Below are positions 1 to 64,000 of a stretch of 64,000 nucleotides of DNA, piece after piece. The notes below the pieces were generated by a model. It saw only the letters and a program-made list of their open reading frames with translations, ran no database searches and was not told where the DNA came from. The translations under genes were made by a program, and so were the position numbers. The first letter of the stretch is position 1. Each line of letters begins with the position of its first letter. Source of the DNA: Tilletia caries (Eukaryota; Basidiomycota; Exobasidiomycetes; Tilletiales; Tilletiaceae). The stretch lies in assembly GCA_032718865.1 (NCBI GenBank), contig JALUTQ010000003.1, forward strand, positions 1,518,001-1,582,000, given 5' to 3'.

Positions 1-1424
1 CTGCATCCCTTGGATGACCCATTCCGATCCACCTCCAGCTTTGTGCGTGTCCGATAACGCGCGCCGCGCAGAGTGTGGGTCGTCCCTGGCCACCCCAACC
101 TGCACGAACCATATCCATCCATCCGGACCACTTCCTGCTGCCCTGCCTCTGGAGAACCGCGCTGTTCCCCTGCAGTGGAGGAGTTCTGGCTACATACCTT
201 TGCTGTGTGCTGGTGCTGTGTGCTGGTGCTGTGTGCGTGGGTGGTGGTGGTGCTGCGGGCGTGCGAGGTAGCAAGGGGAATGGGAAAAAGGCGGTTAGCG
301 CTGCCTCACCTTCCTGGCTCGCTCGGTGCTTGCTCGCGAGACTCCCTCTCCCCTTCACCTCCAAGTCTCATCATAGACGAATCACCCTGAACCCATGCAT
401 GGACCACCTCAACCCTCGCACTGGGTCGCTACTGCCACACCAATCGATCGATCGATCGATCACCATAGCCGGCCTCACTCCCACAAAGGCCAACCGCAAA
501 CCCCGCCGAACGCGTCGTCGAAATTCGAAACTCGAAAGGTCAAGCAGCACTCAGCAGAGATCCTCTCAACGCCTTTTGGCCCCCTTGAACGTCCCTTTGG
601 GACACAACCCGCTCTTTTGAGCCCCTCCAGACGTGCCAGTCGCTCTCCATCTTCCATGATGCCCAAAAAATCGATGTACATTGATTTGCAAACGCCCGTA
701 TGGGCTCCTTTTTGCGTGTTTTCGCTTGCCTCCACTGCCAATGGTCGGCCGCTCTGGGTCAAGCCTGTGGGGCCCAAATGGTCAGGACCTTATTCCCCTA
801 ACTTTAGTTAAGGGGTTATAGGGCGGCTCCCGCCTTACGGCCGTAAGCTTTTTGCCATTCAGGCTCGTAGTTTGGGACTTTTCTTCGCAACTACCAACAC
901 AACACACCATTCTGAATCAGTAGACCCTTGACCAAATCTAGTCCTGCAACTTCTGGCACAGGTTTCGTGGTTGTAGCATCAGAATTGACTGATCTGTCCT
1001 TGAGCCAAAGTTTGGTTTTTCCTTACATAAGCACAGAGTGCAGAAATCTTGCATACGTAATCAGTTCATTTCGACACTCGACAGACGACAACCAACACCG
1101 CCAGCCTTTCTTCACGCTTCCATCGAAGCCCGACAAGCATCATGCGAATTGAACAATCCCCCCTCGATTTCTTTTTAACCGCTCTCTGCTCACCAAGGTT
1201 CAAGTTAATGATGCTCACCGCTGTTTTGCTTTTTCTTGCTTAACCTGATGGCTGATACCACTTAACCATACCAGTCTCTGCTTTGTTCCCATTCTGAGTC
1301 CGGCCCAGCAGTCAGCACTCCCGAATTGTCATCCAAGGTGAGCCTCGTGTTTATACGCGCATCTGCATCAGGTGCTCCGGGTTAGGTCCGTACTCACCCA
1401 TTCGTTTTTCAGCTCTCTGCTCTT
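1..1424. other. Gene-free stretch
   Basis: I see no reading frame here with a recognisable motif or credible splice structure. The only structure noted is a short ATCG tandem repeat at 443-461. Short open frames on both strands look like chance in CT/GA-skewed DNA. Confidence 0.5.
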
Positions 1425-1890
1425 ATGAATCCGGTCGACGTCGTCAAGATGAGTAGACTGACTTTCCTCACTCACCATGCCCCATCGGACAGCTCTCTCC
1501 CTCGACAAAGCCGCTGCCAAGGTTGCTCCCAAAGCACACCACCTCGTCATCTCCAACCCCGTCAACTCCACCGTGCCCATCGTCGCCGAGGTCTTCAAGT
1601 CTTTACGACCCCAAGCGGTGGGTTTTCCCCCCGACCCCCTCTCCTTCTTCTAACGGCTCTAACGCTTCATGAGTTAAAATGGTGCTCATCACTGCATATC
1701 TTCGTACAGTCTGTTCTGTGTCACGGGTCACCACCTTTGACATCACACGCGCCTCCACCTTCCACTTCGACATTGCCAACGTCAAGCCCGCCGAGGTCAA
1801 TGTGTCCGTCGTCGGTGGCCACCTTCGGCGTCACCATTGTGCTTCTCCTCTCTCAAGTCGCCCAGGGTTCCATACTCCAATAGTATGTTC
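1425..1890 (+). pseudogene. Malate dehydrogenase fragment (relic)
   Basis: Two blocks match the middle of NAD-dependent malate dehydrogenase. The first, read from about 1477, contains VISNPVNSTVPIVAEVF, the family's conserved substrate-loop region. It is followed by a damaged version of YDPK near 1600-1615. After an intron-like gap the second block (about 1715-1812) reads VTTFDITRASTFHFDIANVK, then KPAEV and VVGGH, and continues in another frame as GVTIVLLLSQVAQ (about 1830-1870). An intact enzyme is about 330 residues; only about 110 are represented. At least two frame changes are needed, and I find neither the N-terminal GxxGxxG nucleotide-binding loop nor the C-terminal helices. The intron-like gap sits at a splice-like junction, which suggests a genomic copy rather than a retrocopy. 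It is probably non-functional. Confidence 0.75.
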
Positions 1891-4800
1891 AACACTGGAC
1901 CTGACCTGACCTGACCTGATCTGACTTTCTTTCTGCTGTGCTCTTGCCTCTTCTATATTCCCTTACCTTCGCATCAAGCTCTGTTGGCATTCCTTTGCCC
2001 ATTCGTCTCCGGTCTCAGCCTTCACCCGTCTTCTACGTCCCTTCCGTCTGCTTCCCCGGCCGCTTATGTTTCCTATCCCCTAACCTCTCCTTCTGCATTA
2101 GCCTCACGCTTTTTTCTCCTCAGTCTTTTAATCTTATCTTCATTGCGCTCGCAGCTATTCTCCGTCTTGTTTGTCAATTGCCTCTCTCTGCGCGAAGCCA
2201 TCATATGACATATCATTCTTTGCTTTCTGCTTCCTTGGTAGATACAGCCGTGCGGGATGATTACGTGTGTGAAGTTCCTCAATCCCTTTTTCACGCAAGT
2301 TTGATCAACATTCAAAATGTTACATGGACAATGATATAGATGCTCGTAGCTACGATCGCAAGTCGCAGCCGCATGGCGAAGCAGACGAAGGGTAGCGAAG
2401 CTACCTTGAGCTTCTGCGTAGCCGTGCTGGGCTTAGATTTGGTGACCTTTCTGATACAAAAGATTCGCGAAAAGGGGAGGGGGAGAGGACGCCCCCAGTC
2501 ACGTCTTCGCACATCTCTACCAGGTCATAAGGGTCTGAGGTCCACATCGAGTCTGAGGGACACCCTGGCATCTGGGCTTCAGCCGACAGCCAGGTCACTA
2601 TGGTTCCAAGGCGTAAGTTGCTGCTACTTAACTTTGTTGACTAAGTCTGTATTTAAATCCCACTCCCAGCCCCCAGCGACCTGTTATTCAACAAGGCGAA
2701 AAAGTTAGGGGAACACTCTGGTAAGGTACGCACCCAGGTCAGGAATTAGTGAAAAGGCTTTGACAATACATGGAGAAGGGAGGTCCGCGAGACTTTTGAA
2801 AAATGGCCTTGAACAAGCCTTTGACAAATTTTCCTGGCACAGTCCCTCACTCCCTCAGGCAGATGCTTGTCGCAGGCTCACAGAAATCCTTGGAGGAGCC
2901 TCCGCCATAAGCCTGTTGAAAGACTTACCGGGCTACTAGAAAGGCTTGACCAAGCATTCCTCGACGGGTCGCCCTGCTTCTGGATCCCGCACCAGTATGG
3001 CCCAAGCTCAAGTCGACGCGTGTGCGCGCATGGGCCTCTCCGCCTCGTACCTTTGCCCCTTTCGCCCCTCCACGGACCACTCCAACTCTCTTCTTCACCA
3101 CCACAGCATCCCACACATGACACACGGCTAACCACATCCTCAACTTCACAGCCCACAGTCCGCGTTATGTCTTCCTCACCCACCCCCCTCTTATCCTCCT
3201 CACTCCCTCACTGACCTCCAATCCACCGCACTATCAGCTCAAGGCTCACCGCTCACCAGCACGCGCCGTTCACTGTGAGTTGCGAGTCTCAGATCCTCAT
3301 CTTTCCTCTCCAGCTTCCCAGTTTCTGTCGCCATCGCCCACCAGCATCAGCTTCACCCTCTCCGACGCGATGTGCTGTGCTGTGACATACGGTGAGCTTA
3401 TTCCCTTTCCCTCCCTCAGTCTCCACAGCTCGCGTTTGCGACCTGGCGCATGACAGAGTTACTGACCTCACTCGATCTCACTCAATCTCACTCAATCTTA
3501 TGGCCATCGCATCACAGCTCACTCTCCGTTCCTATCGTCTCCGCCCTCTGTGAGTACTTCGCCGACATAGTCATTCTCTCTCCCTTCTCATTCCCGTCCC
3601 ATGCCCTTCCCACCCATGTCATCGGTACTGACAAGATAATATTTTTCCCTCTTGTCTGCCACTTACAGCGGATAGCCCACTACCAATGAGATGGACCTCG
3701 TACGTGCTTGCTGCGATCCGAACCCAAATCTCTGCGGGTGACGACTGACATGCGACATCTCTAATCTTCCACAGGAGTCTGCGCGCAATAAAAAAAACTC
3801 CCGTTGTCGATCTCGCCGCCCGCGCCAGGCGGCGCGCATCAACGGTAGCAGTCGCCTTTGCTTGGTCTGCTTTCCCCCCTCGTCCACAGGTTTCCAGTTC
3901 TTAAGAGAAAGGCGCGAAAACCAAGCACTGAAGCCTCAAGCCTCAAACGTCTGTCGCCTTCAGGTTGCGTTACTGCTCGTTGTTGTCTTTTCTTATACCA
4001 ACCAGAACCATACATCATTATGCCTTTTATCAACCCTTTGGCGAGCGTGACCTCATAGTAGGCATTGTCTGAGGCTTGGCGGGCAGCCTTCAGTGAGGCA
4101 CATCGGTAACTCATGATGTATCCTGTCGGTGATCCCTGCCCAAGGCTTTGTGGCCATCCTTGTCCAAGGCTGGCAACCAACCCTTTGAAAAGCGTTTGAA
4201 TATTCTCAGGAAGGCATTTTTTTGCATGTTTCTAGTATGGGATAAGGCTCAGCTAGCTTAGGTGGGGTGAGCCTTCTGTGAGCCTTGGCCCGGATCCCTT
4301 CAAAGCATTTCGATTCATTGGCAGTGTCCTCCCCCTGCTTGAAGACCCGAAGTGGGAAGATCTACTGAACCACTCGATCGACAGACCAGCGCGGGCAGCT
4401 CCTGCCCACCCTAGCCGCAAGGAGACTCGTTTGCACACACTCCCCTCGCCGCCCAACACACCGCTGACCTCTCCATCGCTGTCTTTTCCCCTGCCCAACG
4501 GCCCCCCTCGCACCTCCCCACCTTTTCGCGGTACCCTCACTTTCTTACAGGGCCACGTGGCCTCTTTTTCACATCCGCCAGGAACAACCATTCAAAACGC
4601 CGCATCGCCGAATCACGTCGCGTCGCGCTCCCCACCTGCGCGGCGAATCGGCGATTCCTGCATCACCCCACATCTGCAGCAACCAAAGCCCAGACTTCCT
4701 TCGCCTACCACCTTCCTCCCTCCCAGCTCCTCTCCTACCGACCACCAGACATCAAGTCCCCGCTCGTCGTCCACACCTTCGTACAACCCTGGACCCCCGC

Positions 4801-5155
4801 CTGGACCTACGACCTCGCCCTGCGACCTAGATCCTACCCTCACCATCCACGGTTCCTACATCTGGCCGGGCCTGGGCCCAATATCTCCGCCGCACCGAGC
4901 TTCCCAGCTATTCCTCCCACTTGGTGCCTGCATCGACCAGGCCTCGACTTCCACCAAGACCAGCTCCGACACGCCCTCGTTCAGGTCCGAGTGACCATTG
5001 ATCCCAGCTGGTCAACACTCCCGATTCTTGCCCTTTTTGGAACTCCCGTGGCACGATGCGACCTCCCTCCCCCTAGCTCCAGACCCCTCGGCACCTGGAC
5101 TGACGGAGACCCGAAGGAAGAAGATATCCCACGTCATCAACCAGGGTTGGCATAA
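1891..5155. other. Gene-free stretch with relics
   Basis: CT-rich DNA without a supported gene. It contains the dispersed repeat at 2980-3145. The last part (about 4280-5150) is partly open in the same direction as the LINE relic that follows and may be its decayed upstream coding sequence, but I recognise no domain there. Confidence 0.4.
2980..3145 (+). repeat. Dispersed repeat, copy A
   Basis: This segment closely resembles 52945-53118 on the opposite strand. Both can be read as MAQAQ(V/A)DACARMGLSAS, and the similarity continues through a Pro/Ser-rich stretch. The first about 65 bp differ at only a few positions; the remainder is more diverged. No terminal repeats or target-site duplications were found. 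It may be part of an unrecognised transposable element or a duplicated gene 5' end. Confidence 0.65.
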
Positions 5156-6196
5156 TTGGGGCGACGTCCTTTGGCGCCATCCCCCACAACCTCGGGCCAC
5201 ACTTTCTCCTGCTCGTGGCCTTTAGGCCCACCGGGCCCGCGAGACGCTGCTGCCCATCACATCCCTCGCCCAAACGCTCCCCCGGCCACCAAGGGTTCTC
5301 AACTCAGCACGATGTGGGACTCGCTGTGGACCTCCTTACCCACACACACTCAGACCACCCTCCTCAAGGCCCAACTTCTCTGTTTCTGCCTTCCGAGCGA
5401 TCCAGACCGTGCACGACCCTTGCTCCGGGAAGCCTCAGCGCCCCACTTCCCGTGGCATCTGATCCAGATCAACGGCTCCCCCCTCCAGGGAACCTCCTGC
5501 CGCAAGATTCGGCTCGCACAAACCCCATCAACGCCCTACCCGGTCAACTGGCACGTCAGACAGGATACACTCCCAGAGTCGTGGGCCGTTGCTTGGAAGG
5601 AGCTGCACGCCGTTCCCCTTCCCTCCAGCGCCATCACCAGCTGCTACTTGTGGATGCACCGCCGTGCTTGGCTCGCCCGCACCGGCGCCACTGTCGCCCC
5701 CTGCCCGCTGTGCGATACCACCAAAGCGGAGGCTCAAGAGCACGCCTACGTTACGTGCCCCAGCATCCTGGACGTCTGGCTGGCGGTAATACCCCTCCTC
5801 CGGGCTCTCGGGATAGGAGACAGCCTCTCCCACAACGCACCCGACACCGTGCTAGGCTGGCAGCAAGTAAGGGAACACCGGCACCGCCTCATCCTATGGC
5901 GTACAGCTATCGTCCACTGGATCGCCTCTATCCGCTCCCCCGCTTTATCTCGCCAGAGCACCACCCTCTCTTTCTCGCTGGCCCTCCCTTCACAGTCCGT
6001 CATCGCCTCGAGCATCACCACACTCGTCGCGGAGGGAATCCAGTCAGACTGGGCACGCATCCGCCGACGACCCACCCTCACCCCAGGACCGGCATCTCGA
6101 CTCTTCGATGAAAGATGGGTTTCCTCCTCGTCCTTCGTCCGACGGGTTACGGACTCGGATACATCAATCACCTTCATCATCCCGCCCTCTCTCTAG
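5156..6196 (+). pseudogene. LINE (non-LTR) retrotransposon 3' end, zf-RVT relic
   Basis: The open frame codes for about 346 residues. Near its middle it contains CPLCDTTKAEAQEHAYVTC, followed by a Trp-containing helix. This C-x2-C...H-x4-C pattern is the reverse-transcriptase zinc-binding region (zf-RVT) found at the C terminus of Tad1/I-type LINE polyproteins. A Trp-rich tail (ILWRTAIVHWIASI) follows, as in those elements. No reverse transcriptase YADD motif or endonuclease domain is visible. Upstream sequence in a related frame is interrupted by stops around 5150-5220. I read this as a 5'-truncated, inactive copy, which is the usual fate of LINE insertions. No poly-A tail or target-site duplication was identified. 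Confidence 0.65.
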
Positions 6197-6736
6197 GTCC
6201 AACAAAGGAGTCAGGTCCCACTTCGCCATCCGAACGGGAACACGGGGACACACATCCTGCCTCATCCGGCGTCCCTCAAGTACCGAGATACTCGCACACC
6301 ACCGATTGCCAAAGCCGGACACAAACCAATGACATCTCACGCGGCAGAGTCGAGCGATGAGATCTCTGCGGTCCCTGCCTCCACCCGCCCAACTCTCGAT
6401 GGCCACGAGTCCACACAAAGACCTTCCTCCGACCACCCCAGCTACAACCCAGGTACCCCCCTCTTGTATACCCACCCGATGTTGCTAGCCCCCTTTCTGA
6501 TTTTCGTAATGAATATGGACCTTTGTAGCACGACCGACCACCTCAGCCTGGAAGATGGACTCAGCTTTGGGGCTCAAGCGCTGGCAGTTGGCAACGCTGG
6601 GTGCAGGGTGCTGGAACGAGGGCTGCACGCGGAGGACAGATTACGACGGCTAGAAATACACTGGTACAAACGGGCCATGTCAAGGGGAAGCAGGGAAGGA
6701 ACAGAGTCAAGGGAGAATCCAAAAAGATTGTCATCG
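6197..6736. other. Intergenic, 3' flank of hfi1
   Basis: No gene supported. The open frames continuing through 6329-6994 are antisense to the last hfi1 exon and lack motifs. The stretch probably holds the hfi1 3' untranslated region and the decayed end of the LINE. Confidence 0.4.
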
Positions 6737-8478
6737 TCATACCACCGCCGCAACAGCCTCCTCATCGTCCTCGCTCGTCGACGCCGTCCCACCCCGGGCA
6801 GAGCGACCCAACTCGGCCTTGCCCATCTTGCCCAACAGGCGTTCCGATCGGTCCAGGTTGCCCTCGCATTCAGGAGCCAGCATGCGTTCTTGCGTCCCCA
6901 GTCCCAGCGGCTCGATCACCGTCTGTGGAGCGAGGTCGAACAGCATCGCCATGTCCGACAGCTTGACGATGGTGCTGGCATCGTCCCTCCTTGAGAGCAC
7001 AGCGGCGACCGAGGACGATCGTGTGCGTGAGGGTGTCGGAACAGCAGAATTCTCGTTGTAAGACGATGTCGGGCGGAGTGTTGCTGTTGAGCCGGTCCGA
7101 CGTAAAGTGGGTGGCCGGTTCTCGACATCTTTGAACACGTCGTCATTCTCCTTGGCGGCAAGACGAGCTTCTTCTTGGGCGACCGCCGCAGCAGCAGCGG
7201 CTGTCAACTCAGATCCTTCCGAGATAGCAGCCCGTGTCCCTCGCGTCCGGAGCTTGCCAACGACGCTAGCGATCACATTCTGGATATGGCCCTGAATACC
7301 AAGAACCAGAAGATAGGGTCAGGACTCCGGCCTAAGTGCAAAGCGAGAGAATAGAATCAAAATGGATTCTCACCTGCAGAGCTAGCAGTACCATTGCAGC
7401 AGCTTGGGGATGGACACCGCCAGGAAGGCCTGCCTCGACAGCATGAAGCGTCATGCGATCTCGCAAGGCTTCCAGGTCCGGAAGCTCCTTGCTGTCGATG
7501 CACAAAGAAGCAGACAGAGCACGGGCGATGGCACTTTGTGTTGCTGTGGACACGGTATACAAAGCGAAGGTCAGCTCCCCATAGTGGGCAAAACAAAGTA
7601 AGGACACTCAAAATCGACTCACATGCGCTCAGCTTGTCCTTGATACTTTCGATCGACTCCGTCTGCTCGGAAGTCTCTCCTCGCCAGTCGCGAGCACCAA
7701 TATCAGTCAACGTCTCCCGAATGCGCCGCTTCTCCTCAGCCGCCTTGCGCTTCTCTTGCTCTTTTCGTTTGCGCTCCAGCATCTCAGCATTCGCGCCCGC
7801 CCAGCCGACACCGCCTGCCATGATCGCAGCGGTACTGTCAGCGTTGGCATTGGGGTTCACGACATCCGGAGCTCCGGCACCGGCGCCAGCTGCCGATGCT
7901 GCGCTCAGGGCCGGACCGAGAGCTGATACCGCGGACGCCGCCGCTGTAGGACCGCGGGAAAGCTTGCCGACCAACTTGATCCGTTGGCGCTCCCGTTTTG
8001 GCAGACCGGCGAGGACGAGACGTTGGCGCTTGCGGATGGGAACTTCGACGGCGGCGTCAGGGTCAGGGTCCCCGGGCTTGCGGCGCTTGTTCGATCCGGA
8101 GCCAGAGGGGTCGTCGTCAGTGGAGGGACCGGGTACACCAGGCGAGGCGTTGTGGAGGATACCCATGATCAGGGCATTGTGCAGGTGGACTGGCAAGGCA
8201 GGGCAAAAAAAGTTGATGAGGACGAAGGGCAATTAACGGTTGAATAAATGCATGATGGATTCAAACTCACTAAGTTGGTTGCCGAGCTGGGCGCGGGCAA
8301 GCTGCTCGAACTCGGCGCGGTCGAGGGCAGCAGTGCAGAAGCTCCGCAGCGCATGCCAGTAGTGTATCTGCTTGTCGCCCAAGGCAGCGCCGAGCTGGGC
8401 TTTGATGGCGAGGGTATCGATACGTTGCCGGGTAAAGGCGCTGGATGAGCCCGCAGAAGGGCCATGGGATGAAGGCAT
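6737..8478 (-). CDS. hfi1: SAGA complex subunit Hfi1/Ada1
   Basis: Core subunit of the SAGA transcription coactivator, a nuclear histone-fold scaffold that pairs with Taf12. Four exons fit (8271-8478, 7623-8189, 7374-7543, 6737-7291), giving 1500 nt and 499 residues in a continuous frame. The N-terminal block (about residues 18-68) contains KAQLGAALGDKQIHYWHAL and ends in an acidic/hydrophobic helix. It is followed across the first intron by LHNALIMGILHNA, the Ada1 family signature. A basic stretch (KRRK, RKRQR) looks like a nuclear localisation signal, and a Lys/Glu-rich helix follows. The C-terminal block (about 276-330) has LPDLEALRDRM, then GLPGGVHPQAAAMVLLALQ, as in the family's second conserved region. 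All three introns have GTGAG donors and CAG acceptors. It is transcribed divergently from the BRCT gene across about 1.8 kb. Confidence 0.88.
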
Positions 8479-10255
8479 CGCTACAGAAGGAGAGCGAGCT
8501 CGAGTCCGGGATGCTGGATGCTAGTAGGACGATGCGCAAGTGGTAGGGCAGCGCCACTGACCTCTCGATGAGAGGATGGGATGGATGAGGTTGGGAGGGG
8601 TAAGGTGAAGCTCAGCTGGGATGGATGGAAGAGTGGATGGATGCTGGGAGGAGCTTCCGAAAGGGAGGTTGCTAGAAGTGAGTTCCAAAATCAAGTACAG
8701 ATGGCTGAGCGGTGAGATGGGTAGAGGAGAGAGAGGATCGATGGATGTGGAAGGGAAGCAGACTGGAATGGGATCGAGGGAGCCTTTATAAAGGGCACGT
8801 TGGGTACGAGGCTCATTGCGCAAAGCAGACCCCCCGAGACGAGCGACTTTGAACCGCTCTCGGCAGCGCCACGGCCCGGCCCCGCAGCTCGCGCACCGCA
8901 CTCAGTTCACAGCGCGCGCATCCCTGCGTGCTCCCCCTCTTCTCAGTTCTCAGCTTCAAGTCAGTTATGCCAAATCCCGACCCTTTGGCAATTGCCGGCC
9001 CGTGAGTGGGCCCAGCAGCTCGCAGACGCAATCCACATGTCCACATCCTTGTAGCATCCCCCTCAGCCTCCCAGCGATCAGCAAGGGAAGCGCATGGATG
9101 TGCCCCATCGCTGTGTAAGTCGCTTCGTGATGTCAGCTGCAGCAATGAAGTGAATTCCATCCATTCTGGGATGTATGCGCCACGGTGGATGCTCGAGTCC
9201 TAGACAAAGAGAGGAACGCGCAGCGCCTCAGGCTCACCCTCCGCCCGCGCGCTCGCCGAGCCCTACCCAGCAGCAGACTGTGCCCGCCGAGTGATCTGCA
9301 GCAGACATCCGCCCGCCTCATGGATGACAGGTCGGAGCGATTTGAACGAGTCCTGGATGCGGGGATAGCAGCTCCATCCACCTCATCCCCAGACCCCAAC
9401 CCCAAGTCGTGCAGCCAGGGCGCAGCCCGATCGCAGGCGCAGGGAAGGGAGCAGCTTCCCAGGCCCCCGAGAGCGCATGCCGCGGCCCAGCCCCTCTCGT
9501 TACGCTCTGGTTGGATGAGACTGCGAAGTGGATGCAAAAATCGGGCCACAGCGGAGCGAACGGCCGGGTCGGCGAGGGGAGCTCCAAATTTTCGAAGGTG
9601 TTGGTCTCTAGCGATTCGCTCATGTGGAGGATCGGCGTCTTGATGTTGAGACTCTGCTGCAGGTCTCAAGCAGGATGGTGACCCCACCTCTGACCCGATC
9701 CAGGCCAGCCGCGCAAGCATCCTGGTCTCCTGGATGGGACAAAGGAAAGGAGGGAAGCATGCAAAGCGCAGAGCGAGAGCAGCTGGAGCGTCGATGGCAT
9801 GCTCATCTGGGGTAAGAACTGAGAGCCTTTCTGCTGATGGGTATCCTGAGCACTTGGGAAGTTGGAATGTGAGGGGAGAGTAAGCCGAGACTTCAATCCA
9901 AGTCGGTCTGGGTCATGCCGCATCACGATGGCTGGCAAAGGCACGTGACTTCATGAAAGGACGCGCTCCGGACGCGTCTGGAGGCGAAATAAGCGCAAGG
10001 GTTCAGGAAAGAACAACACAACACGCTCGAGCTGTTGCTGCTTCCATTCCTTCGCGCACCAATTCATTCCCAACACCGTCAACCACAAGCTCAACGGTCG
10101 ACATCGGCACGCGCCATCTGCGGCCGTCCACACACGAGTCTCGCTGAACTGAACAGGTATGCATGCGGAAACTCAGCACTGATACATCTGTTCATTGCGT
10201 GGGAAACTGAGACTTATCTCATGCCACTCCTCCCTTACAGTCCTCACGATCCGAC
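8479..10255. other. Divergent intergenic/promoter region
   Basis: This 1.8-kb region lies between the start codons of hfi1 (minus) and the BRCT gene (plus). Open frames occur on both strands but none carries a motif or plausible splice structure. It presumably holds both promoters and 5' leaders. Confidence 0.4.
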
Positions 10256-12921
10256 ATGACCAAGGCCGAGTCGCCCACCCAGCGCCATCACTTGCGCCGG
10301 CTCGCAAGCATGTCTGGCAGCACACGAGATGTCCCCGACGCATCCGTCTCCGTCCTCACCCGAGCTCGCAGACGTGCCATCGAGTCCTCGTCCGAAGATG
10401 ACCGATCCAGTGATGGTCTCGATGCCCCGGCCACACCGCTGCCTGTGTATGCGAAGATCGTCTCCAGTCGGCGCTCGGCCAGCGCACACTCGAACTCGTC
10501 TGACAGCCCAGATCCGATCGACTCCCTGCATAGTTCTCCAACGCGGCGTGCGGCCACCACCGAACGACCGTCGCCTACCAAAGGAACCAACCCTTTTACA
10601 ACTAACTCCGCTTCTCGTTCAAGAACAACGACGAGCACATCAACATCTCCAACGCGGCCGGCAGACGTGATCGCAGCTCGTCTTGCGGCTGCGCGCCCGA
10701 CCGAGCCTCGGACCTCGGACTTCTCCACGATGGACCAAACGTCGAATCATGACCGTGATAGTCGCACGACAGAAGCACCGAGATCGACATCTTCACGAGC
10801 CTCACGCTCTCCCACGAAGGAAATTACCGTCTCACGATCTCCAGCGAAAACTACGACCTCCAGCGAGCCAAAAGTAGAGGGAGTCACCCGTCGCAAGTCT
10901 TTGCGATCTCGCAATGCATCGGATGAAAACCTAAATCCTTTCGGCCCCACACCGACATCGACGAGGGAGCCAGAAGTCAAAAGCGACAAAGATCCCGTCT
11001 CAGAACGTGCGCAGCGCCTGACTCGGCGGCGATCTATCCGAGGATTGGATACCGCCGACGACTCTGCGTCGGAGAAGGAGGAACAAACTCCGGTCACCCC
11101 TGCCTCAGCTCGCATCAGCGCAGCCTTGGCACGAAGAAGGCAGGAACCAATTGAGAAAACCCCGGTCGAGAAAGCATCCATTCGGACATACCAAGAGCCG
11201 GTTCTGCGCACTCCTATCCCTCCCGCAGAAGAGGATGCCGCTGAGAAGGAGCGCAAAGAGAAGGAGCGCCAGGAGCGGTTGGCTCGCCGGAGGTCATTGT
11301 ACTCGTACTTGCCTCCAAAACGTGCAGAGATCGATGCAGATGCGCAAGAGGTTGACGCGCTCCTCAAGACGGGCACCGACGATCCGAAGCCTCCGCCGAA
11401 GACCTCCGTGTTCTCGCTCCCCACCGATGCATCACTCCCGCGGAGTTCCAACCCCTTCGTGCGTCGACCGAGGACATCGTCAGGAGTCGACAACACCACC
11501 AACAAGGCCAACTCTGAAGTCGAAGAAAACATTAATGAAGTCAAAGGCTCCTTCCAGCGCATGTCCCTTGAAGGCGACCAGAAGCGGTCTGACTACACTC
11601 CAGTTCGGTCGTCACGTCCCCCCATCACCACGCCCGGCGTACACCAGCGCAAAGACCGGCCGCATTCCTCCTCCCTGGCAGCCGCCGTGGCAACCATGGC
11701 AAGAAGCAGCCGAGTGCCCCTCCGAGCCTGCACGATCCTCGTCGACGTCCGCGACATGGACGGGGAGGACGTGTCAGCGCCCTGGATCGAGAAGCTCAAG
11801 GATGCGGGAGCGCGGGTGTACTCGCGCTGGCCAGGCGAGAAGACGGTGCTGACGCACGTCGTCTGGAAGGCCGGTCGGCCGAGCACGCTGAATACGCTTC
11901 GTGCGTTGGAGAAGGAGGTGGAGCGGAAGTTTGAGGAGGGTGGGGGAGGGGCGCTGGGTGTGCTTACCCCGGGTGATTCGGCTTCGAGTGGGACTGGGAC
12001 TGGTTTGACGAGGAGACGGTCTTTGAAGGCGATTGGGAGCGCGAAGACGATGTCGCTGGAGGATCAGGGGGAGAATTTGAGTATGCCTCTCATAGTGGGT
12101 GTGGGATGGGCCCAGGCGTGCGTCTCGGAGAGACGGCATGTCGAGGAGGAGCCTTTCCTGGTCGAGATTGGGAAAGAGGCCATTTTCAACAGGGTGAGTA
12201 TTCCATTAGCTAACTGTTGCCAGTCAACCGCGGTCTGACGATGTTCCTTCCCTTAATATAGCGGCGTCGCTTGTCGATGGCGCCCAGGCCTGTGACCCTG
12301 TCATCCCCTGGCCCTCAAACTCCAAAGCAAACGCCGACACTCAATCGAGGCCGCAAATCTCGTGAGTAAGGGCCAAGCAAGCGCAATGCCTTCCCTGCTC
12401 TCCAATGTTCCATTATCATTATGTGAGCCTCGGTTGCCGTGGTCCCACTGAGCCATGGCGCTTGCATGACAAAATTGGCACTGTTCGCGAGGCGGAGATT
12501 CCAGGCTGGGCCCCCGGGGGAATACAGGACATGTTGTTCAAGGGGGTGTCGTTATACTGACTCGATGTGCTTCTTCCTTCCCACAGTTGCTTCCTCAAGT
12601 TTACGATCCGAAATAGAAAACGCCAAACGACAATCCCTCCTGTACGCGCCCGTCGTGTCGAGTCCGCTGCGGAAACGATGCTTTATCGACGTGGACGCCT
12701 TCACCACCACGCCTGTCTCCAAATACTCTTCCTTGACGTCGGCGATCGCCACGGGAGCCGTGTCCACGAGGACGGAGGTGACGCCGACGCCTTCGCGGAC
12801 GCGATATGTTGATGTGGAGTCTGCTGTCCCGAGTGGGCGGAAGTGGGTCGCGGAGACGGGGGAGCGGCCACTGGGTACGGCACAGTGGGAGGACGGCATG
12901 GTTGCGATGGATCTCGATTAG
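10256..12921 (+). CDS. BRCT-domain protein, microcephalin-like
   Basis: Three exons (10256-12193, 12262-12361, 12587-12921) give 2373 nt and 790 residues, starting at the first in-frame ATG. Residues 1 to about 485 are low-complexity, Ser/Thr/Arg-rich and full of SP/TP and RRxS sites. These look like kinase targets and suggest a disordered nuclear protein. A BRCT-type module starts near residue 487 with LRACTILVDVRDMDG, then THVVWKAG, and PLIVGVGWAQAC near residue 610. The spacing between beta1-alpha1 and the terminal Trp helix is widened by a low-complexity loop. The LVDVR.DG...THVV.K.G layout resembles the fungal microcephalin-like family that binds phosphorylated chromatin proteins. The exact orthologue and any role in DNA-damage or chromosome condensation are inference. 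Confidence 0.75.
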
Positions 12922-13628
12922 AGATGGGGAAGGGCAAGACTTTCTCCATCCCCGGCAGACACGTATTACACACGCACGCATCGGACGATCCATCATTCAA
13001 ATTTTCTGCCCCTTCTCCTTTTCCTCAACGATACCCTCTTCGACCAGTCGGGAATACACCGACTCTTCTATGCCTGGTCCATCGTCGCCACTTCTCGGGC
13101 CTGTCAAACCTCGCGGTATGGCAACTCACGAGCTGAGGTTCTGCTGGACTTCCACATGCCTTTTTCTCCATCCTTTCTTCTTCTTCTCCCCGTCACACCT
13201 CGTCAAGGATCGTTCTTTGATCATCATCAAATCCCCAGGGAGCATGGGCAGCACGGCCGTCCCATCCCTTCTCTTCCTTTTCCCTTTCTCCTGTACCAAT
13301 TCGTTGTTCCTTGCTCCATCCAACCCACATCTTCAACAATTAATTCGCCCTTCTTGGTTGGCTCATGCTGGGCGCTGGCGGTCGCGAAAATCTGGCTCAC
13401 GTGGTTGCAACTTGATTACGTCATCGCCATGACGCGTGTTGGAGACGCGTCGATCGGGGCGGCGCCTTTGTTGTTGCATCCATTCGATTTCGTTTCTTCT
13501 CGACAACCACTTCCCTTTTTCCCGGCCCTTCGACACTGAAGCTCAACTCGGTCTTGACGCGTTCCATCCCGTCCTCTCATTCCCCGTGGTAGGAAGTTCG
13601 CAGCGAGGCACGCGGAAAAAAAAACACG
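12922..13628 (+). promoter_or_regulatory. Intergenic/promoter of PhoD gene with ACGCGT motifs
   Basis: About 700 bp lie between the BRCT gene stop and the phosphatase start. No coding sequence is seen. Three copies of the palindrome ACGCGT (13432-13437, 13445-13450, 13557-13562) lie within 200 bp of the ATG. This hexamer is the core of the fungal MluI cell-cycle box bound by MBF-type factors. Use of these copies is inference. An A-rich run sits immediately before the ATG. Confidence 0.4.
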
Positions 13629-16482
13629 ATGCCGAGATTCAACCACGACCTGGGCGTGATGCCCGATTACTCGGACTCCAACGGTCGCTCCAAGTCGAAT
13701 GTGGAGAAGAAGCCAATCGTGCTTCCGACCAAGGTAGCGACACCTCGCGGATTCGCAGACGTCCTTCAGGTCGTGAGCAGCATCCTCTTCCGCCTTTTTG
13801 TCTACGTGTTTTTGCGATGGGTGCGTGTCTAGTTTCCCAAAGCGATCGGGTCGCGTCGTTCTGCGAAGGCTTCTGTGTCTACGCGACGCACGTGTGCGAA
13901 CAGTTCAGTGCTGATGACTTTTGATCTTCTGCCTTCTCTCAGATACCAGCTAGAGGCGCTGTTCCGATCATCCCCACCGTCTACGCGATTTATGTTCTCA
14001 GCTGGCTCTTGCACGACGTCCGCTTCCGGGCGCGTTTACGTTCGGTCGCCAAAGCAGCCCAATCGGCAGCTGGAGCGGAAAACCTGCAGCAACTCGCCGC
14101 AAATGTGGATGTCAAGCCCGAGGCGGGTGTACTGGAGGTGGATGCAGGCGCGGATGCCAGTGGAGCGCACAATCTCCTCCTCACGCCCGTCACAAGCTCT
14201 ACGGCGGTCGAGCACATAGCTGAGACGCCCACTCCTACCGACTTGGCGTACCAGTCTGATGCGTGGCCCAGCTTTACCGGTGCTATTTCCAGCTTGATCT
14301 TCGGTATCTCAACGCGCTCCCGCCGATGGAACTTCTGGTCTCTCGTCGCACACACCGTGCTCTTTGCCCTCTTCTTCGACAGCTTCATCTCGCCGTCCCT
14401 CTTCCCTTCGCACTACGAGTACAACCTGCGTTTCGCTCGCGTTGGAGCGCTCGGTCCGACCGATGCCAAGATCCACGTTCGGTACCCACACCCGCTGCCC
14501 ATCATGGACGGTCTGCAGGAGGACATTGTGAATGAGGCTGGCTTGGCCGCGTTGCGGGATAGCTCGATTCGGAATCCGGAACCGCTTCGAATCGTCTGGC
14601 GTGAGGCGTCGGATACGCCCGTCTACTCCAAGGCTCATGCAGGCGGATTGGGTTACGCGATTCCTCATGAGGTCAAGCGCTGGGAGCGGGGGCCTACCCT
14701 GCGTCTCACCGACGCGAGTGATTGGACGGCGACCGGTCACATCCAGAACCTGTGGCCTGCGACTCGATATGAATGGCGCCTCATGTTCAACCACAACTCG
14801 ACCTTCACTTCGTACCCAGAGTCGTCCCGCTTTTTCACTACCTTTCCCGACCCTCGCTTGGCATCCCACTCCCTAGGGTCCCAGAAGGCTGGCATTGAGG
14901 GGCGAAACCCTCTTGACGACCCCAACCACTTTACGTTTGCGACCTCGAGCTGTGTCAAGCCCGATTTCCCATACCACCCTGCTCAATTCATCGGCTGGAA
15001 CTGGCTGCTGCAGCTGGCGGGCATCGGCGTTCAGCCAGGTGGGATCACACAGAGAAACCGCATCCCTGGCTTCGATCTGATGGCCGACCGCCTGTTGAGT
15101 CGCCGTGGCGAAGAGGCGATCCGGTTCTTCCTCCAGCTTGGAGACTTCATCTACGCGGACGTACCGCGCGTCCGCAAACAGACGCGTGCGGCCTTCCGTC
15201 AGCTGTACCGGAACCTGTACGCGTCGAGCTCCTTCCGACGCGTGTACGAGCGTATCCCAATCATTGGTATTTGGGATGACCATGAGTTCAGGAACAACTG
15301 GTCGGGATTGGAAGAGGCGGTTAAAAATCCCGAGGGCTTGAACTCCTCTACCACGGCGTGGGACGAGTACATCGGTGTGGCCAACCCAGATCCATTGGAG
15401 CCTGGAGAAAAGTACTACACCTGTGAGTTTGTGAACACTGTTTCTCTTCAAAGAGCCCGAGGCTGACCTGGCCTTCGCTGTCATTCACAGTCCGATACGG
15501 CGACAGTGCCTTCTTTGTGCTTGACACTCGGAAGTTGCGCTCGCCGGCCTCGGAGGCAGACAATGAGGCCAAGTCGATGCTCGGCGAGTACCAAAAGGAC
15601 GCACTGATGCGCTGGCTGGGTGCGGTCAACCAAACTGCCACGTTTAAGTTTGTCGTCACCTCAGTGCCATTCAACAGTAAGTTTCTCCCAGTCTTCCCTC
15701 TTGACCATGCTCTGCAACTCGCCAATCTGACGACTCTTGTTCCTTTTTCGTAGCACTCTGGGGCGGTCCTCTTGACTGGGACGGTCAGCACGACACGTGG
15801 AGCGCGTACTTCAACGAACGACAACAGATCCTGGACGTGCTCCAGTACGTTCCCAACGTCATTGTGCTGAGTGGCGATCGTCACGAGTTTGCGTCTGTCG
15901 GCCTGCGTCAGACTGTGACCGAGTTCTCCACGTCACCCTTGAGCATGTTCTGTGAGTAGCCCCAGAAGTTGGATGTCAAGAGCGAGACCACAAAGCCAGG
16001 CGACTCACGCTACTATCTATTCGTTACTGCAACAGATCTGCCGGTCAGGACACTGGCTGAGGCGAATGCAAAGGGACCAGAAGGGGAGGAGAAGCTTTAC
16101 AAGTACATCCCAGATGGGAACCACAAGTGGACGGAGTTCGAAGTCGAGTGAGTGCCGGACCTTTCCCTCCGACACCATGCTCTTTTGACGCGCAACACTG
16201 ACCCTCGTCCGTTCCTGTATCAGCACCCGAGATGCGGCCAATCCGTTCGTCCATGCGACCGTAGTCGTCGATGGAAAAGAGGCGTGGAAGGTGACCGTCG
16301 TCGGTATCCCCGTCCGACCGATCCCAGCCCAGATCGGTGATCGGTTGTGTTCCGGCAAGGGCGGCACGAGCCGGATCAGCTGCCTGCTGGCGAGATACTT
16401 TGGCGTGGGACGGCCGGCTACGACGGGCGCGAATGTCGCTGATGATACCTTGTACAAGCCTTTGGGGGACGACGAATCATGA
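13629..16482 (+). CDS. Membrane-anchored PhoD-like metallophosphatase
   Basis: Predicted phosphodiesterase/phosphatase of the PhoD family (binuclear metal centre) anchored in a membrane. Six exons (13629-13820, 13943-15422, 15491-15676, 15754-15951, 16036-16147, 16224-16482) total 2427 nt, 808 residues. The N terminus has hydrophobic segments around residues 41-62 and 65-85. A third, about 195-217 (FWSLVAHTVLFALFFDSF), lies just before the large catalytic part. The catalytic region shows FATSSCVKPDF, then FFLQLGDFIYAD (about 459), IGIWDDHEFRNNW (about 505), LWGGPLDWDGQ and the late NVIVLSGDRHEFASVG. These are the metal-binding Asp, Asn and His positions of PhoD. Fungal relatives with this architecture are annotated as alkaline phosphatase D-like proteins; substrate and compartment cannot be told from sequence. 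All introns are canonical GT-AG. Confidence 0.85.
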
Positions 16483-17584
16483 ACGAGGCAAGGCAGATTC
16501 AAGTTTACAGTTAGGAAATGCAAAATAATATGACAAAGTGAGTGAAGAACGAGGAACGATGAAGGCTGTTTGAACAGGGAGCTTGTCCAGTTACCCTGAC
16601 CAGCCGCAGCTTTGGGAGAGCGAGTCGACGACCAACGATCGAAGCAGGGCCTCGTCTTCGTGTTCGCCCCCCTTCCGCGTGGTCCTATCGATGAAGTCCC
16701 GCTGAGCGAAGATGGAAGATGCTGGAATCCCGCTGTTCCGGCTGCCCGAGAATCTTTGGAACCAGTAAGAAGACAAACAAAGGTGGGAATTCAATGAATG
16801 ATTCGGACATCACGAGCATGCTGAGTCCTGCCAACAAGGAACTGCGGGACAAAGCTAGGTCAAATTGGGTCAGCGATCAGCGATCAGCGATCAGCGCCCC
16901 CCATTTGAGCGGCCCGCGTGCTTGCTTAGCTCGTGCAGCGCATCAGGCATCAGCGCCCAGCGGACAGCAGCGAGCGATCAGCCAAACTTTCAGGAGGTCC
17001 AATAAAGTCTGTGAATGTTGAACTCCGGAGAGGCAGGAGGCGATTATCAGAGCAAGCGTCATGCCGCCTGCCGGTGACCAACGAAAGCCCCGGTCGTGAC
17101 TCGTGACTCGTGATCCAGGCACTTCTATTGCCGTCCCATGGGTGGGCGGTGGGCGCGGGTGGATCATGGATCAAATCTCGAATCTCGAATTCTCGAACCG
17201 CGGATGTTCACGCAAGCGGCGCGCACGTCGCAACTCGCAACTGGCTGAACAAATGGGGAATTGCATGCTGACTGCGCCTCGAGAGTCGAGAGTCGAGCGG
17301 GGTCTCGTCTGCGGGCTGCTTATCTATCTGTCGTCTGCGCCGTCACAGAGACAGACTTCGGCCTGCGGCTTGCGGGCTCCCTGGCTTGTCGTGGTAAGTT
17401 AGTCGTTGCGTGGGCCGTGGCCGGTGGCGGAACTACTCTCAGTACTCTGGCCGCGTGCGCACGCGCGCACGCCGCGTGCGCAAATCTGTGTGAGCACTTC
17501 CTTGCTTTCATCGTCGTCAAGTTGGTTGACACCGCGCGGGACCATTCGCCAAGCTTATACATATTTCGAGGATGTGAAGGAATA
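16483..17584. other. Gene-free stretch, short tandem repeats
   Basis: No gene is supported. Tandem AGCGATC units occur near 16872-16898, and imperfect GTGACTC/GAATCTC/GAGAGTC duplications near 17095-17300. The right edge abuts the MITE. Confidence 0.45.
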
Positions 17585-18352
17585 CAGTCCCCTATCACCC
17601 AGTGGAACACCTCCAGAACACACCACAAAACGATGCTACAGACCTGAATTTTTTACAGGCTGTGCAGTGTGTACTAGAGAGTAACCTCTCCAAGTTTGAA
17701 GTCGCTGCGAGGTGTCTACGGGGAGTTATGGTGTTCCGAAGGTGAAAAAGGGCCAGAATTCTATTAGTAGAAACTTGTACAGGCACTTTGAACACCACCC
17801 ACAGAGAACTGACATGATAAACTAGAGTTGCGACTTCGACGGGAGTAGTAGCAATATACACATGGAGCATGCTCCAAGTTAGAGATCTGGAAAAAGTTGG
17901 ATGGTTAGGGTGCTATGGCTGTTGCAGTCTTAGGCAGCAAGGGCAGCCGCCAGTTCCACTGTCGGCATTTGCTTTCCGCGCTTAACGGGTATTTCACACG
18001 ATGCTGAAAATTCCACCAGTATTTTCCTCCATAGCCTGACTCGCTGGCTCGCCAGGTCGTTCTGAAAACCAGCGGACACAATACGGTCTGGCATTTTGAA
18101 AATCGAAAGTGTTCCACTGGGTGATACGCCGTTTGTCTCATTTGTACAACTTTTTTGACACCACTCAAGGCCACCCTCCTGCTCGACCAGGAGACCAATT
18201 GACAAACGGAAAGCGGGAGCGGGTGCATCTATGGGAGGTGCATGATTCTTTCTAAGTGTTTGAATGTGGTTGTGTTGTGTTATCGTGACGGTTATCAGAG
18301 GGTCAGTGGTGCAAAACTGGTGCAAAGTGTTCCACTCGGTGATAGGGGACTG
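17585..18352. mobile_element. Non-autonomous Tc1/mariner-type element (MITE), 768 bp
   Basis: The ends are inverted repeats beginning CAGTCCCCTATCACC. The left 26 bp (17585-17610) match the reverse complement of the right 26 bp (18327-18352) at 25 positions. Both ends are flanked by TA (17583-17584 and 18353-18354), the target-site duplication of the Tc1/mariner/pogo superfamily, whose termini commonly start CAGT. A third, subterminal copy of part of the repeat (about 18106-18126) lies in the same orientation as the right end; repeated binding motifs inside the ends are known in this superfamily. I find no transposase, and the internal open frames (up to about 160 codons) lack a DDE/D signature. 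A full-length relative elsewhere in the genome would be needed to mobilise it. Confidence 0.72.
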
Positions 18353-20267
18353 TAGATTGTGGTGACCATCACCTCCACCACAGCAGCACTTCATCAGCTC
18401 CCCGAAGTTTTGCATGTGTGAGACAGAACCGTGTCCCAGCGCAGCCAGCTAGAAGACCGTGGCGCGACGTGGCGCGGCATGCCACGGCACGGCGCGTTCG
18501 CGTACACCCGCAGGGCAGGGGACGGTCTGCGCGGGAAAGGATGTAAGTTTTTAGTTTGGCGACTTGCAGTTTGTACACCTTGCCGCTCGGCGTATGAATT
18601 CACTCTTGGGGCAATGTCACCACGGTCCACGACGCGGACCGCCTGATTGCGATCTTCAATCATTATTTGCACATCCCTTTTGTCTTCTGGTCTTCTGGCC
18701 TCCGGGCCCTCCGTAGACCACCCGCACGATGAGGCAACATCCGAGGCAGGACAGGTTTGCGAGCCGAGGGCGGACCGCACATTTATGTCGCCTTGACGAA
18801 TAAGTTTGAATCGGAACTCAGAACAAGTTAGAGACGGAGGCAAGCGGCTCCTGCGCTCCCGCGCTTATGTGGGAAACAGGAACGGGGGTTTTATCGCCCG
18901 GTTTGCTTTTAGTTAACGCTTCTGCGGGCTGCGGGCGATCAGCGGAAGGAGTTGATGCGTTGATGCGTTGACGACGTGGCCAACCCAGCTGTATGTTCCC
19001 AAATAAGTGTTGCCAGCAGCTAGATATCGCCAAGTTCCTTCACATCTCACAGTTCACACGCCCACAGCCTCAGCCAGAGACCCAGGCGGGGGCGGGGCCA
19101 ACTGGCGATTGGACGGCACGGCAGAGACAGGGGAGGAGTTGCGAAAAAATGAGTGAATCATGCGGAACAAGGAGCCGAATCCAGCCGTCAGCCAAGGCGG
19201 TAAATATAGCAGCAGCGACCAGTGTGACCGGCGACCGGGCGACCAGCCGCTTCTATCATCGCGCCCACCACACCTTATTAATGTGATGAGGTGCAGGCCG
19301 CACAGCCCGCAGCAGCGGCCAGGCGCCCAGAGCGCAGGCGGCGCCAGAGTGGACAGCGAAGTCAGAAGACGGAAGGAAAAGTGAACCGCGTTTCCGTAAG
19401 ATAGAGCAACCGCAAACGCATTTCTCTTTGTTGCTCTCAGTGGTTGCCACTTGGCCGCTGCCCTATTTCCGCATGATACATTACCCCACGGCAGGCAGGG
19501 TGCCCTGGTGGCCTGTGCCATGTGCCAGGGCCAGAGCCAAGGGCAGAGGCATCCCATGAGAGAAAGGGGAGTCGGAAATCGGCCGAACCTTGGTCACGGG
19601 CGGGCCGCTGAACAGTGGGCTCTGGGCACTCTCTGTCCCGGACCTTGCACTACTCTACTCATACACCCCTCCCAGGGGCCGATCGTCCTTCGAAGAAAAT
19701 ATCAAGCCAAATAAGGAGATACCGGGGCAAAACAAACGCGGCCATGCAAGCGAACGGTGAGTGCACCTCAGTGCCCTGGATGCAACTTGCGGCTGGCGAG
19801 TGAGTGAGTGCATGAAGTGCAACCAAAATAATAATTTGGGGATCGCGAGACAAGGCCAGCTCGTCGCCGCACGTCGGGTCGTGTAAGCTGTGGCTCACAC
19901 ATCTCGCCTTTTTATCAGGTCATTCATTCCCTTCTTCTCTTTGCCCTCTCTGATTTTCCCCTCCCTCTCTCCCCCTCTTCTTCTCCCATCAGTTTGGACC
20001 GGTTGACGAGAGCTCTCCTCTTCCCACAGGTTCAGCCTACAGGGTCCCTCGCGAAGCACGCACGACGAAAGCAAGCACGCTTCCGACGCCGCGGAGCCTG
20101 GAGTAGCCACCGCTCTCTTCTTCCGAGACCGCTTGCTGTCGGCCAAGCAAGCATCGAGGCTAGTGCTAAGCGGCAATCCCTCAAGAGGGCAGTTCTCGCT
20201 CAGCTCAGCCATCGCTGGCTCACCCATTTCCAGGCTTTCCTCCAAAGGTGTTCTTCATACTTGCGGC
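18353..20267. other. Gene-free stretch and 5' leader of cyclin gene
   Basis: No gene seen in 18355-19900. A CT-rich tract (about 19920-20000) precedes the cyclin gene and probably marks its promoter/leader. The frame from about 20133 to the ATG at 20268 is open but contains no earlier ATG, so it is treated as leader. Confidence 0.4.
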
Positions 20268-23200
20268 ATGACAGCGGTCCTGCCACCGCCTATTCACAGT
20301 GTCTCAGCTGCAGCACCGGCTGCCGGAATGGCATATCATACCATGATGGGGTTGCCGCAGGACTACAACTTCGCCTTCGTCGCCAAAGTGCCACGACCCA
20401 GCATGACCGCTCCCGGTGCGCCGCAAGCAAGGCTAGGCTCCTTCACACAGGGATCCTCTGATGCGTCTTTAGCTGCGAATCCATATGCGTACAGCGGGAG
20501 GCCGCTTCAGCAAGCGCCCACACGGTCGCCGCGGAGAGGGTCGTTTCTTGACGGTGCCAGCTTTGCTCCTTTGGCACTGCAAGGTGGTGCCGAGCTCAGT
20601 AGCGCGCAAGGACGGACGAGCATGCAACACCCTGTACAGCCCGTGCAACCACAGCAGCAACCACAGGCGAGCGCATACTTTGGTTCGTCACAAATGCCCG
20701 AGCGTGATGCCAGCCATGTGCGGCATGCACCACCACCATCAACACAGTCATCGAGACAACAATCACAGCAACAGCAAATGTGGCATGCACACGCGCATGC
20801 CACGCAGGACGGGATCATCCCGCAGACTCCTCCTGAGCAGTCACACCAAGAAGCAACGCATACAACGCCCGCTAGCTCGACCAGATCCCACAGCCGTCCT
20901 TCCACAGACCGAATTGCCAACTTTTTCGCAAGCATGACTTGTTACATCTGGTTTGCGACTGGTCTGCCCGACACGTCGCCTCTCAACACGCCGCTCCACA
21001 GTCCCAGCACGACACATGCGCCTCTGTTCACAACACCGCTCGCTGCAGGTCGGCGGCGATCTCATCGAGAACTGAATGCGCCAAATCCACCCTCAACAGC
21101 TACTTCTGTGCACACTGGCGTTGCTGGCCCATTGTCCCTCTTGCCAACAGACGACTTTGCCGATCGGCTCTCGTTGGCGATGGAGCGGGTTTCAATGGCG
21201 ACCGGTGGTTCGATCGACGGCGCTCCTCAGGGCCTGTATGTGCGGCCATTAGGCTCGCTACGCATGCAACCCAGCGCGCGCTTCGTTGCTTTCATCAAGA
21301 ACTTGCTAACGACGACGCAGGTCTCGAGCTCGGTCATACTGCTTGCGCTGTGAGTTCATGGGATCTAGAGTCTTGCTTTTAGTCTCCAGCTTGCCTCATC
21401 TGACTCTCTCCCCTTGGTTCGATTTCTATCCCACGCAGTTTATACATCTACCGGCTCAAGTCAAGGCACCCTCAGCTCAACGGACAGGAAGGTTCAGAGT
21501 ACCGCTTGTCGGTCACCAGTCTGATGCTGGCTAACAAGGTGAGATATTGGTCCCTTTTTTCGCTATATCTGAGCTCAAGCCTGACTGTATGCGTCTTTCC
21601 TGCTTTGGAATCTCGATTCTCACAGTGGCTCGACGACCATACCTACCTGAACAAGACCTGGAGCGAGCTCTCTGGTATTGAACTGCGCGATGTCACCAAG
21701 ATGGAGCGTGAATTCTGGAGCGGTCTTGGGATGGACATTGCAGCCTCAGCTGGCGACTTCCAGTACTGGCTCAAGCAAGTGGAGAACATGACGCTCCGAA
21801 GGGAGGCCAAAATTCAACAGAGAGTTTGGGACATTCGCGCTCGCCGGCTACAACAGCGACGTGCGCGAGACTTGTCTCGGGCAGGCTCTTCTTCGCCTTC
21901 TCGGAGGTTGCCCGGCCGCGTCATTGCATATGGTGTGCGGGGAGCCCAAGGAGACGAATTTGATCGCCAGTATGTGCCTCAGAATTCGCCAGTCCACCAC
22001 TTACAGTCGGGCGTTGCAGGAATGCAATCGACCGGGTACCACCACCGCCAGACCCACGCCTCCCGTGCATCTCCTGCAGTCGGCGAGACTCAGGACGGGT
22101 TCAGTGAGATGATTGGTACGAGACGGCTACCACCGCCTCTTCCAAGTCCCTCCGATGCGGCTTTCCGCGATCGTTCGGTGCCCCGGCATCTGTTTGACTC
22201 CAGGCCATCCAGTGCATCGTCCGGAGGCTCCTTTGTTGCCATGCACCAGTCCTTCAAAGGTCTCACAACACACTCTCCAGCCAGCCTCGGAACCCATCAG
22301 CGAGAGCAGGACGTTTCGCCGCATCGGTCCAACAAGCGCTTTGCAGCTGACCCGGACTGGGCGGACAACCCTTTCACCCTCCCTCCTTCGTCGCAACGTA
22401 CACATGCTCAACAAGCCTCGATGCACCTTCCTCTTCCATCAGGCTACTACTCGCCATCGAATGATGCGCCGGCGATGCCACGGTACCGCGGGCCGCGCAG
22501 CATTCCTGCCCACGAGGTGCACCAGAATCTGCATCCGTCCTCTGGCTACTACGATGCCGGCTTCGACGGTCGATACACCGGCGGACGGAGTGATGACTAT
22601 GAGAAGTATGCTCAGGCTTTGGTTGCGCCCTTCACCGGCTACGAGGCAGCTTTGACGAGTAGTCGGGAGCGAGAGCCAGCTTCGCTTGCGTACTACGAGG
22701 TGCGCAGCGGGCCATACCGCTCGATGCAGAATACGGGCGAGCCTGCCCCGTTCATGACTCATCATGGTCAGGATGGGTGGGAGACCTTGCGTCAGGCTGC
22801 ACAGCACTTTCCCGAATCCGGACCCGTCGATGTGTACAGTCATGGCAGCTACAGCGCTCCTTACGACGGGACCTCACAGGGTGTCTACCCGAGCTCAGCT
22901 TTGCACGTACCTTCCCACACCGGCGTCGGCGGCGTTCACCCGACCATATCGCATCAAAGTGAATTGTGCGGATCGGACACACAGTCCAACGCCGACTTCC
23001 AGGCGGCTGTGCAGGATGCCTACGCTCAAGTGCCACCTTCCTATGCGACATACGCGCAGCATTCGCAACACCACCACACCCAAGAGCCGATGCAGAGTCA
23101 CCGTTCGTATCAGGCTCCTGGCCATGACCTTGACTACTACGGTGCCAGCGGCAGGGGTCGGACTGAGTCGTACCCATACCAGCACCAGGTTTACCAGTAG
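20268..23200 (+). CDS. Pho85-type (CLG1/PCL-like) cyclin
   Basis: Predicted regulatory partner of a Pho85-class cyclin-dependent kinase. Three exons (20268-21349, 21439-21538, 21626-23200) give 2757 nt, 918 residues; 20268 is the first ATG in the frame. The N-terminal third is Pro/Gln/Ser-rich and contains a cyclin-like helix (FFASMTCYIWFATG, about 215-228). The cyclin box runs from about residue 335 to 460: FVAFIKNLLTTTQVSSSVIL, then YIYRLK, SVTSLMLANKWLDD, TWSELSGI and MEREFWSGLGMDI. This is the PCL/CLG1 pattern. Both introns fall inside the box. The C-terminal half is His/Gln/Tyr/Pro-rich and probably disordered. Most Pho80-type cyclins are far shorter; the long flanks resemble CLG1-like proteins of filamentous fungi and basidiomycetes. 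The kinase partner and pathway (phosphate, glycogen, polarity or autophagy) cannot be read from this locus. Confidence 0.82.
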
Positions 23201-24354
23201 GAACAAGCCTGGCCGCTCACTCAGCACAATTTCAACACACTCATAGACCGTCGCTAAGTGACACAATGGCACCCCTCTCTTCATTTTTTCCACCTTTCTT
23301 CGACTTTGACTTCTCCGCTTTTCGGCGACCGCGAATCCGGTTCCCTGAGCTCCCTTTCCTGCCCCTTTCTTCCCCTTTTGGGTTCGCGGCGCCGCAGACG
23401 ATGTACACTTTCGACAATCTGTCCGGCCTCTTCCGACCTTGTTCTTCCCCTTCGTTCCTCCAAGCACTCTCCTCCAAGCACTCTCCTCCAACGACAACGT
23501 CCTGCCGCCAATCGCAACAGCACTGTTCTCGACCATCCTTCATTCCCTCACTTACCTCAAAACTATATCGTAACCATTAATTTTCAAAAGAGCAACACCT
23601 CCATCGCCATCGCCATCACCACTCCTCGGGGAACACCAGAGCTCTTTCCGGATCTCGTGCCCAGGACGGAGGACCGGAGTTTCGGCGGCAGCAGATCGCT
23701 GACAATCGTCAATCTGGTCTCGGACGTGGCTGGACTCCAAGGACACCGAAAGCGGCCGACGGGAGCGGGGTCTGAACGGCCGCCCGGGAGGATCACCAAC
23801 TCAGCTTGGTGCCGATCTTTTCAGGCGGCTGCGTTCCGTCAGACCTTCCCTCGGCCTGGGCTTTGACACTCTCCCTTATTTTCCTTTGGCCCTCTTTCGC
23901 CACACCCGGCATACCCAAAAGCCCCCAAGAGAGGCCTAACCCAAAGCTCTTCCAAACTCAAGATCCCGTCGGCACCTCAAGACGAACCCCTCAATTGTAC
24001 TCTACTCAATCACAATCAAACCTCTAAAGCTCTTCATCAACTGCGCAAAGCACTGATTGCCGAAGGCTCTCAAGCTGTGAACCACTGTGAAGGAAGCGGG
24101 CGATGACCAGCTGGTCAGAAAGATGCGAGGAACAGACGTATGGCATATGTGAGATGGGTAACAACATTATTACGGAGCGAATGGCCCCTGCAGAGGGAGC
24201 AAAGAGAGATTGAGGCAAAGTACAGTAAGGTGCATACAAAAGCTTTGAGATCGAGACTTGGGCGGGGCGCGTACGGCGTGCTTGATGAGGGCGAAAGTGA
24301 AATACAGCGGGGGAGGGTTTGCTGGCGGCCAGCGAGTGAAGTCAGAGAAAGAAG
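23201..24354. other. Convergent 3' flanks
   Basis: Lies between the stop codons of the cyclin gene (plus) and WD40 gene (minus). Open frames here lack motifs. It presumably carries both 3' untranslated regions and terminators. Confidence 0.45.
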
Positions 24355-27300
24355 TTATGCGAGACTTGCATGAGCTGAAGAGAGACGGAGATCGAGGACT
24401 GGGTACCGCGCCACGACGTCTTCCGTGGAGCAATACAATGCTGAGCCTGAGCGCGAACGAGGAATCAAGGACGAGCAGGATGTTCAAGATTAGTGTCAGT
24501 ACAATTCTCCCGCATCAGAAAGTGCTGCTATCTCGACCACGCTCGAACTGTCACTTACCGCTCGGTTCCCAGCAGAGACCGGTGAGCAGGATGTGCGAAG
24601 GCAACGCCGACTGTGGTGCAAAGAATGGCCCCAAACTTCGATTGTCAGCATTCTGCTACGTAAAGCGATTCGCCGAAAAACAGCTACTCACCCTTCTCTG
24701 GTAGTTGTGGATAGCAGACCAAGACTGCCGATCGATCTCCTCCAAATGCTCAGGCGAGATCTCGGTCCCACTGAAGGGCGACCGACTCCGTAATGGCTGC
24801 GTCATATGCTGCCGGGACGGTAGCGCGGGTGTAGGAGGCAGCACCAGCATACCATCCTCCGGCTGGATATCGAACCAGATCGTCGACGGATTAGGGTTCT
24901 GTGTTTCGGGAGCTCCGTGTCTGGTTTGGGTCCCCTCCCCTCCGGTGCCACGGAGGTATGCCGCATACGCCGCTGACCTCGTGGCGGCTGGCGGTGGCGA
25001 CAACTCGGGCTCGAATTGTTCACTCGAGCCGGGCGCGGGTGAGGGAGGGGTAGGTACTGTCGCCGTCCAGTCACGCCCGTCGAGCAAGGAACGGCGTTGA
25101 TAGGTGTGCGCCTGCCGTGCCGCCCGTTGTTCTTCCGCCGTGGCATGAACCCGTGATCGACGGAGGGCGTCGTTCAGAACCGTCGATAATGATGACGAAG
25201 CGGCACCTGGGGTGGCGCCGAACGTAGCGCCTGACGAAGTCGGGCTCGAAACGTACGTCGTGCCTGAACCAGACAGGTGACCCCAGTTCGAGTACCAGTT
25301 CGTGCTGGAACTGGGTGCGAACCAAGGAGCTGCACTTCGGCGATAGACCGAGCCAGATGAGGAGCCCAGGCTGGGGACAGTCGAGGGGTGGGTTGTGTTG
25401 CTGTGCCGCAAGGATGACCGGTAGCCAAAGTCACGCACGCCGCCTGTGGATGACGACGACGACGATGCACCAGAGCCAATACGACCAAACCCACTACCAC
25501 CACTACCGACGTCCTCCCAACCGTACGGATGAGGCGCCGCGTATCGTGACCGCGGTAGAGCCCAATATCTTGGATCGCTACTCGGGCCGTAGAAGCGTGA
25601 CGGACCCCGGTCGCCGAAATGGCGAGGTAGCTGGGGAGGCGGAGCTTCGGGTGCTCCATCGCCCTCATCGTCCCCTTCTGGCCCTGCAAACGGCCCTCCA
25701 CCGTTGAACGGGGGATTATTGACCAGTTGGTATGAGCTCCCACCACCACCGCCACCGTCACCCTGGTGCCGGGCAGAGGAAGCACCCGCACCGCTTAGAA
25801 GCTTAGGAGCCGCAATCCGCTGCGAGTTCTCATATGAAACAGTCTCGACAACATGAAAGGCATCCATATGCTGCGCATACGCCAGCATACGTCCGCAGGG
25901 TGAGTACTTGACCGTACGGATCGCGTCCGTGTCGCCATCGCCGGTCGAGCCGATGACGGCAGGCGTGCCGGAGGCGGTTTCGAGGCAGGTGAGAGGCTTG
26001 CTGGACCGTACATCCCATACATGCACGCGTCCGTCGCTGCTTCCTACCGCAAATTGAAGACCTGAGGGATGCCAAGACGTTGAGAAGGAACCACCTCCCG
26101 AGCCTGTAGGGAGCCAAAATCTCGCAGTGTCAGTCTTCCATTTTCCATTAGATCAGACGCCTGGGAAGGAAGAGGAGTACTGACCTCGAAGTGTCGAAAG
26201 TTCCTCGAGCTCCCCGGACGGCAAGATACGCCGCATAAAGACCTATGCAGAATGAACAAATTGAGCTTTGCTTGTGCTATACAGCCGTGAGCGGTAATGA
26301 GACCTACATCGTTGGAATCCCCCACAGCGACAAGCGACCGCCGGTCGGGGCTTGTGGAGGCTAGGAGTGAGGGAGTAAGTAGATCGAGTACGGACCAAAC
26401 GTCAGACGGTTGACTTAGAAGAGAAGAGCAAGCAGACAGCCATGGACTCACTATGATTGACTTCTGTTGGAAAGTGGGCTGTCCTGATGGGGACCAGACC
26501 AGGAAAGCGCTCGTATTGCATTGCGCTCGCTCGAGGTGTTCTGACCCGATATGACCGTACCGTCCTTTCGTTGGTAGAGACATTGATACGACAGCTTGAT
26601 ATGCTTGGCTCATTCTCACCCGGTGGAGGATGAGTGGAGGATAAGTTCGATCCGGAGCGTGCGCCATCTCGGATGGACTTGCGCATAGACCACATGTCGT
26701 CTGGCCGCGGTGCCCATGGCGGCGAGCTAGCGTGGTTGTATGTTTGTCGAGCTGCGGACGAGGAGCCTGAACCTGAGCTCATTTGCTGTTGCTGTTGCTG
26801 GTGTTGTTGCTGATGACGACGATACAGGTATGGAGAGTAACCGTAGGCAGCGGCCATCTCCCTCCTCGCCCGCTCGTCTTCCTCCTCTTCATCGAGCAAG
26901 TCCTGGACAGCTGCCGCGGCCGCGAGCTCGAGACTGGCCTGGTGAGAGGCCTCTAGATCGGAGGAGAAGTTGGGCATTCCACTAGGCATCAGGGGACTTC
27001 CCTCTGCGTCATAGCTGTCCAGTATTCCGTAGTTGGATCGTCTTCGGGAAGGACCGGGGTGGGAAGATGTCGAAGCGTACGGGTATTCAGACGAAGAGGA
27101 GGATGAATACGAAGGTACGATGGAAATGGCATTGACCGTATTGACGGTGACACCTCCGTGTGATGGTCTGAATGTCCACGGATTCCGCGCTGCTGCCGTT
27201 GCTGCTGCTGCGCCAGCGCTTAAGCCTGAGCCGGAGCCTAGGCCAAGAGGGGACGGCAAGAGCCGAACGGCGAGCTCGCTGTAATGGCCTCCTGCCGCAA

Positions 27301-27829
27301 TGATGCCGTTGCCCACGGAGATACAGCATGGCTGAAAGTCGAAAGAACAAAGCGCTGCGGACGGAGGAATCAAGCGTTTCCATCAGCACGAGCGCAAGCC
27401 AAGGTACTTGCAAGAGATTGCTTCTCACCCTTTGCACAAGAAGCGACATCAGGCAGCGATGGAACGACAAGACGTCAGAACCATTCCATTTAGCGACAAT
27501 GACCCAGAGCAAGAAGCGCAGGCAAGGAGGAGCGAGCAGTGAGCTCACCTGTTCTCGAGGCAGCTTGTCCGATGAATAGTTGATCTCCTTGACTTGATAT
27601 CCACTGACGTAGATCACAGAGTCTGAGGAGGTACCTGGCCAGAGCAGATCCTTCAGCTGGTTATGGGGCGGCATGATATTTGCGCGCTGCTTGACGGCAT
27701 AGTCGACACTGATGTAGTCTCGCTTCCTGTGAGCGCCGGCAGCACGTACGCATGCATAGAGGGAGGGAGGAAAACGATCAGCCATATTGTCGCTCCTTTC
27801 GCAACAGGCGATGAGACTGACCTGGTCAT
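24355..27829 (-). CDS. WD40-repeat protein, DUF2415-like
   Basis: Eight exons fit: 27822-27829, 27549-27726, 26452-27331, 26308-26360, 26185-26242, 24692-26103, 24559-24610, 24355-24446. They give 2733 nt, 910 residues, with the frame closing exactly. The first exon is only 8 nt (MT plus part of R), joining to KRDYISVDYAVKQRANIM. Propeller strands seen in order are IIAAGGHYSELAVRL, TSPDRRSLVAVGDSNDVF, TSWHPSGLQFAVGSSDGRVHVWD and TVKYSPCGRMLAYAQHMD. The last, followed by a Gln, resembles the short DUF2415 motif seen in fungal WD40 proteins. The C-terminal part ends LLTGLCWEP...LYCSTEDVVARYPVLDLR. Long Ser/Gly/Pro-rich inserts separate blades. Biochemical role unknown; such proteins usually scaffold other proteins. 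It is divergent from snt2. Confidence 0.78.
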
Positions 27830-30268
27830 TTTTGCATCAGTAAGGTCCTGTCCGGAATGAGTAGAAAGGCCGACTGGTGTATGCTGCGTACGGAATGTTT
27901 ATTGGGTGTTGTCTGTGAGCTGTACGAAGTAATAATGCTGGGTTGTGGTGGACGGGAGGATTCCGCTGAGCTCGCCATCGACTGTGACAAGGTCTGAGAT
28001 GAGGAGATGGCCGCTTCACACGGCGGACACACATACGGGGGCCCGCAACTTGCTGGCGGGGATCTCTGTCATGCTTCTCCAGCACGGCGCGGACTCGTAA
28101 GGAAATCGATCCCAGACACACATGCAAACGACATATCTGGCATTCATTCAACGATTCGTTGTCTCTGTGCGAGCGTGCGAGCTGCGAGCAAATCCCAACG
28201 CGATCCATTGACCAAGGATCGCACTTCGATATCACTTGGACTTGGTGTTGAGCTCAGGCTTCGGGTTCCAGCAACCACCTTCCACGCCGCGCGCTGCCAG
28301 CTGGCCACCATCCCTGCGCTTACTGTATCAGCTCGACCACGTCCAGTCCACCAGGGTCGCAAGGCGGTGGGGAAGCCAGGAAGGCGGGGCCAGCTGGGGA
28401 ATGGGGAAGCTCGATTAATTTCGGCCCGCTCCATGGAATTGAGAGTTGTCGGCCCGAAAACAGCGGCGTCCAGATCTGATTATGTAATGACCTACGCCCC
28501 CAGCCTTCCTCAACTTCACCGAGTGAGGATCTCGTATGACAAAAGGCACTGCATCCTTTCGCACCCCCGCGTGCATTTCTCCTGAATAGGGGCGCCATGT
28601 ACCTCGCTGGATGGGGAAGGGGTGATGCAGGATGCTCGGGCTCCCTTGTTAAATGAATTCAGATGACCGTTCTTGGATGGACGCCTGGTCTGCGATTTCG
28701 AAGCTTCGGAGGAAAGATGGCCAGCGCGGACGCGAGGTCTTGTCTCTCGAGGCTGGGAAGCGGCATCAGAATGACATCAAACCTATCCAGATTCCAGACC
28801 CGGGTGTATGTAATGTACTATCAGCAGGAGCGAAGGGTCCGAGCGACGAGCTCATTCGGTTCAAGCTAAAGACGAAGCGCGGGAGCTGGCATGAGAATTG
28901 AGATAAGTGCGAGGGGAACTCAAAGATGAGCAAGAACAAGGGAACTCGAGGTCAAGATCAGGCGCTGGCTACTACTGAGGAGCACAGCAGTCCGTCCTGA
29001 GTACTGACCGGGCTTCCCTCACGCAAAGCGGCTCCCAGTCTCCCACCCATTTATCCTGCCAGTCGCCGTCCTTTGCCTGGACGCCAGAAGAAAGGCAACA
29101 TGTTGAGATGATGAGATGAGGCGAATGGCGATGGACTTTACCCTTCGCTTTTCCGCGGTTTATGTAATCTTTGTCTGCACGAGAATCCGTCGCGTCACGC
29201 GTGGGAACGAGCAGGGCAGGGACGAGGACGTGTCAAGGCGAGAAGAAGGACTCTTATACGAGATCCCACCATCCTGGCATCAGGAGGGTCGGGGAGATGA
29301 GGCCGCGGTCAAGGAAGGTCGCGAGTTCCGCTCACTCTCCTGGGCGTCGTATGCGTGAGCTTTGGAAGTGGCACAAAAACAAGTGGTGGGGGGCGCACTG
29401 AGCTTGTGAGATGTCAGAGAGCATTTCCAGAGTGGCTGGGATTTAATTTTTAATTTTTTGATGGTCAGGGCAAGATCGTTTGGCCGCCGTCGTGGATGGA
29501 CGGTGGCCTCTCTCAGATTCACGTCGCGCGTCTGCAAGCTGTCGCCCTCCCGTTCCTTTCGCTCTCCCTCCTTCCCATTTGCCAGTTTCACTATCCCAAT
29601 TTATTCTTGAGGTATCCGCCTCATCCGCCTCAAGCCTCCTTGTGTGGGATTCGATCTTGCCTCCAATTTTGCCAACCGCCTTTCTCCTCGTCCCTTCTTC
29701 TCTCCTCATCAACCACCTTGACACTCCTGCCTTAATTGCGGTTCCTTCCTTGTACCCTTCTCCTACCATCACCTCTTCCACAAAAAATCAGTACCCCCGA
29801 CCTTCACGAACAGGAAAACGCCTCGTACTATAGGAAGGTAAGTTCTTTTCCCTCTCCTTCACACTCTCCTCTTATATCACAATCATTCCCCGTCCAGGCC
29901 ACAACCCATTCCGACACTCGGTCACGCGTTTAAATTCACTCTGTACCCAAGGGCCTCATCACTGACGTTCCCGCCATACCTCCCTCACATTCTATTCACC
30001 TCTCCATCATTTAGCCACCAACTTCCTAAAGCCTAGAGCGTTAAGTACAAGGCTTTATATCGCTCAGGCATCCAAGGGTAAGTCCCACAAAATATTCCTT
30101 AACTCATACATCCCCTCGAGCATCCATACGGACTCCCTCGGCTTCAGACCCTCCAAAACTGCTATCTACGTAAATCGTTTCCCTTCTGGGGCTATCTCCC
30201 GGAAAACATTTCCATACTCCCTCCTCCCCTTCCACCTTCCGCATTCTCACTTCCATAACCTATAGAAC
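27830..30268. other. Divergent intergenic region and snt2 leader
   Basis: This 2.4-kb region separates the WD40 gene (minus) and snt2 (plus). No coding motif was found. Downstream of about 29500 it becomes CT-rich, with donor-like GTAAGT sites near 29838 and 30081 and a CAG/TAG-type acceptor just before 30269. Spliced 5' leader exons for snt2 are therefore plausible but unproven. Confidence 0.4.
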
Positions 30269-33200
30269 ATGATTACTGACCCTTCGACCTCTCATCCTTC
30301 TGACCAGAAGGTCCCATCGTCGTCTTTTCTTTGGCAGGACTCCCTTCCATTTCCAGCTTTTAGAGGTGAATCGACCTTTTGGCCGCCCTCGATGGCAACT
30401 ATTCGGATCGGTGGCCCCGCTGTACGGGCATCATCCTTTGCATCCAGCTTATTACAGGAACAGAAGGGTGCTCAGGCTCCCGTCACCAAAATCCAGCTTC
30501 GGGACAAAAAGACCATCAACGTCAATGGTAAGTAGGCTTCTCGTGCCGTTCCTTAAGAAGGACATACCGAAGGATTTAGTTGCTGATTTTGATATTCCGC
30601 TTCCAGACCATATCTACCTCTCGGCCCCTTGGGCTCCCGGCGCAGGTGATCCCTACGTGATCGGCCGTGTGATGGAATTTGTCAATCCAGCCGCAAATAA
30701 TCGCCAAGGCCAACAGCCCGCAGCTCAACACGCTGGCCCGGTCAGGTTACAAGTCCGCGTCAATGTCTTTCTCCGAATGCGCGATATTTCCTCCCGCCCT
30801 TCTCACGATCCAAGACTGCTCGTCGCCACCATGCACTCCGACCTCTTCTCGACAGACAACATCCGGGGCAAGTGCGAAGTCAGACATCGTGATCTGATCG
30901 GCGACGGCAGTGCTCCCGAAATCAGCACCTGGAAGAAACGAGAAGATCACTTTTGGTACCACCAGCTCTACGATCGGTACATTCATCGTTTCTACGACGT
31001 GATCCTGACGGACAAGATCAAGAATGCGCCGCCGGATGTGCTGACTGTGCTGCGCGAAAGGTACTCCTTCGTCATTGCGGAGGTCGGCATGACACAGGAT
31101 TTGTGTGATGCCTTGCGCGGCTGCTTGGTGTGCCACAGATGGGCAGCGAGGTACGTTTTCGCTCTTTCGAAACATGATTCTGTCGGCAACACAGCCTCGC
31201 TCACCTACAGATCTCATTCACAATCCTGCAGCGCCCAGTCCGTTCGCTGCGACACGTGCAAAAGTTATTTCCATATGGCTTGCCTGACTCCGCCACTCAT
31301 CTCGAAGCCTGCGAAAGGATATTCGTGGACATGTGCACCCTGTGCCAAGGAACACCAGGAGAACGTTGACAAGGCGAAGAAAGGATCAGAAAGCGCATCA
31401 CTGTCGCGCTCTACTGTTTCGACCGGTCTGGCCGCCCGTGGCGTGGCGGCAACTATTGTCCGAGGCCGCGGAAGGGGAAGGGGTCGAGGCCGAGGTCGAG
31501 GTGGGAGTCGAATGGGGACACCCCTCCCTGATGGGCATGGTGGCGATGGCAGTCCTGGTCCGCAACGAACGGCTGACGAGGACGTCCGAGGCGTTCGCTG
31601 TTTCAACAATTGGCCATATCGATACTTTGGTCAACATACTGCCGCTACGGACGTGCTGGACCCTCACGACTCCATTTATCCAAGAGCGACGACCCGGCTT
31701 GGACCCAAATTTCAAGCTGTCGTTCCGACGTGGGAAGAGCAGATTGAGCTGGGGGTGGGAGCTAATGCCCTAGCCAAAGCCGCGGTCGCAATGGCGAAGC
31801 AGGCCAAACAGTTGCAAGAGATCGAAAATGGCGGTGTCGGCGGCAGTGGAAACTCCAGTAAGGAAGTCGGTTTGCTCCCAGCAGCACTCGGCTCGAGCAC
31901 CGCTGGCTTGTCTGGCACGGCCGAAAGCACAGGCACCGCTGTCGAAGGAGAAGTTACGCCCGCAGTATTGGAGCCGAACAAGACATTCAAGGGCGTGAAG
32001 AGGAAGCGAGACGATGATGGTCATGGCGGGACGGGTACTTCTACTCCCAGTAGTGGCGGTGCTGATAGCAACGAGCTGCCAGAGCGCGGTGGGGACGAGA
32101 CTATCACTCCGATCTTCTCAGCAGAAAGATTCGCACGACACAGTGCTGAGGAGGCCAACAGTGAGTCGACTCCAGTCTTGTTCACATCTTCCGCAAAGGA
32201 TCAGGATCATATGCTGACCTTGATACCCATCTGCATTTACAGTCGACCAATATTTACGACTGACGACATTCGCCCTGAACAGGATTCCACCGTACAACAT
32301 GAAACTATTGGCCACCTCCCTCGAAGTCTTCATGATGAAGAATGGCAACTGTCAAGCTGCGATGCAGGCAATGGCCGACAAGCCTCTGTCCGAGTTGAAC
32401 TATGTCGAATGGGAACCTAAGGAGATCAAGCGATTCGAAGCCGGCTTGACTGATTGGGGCGCGGATATGAATCAGCTCAAGAAATTACTCCCGGGCAAAA
32501 CGGTGGCCCAGATTGTACGGTTCTACTACAGCTGGAAGACGTGAGTATCAGCCTGCGTTCTCTTATCGCGATGCTCTTAATCAACGTGCACAGGCTCACA
32601 CACTTCTGAAAACACGCAGAGCACAACTACGAGATCAATGGAAAGCGGAACAAGCGGCCCAACATAGCAAGAACAAGGCCAAGCCGAAGGACCCCGAGTT
32701 CTACACTGCGACTTCGGCCGGAACGACTCGGGCAGTGTCTCCAACGCTCTCGGTCATGGAATTCCCCACCGCTGGTACCTCTGCCGTCTCACACGCGCAT
32801 CGGAGTTGCTTTATGTGCAACACGACGTCCAGCGCGCTGTGGTACAAGGGACCGGCGAGCTGGAGCAATCGTGCGCTCTGTGTTGGTTGTGGAGTTTATT
32901 GGCGGAAGTATGCTGCTGAGAGTACGCCGTCACTGGAGTTGATAGCGACGAACAAGAAACCTGCTGGTGAGTTTTCTTTTCGGCATTTTCATTGCTGCCA
33001 ATTTGCGTTGCGTGGGACTATATCTGAACTGATTCATTTGCGACTGCTTTCTATACCACAGTCGAGGAGAATGGCCTCGGTGTGCAACTTCCTGTTCTCT
33101 CGGTACGTGATTCTGCCAATGATTGTTGACCGGCCCCAAGAACTTACGCTGACTCGACGATGTGTTCTACTGCAGGCCAAGTCAAGAGAAATGCAGGCTC

Positions 33201-34879
33201 CGGCAAGACAGCCGGTTCCCAAACCTGAAGCGGTTCGCTGTGTGTTCTGCCGTCGGATTGAGCCGAAGCGCAAGCTTATAACGTGCATACAATGCTCGAT
33301 GACTGTGCATATTGGTACGTACATACGACTTGACTTGGAATCCTTGCTTTGGTTGTTGTGGCTGACGCGCATTTTGGACAATTCAGGCTGTCACGGTGTC
33401 GACGATCGAGAATTCAACCCTCATGCCTGGCTTTGCGAGCCATGTCTGAACGAAAAGATGCGTTTCGCCAATTTGGTCAGTCTTTTCCCCTCCTCACCCT
33501 TTCCGTCATTCGCAAGTCGCTGGAATCATTCGCTCACCTATCCATCACCACCTTGACTGTGTTCCATTGAACAGAATCCGGAGTGCGTGCTGTGCCCTGC
33601 ACGGGAAGCCGAAAGGCTCGCAGCAACCAACTCGAACCTATCTGCTGCCATGCGGAGGACAAAGAGCCAGATGCTGGTGGTCCGGGACGAGAAAGAAGAA
33701 GCGGCACCCCAGCCACTGACGGCTCTGGAGGCTGTCAAGCCTACGGAGTCGAACAACTGGGCGCACACCCTTTGTGCGGTTTGGATTCCTGAGATCGCGT
33801 TCAGTAATGCCACGTCTCTGAAGGATGTGGAAGGGGCGGGCTATCTTCCCACTTGGCGGTATCAAGCAGTGAGTGCAGAATCAAGCTACTTATCACGTTC
33901 TTTGGTCGGCTTGTGCTCACTCTCATTGGTACATTTCACAGGTCTGCGAGGTGTGTGGACTCAGGCAAGGTGCCTGCGTGACCTGTGCAGAAAGCACCTG
34001 CAAAAATACGTTCCACGTCTCATGCGCGTATGCGCGCAAGCCCGACTACACCTTTGCGTTTGAGATCCAACCGGTCAAGAGTTCGCGTCGCGATGCGGTC
34101 CCGACGGTCTCGTTCAAGGAGGAGACGGGCAACATGAGTGCCTTGATCTGGTGCAAGGATCATCGGGATCAAGCGAAGCTGAAGAAGATATACGAGCAAC
34201 ATGAGATTGATTCTCGCACTGGTTTGGTGAGTTCGGCGCTGTGTGGATGCGTTGGTATCCTAAAGCAAGTAAGCCGTGCTGATATCCCCCCTCGGATACC
34301 TTCTCACAGAGCGTGCTCCAGCTGTATGCACGCACGCACAAGACGATGCAAGCTATCGCCCCAACTGTAGCAGCGGCCAGTACTTCCGATGTGAGCTACG
34401 CCCTGCTTCGACGGGCGAAGAGGCTAGATGCCATCACCTCCTCCGGCACAGCGATCGGAGCGGCCACAGGTGTATCCTCAAGCCACCACCTCCACGCCCA
34501 TCGCTCCTCCAGCGGCTTCGGCCCCGCGATCGCTGGATTCGGGATGGGTGGGCTTCCGATCACGACGGCAGGCGGGCCGAGTGCGGTCGCGGCTGCTATG
34601 TTGGTGATGGAGGAGAACTCGAGGAAGAAGATCAAGTTGGGTCCACCGTATGAGTGTGTCCGATGCAAGACGCATTACTCCCCGGGTTGGTGGCCGCTTG
34701 TTGACGAGGACCGGCCGGAGGCTGAGGCTGAGGAGGAGGGGGAGGCGACGCAGACGGAGGAGACGATAGGTCGGGTGGGCTCGATGTCTGTGACGGGTGT
34801 GGCGATTGGGCCTCCCAACGGACGGAAGGTGTGCTGCAACCGGTGCCGGGCTCTCGTTCGTCCTGATTTACACCTATGA
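30269..34879 (+). CDS. snt2: Snt2-type chromatin regulator (BAH-PHD-ELM2-SANT-PHD-ePHD)
   Basis: Chromatin reader of the Snt2 family, which in yeasts partners histone deacetylase or demethylase (Rpd3L-like or Lid2) complexes. Eleven exons (30269-30527, 30607-31150, 31211-32160, 32243-32540, 32620-32966, 33062-33102, 33176-33314, 33387-33475, 33575-33868, 33942-34226, 34310-34879) total 3816 nt, 1271 residues. In order: BAH domain (about 87-250); PHD finger starting CLVC (about 259-315); an ELM2-like block with RYFGQHTAATDVLDPHDS (about 402-440); SANT helix set ending IVRFYYSWK (about 640-683); a GATA-like finger CFMC...CVGC (about 747-780); a second PHD starting CVFC (about 829); an extended PHD starting CVLCP and ending WCKDH (about 892-1060). 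A C-terminal Cys cluster (CVRC...CCNRC) completes it. An in-frame downstream ATG at 30392 is an alternative start. Domain order matches Snt2 closely. Confidence 0.92.
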
Positions 34880-35379
34880 AGGTTGCATATTCGTCAAGTA
34901 CATATCTGCACAGAGCCCAGCGTATCTTCCGGCTCACACAGGCGCCCACCTCGTTAGGATGCCGGCCGGGGCCTTCCGTCTTCTTCCACGCATCCTATCG
35001 CGTCCAATCGCCTTCGCGCGCCGTACTTGCGTCTTACACCAGCATCCATCTGATCTATACCAGCGACTTTTCCCACCCTCGCCCATCTCCACTTCAACGC
35101 ATCTCCCACGCTCGTCCCCAGCACCCGATCGCACACACTCGCGTCTCGTCACTACCTCTCATCACAGCATTCTCCTTCATACATACTGGCAATAATATAT
35201 CCTCATCTACCACCCCCATGCCCCGAGCCGGGCTCAGCAAGCCCCAGGCCGTGCTTTCCCTTTGTCCCAGACCAGAATCTTGTGCGCTCGGAGCCTTTTT
35301 TTTACTTGAGCGCGGACATGCTGACAGAACGGAAGCATTGATCGGCATCGTTCTGTCCCCAGCAACCGCAACCAGGATC
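34880..35379. other. Intergenic, upstream of NDUFAF3-like gene
   Basis: CT-rich DNA with no gene. An in-frame ATG at 35219 would extend the downstream protein, but the presequence-like start at 35380 is preferred. Confidence 0.4.
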
Positions 35380-36421
35380 ATGTCGAGCGCAAGCGCAAGT
35401 AGTGTTCTATTCCGACGCAGCCTGGCGCTCGCCTCGCTCCCGCGTTCCGGTGTTACCGCCGCTACGTCAGCTCTGTCAAGATACACGACGGCGCCGCAGC
35501 CTGCACGAATGTTCAGCTCGTGTCTGCGCTCTTGTGATAAAGCGGACTCGAGGAAGGAGGATCCTGGCGGGGTTCCGAACGATGGGAGGTATCCGACGGT
35601 GTACGAGTGAGTGTGTTGTGTGTGTGGTGTCGTGATTCCGACTCCTGTCACTTCTTCTACTGACCCTTTCTCCTCCCCTCTCAGTGACTTCTACAACATC
35701 ACCTCGGCCCCTGGCCCGCCTTCGGCGTCAGGAGGCATGGGTAATCTGATCCAGGGCAGCGGCGCGATGCAGATCGCCAGCATGGACGACCAAAGCTTCA
35801 CACTCGACGACGGGCTGGTGCTTACCTGTCCCATCATGCTTCTTGGCGGTGCGGGTGGGGAGAAAGGTAGTGGTGGGGCCGATGGGATGGGTGGCGGGGG
35901 TGGGGTGACGGTGTTGATGTGGGACGCGCCTGCGTTGGAGGGGGTTGTGCTTCCTAACGGGAAAGGGTGGGAGGAGTGGGTTAGGGAGCAGGGAGCGGTT
36001 TGGAAGGCGCTTGAGCTTGTTCAGCCTCGACCGGGTGAGTTCTTAACTTGTTCCCTTTCCACTAACTCCAACCTCTTTTGTTTGGGAGGGGCTCCAAGGG
36101 GACCATGACTGATTCTATCTCTACTCCTTGACAGAGATCCTTCTGTTCGGGACGGGCAAGACGGTACTTCCGATTCCACAGAACATCAAGTCCTATCTGA
36201 ACTCGCTGGGCGTGCAAGTGGACGTTCAGAATACGGTCAGTGGAGACTTTGACGAAAACAGCGCCTGGGACCTTTCATTCATTGGCTGATTCGGGGGACG
36301 TCTTTTCTCTTCCTTTCTACAGCGCGCGGCATGCTCGACTTTCAACCTGTTGATCGAGGAGGGGAGAAGAGTGGGCGCTGCATTACTGCCGAATGTACGC
36401 CGGCCCATGCCTCGCGGGTGA
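35380..36421 (+). CDS. Mitochondrial complex I assembly factor, NDUFAF3-like (Mth938/DUF498 fold)
   Basis: Predicted assembly factor for NADH:ubiquinone oxidoreductase in the mitochondrial matrix/inner membrane. Four exons (35380-35606, 35685-36034, 36135-36235, 36323-36421) give 777 nt, 258 residues. The first about 45 residues are Arg/Ser/Ala-rich without acidic residues, typical of a mitochondrial presequence. The conserved core reads PEILLFGTGKTVLPIPQNI, then KSYLNSLGVQVDVQNT, and after the last intron ACSTFNLLIEEGRRVGAALLP, the DUF498/NDUFAF3 signature. A Gly-rich loop is inserted earlier in the domain. The stop lies 93 bp from the stop of cox19, transcribed toward it. Presence of this gene implies the organism keeps complex I, unlike S. 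cerevisiae. Confidence 0.88.
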
Positions 36422-36514
36422 TGGAGATCCGTCATGCTCAAACTCCTGAAATCAAAAGACGTTCACACTGGAAAGAGATTGGGGATGATTGTTTCCTTTG
36501 GTTTGATTCCTTTT

Positions 36515-36955
36515 TCATACTAATCTTTGCTGGCTGGATGCAACTGGTGCGGAAGATGGAAAGGCATTCGATGCTGTCGGAGTGGATGATGGTGGCGTTG
36601 CAGTTGACGAGTCTACGATATCTCTGTAGCCGAGGTCGCCGAGGTCATGCTTCTCCATAAGACCTCTGATGGGAGAGACAGTGAGAAGTCAGCGGAACGT
36701 GTGAAGCCATAGAAGCTCACCCTGTGGAACGAGTGTTGGATTTGGAACTCACTTGGCCATCCTACATTCGAGGTACTGCTTGCTGAGCGACCTGCACTGT
36801 CCGTTATCCATCCGATTTGCTTTGAGACAGGCCATGTATGCCTTCATTGCGTCTTTGCATTCGCCGTCGTGGTCTATGGGGAAGGAGCCATACTCCGGTG
36901 GCGCGAGAGTGACGTTGGTCAGGGACCCGAAGGAAGGTGGTCGACCGAAGGACAT
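36515..36955 (-). CDS. cox19: Cytochrome c oxidase assembly protein Cox19
   Basis: Small twin CX9C protein of the mitochondrial intermembrane space needed for copper delivery during complex IV assembly. Two exons (36753-36955, 36515-36665) give 354 nt, 117 residues, starting MSFGRPPS. The hallmark GSFPIDHDGECK leads into the first Cys pair (CKDAMKAYMAC) and the second (CRSLSKQYLEC), both exactly C-x9-C. After the intron comes GLMEKHDLGDLGY, as in the family. A Ser/Thr/Pro/Ala-rich tail of about 30 residues makes it slightly longer than yeast Cox19 (about 100). The single intron contains a back-to-back acceptor and donor (36719-36723), which splicing must ignore or use recursively. No ATG lies further upstream in frame that would be needed. 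Confidence 0.92.
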
Positions 36956-38835
36956 CTCTTTGGCGCGTTCTGGACTGGACCGGTTGGATGGACTCAAAGA
37001 TTTCAATACGTTGTTGACTGTGGTGGATCTCGACCTCGACCAACTGAAGTTTCCCTTTGTTCTCGCAACCTTGGCGCTGTTGCTCCGATCCACTCCGACT
37101 GAATGTTTGTTACGTAACGGAACGATTGAACGAACGCTCCAGCCAGCAGTCAGCACTCAGATCTCAAGACGGCAACTCAGCGCTGGGCGACGGCGGTCCT
37201 TCAACACGAAAGACGGCAGTCCTTGGCCTGCCCCGGCACTCCCGCTCGTTCGCTCGTCCTCTGACAGCTGGGATCCCTGAGTGGAAGGTGCGAGAGACGA
37301 TGATGGTCTGTCAGGGCTGCAATTTAATAGGGATCACAAAAACGGGTCAAGATTTTGAAAATGGAAGGTGGCCACTTTTGATTGATTCGAACCTTGGACC
37401 CGGGGATTCTATGGCAAAGGCCCAAGCGTCTGAGACGCGAGAGAGGGCTTGTGCTCCTTCACCGCCGGCTGCCATCTGTATCACCATGAGAATTATTGCG
37501 GGCTTCGACGACGCGCGAACCCGCCGCCGCTGACTGGGATGGAGCGCTGTGAGCTTGGTTTCGCAGATCACTTGAAGTCATGAATAGACCAATGAGTGTA
37601 CACCGCCGCGCGAGTGAAACTACCCTACACTGCCAGTCGGCCACGATCATCCTGATCGGCCGTGAGGATCACGTGGGATGATCGCGGTGAGCAGTGAGGC
37701 TCACTTGAGTGAGGATTCCTCACGATCATTTTGGGCTTAATCGTCGAGAGTCCTCAGATACTTGCATTGGGGGATGTCGTGGGATACCCTCAGGACCTCG
37801 TCAGCACTCGCTGAGGACCGGTTCCGACGCCTTTCGCCTTATGAATTCACTGCAAATAATACCAGCCATTCAGGACTTGAAAACCCGGTCAAAAAACGCT
37901 CAGTATAGGTGCATGATTGAGTGGTATTGCTGCCAAACATTGGGGTCGCTAATCCTTCTGTCTACTCGTCCCGCTCTGATCTCCACTCTTTCTCCATTCC
38001 TATTCCGACCCACGCATCCTGTTCCATGCTCTCTGCCCGCTGTGAACCGTCCTCCTTCCTCCTTCCTCGGACAACGTCACTGGTCGCCCTTCGATCTGAT
38101 CGCTGCCATGCTCGAATATCGATCCACCCCGCCCTATGTCCTCCGATCCTCCTAAACTGTGGAATGTGGTCATGTGGATGTTGAATGTTCTTCTTTCGAA
38201 GGCCGGTTGAATACTTGAATTTCGATCGATCTGACAGTTGGCTCGATTTTTGATGTGTGCAATGGTTGAACTACATGAAAAAGGGAGATGACTTGTCAGC
38301 CAGCAGCCTTGAAGATGGAAAGGGTCAGCCAACTGGAAGCAAAGGCATGCGTCTCTCATTTCAGTGAACAGTGAAAAGCGGATGATCGGTGCCAAATGGG
38401 GTGGCCTAGAATCAGTCAGCAGTCTGTGCCCTGTGGTATGTGAATCGAGCAAGGAAAGGGTTAGCATTTAATGATCAGTCGACTTCATGGAGTGCAGTTT
38501 TTAGTGAAGTAGCGAAGAGTGTCAGCTTATTCTCCCTCTCGTCCACGGCGAGGCAAAGTCCTCTTTGTGCGCGGAACGATGAACGAAAACGGGAGAGCAC
38601 GAATCTCGGCCCTTCATCGACGTTTGCAACAGCAGAAGGAGACAGGGATCACGCAAACAAGTAACAACTCACCTCCTCGTTCATATCTTCCTGTTTTTGT
38701 CTGATCAAAAATAAAAAATAAAAGCGTTCAACATGTACTCTGGTCAGTGTTTATTGTTCCGAAGCCAGAAACCTGTACACACGAGTACGTAAATATATGA
38801 GTAGAGACCCGCCATCAAAACCTGTTCAGTTATCA
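36956..38835. other. Gene-free stretch
   Basis: No supported gene in about 1.9 kb. TACACCGCC followed by CGAGTGAA (37599-37618) is shared with 53351-53370 in reverse. Several GTGAGGAT/TCCTCA-like motifs occur near 37660-37810. Short open frames show no motif. Confidence 0.45.
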
Positions 38836-38843
38836 GTATCGAG

Positions 38844-39632
38844 TAAGGTTGTCCCCGGAGTAACGCGGAGGGCTCCGCCTCCGCACTTCCAAATTCCGCC
38901 GGAATTTTGACTTTTTGAGGCGAGCTCCGCCTCCGCAGACTAAGACAGAGCTGAAAAAAACTAGCTCCGCGTTCCGACGGAATTATACAAAAGTTGAAAT
39001 CCCAGCTCAACGCTCCGCGTTTTTTCTGTGCGTTTTCATAATGCTCCTCCGTTCTCCGTGTATGCGGAGCTCGGAATTCCGCGGAATTCCGTCGGAGCGC
39101 AGTGGTGGTATAATTCGCTCTCAGAATGACTCTAACACAATCAGAGCTATACATTCACCATCCGACATTGTTGCGGTATTGACCGCAGTGCTATTCTGAA
39201 GCTCTCAACGGATGATGACGCCTGTTTTATCCCCTGCGCGTGTCTCGACGATGCCTATTTTCTCGGAATTCCGCACATTTCCGCGGAACTTGGACGGAAT
39301 TCCGGCGTAGCGCACCCAAAATAAGGTCACGTGACCCCTATTCTCGACTATCACGTGACCTCACAGCTCCGTCGGAATTCCGCGGAAATTCCGCCGGAAT
39401 TCTCACACAATTTTGACGACTCCGCGCTCCGTACCTTTGGCTAGTGGGCTCAGGATTGGGCTCCGCGCTCCGCGTAGATTCCGGCGGAGTCCTCCAGGCG
39501 GACTCCGTGCTTTTTTAAGATCAAAAATTTCTCAAAAGTGAGCTCCGCGCTCCGCCTCCGGCGGAGCCTTCCGTCGGAGGAGTACGGAGTCCGCAAAACC
39601 CCAGCTCCGCGTCAACTCCGGGGACAACCTTA
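38844..39632. mobile_element. hAT-like non-autonomous element (MITE), 789 bp, 8-bp target duplication
   Basis: The left end TAAGGTTGTCCCCGGAGT is repeated inverted at the right end. The match continues, with one gap/mismatch, through ACGCGGAG (about 27 bp in all). The element is flanked on both sides by GTATCGAG (38836-38843 and 39633-39640), an 8-bp direct repeat as made by hAT transposases. The interior is built from many GGAATTCCG-, TCCGCGGA- and CTCCGC-type palindromic units and has no coding sequence. The intact target duplication and clean ends suggest a fairly recent insertion. An alternative 9-bp duplication (AGTATCGAG) with a slightly shorter end is possible because of base overlap. 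Confidence 0.8.
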
Positions 39633-39766
39633 GTATCGAGAAGCATCAGCGTCAGAGGCCGCAGAAGGGTATACGGACATACGGTATACCGAAGTCAGGA
39701 TGTCAGCAGAAGGAAGCCGCACGAGTTACGTTACTTGCCTCCCACGGGCCATGCGCTTCATCTCGT

Positions 39767-39966
39767 TTATCCCCGTGTCTCGAGAACGAACGGTAATGAC
39801 TGATGGCGGTCTGGAATTGCGATGCGAGACAATGTGATGAGTCAATGTCCAATGAGAGATCGTTCCTACTTTCTGAGGCTGGAAAGAAGCTACTCACAAT
39901 CGCGTCCTTGGAAGAGTGACATGCAGCTCAGTATCTCCGCGAAAGTGCAGCCGACCAACCAGGCAT
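39767..39966 (-). pseudogene. Protein kinase fragment (MAPK/CDK subdomain IX)
   Basis: On the minus strand a splice-bounded segment (39898-39966) reads DAWLVGCTFAEILSCMSLF, followed by QGRD. This matches the kinase subdomain IX pattern D-x-W-S-x-G-C-x-x-A-E...PLF.G+D of MAP kinases and CDKs. After a GTGAGT...CCAG gap, 39767-39810 continues YRHQSLPFVLETRG and then hits a TAA. That resembles the following D-Y-x-x-Q...VLGTP segment in decayed form. No ATP-binding loop, HRD or DFG motif was found nearby, so this is a fragment. Confidence 0.5.
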
Positions 39967-41306
39967 CTGTGGAGTCTAGACGGGTGCGTGGCGGCAAGTG
40001 AGCGAGGTCAGTCCTCTGGACTGTTTCTTGAAGTGGCATACTCTGTAGCTGACAGCTGTACACGCACCAATGTATCAGAAGCTGTGGATTGAAGAATGAA
40101 AATATTTGAGCGTTGCAGTCGGAAACTTGGAAAGACTAACGGAGCTACACGACGTTCACGAGGCCATAACGCATACTTACGTCAACAGAACCCGGTCCTC
40201 TCCGCCTCTGACGCGGCGAATATCGGTCTCCATGGGTTCCTGGGTCATGAGTGGTACGCAGAACGGAGGCGGGAAGAGACAGTGGTAGGCATCGACCACC
40301 CGTTGCATCTGGGTTCGCTGTTGTCTCATCTGTGGAATGTCAAGAGCTGAGAGCGGCACAGTCAGAGATCAATGCGGAACTTTGGCAGGGCTGAGAGGTC
40401 AGTACGCTGACGCAAAAGTGTACGTTGTACGAGGGCCGAGGCAGAGACTGAGACTCGCCTTAATTTCGAACTGATGGCTACCTGTGGCGACAAAGAGAAA
40501 GCCGAACGAATGGGCGGCCAAGGAGAGGGACAGGACAAGGCCAAGATGACGCTGTATGAAGAAGACGAAATGGCGAGGGTGAGGACCGCAGTCCGCAACT
40601 CCCTTCGATACGAATGGGTTCTGATTGAGCCAGAAGGTAAAAAGAGCAAGGGAGAAGAGGGAGGAAGACCGAAGAAGAGGAAGGGAGAAGAATTACTCAC
40701 AGCCTTCGACGTTAAGTCGTTAACGCATCCTGGTATCACGTTCACGGTCGCTCTTGAGTCTTGTCTCAAAGGATGAGAACTGAGCGCGAGTGGCTACGTG
40801 CGAGTCTTTGCCTTTGGGTCTCGACGCCGTTCTGTATCTGTTCTCTCTCGTTGCAAGAAGTGGAAATCTTCAGCAGTGCAAGGATGAAAAAGGAGTTAGA
40901 AAGTGAACAAAGAGCAGTTCAGGGCGCGGGAACACGCCGGCCGTTTGGCTCAATGACTCGATCACGAGATTGTAGCCAACCAACGAGGAGAAAATGATGA
41001 ATGTCGGCGTGCAGCAGGAGAGCGTGCGTCGAGGACGCGAGTTTGTGCGATTGACCAAACGAAGAGCACTGAATGACGATCGTCAGGCCCCGGCGCCCGG
41101 CCTGAGGAGACTGAGGTTTGGCGTCATCGTTGAACAGTGAACTGCAATGAAAACGTTCGAGCACAGAGCAGAGAAGAGGAGAAGAGAGAAGGGGTGCTGG
41201 GGAAGCAATGAACACACCATGAGATCGGAAAAAGCTGGTGGCCGATGCAAGGAGACTGGAAGACTGGGATGCTGGTGCCTGGTGCCTGGTAGAGGCATGC
41301 GAAGAT
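39967..41306. other. Gene-free stretch upstream of kinase fragment
   Basis: No convincing gene. An ATG-started frame at 40474-40776 (plus) is Lys/Glu-rich, lacks motifs, and was not accepted. Upstream kinase exons could be hidden here but none was recognised. Confidence 0.35.
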
Positions 41307-43270
41307 CTACCTGGCCCGCATCGCGTTAAAGAGGGCTTCCTCGCGCTTAGCGTCGGCCTTCTTCAAGGTCAAGTACTCGAAGGTACCGAAGCGCTTCTGG
41401 TCGTTTTTCCAAATGGCTTCGAGCTCTCTGTCAAACGTATTCGATGAACGTCAGCAAACATCTTACACCTCTTCATGGGACGGCTCTTGTGCGTGCGGGG
41501 TGCTCACTTGGTTGCGGCCTCGGAGTCTCGTTCCTGCAGGTGGCGGAAGACTTTTAGGGTCTCGTCTATCGTCTCCCAAAAGTCCCCAACTGGCCTTCCG
41601 TTCTTCTCGCGAGGATGATGTCGCGTTGCAATGTAGCGCTAGGGAACGAGAGGGAACGTATAGAGTCAGGGACCTGGGTTATGGGTACGCAAGAATAGAA
41701 ACTCAAAGCTCGACCAATACTGTTATTCTCACCATGTATATGAGACGCATTCCACGCTTCTTGGTGAAAGGAATACTGTAGCCGGTGCAGATGGCGCCCC
41801 ACAGCTCATGACCGCTCTGCCGCTCCGTTCCATCGTCAATTCCCAGGGACTTGTGAAGCTTTAGAAGTAGATCACCAGCATTAGCAGAAGTCAAACGATA
41901 AGAGGTTAGAATTGGAGCAGGCAGAAGTTTAATGTTGCTTGGTGGGAGTATGGGATATGGCAAACTCACTCTGGTCGCACCCATGTCTCGCATACGGTTG
42001 ACCAACTGGCGGACCTTGGGCTCGATATGACTGTCGCAGACATCCGCATCCTCGATCAGCTCTTTGAAATGAGCGGTCACTTGTTCGGGACATTCCTTGA
42101 GGAATTTCTGCCAAAGCAGAGAGCCAGATCGTGTGTGAGTTGAAACTGGAGAAATTGACATGCATGTAAACAGGAAGGAGGGTATTGTCCACTGGCAGCA
42201 GGTCTCACCATCGTTCGTCCGACAATGTTGGAGCTGGCGCTGTACTCAGTGATGAGATCACTGAAGAACACAAAGGCAACCTTCTTGCCAAGCTCCCTCT
42301 GTAAAGCAATGGGCGACAAGTGTGGTAAGAATTGAGATCAACGAGACGATACTTTGAAAGGAGAATGGCCAAATTGACTGTACTTACCAGATCTACTTTC
42401 GTCATAGTCATAGTTTCCTTCTTCAGGCCACGTACCTCCTCTGTAAGTTCATCGATCCTGTTCAAGGCCTGCTCAAGATGAATCTTGACGTGTGCTGCTT
42501 GATCCCATGTTGCTAGATCTCGGGCCCAGTCAAAAATGTCTGCCGACGAGGGAATGGCCCCGTCATCCTTTGTGAGGAAAGATTGATCAGAATCAGGTCC
42601 ACGCCTCAAACTTTCGTTCTCTGAACATTTGATTACGCACCTTCATACTCATTGCAAGTTGGTATCGGTCCTCCAGCAAGTCTCTCGCGTCAGGTCCGAG
42701 CTCAAATCGATCTGCCCATCTCTGCAGCGTCGGGGGCAAAGGTTCCCGATACTCCGGGCGAGCTTCGTCTGAATTAGACCGCTTCCGTTTGTCGCCACGC
42801 GCTCCAGCATTGTCCAACGACTCATCGCGGTAATCATCGAAGTCGTCATCGAGGTCGTCAAAGTTGTCATCGTTGTTGTCGAGAAAAGAGAGGTCGTTAA
42901 TGGCAGGCAATGATCCCCTGGCCCTTGCTGCTGGATTAGCACGTCGTCCCTGACCCGACAGAGGAAGTTCATCGTCCTCATCTTCCTCGACGTCGTTGTC
43001 ATCATCCTTGCTAGCATCTTCGTCAACATCAACATCAACATCTTTGTCATCGGCGTTGCGCTTGTCGACGTCGTCTCCATTATCGTTTTCGATGTCGATC
43101 CCGAGGTTATCGCGGCTGCGGGCGTCCCTATCTGCGTTTGAGGATTGCGGTGCAAGAGCGTTCCGTGTACCAGAGCCCAATGGCGTGCGCGTAGAAGCGT
43201 TCGCGTGTCGTGGCGTACTGAACAACGTGATGGAGGGAACCGCAGCTGCTTGAATCTTGCGCCTGCTCAT
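41307..43270 (-). CDS. Hypothetical protein, acidic N terminus and coiled coil
   Basis: I do not recognise this family. Seven exons (42641-43270, 42388-42567, 42209-42298, 41970-42107, 41733-41858, 41508-41638, 41307-41427) total 1416 nt, 471 residues, all joining in frame with canonical GT-AG borders. Residues 1-40 are basic/Ser-Pro-rich. About 50-150 is extremely Asp/Glu-rich. About 180-210 (LQRWADRFELGPDARDLLED) begins a helical region. About 230-270 looks like a coiled coil (HLEQALNRIDELTEEV). The helical remainder includes ELGKKVAFVFFSDLI and HELWGAICTGYSI. The intact frame implies function. It is head-to-head with a broken transposase 368 bp away, so it could be a host gene or a second transposon-encoded protein. 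The shared spacer carries five ACGCGT motifs. Confidence 0.65.
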
Positions 43271-43399
43271 GTTGCGATGGCAATGAATGGAGACAAGCAG
43301 GAACTGTGAGTGGAAGAGAAGTGGTGGTTGGGTTGTGGAAAGGGAACGAAACGTCGCGTCGCTCTTGACGTTTTTCGACTCCGTGCAACGTGATTATGA

Positions 43400-43556
43400 A
43401 CGCGTCCACAAACGCGTCCACCAGGGTCCTTTTTCCAGCACATTCTGCGACGCGTCAACACGTGCTGTCTGGCAACGCTGGTTCGATATGCAGCGTCTCA
43501 TTTCGTGACGCGTCGTTCGTCACGTCCACGTTGCTCTGCGTGAGCTGTGAACGCGT
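43400..43556. promoter_or_regulatory. Cluster of five ACGCGT (MluI cell-cycle box-like) motifs
   Basis: ACGCGT occurs at 43400-43405, 43412-43417, 43450-43455, 43508-43513 and 43551-43556, inside the 368-bp spacer between two divergent starts (43270 minus, 43639 plus). ACGCGT is the MBF recognition core in fungi, where it drives G1/S expression. The density is far above the rest of the window. Function in this species is inference. Confidence 0.45.
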
Positions 43557-43638
43557 GCGTTGCGTCGAGCATCCGAGTTGACTTGGTCACTCAGCTTCTG
43601 CAGCCGCCATATCAACCCGCAACGAGGTCCAGACCAGA

Positions 43639-46600
43639 ATGCCTGCATATCGAAAGACAAGAGACGAGGTGCAAGTGACACTTGGTCGAGGTATGGATCA
43701 TTACTGTGCCCCTGAACTGTCTTCGTGCGCTGACTGTTGTTGCATTATTCATCGTCTCGTGCAGGTTTACAGGTTTTGGAAGGGGAATCGCTTCAGATCG
43801 TGTGCTTGGTCTGCGATCCAGAAGGACGACGACCGTTCGCATCGAAGCATCACCTGCGGCATACTTCAAGCGCTAGACACCAGAGTAACCGTACGGTGCG
43901 TATACTTGTGAATTCAGACCGCTGCCTTAATCTTGCGATCACTGATGAGCACACTTGCGATTCTCTACGATCTGCATGCAGCTGGAGAACGATGAGCACA
44001 ACGTTTTCTTCGACTCAGGGGAAGATCATCTGCTGCCTGTCGACCCAGATGACCATGCAAAGAAGAGCTTTTTCCGACGCATGAACCAGGATGACCAGAT
44101 GGCAGCCCTGACGGAGGAGGCACAAGGATTGCAGGCGGAAGATGACGCTTTCATCTCAAACCTGAGTAAGGATAATGATGCTGCAGCGCATAGTCGCTAC
44201 AGCGAGGAAGCGTTCCCTTTTCTGTCGAAAGAGGCAAGTATTCCCCCTCCTGGTCTTCTACTTGCTCACGATTCTATATTTTTGCTGACAGTCAATTATA
44301 ACAGACGTTCATCGCACTGTCTTTGAAGAATTCTCCTCAGCACGTCCTATCAGAACAGTCGTTGAGCTTAGCGCTAGACGTTGCTGAAGCACTGGACGCA
44401 CGCGGGACACCCTCCGCATACGCGTGTTCGCAGTCAATGAAGAGGGTGCGAGCGGAGGTTTGCCCACCGCTTCACAAACATACGACGTCGGATGGCAAGA
44501 TCTTCTTCTCTAGCAGTATTCGAGACAAACTAACTCAGGTGAGCCGTGAGCGGATAGCGTGTCCTTATAAGCAAACATGCAGCGAGAAAGGAGGATCCAT
44601 TCATTGAGATCCACTCTCGTTTCCTTTAGGACTTCTCCAACCCTTTGATCCGCCGCCAAATGACGCTTCTTCCCTCCCGGAAATCCTTGGTACGAGAGGT
44701 CTACGAGGCTAATGAAATGGCCTTTCAGACCGACACGCGCAAGACACCACCGTGCTATCGCAGTGACGGAATGATCTTCACCGACGAAGTCGTTCGGATC
44801 GCTGATGGACGCTTGCTACGACCTTTCACATTCTTCACTGACGAGCAAGGCAGAGAACGAGGCGAAGGGTGGGCCGTGATTACACGTGGGGATCATTTCG
44901 AGGTTCATATGGGCAACGCTCGATTTGTGTTTGATCCCGAAGAAGTCGACGTACGGGAGCTTCGGGAGCTACATAAGATCAACGTATGTTAGTATCCGCA
45001 CTCTTGTTACTGTCTTCTTCGCTTCGTAGTTGTTTACTATCTCTGACAATGTTCTGCGCTGGTGACAGTCGACCAAAACGGAAACCAGCTACCAAATTTC
45101 AATCCTTTACGCGTCAAAGCCGCCGGCCGCATCGTGTACCAGGTTCCCGTCATAGTTTTCGAGGACGAAACATCCGGGTCCACGACAAAGAGGTGGAACG
45201 AGCACGTTGCCATCTACTTCTCGAACGCATCATTACCACGCTCTGAACTAGACAAGCGTGCCAACGTCAAACTTCTGTCAGTCAGCACCAAGGTGGACGC
45301 TCACGCTCTCATGGACGTCGTGGTAGATGAGTTGATGTGAGCAGATCCGTTTGTCTTTCGCATGTTTACCCGTTTCTGTGATCTGTGTCTCCATCGTATT
45401 GATCATGCATGCTCTCCTATGCAGCCGTTCACACAAGGAACCTTTTCCAGTTTACGACTGCTATTTGCAGGAGGAGGTTCTCGTCCGGCCGCTTCTCGTC
45501 TTCTGCGTCGCGGACAATCCTATGGCGGCCATGCTTTCTGCGTCAATCGGCATGTCGGGTTTATATGCGTGCCGGGTTTGCAAAGCTGGAGGACCACGGA
45601 AAGCAATGCGAGAAGTGACAGGCTTTGCACAATTTCTTCAGGTGAGATGCTCTCAGTCAAAACAAGTCTGCTCCGCTTCGTTCTTATTCGATAATGATTG
45701 ACACTACCACTTGTTGCTTTGAGAAGCAAGGAGTGCCAAAACACGGCGCAGACATCATTGAGGAGAATCGGAGACAGATCAGGGTGGCGGCGAAAGGCAT
45801 TGCGACCACCCTGTCCAAGCGTCAAACGAAGACAGGAATCAAAGACGTTGTGACGACGCGGTTTTTGCACCGAGCTTCTCGGGCTATCGAAGACTAAATC
45901 TGAACGGCACAAGGACGTAGAGGTGAAGGCGCGTCGGAAGGAGGTGTTCGAGGGGAAATGGTACTCACCACTACTGAGACTGTACGGTGAGTCGGAGGAG
46001 CGACTAGCGTGGGCCGTGGGCCGTGGCAACTGAAAACGATGTGACAACGTTTCCTTGCTGAAAGAAGCACACTTCCCTTCACACCAGAGCCTATCGGCTT
46101 TGACGTCTGCGCCGCTACACCAGTCGAGATTTTGCACACCTTTCAACTCGGTGTGGTCAAGTATCTGTGGAAGTATACGACAGATCACATCGGAGGCACT
46201 GCGAAAAAACACACGAGAGCGCGACTTCGTAGCTCGACTTCAAGCTGTTCCTCTTACGGGCATCGCGAATGCCAGGAATCTCCCGGGGAAGTGGCTGGTC
46301 GACAATGCTGGAGGACTTATTGGGAAGGATTTGAAGAAGATCGTTCAAGTTGCTTCGATTGCCTTCTACCCCTTGATGAAGGACGATACCATGTCGTTGG
46401 AACTGTGGGTAGCATGGAGTGCGCTAGGTGTCTTGGGGCGGCTGCTGTTTGCGGAGGAGATCACACGAGAGGAGCTCGTGCAGTACAAAGTGAGTGCTCG
46501 ATCTTGCAGTTAAATACAAGAGTCTGACACTCGTCAATAACTGTACCTGTTACCCGCGCAGAACGATCTCAAAGCAGCGCTTTTGGTGTTTTATGCGGCA

Positions 46601-47764
46601 GCAGCAGTGGTGATTCCTACGAAGATGACCAGCAAGCCGAAATTTCATATCTTGCTACACGTTATCGACAACATCGAGGCGTACGGACCGGCCAAAGGAT
46701 TCTCTGCCGAACGTTACGAGTCGTTTAACGCTGCGGTACGCGATGCGTCAATCAAATCGAACCGATCGGCCCCGTCCAAGGACATTTTGCAGCGCACTAT
46801 GGATCAAGAGACCATCCGTCACTTAGCATGTGGTGGCAGCTGGTCCAGGGACGGGGTCGTGTGCAAGCCGGATCCCGACTTATTTTTCAATGATGCCACC
46901 CAAACTGAGGCAGCTTTACGGTCTCGAAGCTTCGGACTCCGATCCACCATCATCTCTGAGCCACATCATCACGGAGTCAGGAGATCGAATCCGACCTGGC
47001 GAGTTCTCGACCGTGTGGTACGACCGCGAGGCTGGCACTGGCGATGTTGTGCGTTTGGAACGCATTTTTCGGCTTGAAGACAAGCCCGATAATGAAGTTC
47101 AAGTGGAAGTAACGCTCATGAAGTGGAACAGGGACGTGCAAGGGCTTTTTACCGATCATTTTGAAAAAGGGGGAACGGGAGATTAGATCTATCAATGTGA
47201 GTTGCCACTTGTCAGCAGAATGCTGATGCGTCCATCTGTGTTCTCGAACATCATCGATCGGTAAGGACGGTAACATCTTCTCTAATCCCTTTGCGTTTAC
47301 AGGGTTTCAACCGACTCTTGAATGTGGCACACGACTGCCATCACCATAAGTGTCAGGTTAAAAGTGAGGCACGGTCGGTCCGAATGGAGCGTGAGGAGAC
47401 CCAGCACAAAGTTGCTGGCGTGGTTCACGAGGAGGACGGCCAGCAACAATATCTACTCAACCACTGCCTCTTCCGATCCGCACTTCAGCTCGCGGACATG
47501 TATCCAAGACTTGCTGAGCCACCGACAGAGCAAAACATTGCTGAATTGGCCGTGGAGCTGATCACAGGAGAGTCGGCGGAACATGCACTCGACGACGATG
47601 GAGAAGGTGAACGAGCAGCACCCGGGCGATCTGAACCTGTCCGACGAGCAACCGCTAGCGATATCGACGGCGACTCTGACTTGTGGACAGAATCGAGCGA
47701 CGACGAACATCCTGGAGACAGTAGAGGCGACGAGTCCGACATTGACGTCGAGGACCACTTGTAG
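43639..47764 (+). pseudogene. Plavaka/CACTA-like DNA transposase, frameshifted
   Basis: Eleven exon blocks fit: 43639-43690, 43765-43895, 43982-44233, 44305-44538, 44630-44987, 45069-45336, 45425-45641, 45727-45986, 46088-46489, 46562-47196, 47303-47764. An N-terminal CxxC...H zinc-finger-like motif (CLVCDPEGRRPF) is followed by blocks typical of a transposase family widespread in basidiomycetes: FEDETSGSTTKRWNEH, ADNPMAAMLSASIG, CRVCKAGG, ATPVEILHTFQLGVVKYLW, LIGKDLKK, FSAERYESFNAAVRD and APSKDIL. The tail is acidic. Four frame changes are needed, each equivalent to one extra base at a homopolymer: T5 at 45862-45866, A6 at 46204-46209, T5 at 46883-46887, and A5/G5 at 47164-47173. The third intron uses a GC donor (GAG^GCAAGT). 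No terminal inverted repeats were found. The superfamily label is less certain than transposase identity. Confidence 0.75.
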
Positions 47765-48963
47765 CTGTGAGTGTTACCAATAATAAGCGAATGATGGGTT
47801 AATGATTTGACTTCTGAAACGAGAACGTATCTGATGATGCCAACAGGAACAATAAACAAGGCGCCCCAATGAATCTTCTCCCGCCTTTCACTTGATCCAA
47901 GGGCCAAGGCTTGAAGAGCTCGTGACATTGATTCTGATACATGTGATGATGTTGCCTGCAGCTCACATTCACGCAAGACATTGACAGAGACACCTGCCTC
48001 CTCTGATCTCCCTTATGCGTCTTTCAGCTTTCTCCTTACACACAGTCATCCTCGGACCTCGATCACCGCTCTGGGTCGTAAAGCATGAAGCACGACGACG
48101 TGAGTCAACCCCATTCCCATCTGCCACTGATCTAGGGTCCGACGGTACCCTTCTTCTCCGTTCTGTTCCCGCTCATTCTGATCCCCCTCCGCTTCTGTAA
48201 TTGATTCCTAATATTCTCCCTCTCTAGAGAAACCAGGTCGGAGACAGAGTGGTAGACTACACTCCTTCGCTCTTTCTTTCCGTATGTCGGATCCTTTTCC
48301 GGATCATTCTCGTTCACAATGGACTTAGCATACTCCCCATCTTCAGCCGCAGACGCCCGCTTGCGCTTCCCACAGCACCCCGATGCTTTCATTGGCCTTA
48401 GAGTGAGTCATATGCCCTATACCTAACCGAATCCTCCTCCCGTCGGTATGCTCATCGCGCCTCTGTCATTCACTCAGCGTCAACACCGTCGCTTCCGATG
48501 GATGCAGGCTGCAGCCAGTTTCTCTGGCGAAACGGCATACCCGTTTTTGCGCCCGAGTCAGCCTCTGACCAGACTCTCTCCTCTTCTCATTCTTGCTATC
48601 TGCAGCTCACGCTTCTCTTTCACTGCTTCTTCTCCCCACCTGCAGTCGTTCTCCATCATTTCTTTTTCTCTCCCTCCCGTCTGCTCCCTCGTCCGCTCGC
48701 TCTAGCCGCGCTTGCCTTGAGGTCATCGGGTCCTGCCCCGCACGCTCCACTCCCGGGACTGTGAGTCATATGCTGTTTTCCCGTCGCTGACTCGACTAGC
48801 TTGGTTATCTAACCCTCAGCTCATACACCAGGCACATAGCATCAGCAAAAATGGCCGCACGATTCCAGCAGATCCAACTGGTATGATTTTTCTCGCACCA
48901 GGCGCCATCATAGTCGAGCTGTCACTGACCTCTTCTCTCCCTTTACACGGACTCACAACAACA
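47765..48963. other. Gene-free stretch between two relics
   Basis: A short exon-like frame begins at an ATG near 48319 (MDLAYSPS...) and ends at a GTGAGT. I could not link it to the helicase relic downstream, and no helicase motif I, Ia or II was found here. CT-rich tracts dominate 48540-48720. Confidence 0.35.
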
Positions 48964-50457
48964 GTTCGACAAGGAGGGAGGATTGGGCGTCGGAGAGACA
49001 CGCGCGACAGCGGCTTCGAAAGAAGGAAAGAGCGGGAGTGCTGGCTCTGGACCGCGGTCGTTGAAGTGGACTGAGGAATCAGGAAAGCCTAATCAATCCA
49101 GTCCTTCCTACCGATGGGTTCTTCTGGCTCATTGTCAAGCCTTAAGTGGAATCATGACCCTTCTTTCTTTCTAGCTTGCTGCCTGCTCTACCATTCAATT
49201 TCCTTCGCTCATCGCTGACCGCGTCTCTTTCCCTCCCTTCTTCCTCCTCTCTTTCCCTTTCCCTCGTTTACCGCCAGCCACCAAATCCAGAACTGATTCC
49301 GACGCAATAGCCGACTTCGCTCATCCGTCAACTCCATCTCATTGCCATCGTGCTCGCCAGCATGGGACCTCTGCTTTTTGTAAGCTTGCATTATATGCAT
49401 TATGCACTCTCGACTTGGAACGAGACTGATTGTCCTATATTCCCCTTCAGTAATCGTCAAATGGTTTCGAAGTACTGTGAGCAGATGCAATGCCGCTTCG
49501 AGTCAGATATTTTTGCCCAGATATTTTTGCTGAACTTACCCATTTCCCAACCTTCAGTCGCGTTCTTGCTCAGCGCCAGGTCCAGCGGCGTGGGCTTGAG
49601 CCTCATCGGCGCCAATTGACTTATTCTGTAAATTCTCTTGGCTCTGCCATTTCGCTATCCATTTTGCTACATCTTCTTGAGCACTCTTTGCTGACAACAA
49701 TGTATGAACATCCATCTCCTATCAGGCTTGACAGCGACTGGAACCTTCCAGTGAGGGACAGTCGATGACCAGAATTGTGAGCAATACGAATGTCCATAAG
49801 AGGAGGACCACCCACTGATCAAATCTTTCCTTTGCACAGCACCGTGACGGGCAGAAGGTGCTTCATCTACCGCATGCTCACCTAAGGCACGGTGAGTAGT
49901 CGCGAGAGATGGAGTTTCCCGAATACGGTTGCTGATGACCTTGTGTGCAACAGATGGACGAGAATATCTTCTTGAGACAGCTCAGCAAGATCGGCTTTGG
50001 TGATGCTTTGATGGTGAGCAGTCCAACTCAAGCGCTGTGACTCACACCTGAACGCGACTGATTGACATTTGACTGAGCAACAAGAGGGGGGGGGCCTACA
50101 ATGCCACGAAGAAGGACTCTGATTTCTTCTCCGTCAAAGACGTAAGTCGCCGCAATGCCTTTGGCCGACTGGGCACAATCTGTCTCTACTTCCTGGCTGA
50201 CATGCCCTGTTCTCCGTTCTTCAGCTGCAAGACATCTTCCGAATTCACACCGATTGTCCGCAAGTCGTGCTCGGTGCGGCTGCAGCGGGAACGGCGAACT
50301 GCCTGAGTCTGGTCGAGCTGGCCGTGGTTCCGGAGGCGGGCGATACCACTTCTGGCCCGTCGCCTCGTTCCTCCAGCTGGACATCGGAACGGCTGCTGCC
50401 CCTGGCCCCTGGAATCGCCCAAGATACTCATAGACGGTGTATCATTTCCAGCATAGC
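48964..50457 (+). pseudogene. Rad54/Rdh54-type SNF2 helicase, C-terminal relic
   Basis: Fragments appear in the order of the second RecA lobe of Rad54-family translocases. They are: SLKWTEESGK (about 49060), SNRQMVSKYCEQMQCRF (about 49450-49500), LLSARSSGVGLSLIGAN (motif V, ends 49616), DSDWN (about 49730), QSMTRI, HRDGQK (motif VI, about 49841), MDENIFLRQLSKIGFGDALM (about 49953-50012), FFSVKD, then LQDIFRIHTDC. The FDSDWNP/HRDGQK/GxxDALM wording favours Rdh54/Tid1 over Rad54. It is broken: an expected Arg codon after GAN is TGA (49617-49619); IYRMLT is followed by TAA (49883-49885); frame changes fall in the DSDWN segment and after HRDGQK. Intron-like gaps with GTGAGT...CAG persist, so it is a decayed genomic copy. 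The ATPase lobe (Walker A, DEGH) was not found. Confidence 0.78.
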
Positions 50458-53400
50458 AGCATGATCCATCAAGCGATTTCTGACGCTTTTGGAGCTTGGA
50501 CAGCAATGGGATTGGGAATGTACTGTCATTATTGTCAATTGTGTACACCGCCACGTTCCCAGGATTTTTGTAGCCTATCCTCAAAATTTCCTAGGAGCCT
50601 CCTGAAACTCATAGAAACCACCAGGAGACCATATTGACCAGGATCCTCCTCAACTCATTTTGGACCGGTTCCTCGACATGTCCAGGAGAACACATGTCAG
50701 GGAGGATCCTCAGACCAAAAATGGAAGCATCGGAATTTCCCTCAGCGCTGCTCATGTCCTCTTCTTTCTTGTCAGACTGAGTGTGTTGTGATACGGAGAG
50801 GAGGAGAAATCAAAGGGGCATCGATTGCGCGACCAGAATGCAAACGACATTGATAGAGAGAAATTCGCAGAACAGCAGAAAGGTAAAAGGAACTTGGGGA
50901 GCAAAGTTGCGCGTTGAAGATGAAGAAGTCCTGATGGGGAACGCGCAGAGTCTGGATGAGGAGGGCGAGAGAAGACATCAGATCAGAAAGGAAGAATGGC
51001 TGGGGGGGGGACGATGGAAGATAGCAGTCAGCACTCAGCAGAGAGAAACGGCTGTGAAAGGAAGCTGCGAGTGTGGGAGAGTGGAGACAACGTCAGCAGT
51101 GAGAAGTAGTCAGTGCTCGGGAGGTCAGGGTTCGGGAATCAGGAGACCGAAGGAGCGAAGACTGCAGGAGAAGAGAGAAGTAATGAGGGAGGGTCGGAGG
51201 GAGGCGAGGATGAGCGTGGCTCGGAGAGGGAAGTGCAGTGGAAAGATACTGGTGAGCTGCTGCGCACTGCGCGCGCGATGGGTGACGGAGCTGTCTGTGG
51301 AAAGAATGGGGCTGCTGTTGATGGACGCGTGGTTGTTGGCTGTGCGAATGAATGTGGTGGAAGAGGGTAAGTACAAGCAGCTGCTCCTCCTGTGAGCCTT
51401 TGGGGAGAAGAAAAATTTTCAGTCTTCAAATTATTCGCGACACCGTGTTGCCGACCTCGCGACACCGTGTTGTGAGGGTCTGCCAAATTCTCTGTGTGGA
51501 TCCTGACCCAGGATACCCCAAGAGACCAGTGGGGAGACTCCTCAACATAAGGCTTCTAGGATAGTAAAATTTCATCCTGAGGAGTGTTCCCAACTATCTT
51601 CCAGGATTGAGATTACGCATCTTGGGCAGGAGGATCCTAGCTTAGCCGTTCAGATTTGGTGGTGTAGTGTGAATTGTGATGCGGTCAGGATCGTCGCAGG
51701 ATGCCTCAGCCCTGACGATATCACACGAAGTCCTGAGGAGTGTCGCTCATACTCGTGACCCACGATTGAGTACGAGAGAGACCACGATGACCGCCAGAAC
51801 CCCTCCACGATCATCCTACGAGCTCGCAGCTGCGATTCCCCTGAGCTTTTCGTGGACACTTGGCAGTGTAGGAGGGTCCGGTAAGACGTCCGCGGGTGGT
51901 CTCTCCAAAAATGCTCCCTCAAGGCGTATCTGCGCTCCATTTTTAAAGGGTCTGGGCAAAATGCTCCCAGGACCCTCTTCGCCCAAAACGTCCCAGGAGC
52001 ATCCTGGCACTGATATGATCTCAGGAGCATCCCACAGGCCACCACTGAAACCACTGACAAATATGAATAGAAAGCGAAAATGGATTGCGAAAATGAGCCA
52101 TAGCATACAGCAGAGAAAAGAGAGGTCAATTGACCGAGACGCCTGGGAGAATTCCATCAAGCAACCTCCTCCCTCCAATTCCCTCCTGGATCCGATGTCT
52201 TGAGCCGCCCGCCGTAAACCGTCAAGCTTTTGAAGGCGAAGACTGGAAGGCATCAGCAAGCGAGAACGTTGGGACTTGGAGGGGAACACTGACTGATTGA
52301 GGCCTAAAAAGGCAGAGAGGTATCTACGGAGAGGTGTGCTGCGGTCATGAGAAGCACAGAATAGACGCGAGTCAGTAAACCAGTGACTGTCCACAGTCCA
52401 CGCGGCCAAAGTAAGGAAGACGTACGTGCTGATACTTCTGTTGAGACAAATCAAAAGAAAGGAAGAGAGCGGACAGAAAGTGTGCAAATCTACTCACCTC
52501 TGTTTTAGCGTCGTGGAAACGGCATCGGAGCTGACCAGAAAAGATGGGAAGAAAGATGTCAGCGTCTAGCAATGAGCAGGGTATGACTCTCGGGTGACTG
52601 AGGGTGGTATGAAGAGCTGCTGCTGCTGAAGAGACAGCGAGTGAGTGAGTCAGTCAGTCAGTCAGCCGGTGTGTCTTCGCAAGCAGAGGGGTTAAGGGAG
52701 CAGCGCGTACCCTTTGCGCGTCATCCACCATGCCCTCGCACAGGCCCCAGTGTCGAGATGCGTTGGTGGGGTAAGATTGCGGAGGAAGGCGAAGAGAGGC
52801 GCGGGCTGGTTGTGTCGTGAGCTGCTGATGGGGTGCAATTGAGCCATTGAGGTCAGTGAGGGAGTGAGGGGGGGCAAGTGAGGAGAGGAGGGGGAGGACC
52901 CACTGCGGATCGTGTGCTGTGATGGTGTGCTGTGACGGTGTGAGCGAGTTGAGGATGTGTGCCGTGTGTGAGAGGCTGTGCCCTGTGGTGGTCAGGAAGA
53001 AGGGAACGTGGTTCGTGGAGGGTCGAAAGGCGCGAAAGCGCGAGGCGGAGAGGCCCATGCGCGCACACGCGTCTGCTTGAGCTTGGGCCATCCTGGTGCG
53101 AGATCCAGAGACAGTCGGCCTGTGGTTGATTCGGGGAGGGTCTTCTGTTGGATCTATCCGGGGATGGTTGGCTTGAGGATGCTCCCAGGATGCCTGATTT
53201 GCCTCCATAACGTCCAGGGACGATCGGCAGAAACGTTCGAAATAATACATTTTGGGAAAACGTTATGACTTAAATTCTCAGACTCATCCCCAGACGCTCC
53301 GGCCAAACCATCCTCAGAAGGTCTACACCGCTAAATCACCCGTGGGCCAGTTCACTCGTTTGGCGGTGTAAGCCAACACCAAAAACTTGATCTGCATCGC

Positions 53401-54082
53401 TTCGCTGAGACAAAGTTACCCTTGGTGTGTTGAATCGCGACAGAGAGCTGGACAGCAGCTAGAACGGCGGCACGCTCACCTCGACCAGGTCAGGGCAATG
53501 GTCTCTCTCATCGATGCGGCGGACAGCGCCAGGCATGGAGGGTGCGAGCGAGGAAGAGATGGTGCTGACTGCTGATGAGATGAAGCGGGCGGTGGGCGGT
53601 GACCAGGTGGTGACCGGGTGGTGACGGTGATAATTTTGGAGAGTTATTGGAGAGGGGAAGTTCGGCAGTTGAAATTACATAGGTGGGCTTTGGACGGCGG
53701 GCATGAAGCGAGTGCCCCTCAGTTTGTAATGGGTTGTGTAATGTGTAATTTTGTGTTCGGTTTGTTGGCATTCCCAAAGCCAGCGCCGTTGATCCGCACA
53801 CCTCGCCGTCTGCAGTCTGGCTCTCGCACCTTGCACCTCATCTCGCTCGCTCGCCTGCCTGGACTGATTTACTGATCGGCGGCCGTCTTTCTTTCTTTCG
53901 TCCATCCAACGCACCACGCACCCACACTCACTTGGCCACCCGCCTCTCACACTCACTCACTCTCTCTCCCTCTCTCCCTCTCTCTGCTCTCCCCTTTGCT
54001 CTGGCTCTCCTCTCCCCTCCTCTCCCAACAGCGCTCTCCCTTAATCATACCGGACACCTCCCCCCACCAGGCAAAAGACGCA
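50458..54082. other. Gene-free repeat-bearing stretch and promoter of next gene
   Basis: No supported gene. Between about 50560 and 52040 imperfect CCAGGATCCTC / AGGAGCATCCTG-type motifs recur. CAGT tandem units lie near 52651-52668. The dispersed repeat copy B is at 52945-53118. A short inverted pair TACACCGC...GCGGTGTA spans 53324-53370. CT-rich sequence from about 53930 probably marks the promoter and leader of the gene at 54083. Confidence 0.4.
52945..53118 (-). repeat. Dispersed repeat, copy B
   Basis: Reverse-strand copy of 2980-3145. The shared core reads MAQAQADACARMGLSAS. Sequence beyond the core on the minus strand stays open to about 52654 and is Pro/Ser/His-rich, without recognised domains. 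The two copies differ enough to be old. Confidence 0.65.
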
Positions 54083-56683
54083 ATGAACCCCTCTCAGTCG
54101 GTCGGTTCGCTCGCTTCGTCCTCCCACGGCCAGAGCAGGAACTCCGGCGCATGGGGTCTCGGATACGGGATGCTCGCAGACGACGCTCACTCGGACGACG
54201 ACGACGACTCTGACGACGAGCGCATAAGGCCTGGTGCTGCCCCGGTTGCCTCCAAACAGCAGGCTCAGCCTCAACAACAGCAGCAGCAACAGCATCAACA
54301 CCAGCACCAAGGTTCATCAGCTGCCATCCAGGCCATCGCACAACAGCTCGGCAACGTCCTCGCCACCCCACAGCCACCCAACGAACACCGTGCATCCTGG
54401 GGCACTCGAGCCAAAGCCGTCGGCGATCGTCCACCAGACTCGGCCAGTCAGAACCCGCCCAGTCTCAAGCTGCTGGGCCTCAAGAGCGCAAAAGATATCG
54501 CAGCCACCGGTGGAGCCTCAGGATCAGCACACGGACACAACAACGCCGGATACCCATCCTCACCCGTATTTGCCCCCGTACCCTCGCCCACGACCGCCTA
54601 TCCAGGTCCTTCACAGCAGCAGCAACAGCAACAGGGCGTTCCTCTCCCACCTTCAGCACAGTCCCAGCAGTCCTCCCTGGCTGGTTCTCGGGACTCGCCT
54701 CTTCAAAAACCTCAACAGCATATGGGTATGGACCGATCTCCGTCGAATCCATACTTCCCACCTCAACCCGTGCCTCAGTCACAGCAGCAGCAACAGCAAC
54801 CTCAGCAACAGCAACAGCAACAGCAGATGCAAGGGCACGGCAGTGCATACGTCCCCATCACCCGTGGTACCGCGCCGCAATCACCATCACTCCTGAACTA
54901 CGGACAGCCATCAGCACCGTCGTGGAGCATGACTCCTGGCCCAGGATCGCCAGGCATTGCGAGTCGTCAGCTTAACATCCCTTCTGCCCAAGCTGCAGCC
55001 GGTGGAGGGATGATGAGGACGCCTTCGCCCGGTCCGGCCGGAATGGGCCAGGCCCGACCTGGCTATGCACCTGGACCTGGTCCTCAAGAGGGGCAGGGTC
55101 AGGGGCTGCCAGGTCAACAGCAGCAACAACAGCAGCAGCAGCAACAACAGCAACAACAGCAACAGCAGCAGCAACAACAACGTGGAATGAATGCAGGCGG
55201 TCCATCTCCAAGTCCTTTGGGTCCCGGTCGACCTCAGCCGCAACAGCAACAGCAGATGATGAATGCTGGACCACCACAGTCGCAGGGCCGGGCTATGCCT
55301 GCCTCGAACGGTATCGACCGATCGATGAGTCCCAATCCTGCTGCAATGGGACAGGGTGGACCTGCCTATGCACAAGGACAGGGACAAGGTCAGGGGCAGG
55401 TTGCGATGCCTCGGCCACCCCCAGCCTCTGCCGCCGGCTCGGCCCGGCAGAACCTCTTCCGACGCAGTTTGGCATTTGTGACCGGCTCCCCTCTGGCCAC
55501 CCCTGGCGGCGGTGTCGGCCCTGACGGACAGCAAATGCCGACTCCCCGCGGACAGCCGAACAACATGCCTCCCGCTTCTTCGAACGACGGCAAACAGAAG
55601 AGTCTCTTCCGCCGCTCGATGGCCTGGTTCGGTGCCGGTGGAGCGGCGAGCGGACCTTCTTCCTCCTCTGGTGGCCCCACCTCGCTCGCCCCGGGCGGTG
55701 GAGGTGGACCCGGCGGGAATGGTACGGGCCCCCGTCTTGTGACGATGGAAGGCGAGAAGGACGAAAAGCCGAGCGTCTCCCGGAAATCGGTCGTCCTCGG
55801 CGGAGGGGCGGAGGGCAACGAGTGGGACGTCGACGGCGACGGTGCGCATTTCTGGAAACGGTTCAGCTCGGCGCAACGGCATGCGAACATGGGTAAAGAC
55901 GATGCGTTGAACCTGTCGTCGGAGACGTGGTTGCGGAAGGTCCGGCGCGGGCATCGCAAGTTGAACTATATGGCTGCCATCTTTGGGCTGTGCATTATTG
56001 GGGCTATCATTGGTGTTGTGGTTTGGAGGGAGAGTGGGGATTCGAATGGGAACACTGGTGTGCCTGTCTCGGTGCAGAACGCTGACTTTGGGCCTTCGGA
56101 CGGTGGGATTGTTGGCGGGCCTAACAATGGGGTGACCTCGACCGTTGCTGGTTCTGGTGCTGGACGGGGAGCGGGTGCCGGTGCACAGCCGACAGCTGCC
56201 GCCGGAGCGGGTGCCGGTGCACAGCCGACAGCTGCCGCCGGTGCTGGAGCCGGTGCCGGTAGTGGCAGCGGCAGTGGCAGTGGTTCCGGGTACGACGATG
56301 GCTCCTATGCGGACCAGGTGGATGAGACTGCTTCGTCGACGAAGAAGAGCACGAAGAAGCACAAGCACCACCCCGACAAGGGCAACAAGAAGAACAACGA
56401 TCGTCGACGGCGTCATCACTACCAGCGAGAGCTGCAGCTGCGACGCGGGCGTCGGGCTGAGGAGCTGAGGAGTGGAGGTGGGCATGATCGGGCGTTGGAT
56501 CGGTTCGAAGAGGAGCGGCAGGAGGAGCGGGAGCGGGAGGAGGAGGTCGCGGTGGATGGCAAGGTTCTTGAGCTTCGGACGGCGGTTCCGTGGGGAGTGG
56601 AGAGGGAGTTGGAGCGGATCGGGCGTGAACAGGGGCGGGATCTTGTGGCTCGAGCTGGACCCACACCTGCTCCGTTTGCGTGA
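54083..56683 (+). CDS. Gln/Gly/Pro-rich single-pass membrane protein of unknown function
   Basis: A single exon of 2601 nt encodes 866 residues from the first ATG after a CT-rich leader. I recognise no enzyme domain. An acidic patch lies near residues 33-45. Residues 50-480 are low-complexity with several poly-Gln runs, the longest about 24. Two similar short motifs (NLFRRSLAF and SLFRRSMAW) occur near 455 and 512. A hydrophobic segment around 628-650 (MAAIFGLCIIGAIIGVVVW) follows a basic stretch, consistent with one transmembrane helix. Beyond it is an Ala/Gly repeat containing two GAQPTAAAGAGAG units, a Gly-Ser repeat, a Lys/His-rich stretch and an Arg/Glu-rich helix. The layout (disordered cytoplasmic N part, one helix, low-complexity outer part) recalls fungal wall-stress or polarity membrane proteins, but that is only a guess. 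The long antisense frame here is compositional. Confidence 0.68.
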   Translation: MNPSQSVGSLASSSHGQSRNSGAWGLGYGMLADDAHSDDDDDSDDERIRPGAAPVASKQQAQPQQQQQQQHQHQHQGSSAAIQAIAQQLGNVLATPQPPNEHRASWGTRAKAVGDRPPDSASQNPPSLKLLGLKSAKDIAATGGASGSAHGHNNAGYPSSPVFAPVPSPTTAYPGPSQQQQQQQGVPLPPSAQSQQSSLAGSRDSPLQKPQQHMGMDRSPSNPYFPPQPVPQSQQQQQQPQQQQQQQQMQGHGSAYVPITRGTAPQSPSLLNYGQPSAPSWSMTPGPGSPGIASRQLNIPSAQAAAGGGMMRTPSPGPAGMGQARPGYAPGPGPQEGQGQGLPGQQQQQQQQQQQQQQQQQQQQQQRGMNAGGPSPSPLGPGRPQPQQQQQMMNAGPPQSQGRAMPASNGIDRSMSPNPAAMGQGGPAYAQGQGQGQGQVAMPRPPPASAAGSARQNLFRRSLAFVTGSPLATPGGGVGPDGQQMPTPRGQPNNMPPASSNDGKQKSLFRRSMAWFGAGGAASGPSSSSGGPTSLAPGGGGGPGGNGTGPRLVTMEGEKDEKPSVSRKSVVLGGGAEGNEWDVDGDGAHFWKRFSSAQRHANMGKDDALNLSSETWLRKVRRGHRKLNYMAAIFGLCIIGAIIGVVVWRESGDSNGNTGVPVSVQNADFGPSDGGIVGGPNNGVTSTVAGSGAGRGAGAGAQPTAAAGAGAGAQPTAAAGAGAGAGSGSGSGSGSGYDDGSYADQVDETASSTKKSTKKHKHHPDKGNKKNNDRRRRHHYQRELQLRRGRRAEELRSGGGHDRALDRFEEERQEEREREEEVAVDGKVLELRTAVPWGVERELERIGREQGRDLVARAGPTPAPFA

Positions 56684-57817
56684 GCGCGCCCTCCTCGCGG
56701 AATCATCAACATCGACAAACGGCACACGCTTCCTTCAACCCCCACCAACTTTCGACTTCGAACCATCACCTCTTCTCACACTCGCGCTTTATTTTCCCCC
56801 CTTGGACCATATACACATCTCACCACACTCATTTGACTTCTTCGCACTTCGCCCGCCTCCCATCATCACACATACATTTGGTCTCCCAGGTTCATATCCT
56901 CACTCACTCCCACCCTTACCCACGGTCCTTACGGCATACCTTTTATTCCTACTCTCTCACACACTCTCTCTTCCTGGTCTCTGCTTTTTGCTCTATTGGC
57001 TCCCCTCTCCTCTTTTACTTTTTTCTCACTACCTCTCGCCTCTACCAATCAATGAACACTGCCTTGCTGGTGATACTCTGCGTTCCTCGTCTCCCCATCG
57101 GCACCCCTGTTTCTAGTTGAGTTTGGGGGAGGGTGCGTGCGTAATAAGATGAGCCATTCATTGAGCCCCTGTTCTACAGGCTGAGTTTCCGGAGGGTTGT
57201 GCAGATGAGAAGCGCGATAGGGGCCATGCTGGCGAATGGCGAATGGCGAATGGCGAATGGCGAATGGCGAATGGCTCGAGCGCGTGTTTCCCACGCCTCG
57301 CGCCCGCCTGTAACCTGTTCGTTCGTTCATCTCATAAAAAGATTCAAATGCCATGGGCCTCGAGTTCACTGGCCGACTCGGGGTCCGCCGCCTGCGGGTG
57401 ACAAGTTTGAAGTTACAGCCGCGCCCGCCATGCCCTCGTCCAATAATGTGTTCAAGTAGTGAGAGGGATAGGATGACGAGGATGAAGGCGACAACAGCAG
57501 GCAAGGCAGTTACCGCGTCATTCACGAATGAGCGCAACGGATGAACAGCCAGAAGGACACAGATGGTTGCGGCGTCGTCCGGAGTGTGCTGAGTGGGAAG
57601 TGGGAAAGCGAAGGAGGCAGGGCAGCAGGAATAAGCGGAGTTGGATAATGATGAAGGTGGCGTCTTTTCTCACTACTTCGCCCCGCCCCGGCGCTCGGTT
57701 CCTGAATCCTGGATTTAACGCACGCCAGCGGGCAGCGAAGCAGCGCGGGGGGATCGAGCGGAAGAACCCCAAGAAACGGCCCCGCCTCTCTCTGCTTTTA
57801 GAATAAGGCGCAGCGGG
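56684..57817. other. Intergenic, tandem repeat and promoter of bZIP gene
   Basis: Contains the 3' flank of the membrane-protein gene and a 7-bp tandem repeat (unit GCGAATG, about six copies, 57231-57275). No gene was found. Confidence 0.5.
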
Positions 57818-57824
57818 TATATAA
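57818..57824 (+). promoter_or_regulatory. TATA box of bZIP gene
   Basis: TATATAA lies about 280 bp before the ATG at 58102 and just upstream of a CT-rich leader. Two ACGTGG hexamers (57846-57851, 57855-57860) follow. The leader also has a probable intron (58023-58082, GTGAGT...CAG). TATA identity is by sequence only. Confidence 0.5.
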
Positions 57825-58101
57825 GAAGCGTGGAGAAGGCCGTCGACGTGGAAGACGTGGAAATCCCTACCTACCTACCTACCTACTCACTCAGCTTTCT
57901 CTCTCTTCTATCTACTTTTTTACTCTCTCTCTCGCTCTCTCACTCTCTCTTCACCACTTGTATTATTCTTTGACTACCTCACACTCCTCCACCGCTTCAG
58001 CTCGACATCCAACCACACAACAGTGAGTCTAGCCCTTATTAACCATATATGAACGCTGTGCTCATCCCTCCCTCCTGAACAGAGCTACCAAACGATCAGC
58101 C

Positions 58102-60962
58102 ATGACCACAATGACGGTCAACCCAGCCAGTATCAGCGCATCCGCTGCCACGGCCACGGCCACGGCCGCAGTCACAACCACAACCCCAGCCACAGCCACA
58201 CCCTCCCGAAAACGCAAGTCATCATCGGCTTCCTCAGCTTCCCCAACAGCAGACTCAGAGGAAACCCCACCAAAGCCCGCAAAGTCATCACGAACGAGAC
58301 CAATGGACCCAGAACGAATCGCAAGATTAGAAGCAAGGCAGGCCAGAAATCGACTCTCGGCTCAGAACTCGAGAGACAAGAAGAAGGCTCACCTCGCCTC
58401 GCTCGAAACGGTCACCGATCGGCTGGTGAGGGAGAACAACGAGTACCAGGCACGGCTGGCGGAGGAAACTGCGCAGCGAACGGCCATCGAAAGTCAGCTC
58501 CGTCAGACTCAGCTCCAACTCCACGGTCTTGAGTCTCTCGTCAAACAGCTCCTGACCTCGTCGTCCTCGTCCGCCATCCTTCGCGCGTCACATGCTGTTG
58601 CACCCACCTCGCTCACCGCGGCCGACAAGTCCTCTACTACTACCACTACTACTTCCGCCACTCCTACACCATCATTAATGGCTTCCTCTTCCACTGGAAA
58701 CTCACAGCTATCCGTAGCAGCGCCGACCTCTACTGCTCAACTGCAACCTAAGCGCGACGCAACCTCTTCATCATTGCCCTCGCACTCTCTCCCATCCACA
58801 ACTACCCTCCACCTAACCTCCTCCTCCCCTTCTACCTCTTCTACTCTTGCCCTCTCCTCCTCTGGCCCAACTTCCATCACATCGACAACAACCACCGAAA
58901 ACACAACGACAACATCCTCAACGACTGACAACGCCAGCACTCGCCTCCCTGCAGCGGAGGCGACCTGCCGCGATGAACCCGTCTCCGTTGGATTTCCCCA
59001 AAGTCTATCGAATCAACAACACCTCCACACCACCACATACCACTCGTCCTCCTCAACGTCGTCATCGTCCCCTAGCGCAGCGCTCCCCGCCGAGCAGCAG
59101 CGCAAGTCGCAATCTTGCGACGTCACCCCTGTCTCTAGCAGGCAGGCGGATGACGGGACATTGACATCGAGAGTCGAAGGCAGTGCTCAAGTGGTGCAGG
59201 TGCAGATTCAACAGACTTCTCTCGATCATCATCATGATCATGATCAAGGGAACACTCAATCCGACGACCAAGACGATCTCGCATCAACACAATCGCAGGC
59301 CCGGCAGCGGGTGCTGCTGTCTGTTCCCAACCGGGACAGACAGAGTCGTCATCAGTCACAAGTTTGTCATCGTCAACAACCGGTGGCCCGTCTGTCGACG
59401 GAAATGGAATCAAGCTCGAAGAAGGAGCACAAGGCTCATCAACAGAAGGAGCAAAAGGCGCAGCGGGAGGACTCAGTGGAACGAGTGGATCCGAGTCCGA
59501 GCGCAAACCACAGCATGACGCAGGCGTCACTCTTAGTAGCACCCCATCAACATCAGCAGCAGCAGACGTCACCCATGGCAGCAGCACATTCAGCAACGAG
59601 TTCCTCTCTGGAAAAGGACTCCCCATCATCAATGAAACCCTCTTCAAGTCACTCTTCAACAACAACAGTAGTAGTAGTAGCGCATCCCAGTCCAGCTCAG
59701 GTAGCGGACTTGTCGTCCCAGGCAGTCACGACAGCTCATCACCACTCCCGGCGATCGTCGTCCCGTCGTCATCGACGACGAACTGGTTCAACAACAGCAA
59801 CATCGTCGGAAGTAGCCCGAGCCCGACGACGGCCGCGCTCCTCGCTCGGCCGGACCTCCTCGTGTCTCTGCTTGCCGCCGCTGAACAAGGTCAACAGCAA
59901 CAGCAACAGCAAGAACAAAATCAGTCCCTGTCGCAAATATCAACAAGCCCGGGCATGCTGGCGTCGTCAGCTCTCGGAGCGGGTGCCCATCTTGTCCCTC
60001 TTGCCGGTGTCGGAGCCGACAACAACAACGCCAACGAAAGCGGGAACGGCGACAACAAAGTGGCGCTTGCGGGTCAGGTTCCCGGCTCAGATCCTCTCTT
60101 TTCTCTCGGACCTTTGGGAGGAGGAGGTCAGGTATCTCTCGCCGGGCTCGGGCTCGGTGCACTTGGGCTCTACGACGGCCACCTCCTCGGAGGCGGCTCG
60201 GCAGTAGGTCTGACCGAGCAACAACAACAACAAGAGCAACAGCAAAGGAACGGCGGTGAAAGTGGAAGTGGTGGGATGGAAGAGAACGGGAACGGGAACT
60301 CGTCGGCATTCGAGACGCTCTTAGCCTCCTTCGCCGGCTCCAACCAAGCAGGAGTCGAGTCTGGTTCGGAGATGCCGATGATGATGGGCGGCGACAGCAG
60401 TGGTCTGATGGTACCCGACGAGAGCGAGAGTGATTTCTTCTTCCAGCAGCTCCTGCTCTCTTCTGGTACCAACAGTGACTCGATCGTCGCAGCATCTTCG
60501 GAGGGGACCATCATCGCCGGAGGAGGACTCCAGGAGGAGCATCATCATCAGCAAGGAGCGCAGGAACACGACCACCAGCTCGTCGTCCCGGAGCTGGGCG
60601 TCCTCTCCCCTACTCCCGGATCCATCCATCCGGAGGACGACCTCCTCGCCCACGCCGACGGAAGCGTCATCTTCTCCTCATCCTCCTCGTCCTCCTCATC
60701 ATCGACCTACTCAGCCTCCACCATCGGCTCGCCGTCCTCCTTCGATGCGGCGCCTCTCGGCGGCGGAGCTGGGAACGATGAAGACTTGGATATGGACATG
60801 AACGACATGTTTGACTTTGAGCTCGATCTGGAGCTCGAGATGCCTTCTGCTGATGCTGCTCACTCGGCTGACACTAGTGTCGGCGGTGAGGAGGAGCAGG
60901 TGGCCTCTACGTCTACGTCGTCGGTCCAACAAGTCGGAGAGGCGATCTCGCTCGCGGCCTGA
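58102..60962 (+). CDS. HAC1/XBP1/CIB1-type bZIP factor, two overlapping frames
   Basis: Predicted transcription factor of the unfolded protein response. Frame 1 (58102-60207, 701 codons) has a bZIP domain: basic region about residues 83-97 (NRLSAQNSRDKKK), the N-x-x-A-Q-x-x-R-D-K-K form of HAC1/XBP1, then a leucine zipper to about 152. The rest of frame 1 is low-complexity. Frame 2 is open from 59244 to 60962. It is Ser/Gly/Gln-rich and ends with a strongly acidic region (DEDLDMDMNDMFDFELDLEL) typical of an activation domain. No GTGAGT-class donor links the frames. A perfect Ire1-type hairpin (58941-58963) lies in frame 1 after the zipper. Removal of an intron of length 2 modulo 3 would fuse bZIP to the acidic tail: 834 or 831 residues for the two candidate 3' sites. 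The basic stress-switch design is known from yeast, animals and U. maydis; its use here is inference. Confidence 0.75.
58941..58963 (+). promoter_or_regulatory. Ire1-type splice-site hairpin (5' site)
   Basis: TCGCCTCC (58941-58948) pairs perfectly with GGAGGCGA (58956-58963) around the 7-nt loop CTGCAGC. This is the consensus Ire1 substrate: C-N-G^C-N-G-N in a 7-nt loop on a stable stem. Cleavage is expected between 58951 and 58952, just downstream of the leucine zipper coding region. Confidence 0.75.
59295..59317 (+). promoter_or_regulatory. Candidate 3' Ire1 site region
   Basis: Here frame 2 starts to look coding. GCAG-G-CCCG and CGGG-(TG)-CTGC can pair into a bulged stem with GCAG at the apex. 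CAG^CGG (59307/59308) and CTG^CTG (59316/59317) would each give an intron of correct phase (356 or 365 nt from 58952). Neither shows the canonical 7-nt loop, so the exact 3' site is unresolved. Confidence 0.35.
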
Positions 60963-61763
60963 AATGATCCCCCAACCATTTTTCCAAATTGTTCCCCATC
61001 CAACCACCCACCATTCAGCCCATTACCCAGTCCCAAAAACTCTGTCCCGGTTTCTGTGCCTTGTTGTCCGTTGTCTCTGTTGTGCACTCGTCGTTACTTC
61101 CAAAAGACTCAATGAGCATACCAAATCATTTCCCATGCCACTCTGAACGCCTGCCTGACCATTCCCCAACCGTGCAGAGGAGATGCGAAGCTCAAAAGGG
61201 ACGAAAGAAGCCCAGCATAGTTCGGTGGACGTGATCGTGTGGTGTGACAGGCAGTACCAAAAGTTGATACCAGGATGAAGAGGACAGGGGGGCTGAGCCC
61301 AGCTTAGTATTAAGGGAGGGGGGAGGAAGAAACACAGAGGCAGAGGAGGACCCGCCCCCCACCAAAGAACAGTGAGGATAAAAATGAAGACGAGAGAGCG
61401 CGCGAGAGAAATAAGTGGAGGCCATGATAAGGAAAAAAGGGAACATGAAGGAAGGCAAAAGGGTGAGAGAAGAGGGGAGTTTTGAAGCTTCGATCGAAGT
61501 GAAGAGCCAAGTTGCAGGCAGATATGAATTGAGAGCTGATGAACGGCGGCGGCGTCGGCGGAAGATTGAGGGTGACGTGCATAGAGACCGTCTCGCTAGC
61601 CGTGAGATGGTAAGAGAAGAAGGAGAAAGAAGAGGATGGGACCGGTGCGGAGAAAGGTTTGTTGGCCATAATCATGCAGTGATGAGGGTGGGTGCAGAGA
61701 TCGAGAGGATCGAAGAAGAAGAGTTGAAAAGTGGGGGCGAAGGAAGTGAGAAAGCAGGTGCCC
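60963..61763. other. Convergent 3' flanks
   Basis: Lies between the bZIP stop (plus) and the RasGAP stop (minus). It holds purine-rich sequence with no gene and probably both 3' untranslated regions. Confidence 0.45.
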
Positions 61764-64000
61764 CTACGTCGTCCCAGCATCGATGAGTCCGACCAGCAAG
61801 GCCGTCATCAACTTGGAAAGCGTCAGACGTTTGTAGTCCTTCAACGGCGTAAAGTTGCCGCAGTCGAGCAAGCTCGCATAGCCGCTCTCCTCCAGGTAGG
61901 CGCTCGGACCGCCGCGCAGCGTGGTCTCCATCGCCTGGGCAGAGAAAATCGGTTCGGACACGGCGACTTGGGCAATAGCATTGACGGCATCTAGGATTGG
62001 TGCCACTTGAGAGTTGATCGTGACCTCGCGCATACCCGGTGCAAGCGAATCATATCTGAGGGTAAGGATCCAGTCAAAGTCTGTGAGCATACATAAAAGT
62101 CGCCATACTGCAAGTGAGGAGGATATTACTCACAAGATAGACACAATTGCGGGAACCATGCGTGCCGAGTCGGCCAAGAAGCAGTACAGAAGTACCTTCT
62201 CCTGGTCCGACTCTGCATGTTGCAGCAGCGACGCAGCAAGGGTGACGACGAGAAGAGCAATTTTGTTGTCGAATGCGTCCAGATAGTTGAAAAGGCCATT
62301 ATTGTCCGTCTGACGCGTCTCGATCGCAGCCTTGACCTCCGTCTCCTTCACACCGGCCATCCTCAGCAGCTCGCCAAAGGCTTCCGGTTGCAACGCAGTC
62401 GGAAGCAGACCGACAAAAAAGCCCAGCTGAGCTTCGGAAATTCGGCCGTCCGCGGAACGAGGGTTGCCCTCGTGGTCGGAGGCGGTGAATTTGAGCAGCA
62501 TCTGAAGAAGGTCAATCGTAGCTTCCTTCGTGGACGGGTGTCGCAGCCCCCGCACGAGGAGAGCAGCCATCCCGAACGAGAAGTTGATTTCGAAGTCCAC
62601 GCCGCTTTCGTCGTCCATACGCCGGGCAGCCTCACGGAAGTCAAAGCGAGCGTCAATCAAGAAGGCGACGAGGTCCGGCTCGCCTTCTTCGACGTTCAAG
62701 TTGCGTTCCGAGATCGTCGCAATCGTCGTCCGCAGCAAATCCACGCCCACTTTGAACAGCGCGACATGGCCATACTGAATCACAGCCACGCCCAACCAGA
62801 ACATTTGGGGCAGGTAGCGCGAACGAGGCGGAAGAATTGAAACGACCTTGCTGAGACACGCGACGATGCTGATGATCGGCGCGTCGTTTCCGTTGTTCGC
62901 CCACTCCGTAAGGCTGCTTCGGAGCGACACCAGTATCTGATAGAGTAGATCGTCGTCAATCTCGCCCTGCGCCAGGCAGCCGAGCAGGACGAAGGCCCGT
63001 GATTGGATGATCGGATTGTACTGGAAAGCAGTGCTGGTGACCAGGCTTGTGAGCCGTGCTCGCCAGCTGTTCGCCGTGTCGATGGTCGGCGCCGCCATCT
63101 CCGCGATGCTGTACATAAGCATTGCCAGCTTTTCGATGGCTTCGTTGTCTGGCGAGTCTCGGATCACGGAGGTGGACGCGTTGAAAGCATCGATTTCGCC
63201 GCTCGGCAGACCGAAGACCTTTGTCACATCGTCTTCTGCGAAACGTTGAAGGAAGGCCCGTAGCTTGCTCAGCCCTTCTGCGGGTGCTGGAATAACGTCG
63301 GAGGCCTTTTTAGACTCCCGCACATCCTCTGTGCAGAGGGAATGCATCAAATTGATCGCTGTACCGTAGATCGCAGCCCGGGTCGCGTCGACACCATTAC
63401 CCGAAAGAAGTAGAATGATGTGTAGGAGTTCCGGGAGGTAGAGCATGACTTCGAGGCGGTTGGTGAATGATAGCATCATGTTCATGCGGACCAGCGTTTC
63501 AATCTCTTTCCACGCCACGTGCTCGTGCAGGCTCGCTGTTGAGCCTGCTTGCGCGCTGTGTGCAGTCTTCGCCACGACCTGCAGGAATCATTTGCGTGAG
63601 TGACGAAATCAAAGAAGATGGAGAGCGGCGCCTAACACTCACTCTTCTCAGCCGGGCCAGAAGCTTGCCTCGCAGATTGATCGACCCAAAGGACACCATG
63701 GTACCCAGGATCGCTTCGAACTGCTCTGTGTGGATGCCGGAGTCCATGGCCGCCTCTGAGAAGATCTCGAGGAACAGTGGGATAAGATCGTCGAGCTTGC
63801 TCAGGTACGACCATACCACTCTTTGCATGACCGCGTACATCTGTAGCACATCCTAGGTCAGCATTCCAGTTCTTTTTCATGACAAATTCTTCGCTTGCTC
63901 ACCTCCGGCTGCTTCGTCGTGATGTTGATCAGATGCGTGAAAATCTCCTTGATCCGTCTTTGATGTTCAGCATGTTGCTCCCGAGACGCGTGAGCAAAGC
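61764..64000 (-). CDS. IRA/neurofibromin-type Ras GTPase-activating protein, C-terminal part
   Basis: Negative regulator of Ras that stimulates GTP hydrolysis. Only the C-terminal part is in the window; the 5' end continues beyond 64000. Four exons are seen: 63903-64000 (partial), 63643-63852, 62134-63578 and 61764-62055, all in frame. The diagnostic neurofibromin/IRA segment AFQYNPIIQSRAFVLLG, followed by CLAQGEIDDDLLYQILVSLR, lies in the large exon. Upstream are helical repeats such as LPELLHIILLLSG and FEAILGTMVSFGSINLRGK. The protein ends after GFFVGLLPT..., LRYDSLAPGM and a short helical tail. The GAP catalytic domain (Arg finger) and Sec14-PH module would lie to the right of the window. 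Introns are 50-80 nt, GT-AG. Confidence 0.85.

What the first reader, a model, noticed from the sequence alone, without database searches (positions are those of the whole stretch)
58941..60962. Ire1-type unconventional splicing predicted in a HAC1/XBP1-like gene
Seen: a bZIP frame (58102-60207) overlaps a second frame open from 59244 to 60962 that ends in an acidic activation-like region. A perfect 8-bp stem with loop CTG^CAGC sits at 58941-58963, after the zipper. No conventional donor/acceptor pair joins the frames. Known: HAC1, XBP1, HXL1 and CIB1 mRNAs are cut by Ire1 at such loops, changing the reading frame by removing an intron of length 2 modulo 3. Inferred: the same switch here. Stops in the second frame at 58974 and 59241 force an intron of at least about 290 nt, much longer than the short (about 55-65 nt) introns I know from basidiomycetes.
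Basis: partly seen in the sequence, partly recalled or inferred. Interest (0 to 1): 0.9.

Follow-up and report, generated by a model that had tools for sequence, protein, structure and literature searches.

The report
Long stress-spliced intron in fungal gene
A fungal stress-response gene appears to be switched on by a special RNA cut outside the normal splicing machinery, as in smut fungi, but the piece to be removed is about five times longer than in those relatives and looks as if it may itself be read as protein before it is cut out.

Summary
The gene is a Cib1-type (HAC1/XBP1-like) bZIP gene. The 8-bp hairpin with loop CTG^CAGC (58941-58963) encodes RLPAAEATC, found letter for letter at the 5' site of six unspliced relatives from unnamed contigs. 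I add the missing 3' site: CGG^CAGCGGGTG, cut after 59304, agreeing at 10 of 12 positions with the relatives' 3' site as decoded from two overlapping frames. The predicted intron, 58952-59304, is 353 nt (2 modulo 3) and joins the bZIP frame to the second frame, giving an 835-aa protein with an acidic end. The same method gives 65 nt for six smut-type relatives, the published U. maydis value, and 62 and 56 nt in others. IRE1 and tRNA ligase are in the genome; no GT-AG donor fits. The intron stays open and coding-like in the bZIP frame. Weak points: no RNA evidence; 3' hairpin only moderately better than chance; codon usage still favours the bZIP frame for about 200 nt after 59304; second-frame C-terminus unlike smut Cib1 C-termini; organism unnamed. 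Long Ire1 introns are known in budding yeasts; I found none reported in basidiomycetes.

The parts
58023..58082 (+). Putative conventional GT-AG intron in the 5' UTR (GTGAGT...AACAG, 60 nt), just before the ATG
   Evidence: Sequence; not tested by RNA
58102..58951 (+). Exon 1: ATG to the predicted Ire1 5' cut; encodes the bZIP and linker
58285..58563 (+). bZIP region; 40-47% identical to Cib1-type proteins over most of its length; only match found in the genome at E<=0.01
   Evidence: Pfam bZIP_1 E=1.3e-4 but below the curated cut-off
58941..58963 (+). 5' Ire1 hairpin: 8 perfect bp, loop CTG^CAGC (58949-58955), cut predicted after 58951; encodes RLPAAEA
58952..59304 (+). Predicted Ire1 intron, 353 nt (2 mod 3); open and coding-like in the bZIP frame
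59295..59317 (+). 3' Ire1 hairpin with CGG^CAGCGGGTG (59302-59313), cut predicted after 59304
59305..60962 (+). Exon 2, second frame: acidic C-terminus, stop 60960-60962; spliced protein 835 aa
59305..60207 (+). Overlap in which the bZIP frame also stays open: C-terminus of the 701-aa unspliced product

Best explanation
The gene is a Cib1-type, HAC1/XBP1-like UPR transcription factor. Under ER stress Ire1 would cut its mRNA after 58951 and after 59304, in two CNG^CAGC hairpin loops, and tRNA ligase would join the ends, removing 353 nt. That moves translation from the bZIP frame into the second frame (junction ...TRLPAAGAAV...) and gives an 835-aa activator with an acidic C-terminus. Without stress the mRNA would encode a 701-aa protein that reads through the intron. 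Shown here: the sites, the phase, the frames, the relatives' matching sites, and genes for the two enzymes. Inferred: cutting, ligation, stress control, and the function of both products.
For: 1) Searches with the bZIP region gave 21 proteins at E<=10: 14 with a species name, 7 unnamed; the named genera or species looked up (7) are all Ustilaginales, the rest are Sporisorium and Ustilago species. 2) RLPAAEATC at the hairpin is exact in 6 of the 9 relatives read in the unspliced frame; the other three have RLPAAEAIC (P0003) or RLPAAETKS (P0002, P0023). 3) The relatives' 3' site, decoded from the pair P0018/P0017, is CAR^CAGCGGATG; the window has CGG^CAGCGGGTG at 59302, 10 of 12 positions alike. 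CNGCAGCGGRTG occurs 103 times on the two strands of the 38.1-Mb genome (reversed control pattern 77) and once in the window (0.16 expected), so about 0.0014 per 1000 nt of one strand. 4) The intron is 2 mod 3 here (353) and in the 9 relatives read (65, 62, 56); 65 equals the published U. maydis value (PMC8071499). 5) 5' hairpin statistics; 3' hairpin: 15 of 2000 synonymous recodings fold as well; both persist in 451- and 651-nt folds (5' pair probabilities 0.85-0.94; 3' 0.43-0.93). 6) Codon usage: second frame +24.3 in 59305-60207 and +56.7 in 60208-60959, bZIP frame -0.9 and -48.1. 7) IRE1 RNase at C3:892315-892784, all 16 PDB sequences listed for it are IRE1; tRNA ligase on C19. 8) No GTRAGT-like donor.
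Against: No transcript data. 3' hairpin: only 2 bp with the canonical 7-nt loop register; the minimum-energy form has a 4-nt loop holding the cut, z -1.3, 23 of 200 shuffles as good. The second-frame protein is not detectably similar to smut Cib1 C-termini: score 15.2, reached by 56 of 150 and 72 of 150 shuffles; the bZIP frame of the same stretch scores the same (15.2) and the reversed sequence higher (20.8). Other in-phase CNG^CNG sites lie downstream: 59307, 59316, 59463, 59556, 59559, 59562. In 180-nt codon-usage windows centred 59332 to 59512 the bZIP frame still scores above the second frame (4 of 4), and the second frame leads in every window only from 59572 on, so codon usage does not place the switch at 59304. 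The genome-wide pattern was relaxed (N, R) to include the window's letters. The decoded 3' site rests on one protein pair of unnamed source.
Confidence: 0.8

Rival explanations
1. Ire1 cuts the 5' hairpin, but the 3' cut is at another in-phase CNG^CNG site further down (introns of 356 to 611 nt).
For: Six other in-phase CNGCNGN sites between 59305 and 59600. Codon usage favours the bZIP frame in the windows centred 59332-59512 and the second frame only from 59572 on.
Against: Only 59304 has the relatives' CAGCGG(A/G)TG continuation; with the overlapping 59307 it has the most stable hairpin (-14.8, against -11.1 at 59316 and -3.1 or weaker at the other four). Three 12-mers between 58952 and 60962 reach 10 of 12 to the relatives' site: 59302; 59095, ruled out by later stops of the second frame; and 59557, in a CAG run with almost no hairpin.
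Confidence: 0.11
2. The frame change is an assembly indel or the gene is decaying; no splicing switch is needed at this spot.
For: Codon usage is compatible with a frame change anywhere from about 59300 to 59690; no read data available.
Against: An indel would not create a matching 3' site in phase beside a 5' site shared with relatives of Cib1, whose mRNA is Ire1-spliced; second frame open by chance in 0 of 5000 shuffles.
Confidence: 0.05
3. A spliceosomal GT-AG intron joins the frames.
For: The gene does seem to have a GT-AG intron in its 5' UTR (58023-58082), and five published smut gene models skip the site as if joined by another junction (P0009, P0012, P0013, P0016, P0021).
Against: 0 of 47 GTs in 58560-59699 match GTRAGT at 5 of 6; no CTRAY branch-like motif inside 58952-59304.
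Confidence: 0.03

Closest known systems
Ustilago maydis Cib1 and Ustilaginales relatives (Ire1-spliced bZIP)
   Same: bZIP homology, RLPAAEATC at the 5' cut, CNG^CAGCGG(A/G)TG at the 3' cut, intron 2 mod 3, unspliced frame open for 120-143 codons past the site in six relatives
   Different: Intron 353 nt instead of 65 nt (62 in one relative, 56 in an unnamed pair); C-terminus not detectably similar. U. maydis Cib1 itself was not among the fetched proteins
Cryptococcus neoformans HXL1
   Same: Basidiomycete bZIP with CAG intron borders in stem-loops; unspliced form suggested to be translated (PMC3154848 and PMC6116095, passages)
   Different: 56-nt intron; not among the hits of my protein searches
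Saccharomyces cerevisiae and Kluyveromyces lactis HAC1 (long introns, 252 and 297 nt)
   Same: Long Ire1 intron with hairpins at its borders (PMC6116095, passages)
   Different: There the intron pairs with the 5' UTR to block translation, and in K. lactis a stop lies in the intron. Here the frame stays open and pairing with the assumed 5' UTR is not convincing
Candida parapsilosis HAC1 (626 nt; up to 848 nt in relatives)
   Same: Expansion of an Ire1 intron within one lineage, hairpins kept (PMC6222058, first part and passages)
   Different: Saccharomycotina; independent of this case by descent (inference)

Membership tests
HAC1/XBP1/Cib1-type Ire1-spliced bZIP gene | bZIP related to Cib1 | tested here: met
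   40-47% identity over most of the region for 20 of 21 hits (P0022: 64% over half). Pfam bZIP_1 22.4 bits, under its 27.6 cut-off
HAC1/XBP1/Cib1-type Ire1-spliced bZIP gene | 5' CNG^CNGN in a 7-nt hairpin loop downstream of the zipper | tested here: met
HAC1/XBP1/Cib1-type Ire1-spliced bZIP gene | 3' CNG^CNGN motif in phase for the frame change | tested here: met
   59302-59308, cut after 59304, 353 nt
HAC1/XBP1/Cib1-type Ire1-spliced bZIP gene | 3' motif in a stable hairpin | tested here: inconclusive
   -14.8 kcal/mol, 23 of 200 shuffles as good; 15 of 2000 synonymous recodings as good; loop register not canonical
HAC1/XBP1/Cib1-type Ire1-spliced bZIP gene | Removal changes the frame into a second open frame with an acidic C-terminus | tested here: met
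Cib1 orthologue (Ustilaginales) | C-terminus similar in sequence to spliced Cib1 (an aid to orthology, not a defining feature of the mechanism) | tested here: inconclusive
   No similarity above shuffles or above the wrong frame; shallow profile (Neff 2) and low-complexity stretches give the test little power
HAC1/XBP1/Cib1-type Ire1-spliced bZIP gene | IRE1 and tRNA ligase in the same organism | tested here: met
   IRE1; ligase
HAC1/XBP1/Cib1-type Ire1-spliced bZIP gene | ER-stress-dependent removal of the intron | not testable with these tools
   No RNA data held
S. cerevisiae-type long-intron HAC1 with translational block | Intron complementary to the 5' UTR | tested here: inconclusive
   Best 9 bp Watson-Crick, 9 or more in 32 of 300 shuffles; 13 with G-U, 13 or more in 4 of 300; duplex energy matched by 149 of 200 random window segments; 5' UTR start assumed
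S. cerevisiae-type long-intron HAC1 with translational block | Unspliced frame ends inside the intron (K. lactis: PMC6116095; S. cerevisiae: recalled) | tested here: not met
   Open to 60205

The most novel reading that the evidence does not exclude
A basidiomycete lineage has independently lengthened its Ire1 intron more than fivefold by in-frame growth between two conserved cut sites, without the yeast-type translational block. The roughly 117 intron codons are translated and used in an unspliced 701-aa regulator, and about 900 nt downstream are read in two frames, so that one mRNA makes two functional proteins according to ER stress.
Probability: 0.35. Interest if true: 0.65.

Novelty: new variant of a known kind. 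Interest (0 to 1): 0.5.

Why it matters
The Ire1 introns of Basidiomycota that I found described are 56-65 nt; long ones are described in budding yeasts, where in S. cerevisiae and K. lactis the intron pairs with the 5' UTR (PMC6116095). A 353-nt intron that stays open and looks coding would separate intron length from that block and would give a natural test of whether the unspliced protein has a job. It also warns annotation pipelines: the activator's second half is out of frame with its DNA-binding half, and some smut gene models already seem to mis-join it.

Tried and rejected
Rfam scan of 58000-61000: four matches at E<=1, each far under its gathering score, none an Ire1-intron family. 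Homology of the second frame to smut Cib1 C-termini: none above shuffles (one search had E 4.9 against P0001 and E 0.34 against P0002). An allele or paralogue of the second frame or of the bZIP in the genome: only the window's own copy at E<=0.01, among the candidates scored. Intron-5' UTR pairing: not convincing. Tree of 23 bZIP rows: window and P0002/P0023 are very long branches and the window falls in an unresolved fork with P0003, so it does not place the organism. The third protein search, with P0002, found only P0002 and its near-twin P0023. In one search the 365-nt figure for P0006 is a chance PAAE elsewhere in that protein and was dropped; P0006 carries the spliced form PAAD. In one search the line 'CNGCNG kept 1.0' is true by construction for Pro-Ala-Ala and is no evidence.

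Papers: PMC6222058 read in its first part (of five) and passages; PMC8071499, PMC3154848, PMC6116095, PMC4836707, PMC6918084, PMC5024300, PMC4488935, PMC4101180, PMC10781871 and PMC13149111 in passages only. Heimel et al. 2013 and Hooks and Griffiths-Jones 2011 were not read. That no longer basidiomycete Ire1 intron is in print rests on searches of an open-licence library, seen as listings and passages.

For the codon-usage point I lowered the main confidence from 0.82 to 0.80 and raised the first rival from 0.10 to 0.11.

Full report
What was claimed. A bZIP frame (58102-60207) overlaps a second open frame (59244-60962), an 8-bp stem with loop CTG^CAGC lies at 58941-58963, and no conventional splice pair joins the frames. 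All of this is in the sequence at those coordinates. The hairpin is the only CNGCNGN loop in the window with a perfect 8-bp stem (1 of 481 sites on the + strand, 0 of 481 on the - strand). A stem of 8 or more arose in 1 of 2000 shuffles of the gene and in 0.045% of 20,000 synonymous recodings of its peptide. The second frame stays open for 1716 nt, which 0 of 5000 shuffles did in any frame.

What the gene is. Two protein searches with the window's bZIP region gave Cib1-type proteins: 21 at E<=10 in the second, 14 of them with a species name (Testicularia cyperi best, 47% over the bZIP; Sporisorium, Ustilago, Moesziomyces, Kalmanozyma, Pseudozyma, Melanopsichium) and 7 unnamed. The seven named species that I looked up are all Ustilaginales. 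A search of the own genome finds one such gene at E<=0.01. Pfam's bZIP_1 matches at E = 1.3e-4 but under its curated cut-off.

The 5' site. Of 23 proteins fetched, 9 are read through the site in the unspliced frame (P0002, P0003, P0004, P0007, P0014, P0015, P0018, P0020, P0023; P0003 is a gene model that changes frame after the 3' site), 8 carry the spliced form PAAD (P0001, P0005, P0006, P0008, P0010, P0011, P0017, P0022), and 6 lack the site in their gene model (P0009, P0012, P0013, P0016, P0019, P0021). Six of the 9, all from unnamed contigs, have RLPAAEATC exactly as the window; P0003 has RLPAAEAIC and the near-identical P0002 and P0023 have RLPAAETKS. The window's hairpin is therefore most likely the same site that Ire1 cuts in Cib1.

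The 3' site. In the relatives the unspliced frame reads SQQRM (SQQRV in P0002/P0023) where the spliced frame reads PAAD. Solving both frames of the pair P0018/P0017 gives CAR^CAGCGGATGCCC with an intron of 65 nt, the length published for U. maydis cib1 (PMC8071499, passage). The window has CGG^CAGCGGGTG at 59302-59313 with unspliced reading ARQRV: 10 of 12 positions agree. The relaxed pattern CNGCAGCGGRTG occurs 103 times on the two strands of the 38.1-Mb genome (reversed control 77) and once in the window (0.16 expected). The cut after 59304 gives an intron of 353 nt, 2 modulo 3, begins exon 2 61 nt after the last stop of the second frame, and yields an 835-aa protein with junction TRLPAAGAAV. 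The relatives read 65 nt (six: P0003, P0007, P0014, P0015, P0018, P0020), 62 nt (P0004) and 56 nt (P0002 and P0023), all 2 modulo 3.

Structure. 5' hairpin -17.2 kcal/mol, 2 of 200 shuffles as good. 3' hairpin -14.8 kcal/mol, 23 of 200 shuffles as good, 15 of 2000 synonymous recodings as good. The canonical 7-nt register of the 3' site has only 2 bp; the predicted form closes to a 4-nt loop that still holds the cut. In 451- and 651-nt folds the 5' pairs have probability 0.85-0.94 and the 3' pairs 0.43-0.93.

Frames. Codon usage was trained on eight long open frames of the window; the true frame wins in 8 of 8 left-out tests. The bZIP frame leads in exon 1 (+9.6, against -5.5 and -55.2), weakly, the second frame being slightly ahead in its first windows. 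It also leads inside the intron (+11.0, against -36.5 and -11.6). The second frame leads over 59305-60207 as a whole (+24.3 against -0.9) and strongly after that (+56.7 against -48.1). In the 180-nt windows centred 59332 to 59512, however, the bZIP frame is still ahead (4 of 4), and the second frame leads from 59572 on. So codon usage does not fix the switch at 59304; it fits either two-frame reading just after the cut or a later switch. The intron's bZIP-frame score was reached by 2 of 2000 shuffles and its lead by 25 of 2000; staying open through the intron was reached by 238 of 2000 and is weak evidence.

Machinery. IRE1 RNase on contig C3 at 892315-892784, minus strand, in two matches, probably two exons; all 16 PDB sequences listed for the first are IRE1. 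tRNA ligase on C19, all 5 PDB sequences listed being tRNA ligase.

Rivals. Spliceosomal joining lacks a donor: 0 of 47 GTs in 58560-59699 reach 5 of 6 to GTRAGT. An assembly indel would not explain a matching 3' site in phase. Six other in-phase CNG^CNG sites exist downstream and are the main uncertainty about the exact length.

Against the reading. No RNA was seen. The second-frame protein is not similar to smut Cib1 C-termini beyond shuffles; the bZIP frame of the same stretch scores the same, and the reversed sequence higher.

Compared with what is known. Ire1 introns are 56 nt in HXL1 (PMC3154848, passages), 65 nt in U. maydis and 252 nt in budding yeast (PMC8071499, passage), 297 nt in K. 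lactis (PMC6116095, passages), 379 nt in C. glabrata, and 19 to 848 nt in the CTG-Ser1 clade (PMC6222058). In S. cerevisiae and K. lactis a pairing of intron and 5' UTR attenuates translation (PMC6116095). Here pairing with the assumed 5' UTR is not convincing: 9 bp reached by 32 of 300 shuffles, 13 with G-U by 4 of 300, duplex energy matched by 149 of 200 random segments. Together with the open, coding-like intron this suggests, but does not show, that the unspliced mRNA is translated, as suggested for HXL1 (PMC6116095).

Verdict. A Cib1-type Ire1 switch with a predicted 353-nt intron: a known mechanism, in a variant longer than any basidiomycete case that I found in print.

Noticed in passing
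P0009, P0012, P0013, P0016, P0021: Five smut gene models go from the linker (NEG/NED) straight to the second frame (FDG, FES, FVG) without the RLPAAD segment, as if an annotation program had put another intron over the Ire1 intron; probably mis-annotated Cib1 proteins.
   Followed up: partly
P0002 and P0023: An unnamed relative with a 56-nt Ire1 intron whose unspliced frame itself contains an acidic stretch (DQDIDMDSLLMQMHADWQMESDLLDLNWSDW), so the unspliced form there may also activate; not explained.
   Followed up: no
57230-57275: Perfect 7-nt tandem repeat (TGGCGAA, 6.6 copies) about 830 nt upstream of the ATG.
   Followed up: no
53876-56683: 935-aa open frame with long polyQ runs and a possible membrane segment (by eye), no Pfam match, upstream of the bZIP gene.
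   Followed up: no
62130-63587, minus strand: Open frame with a match to MOR2-PAG1_C, cell morphogenesis C-terminal, slightly under its cut-off, facing the bZIP gene's 3' end.
   Followed up: no
13925-15466; 30273-32420; 32471-33556: PhoD-like phosphatase; BAH plus PHD protein; GATA zinc finger.
   Followed up: no
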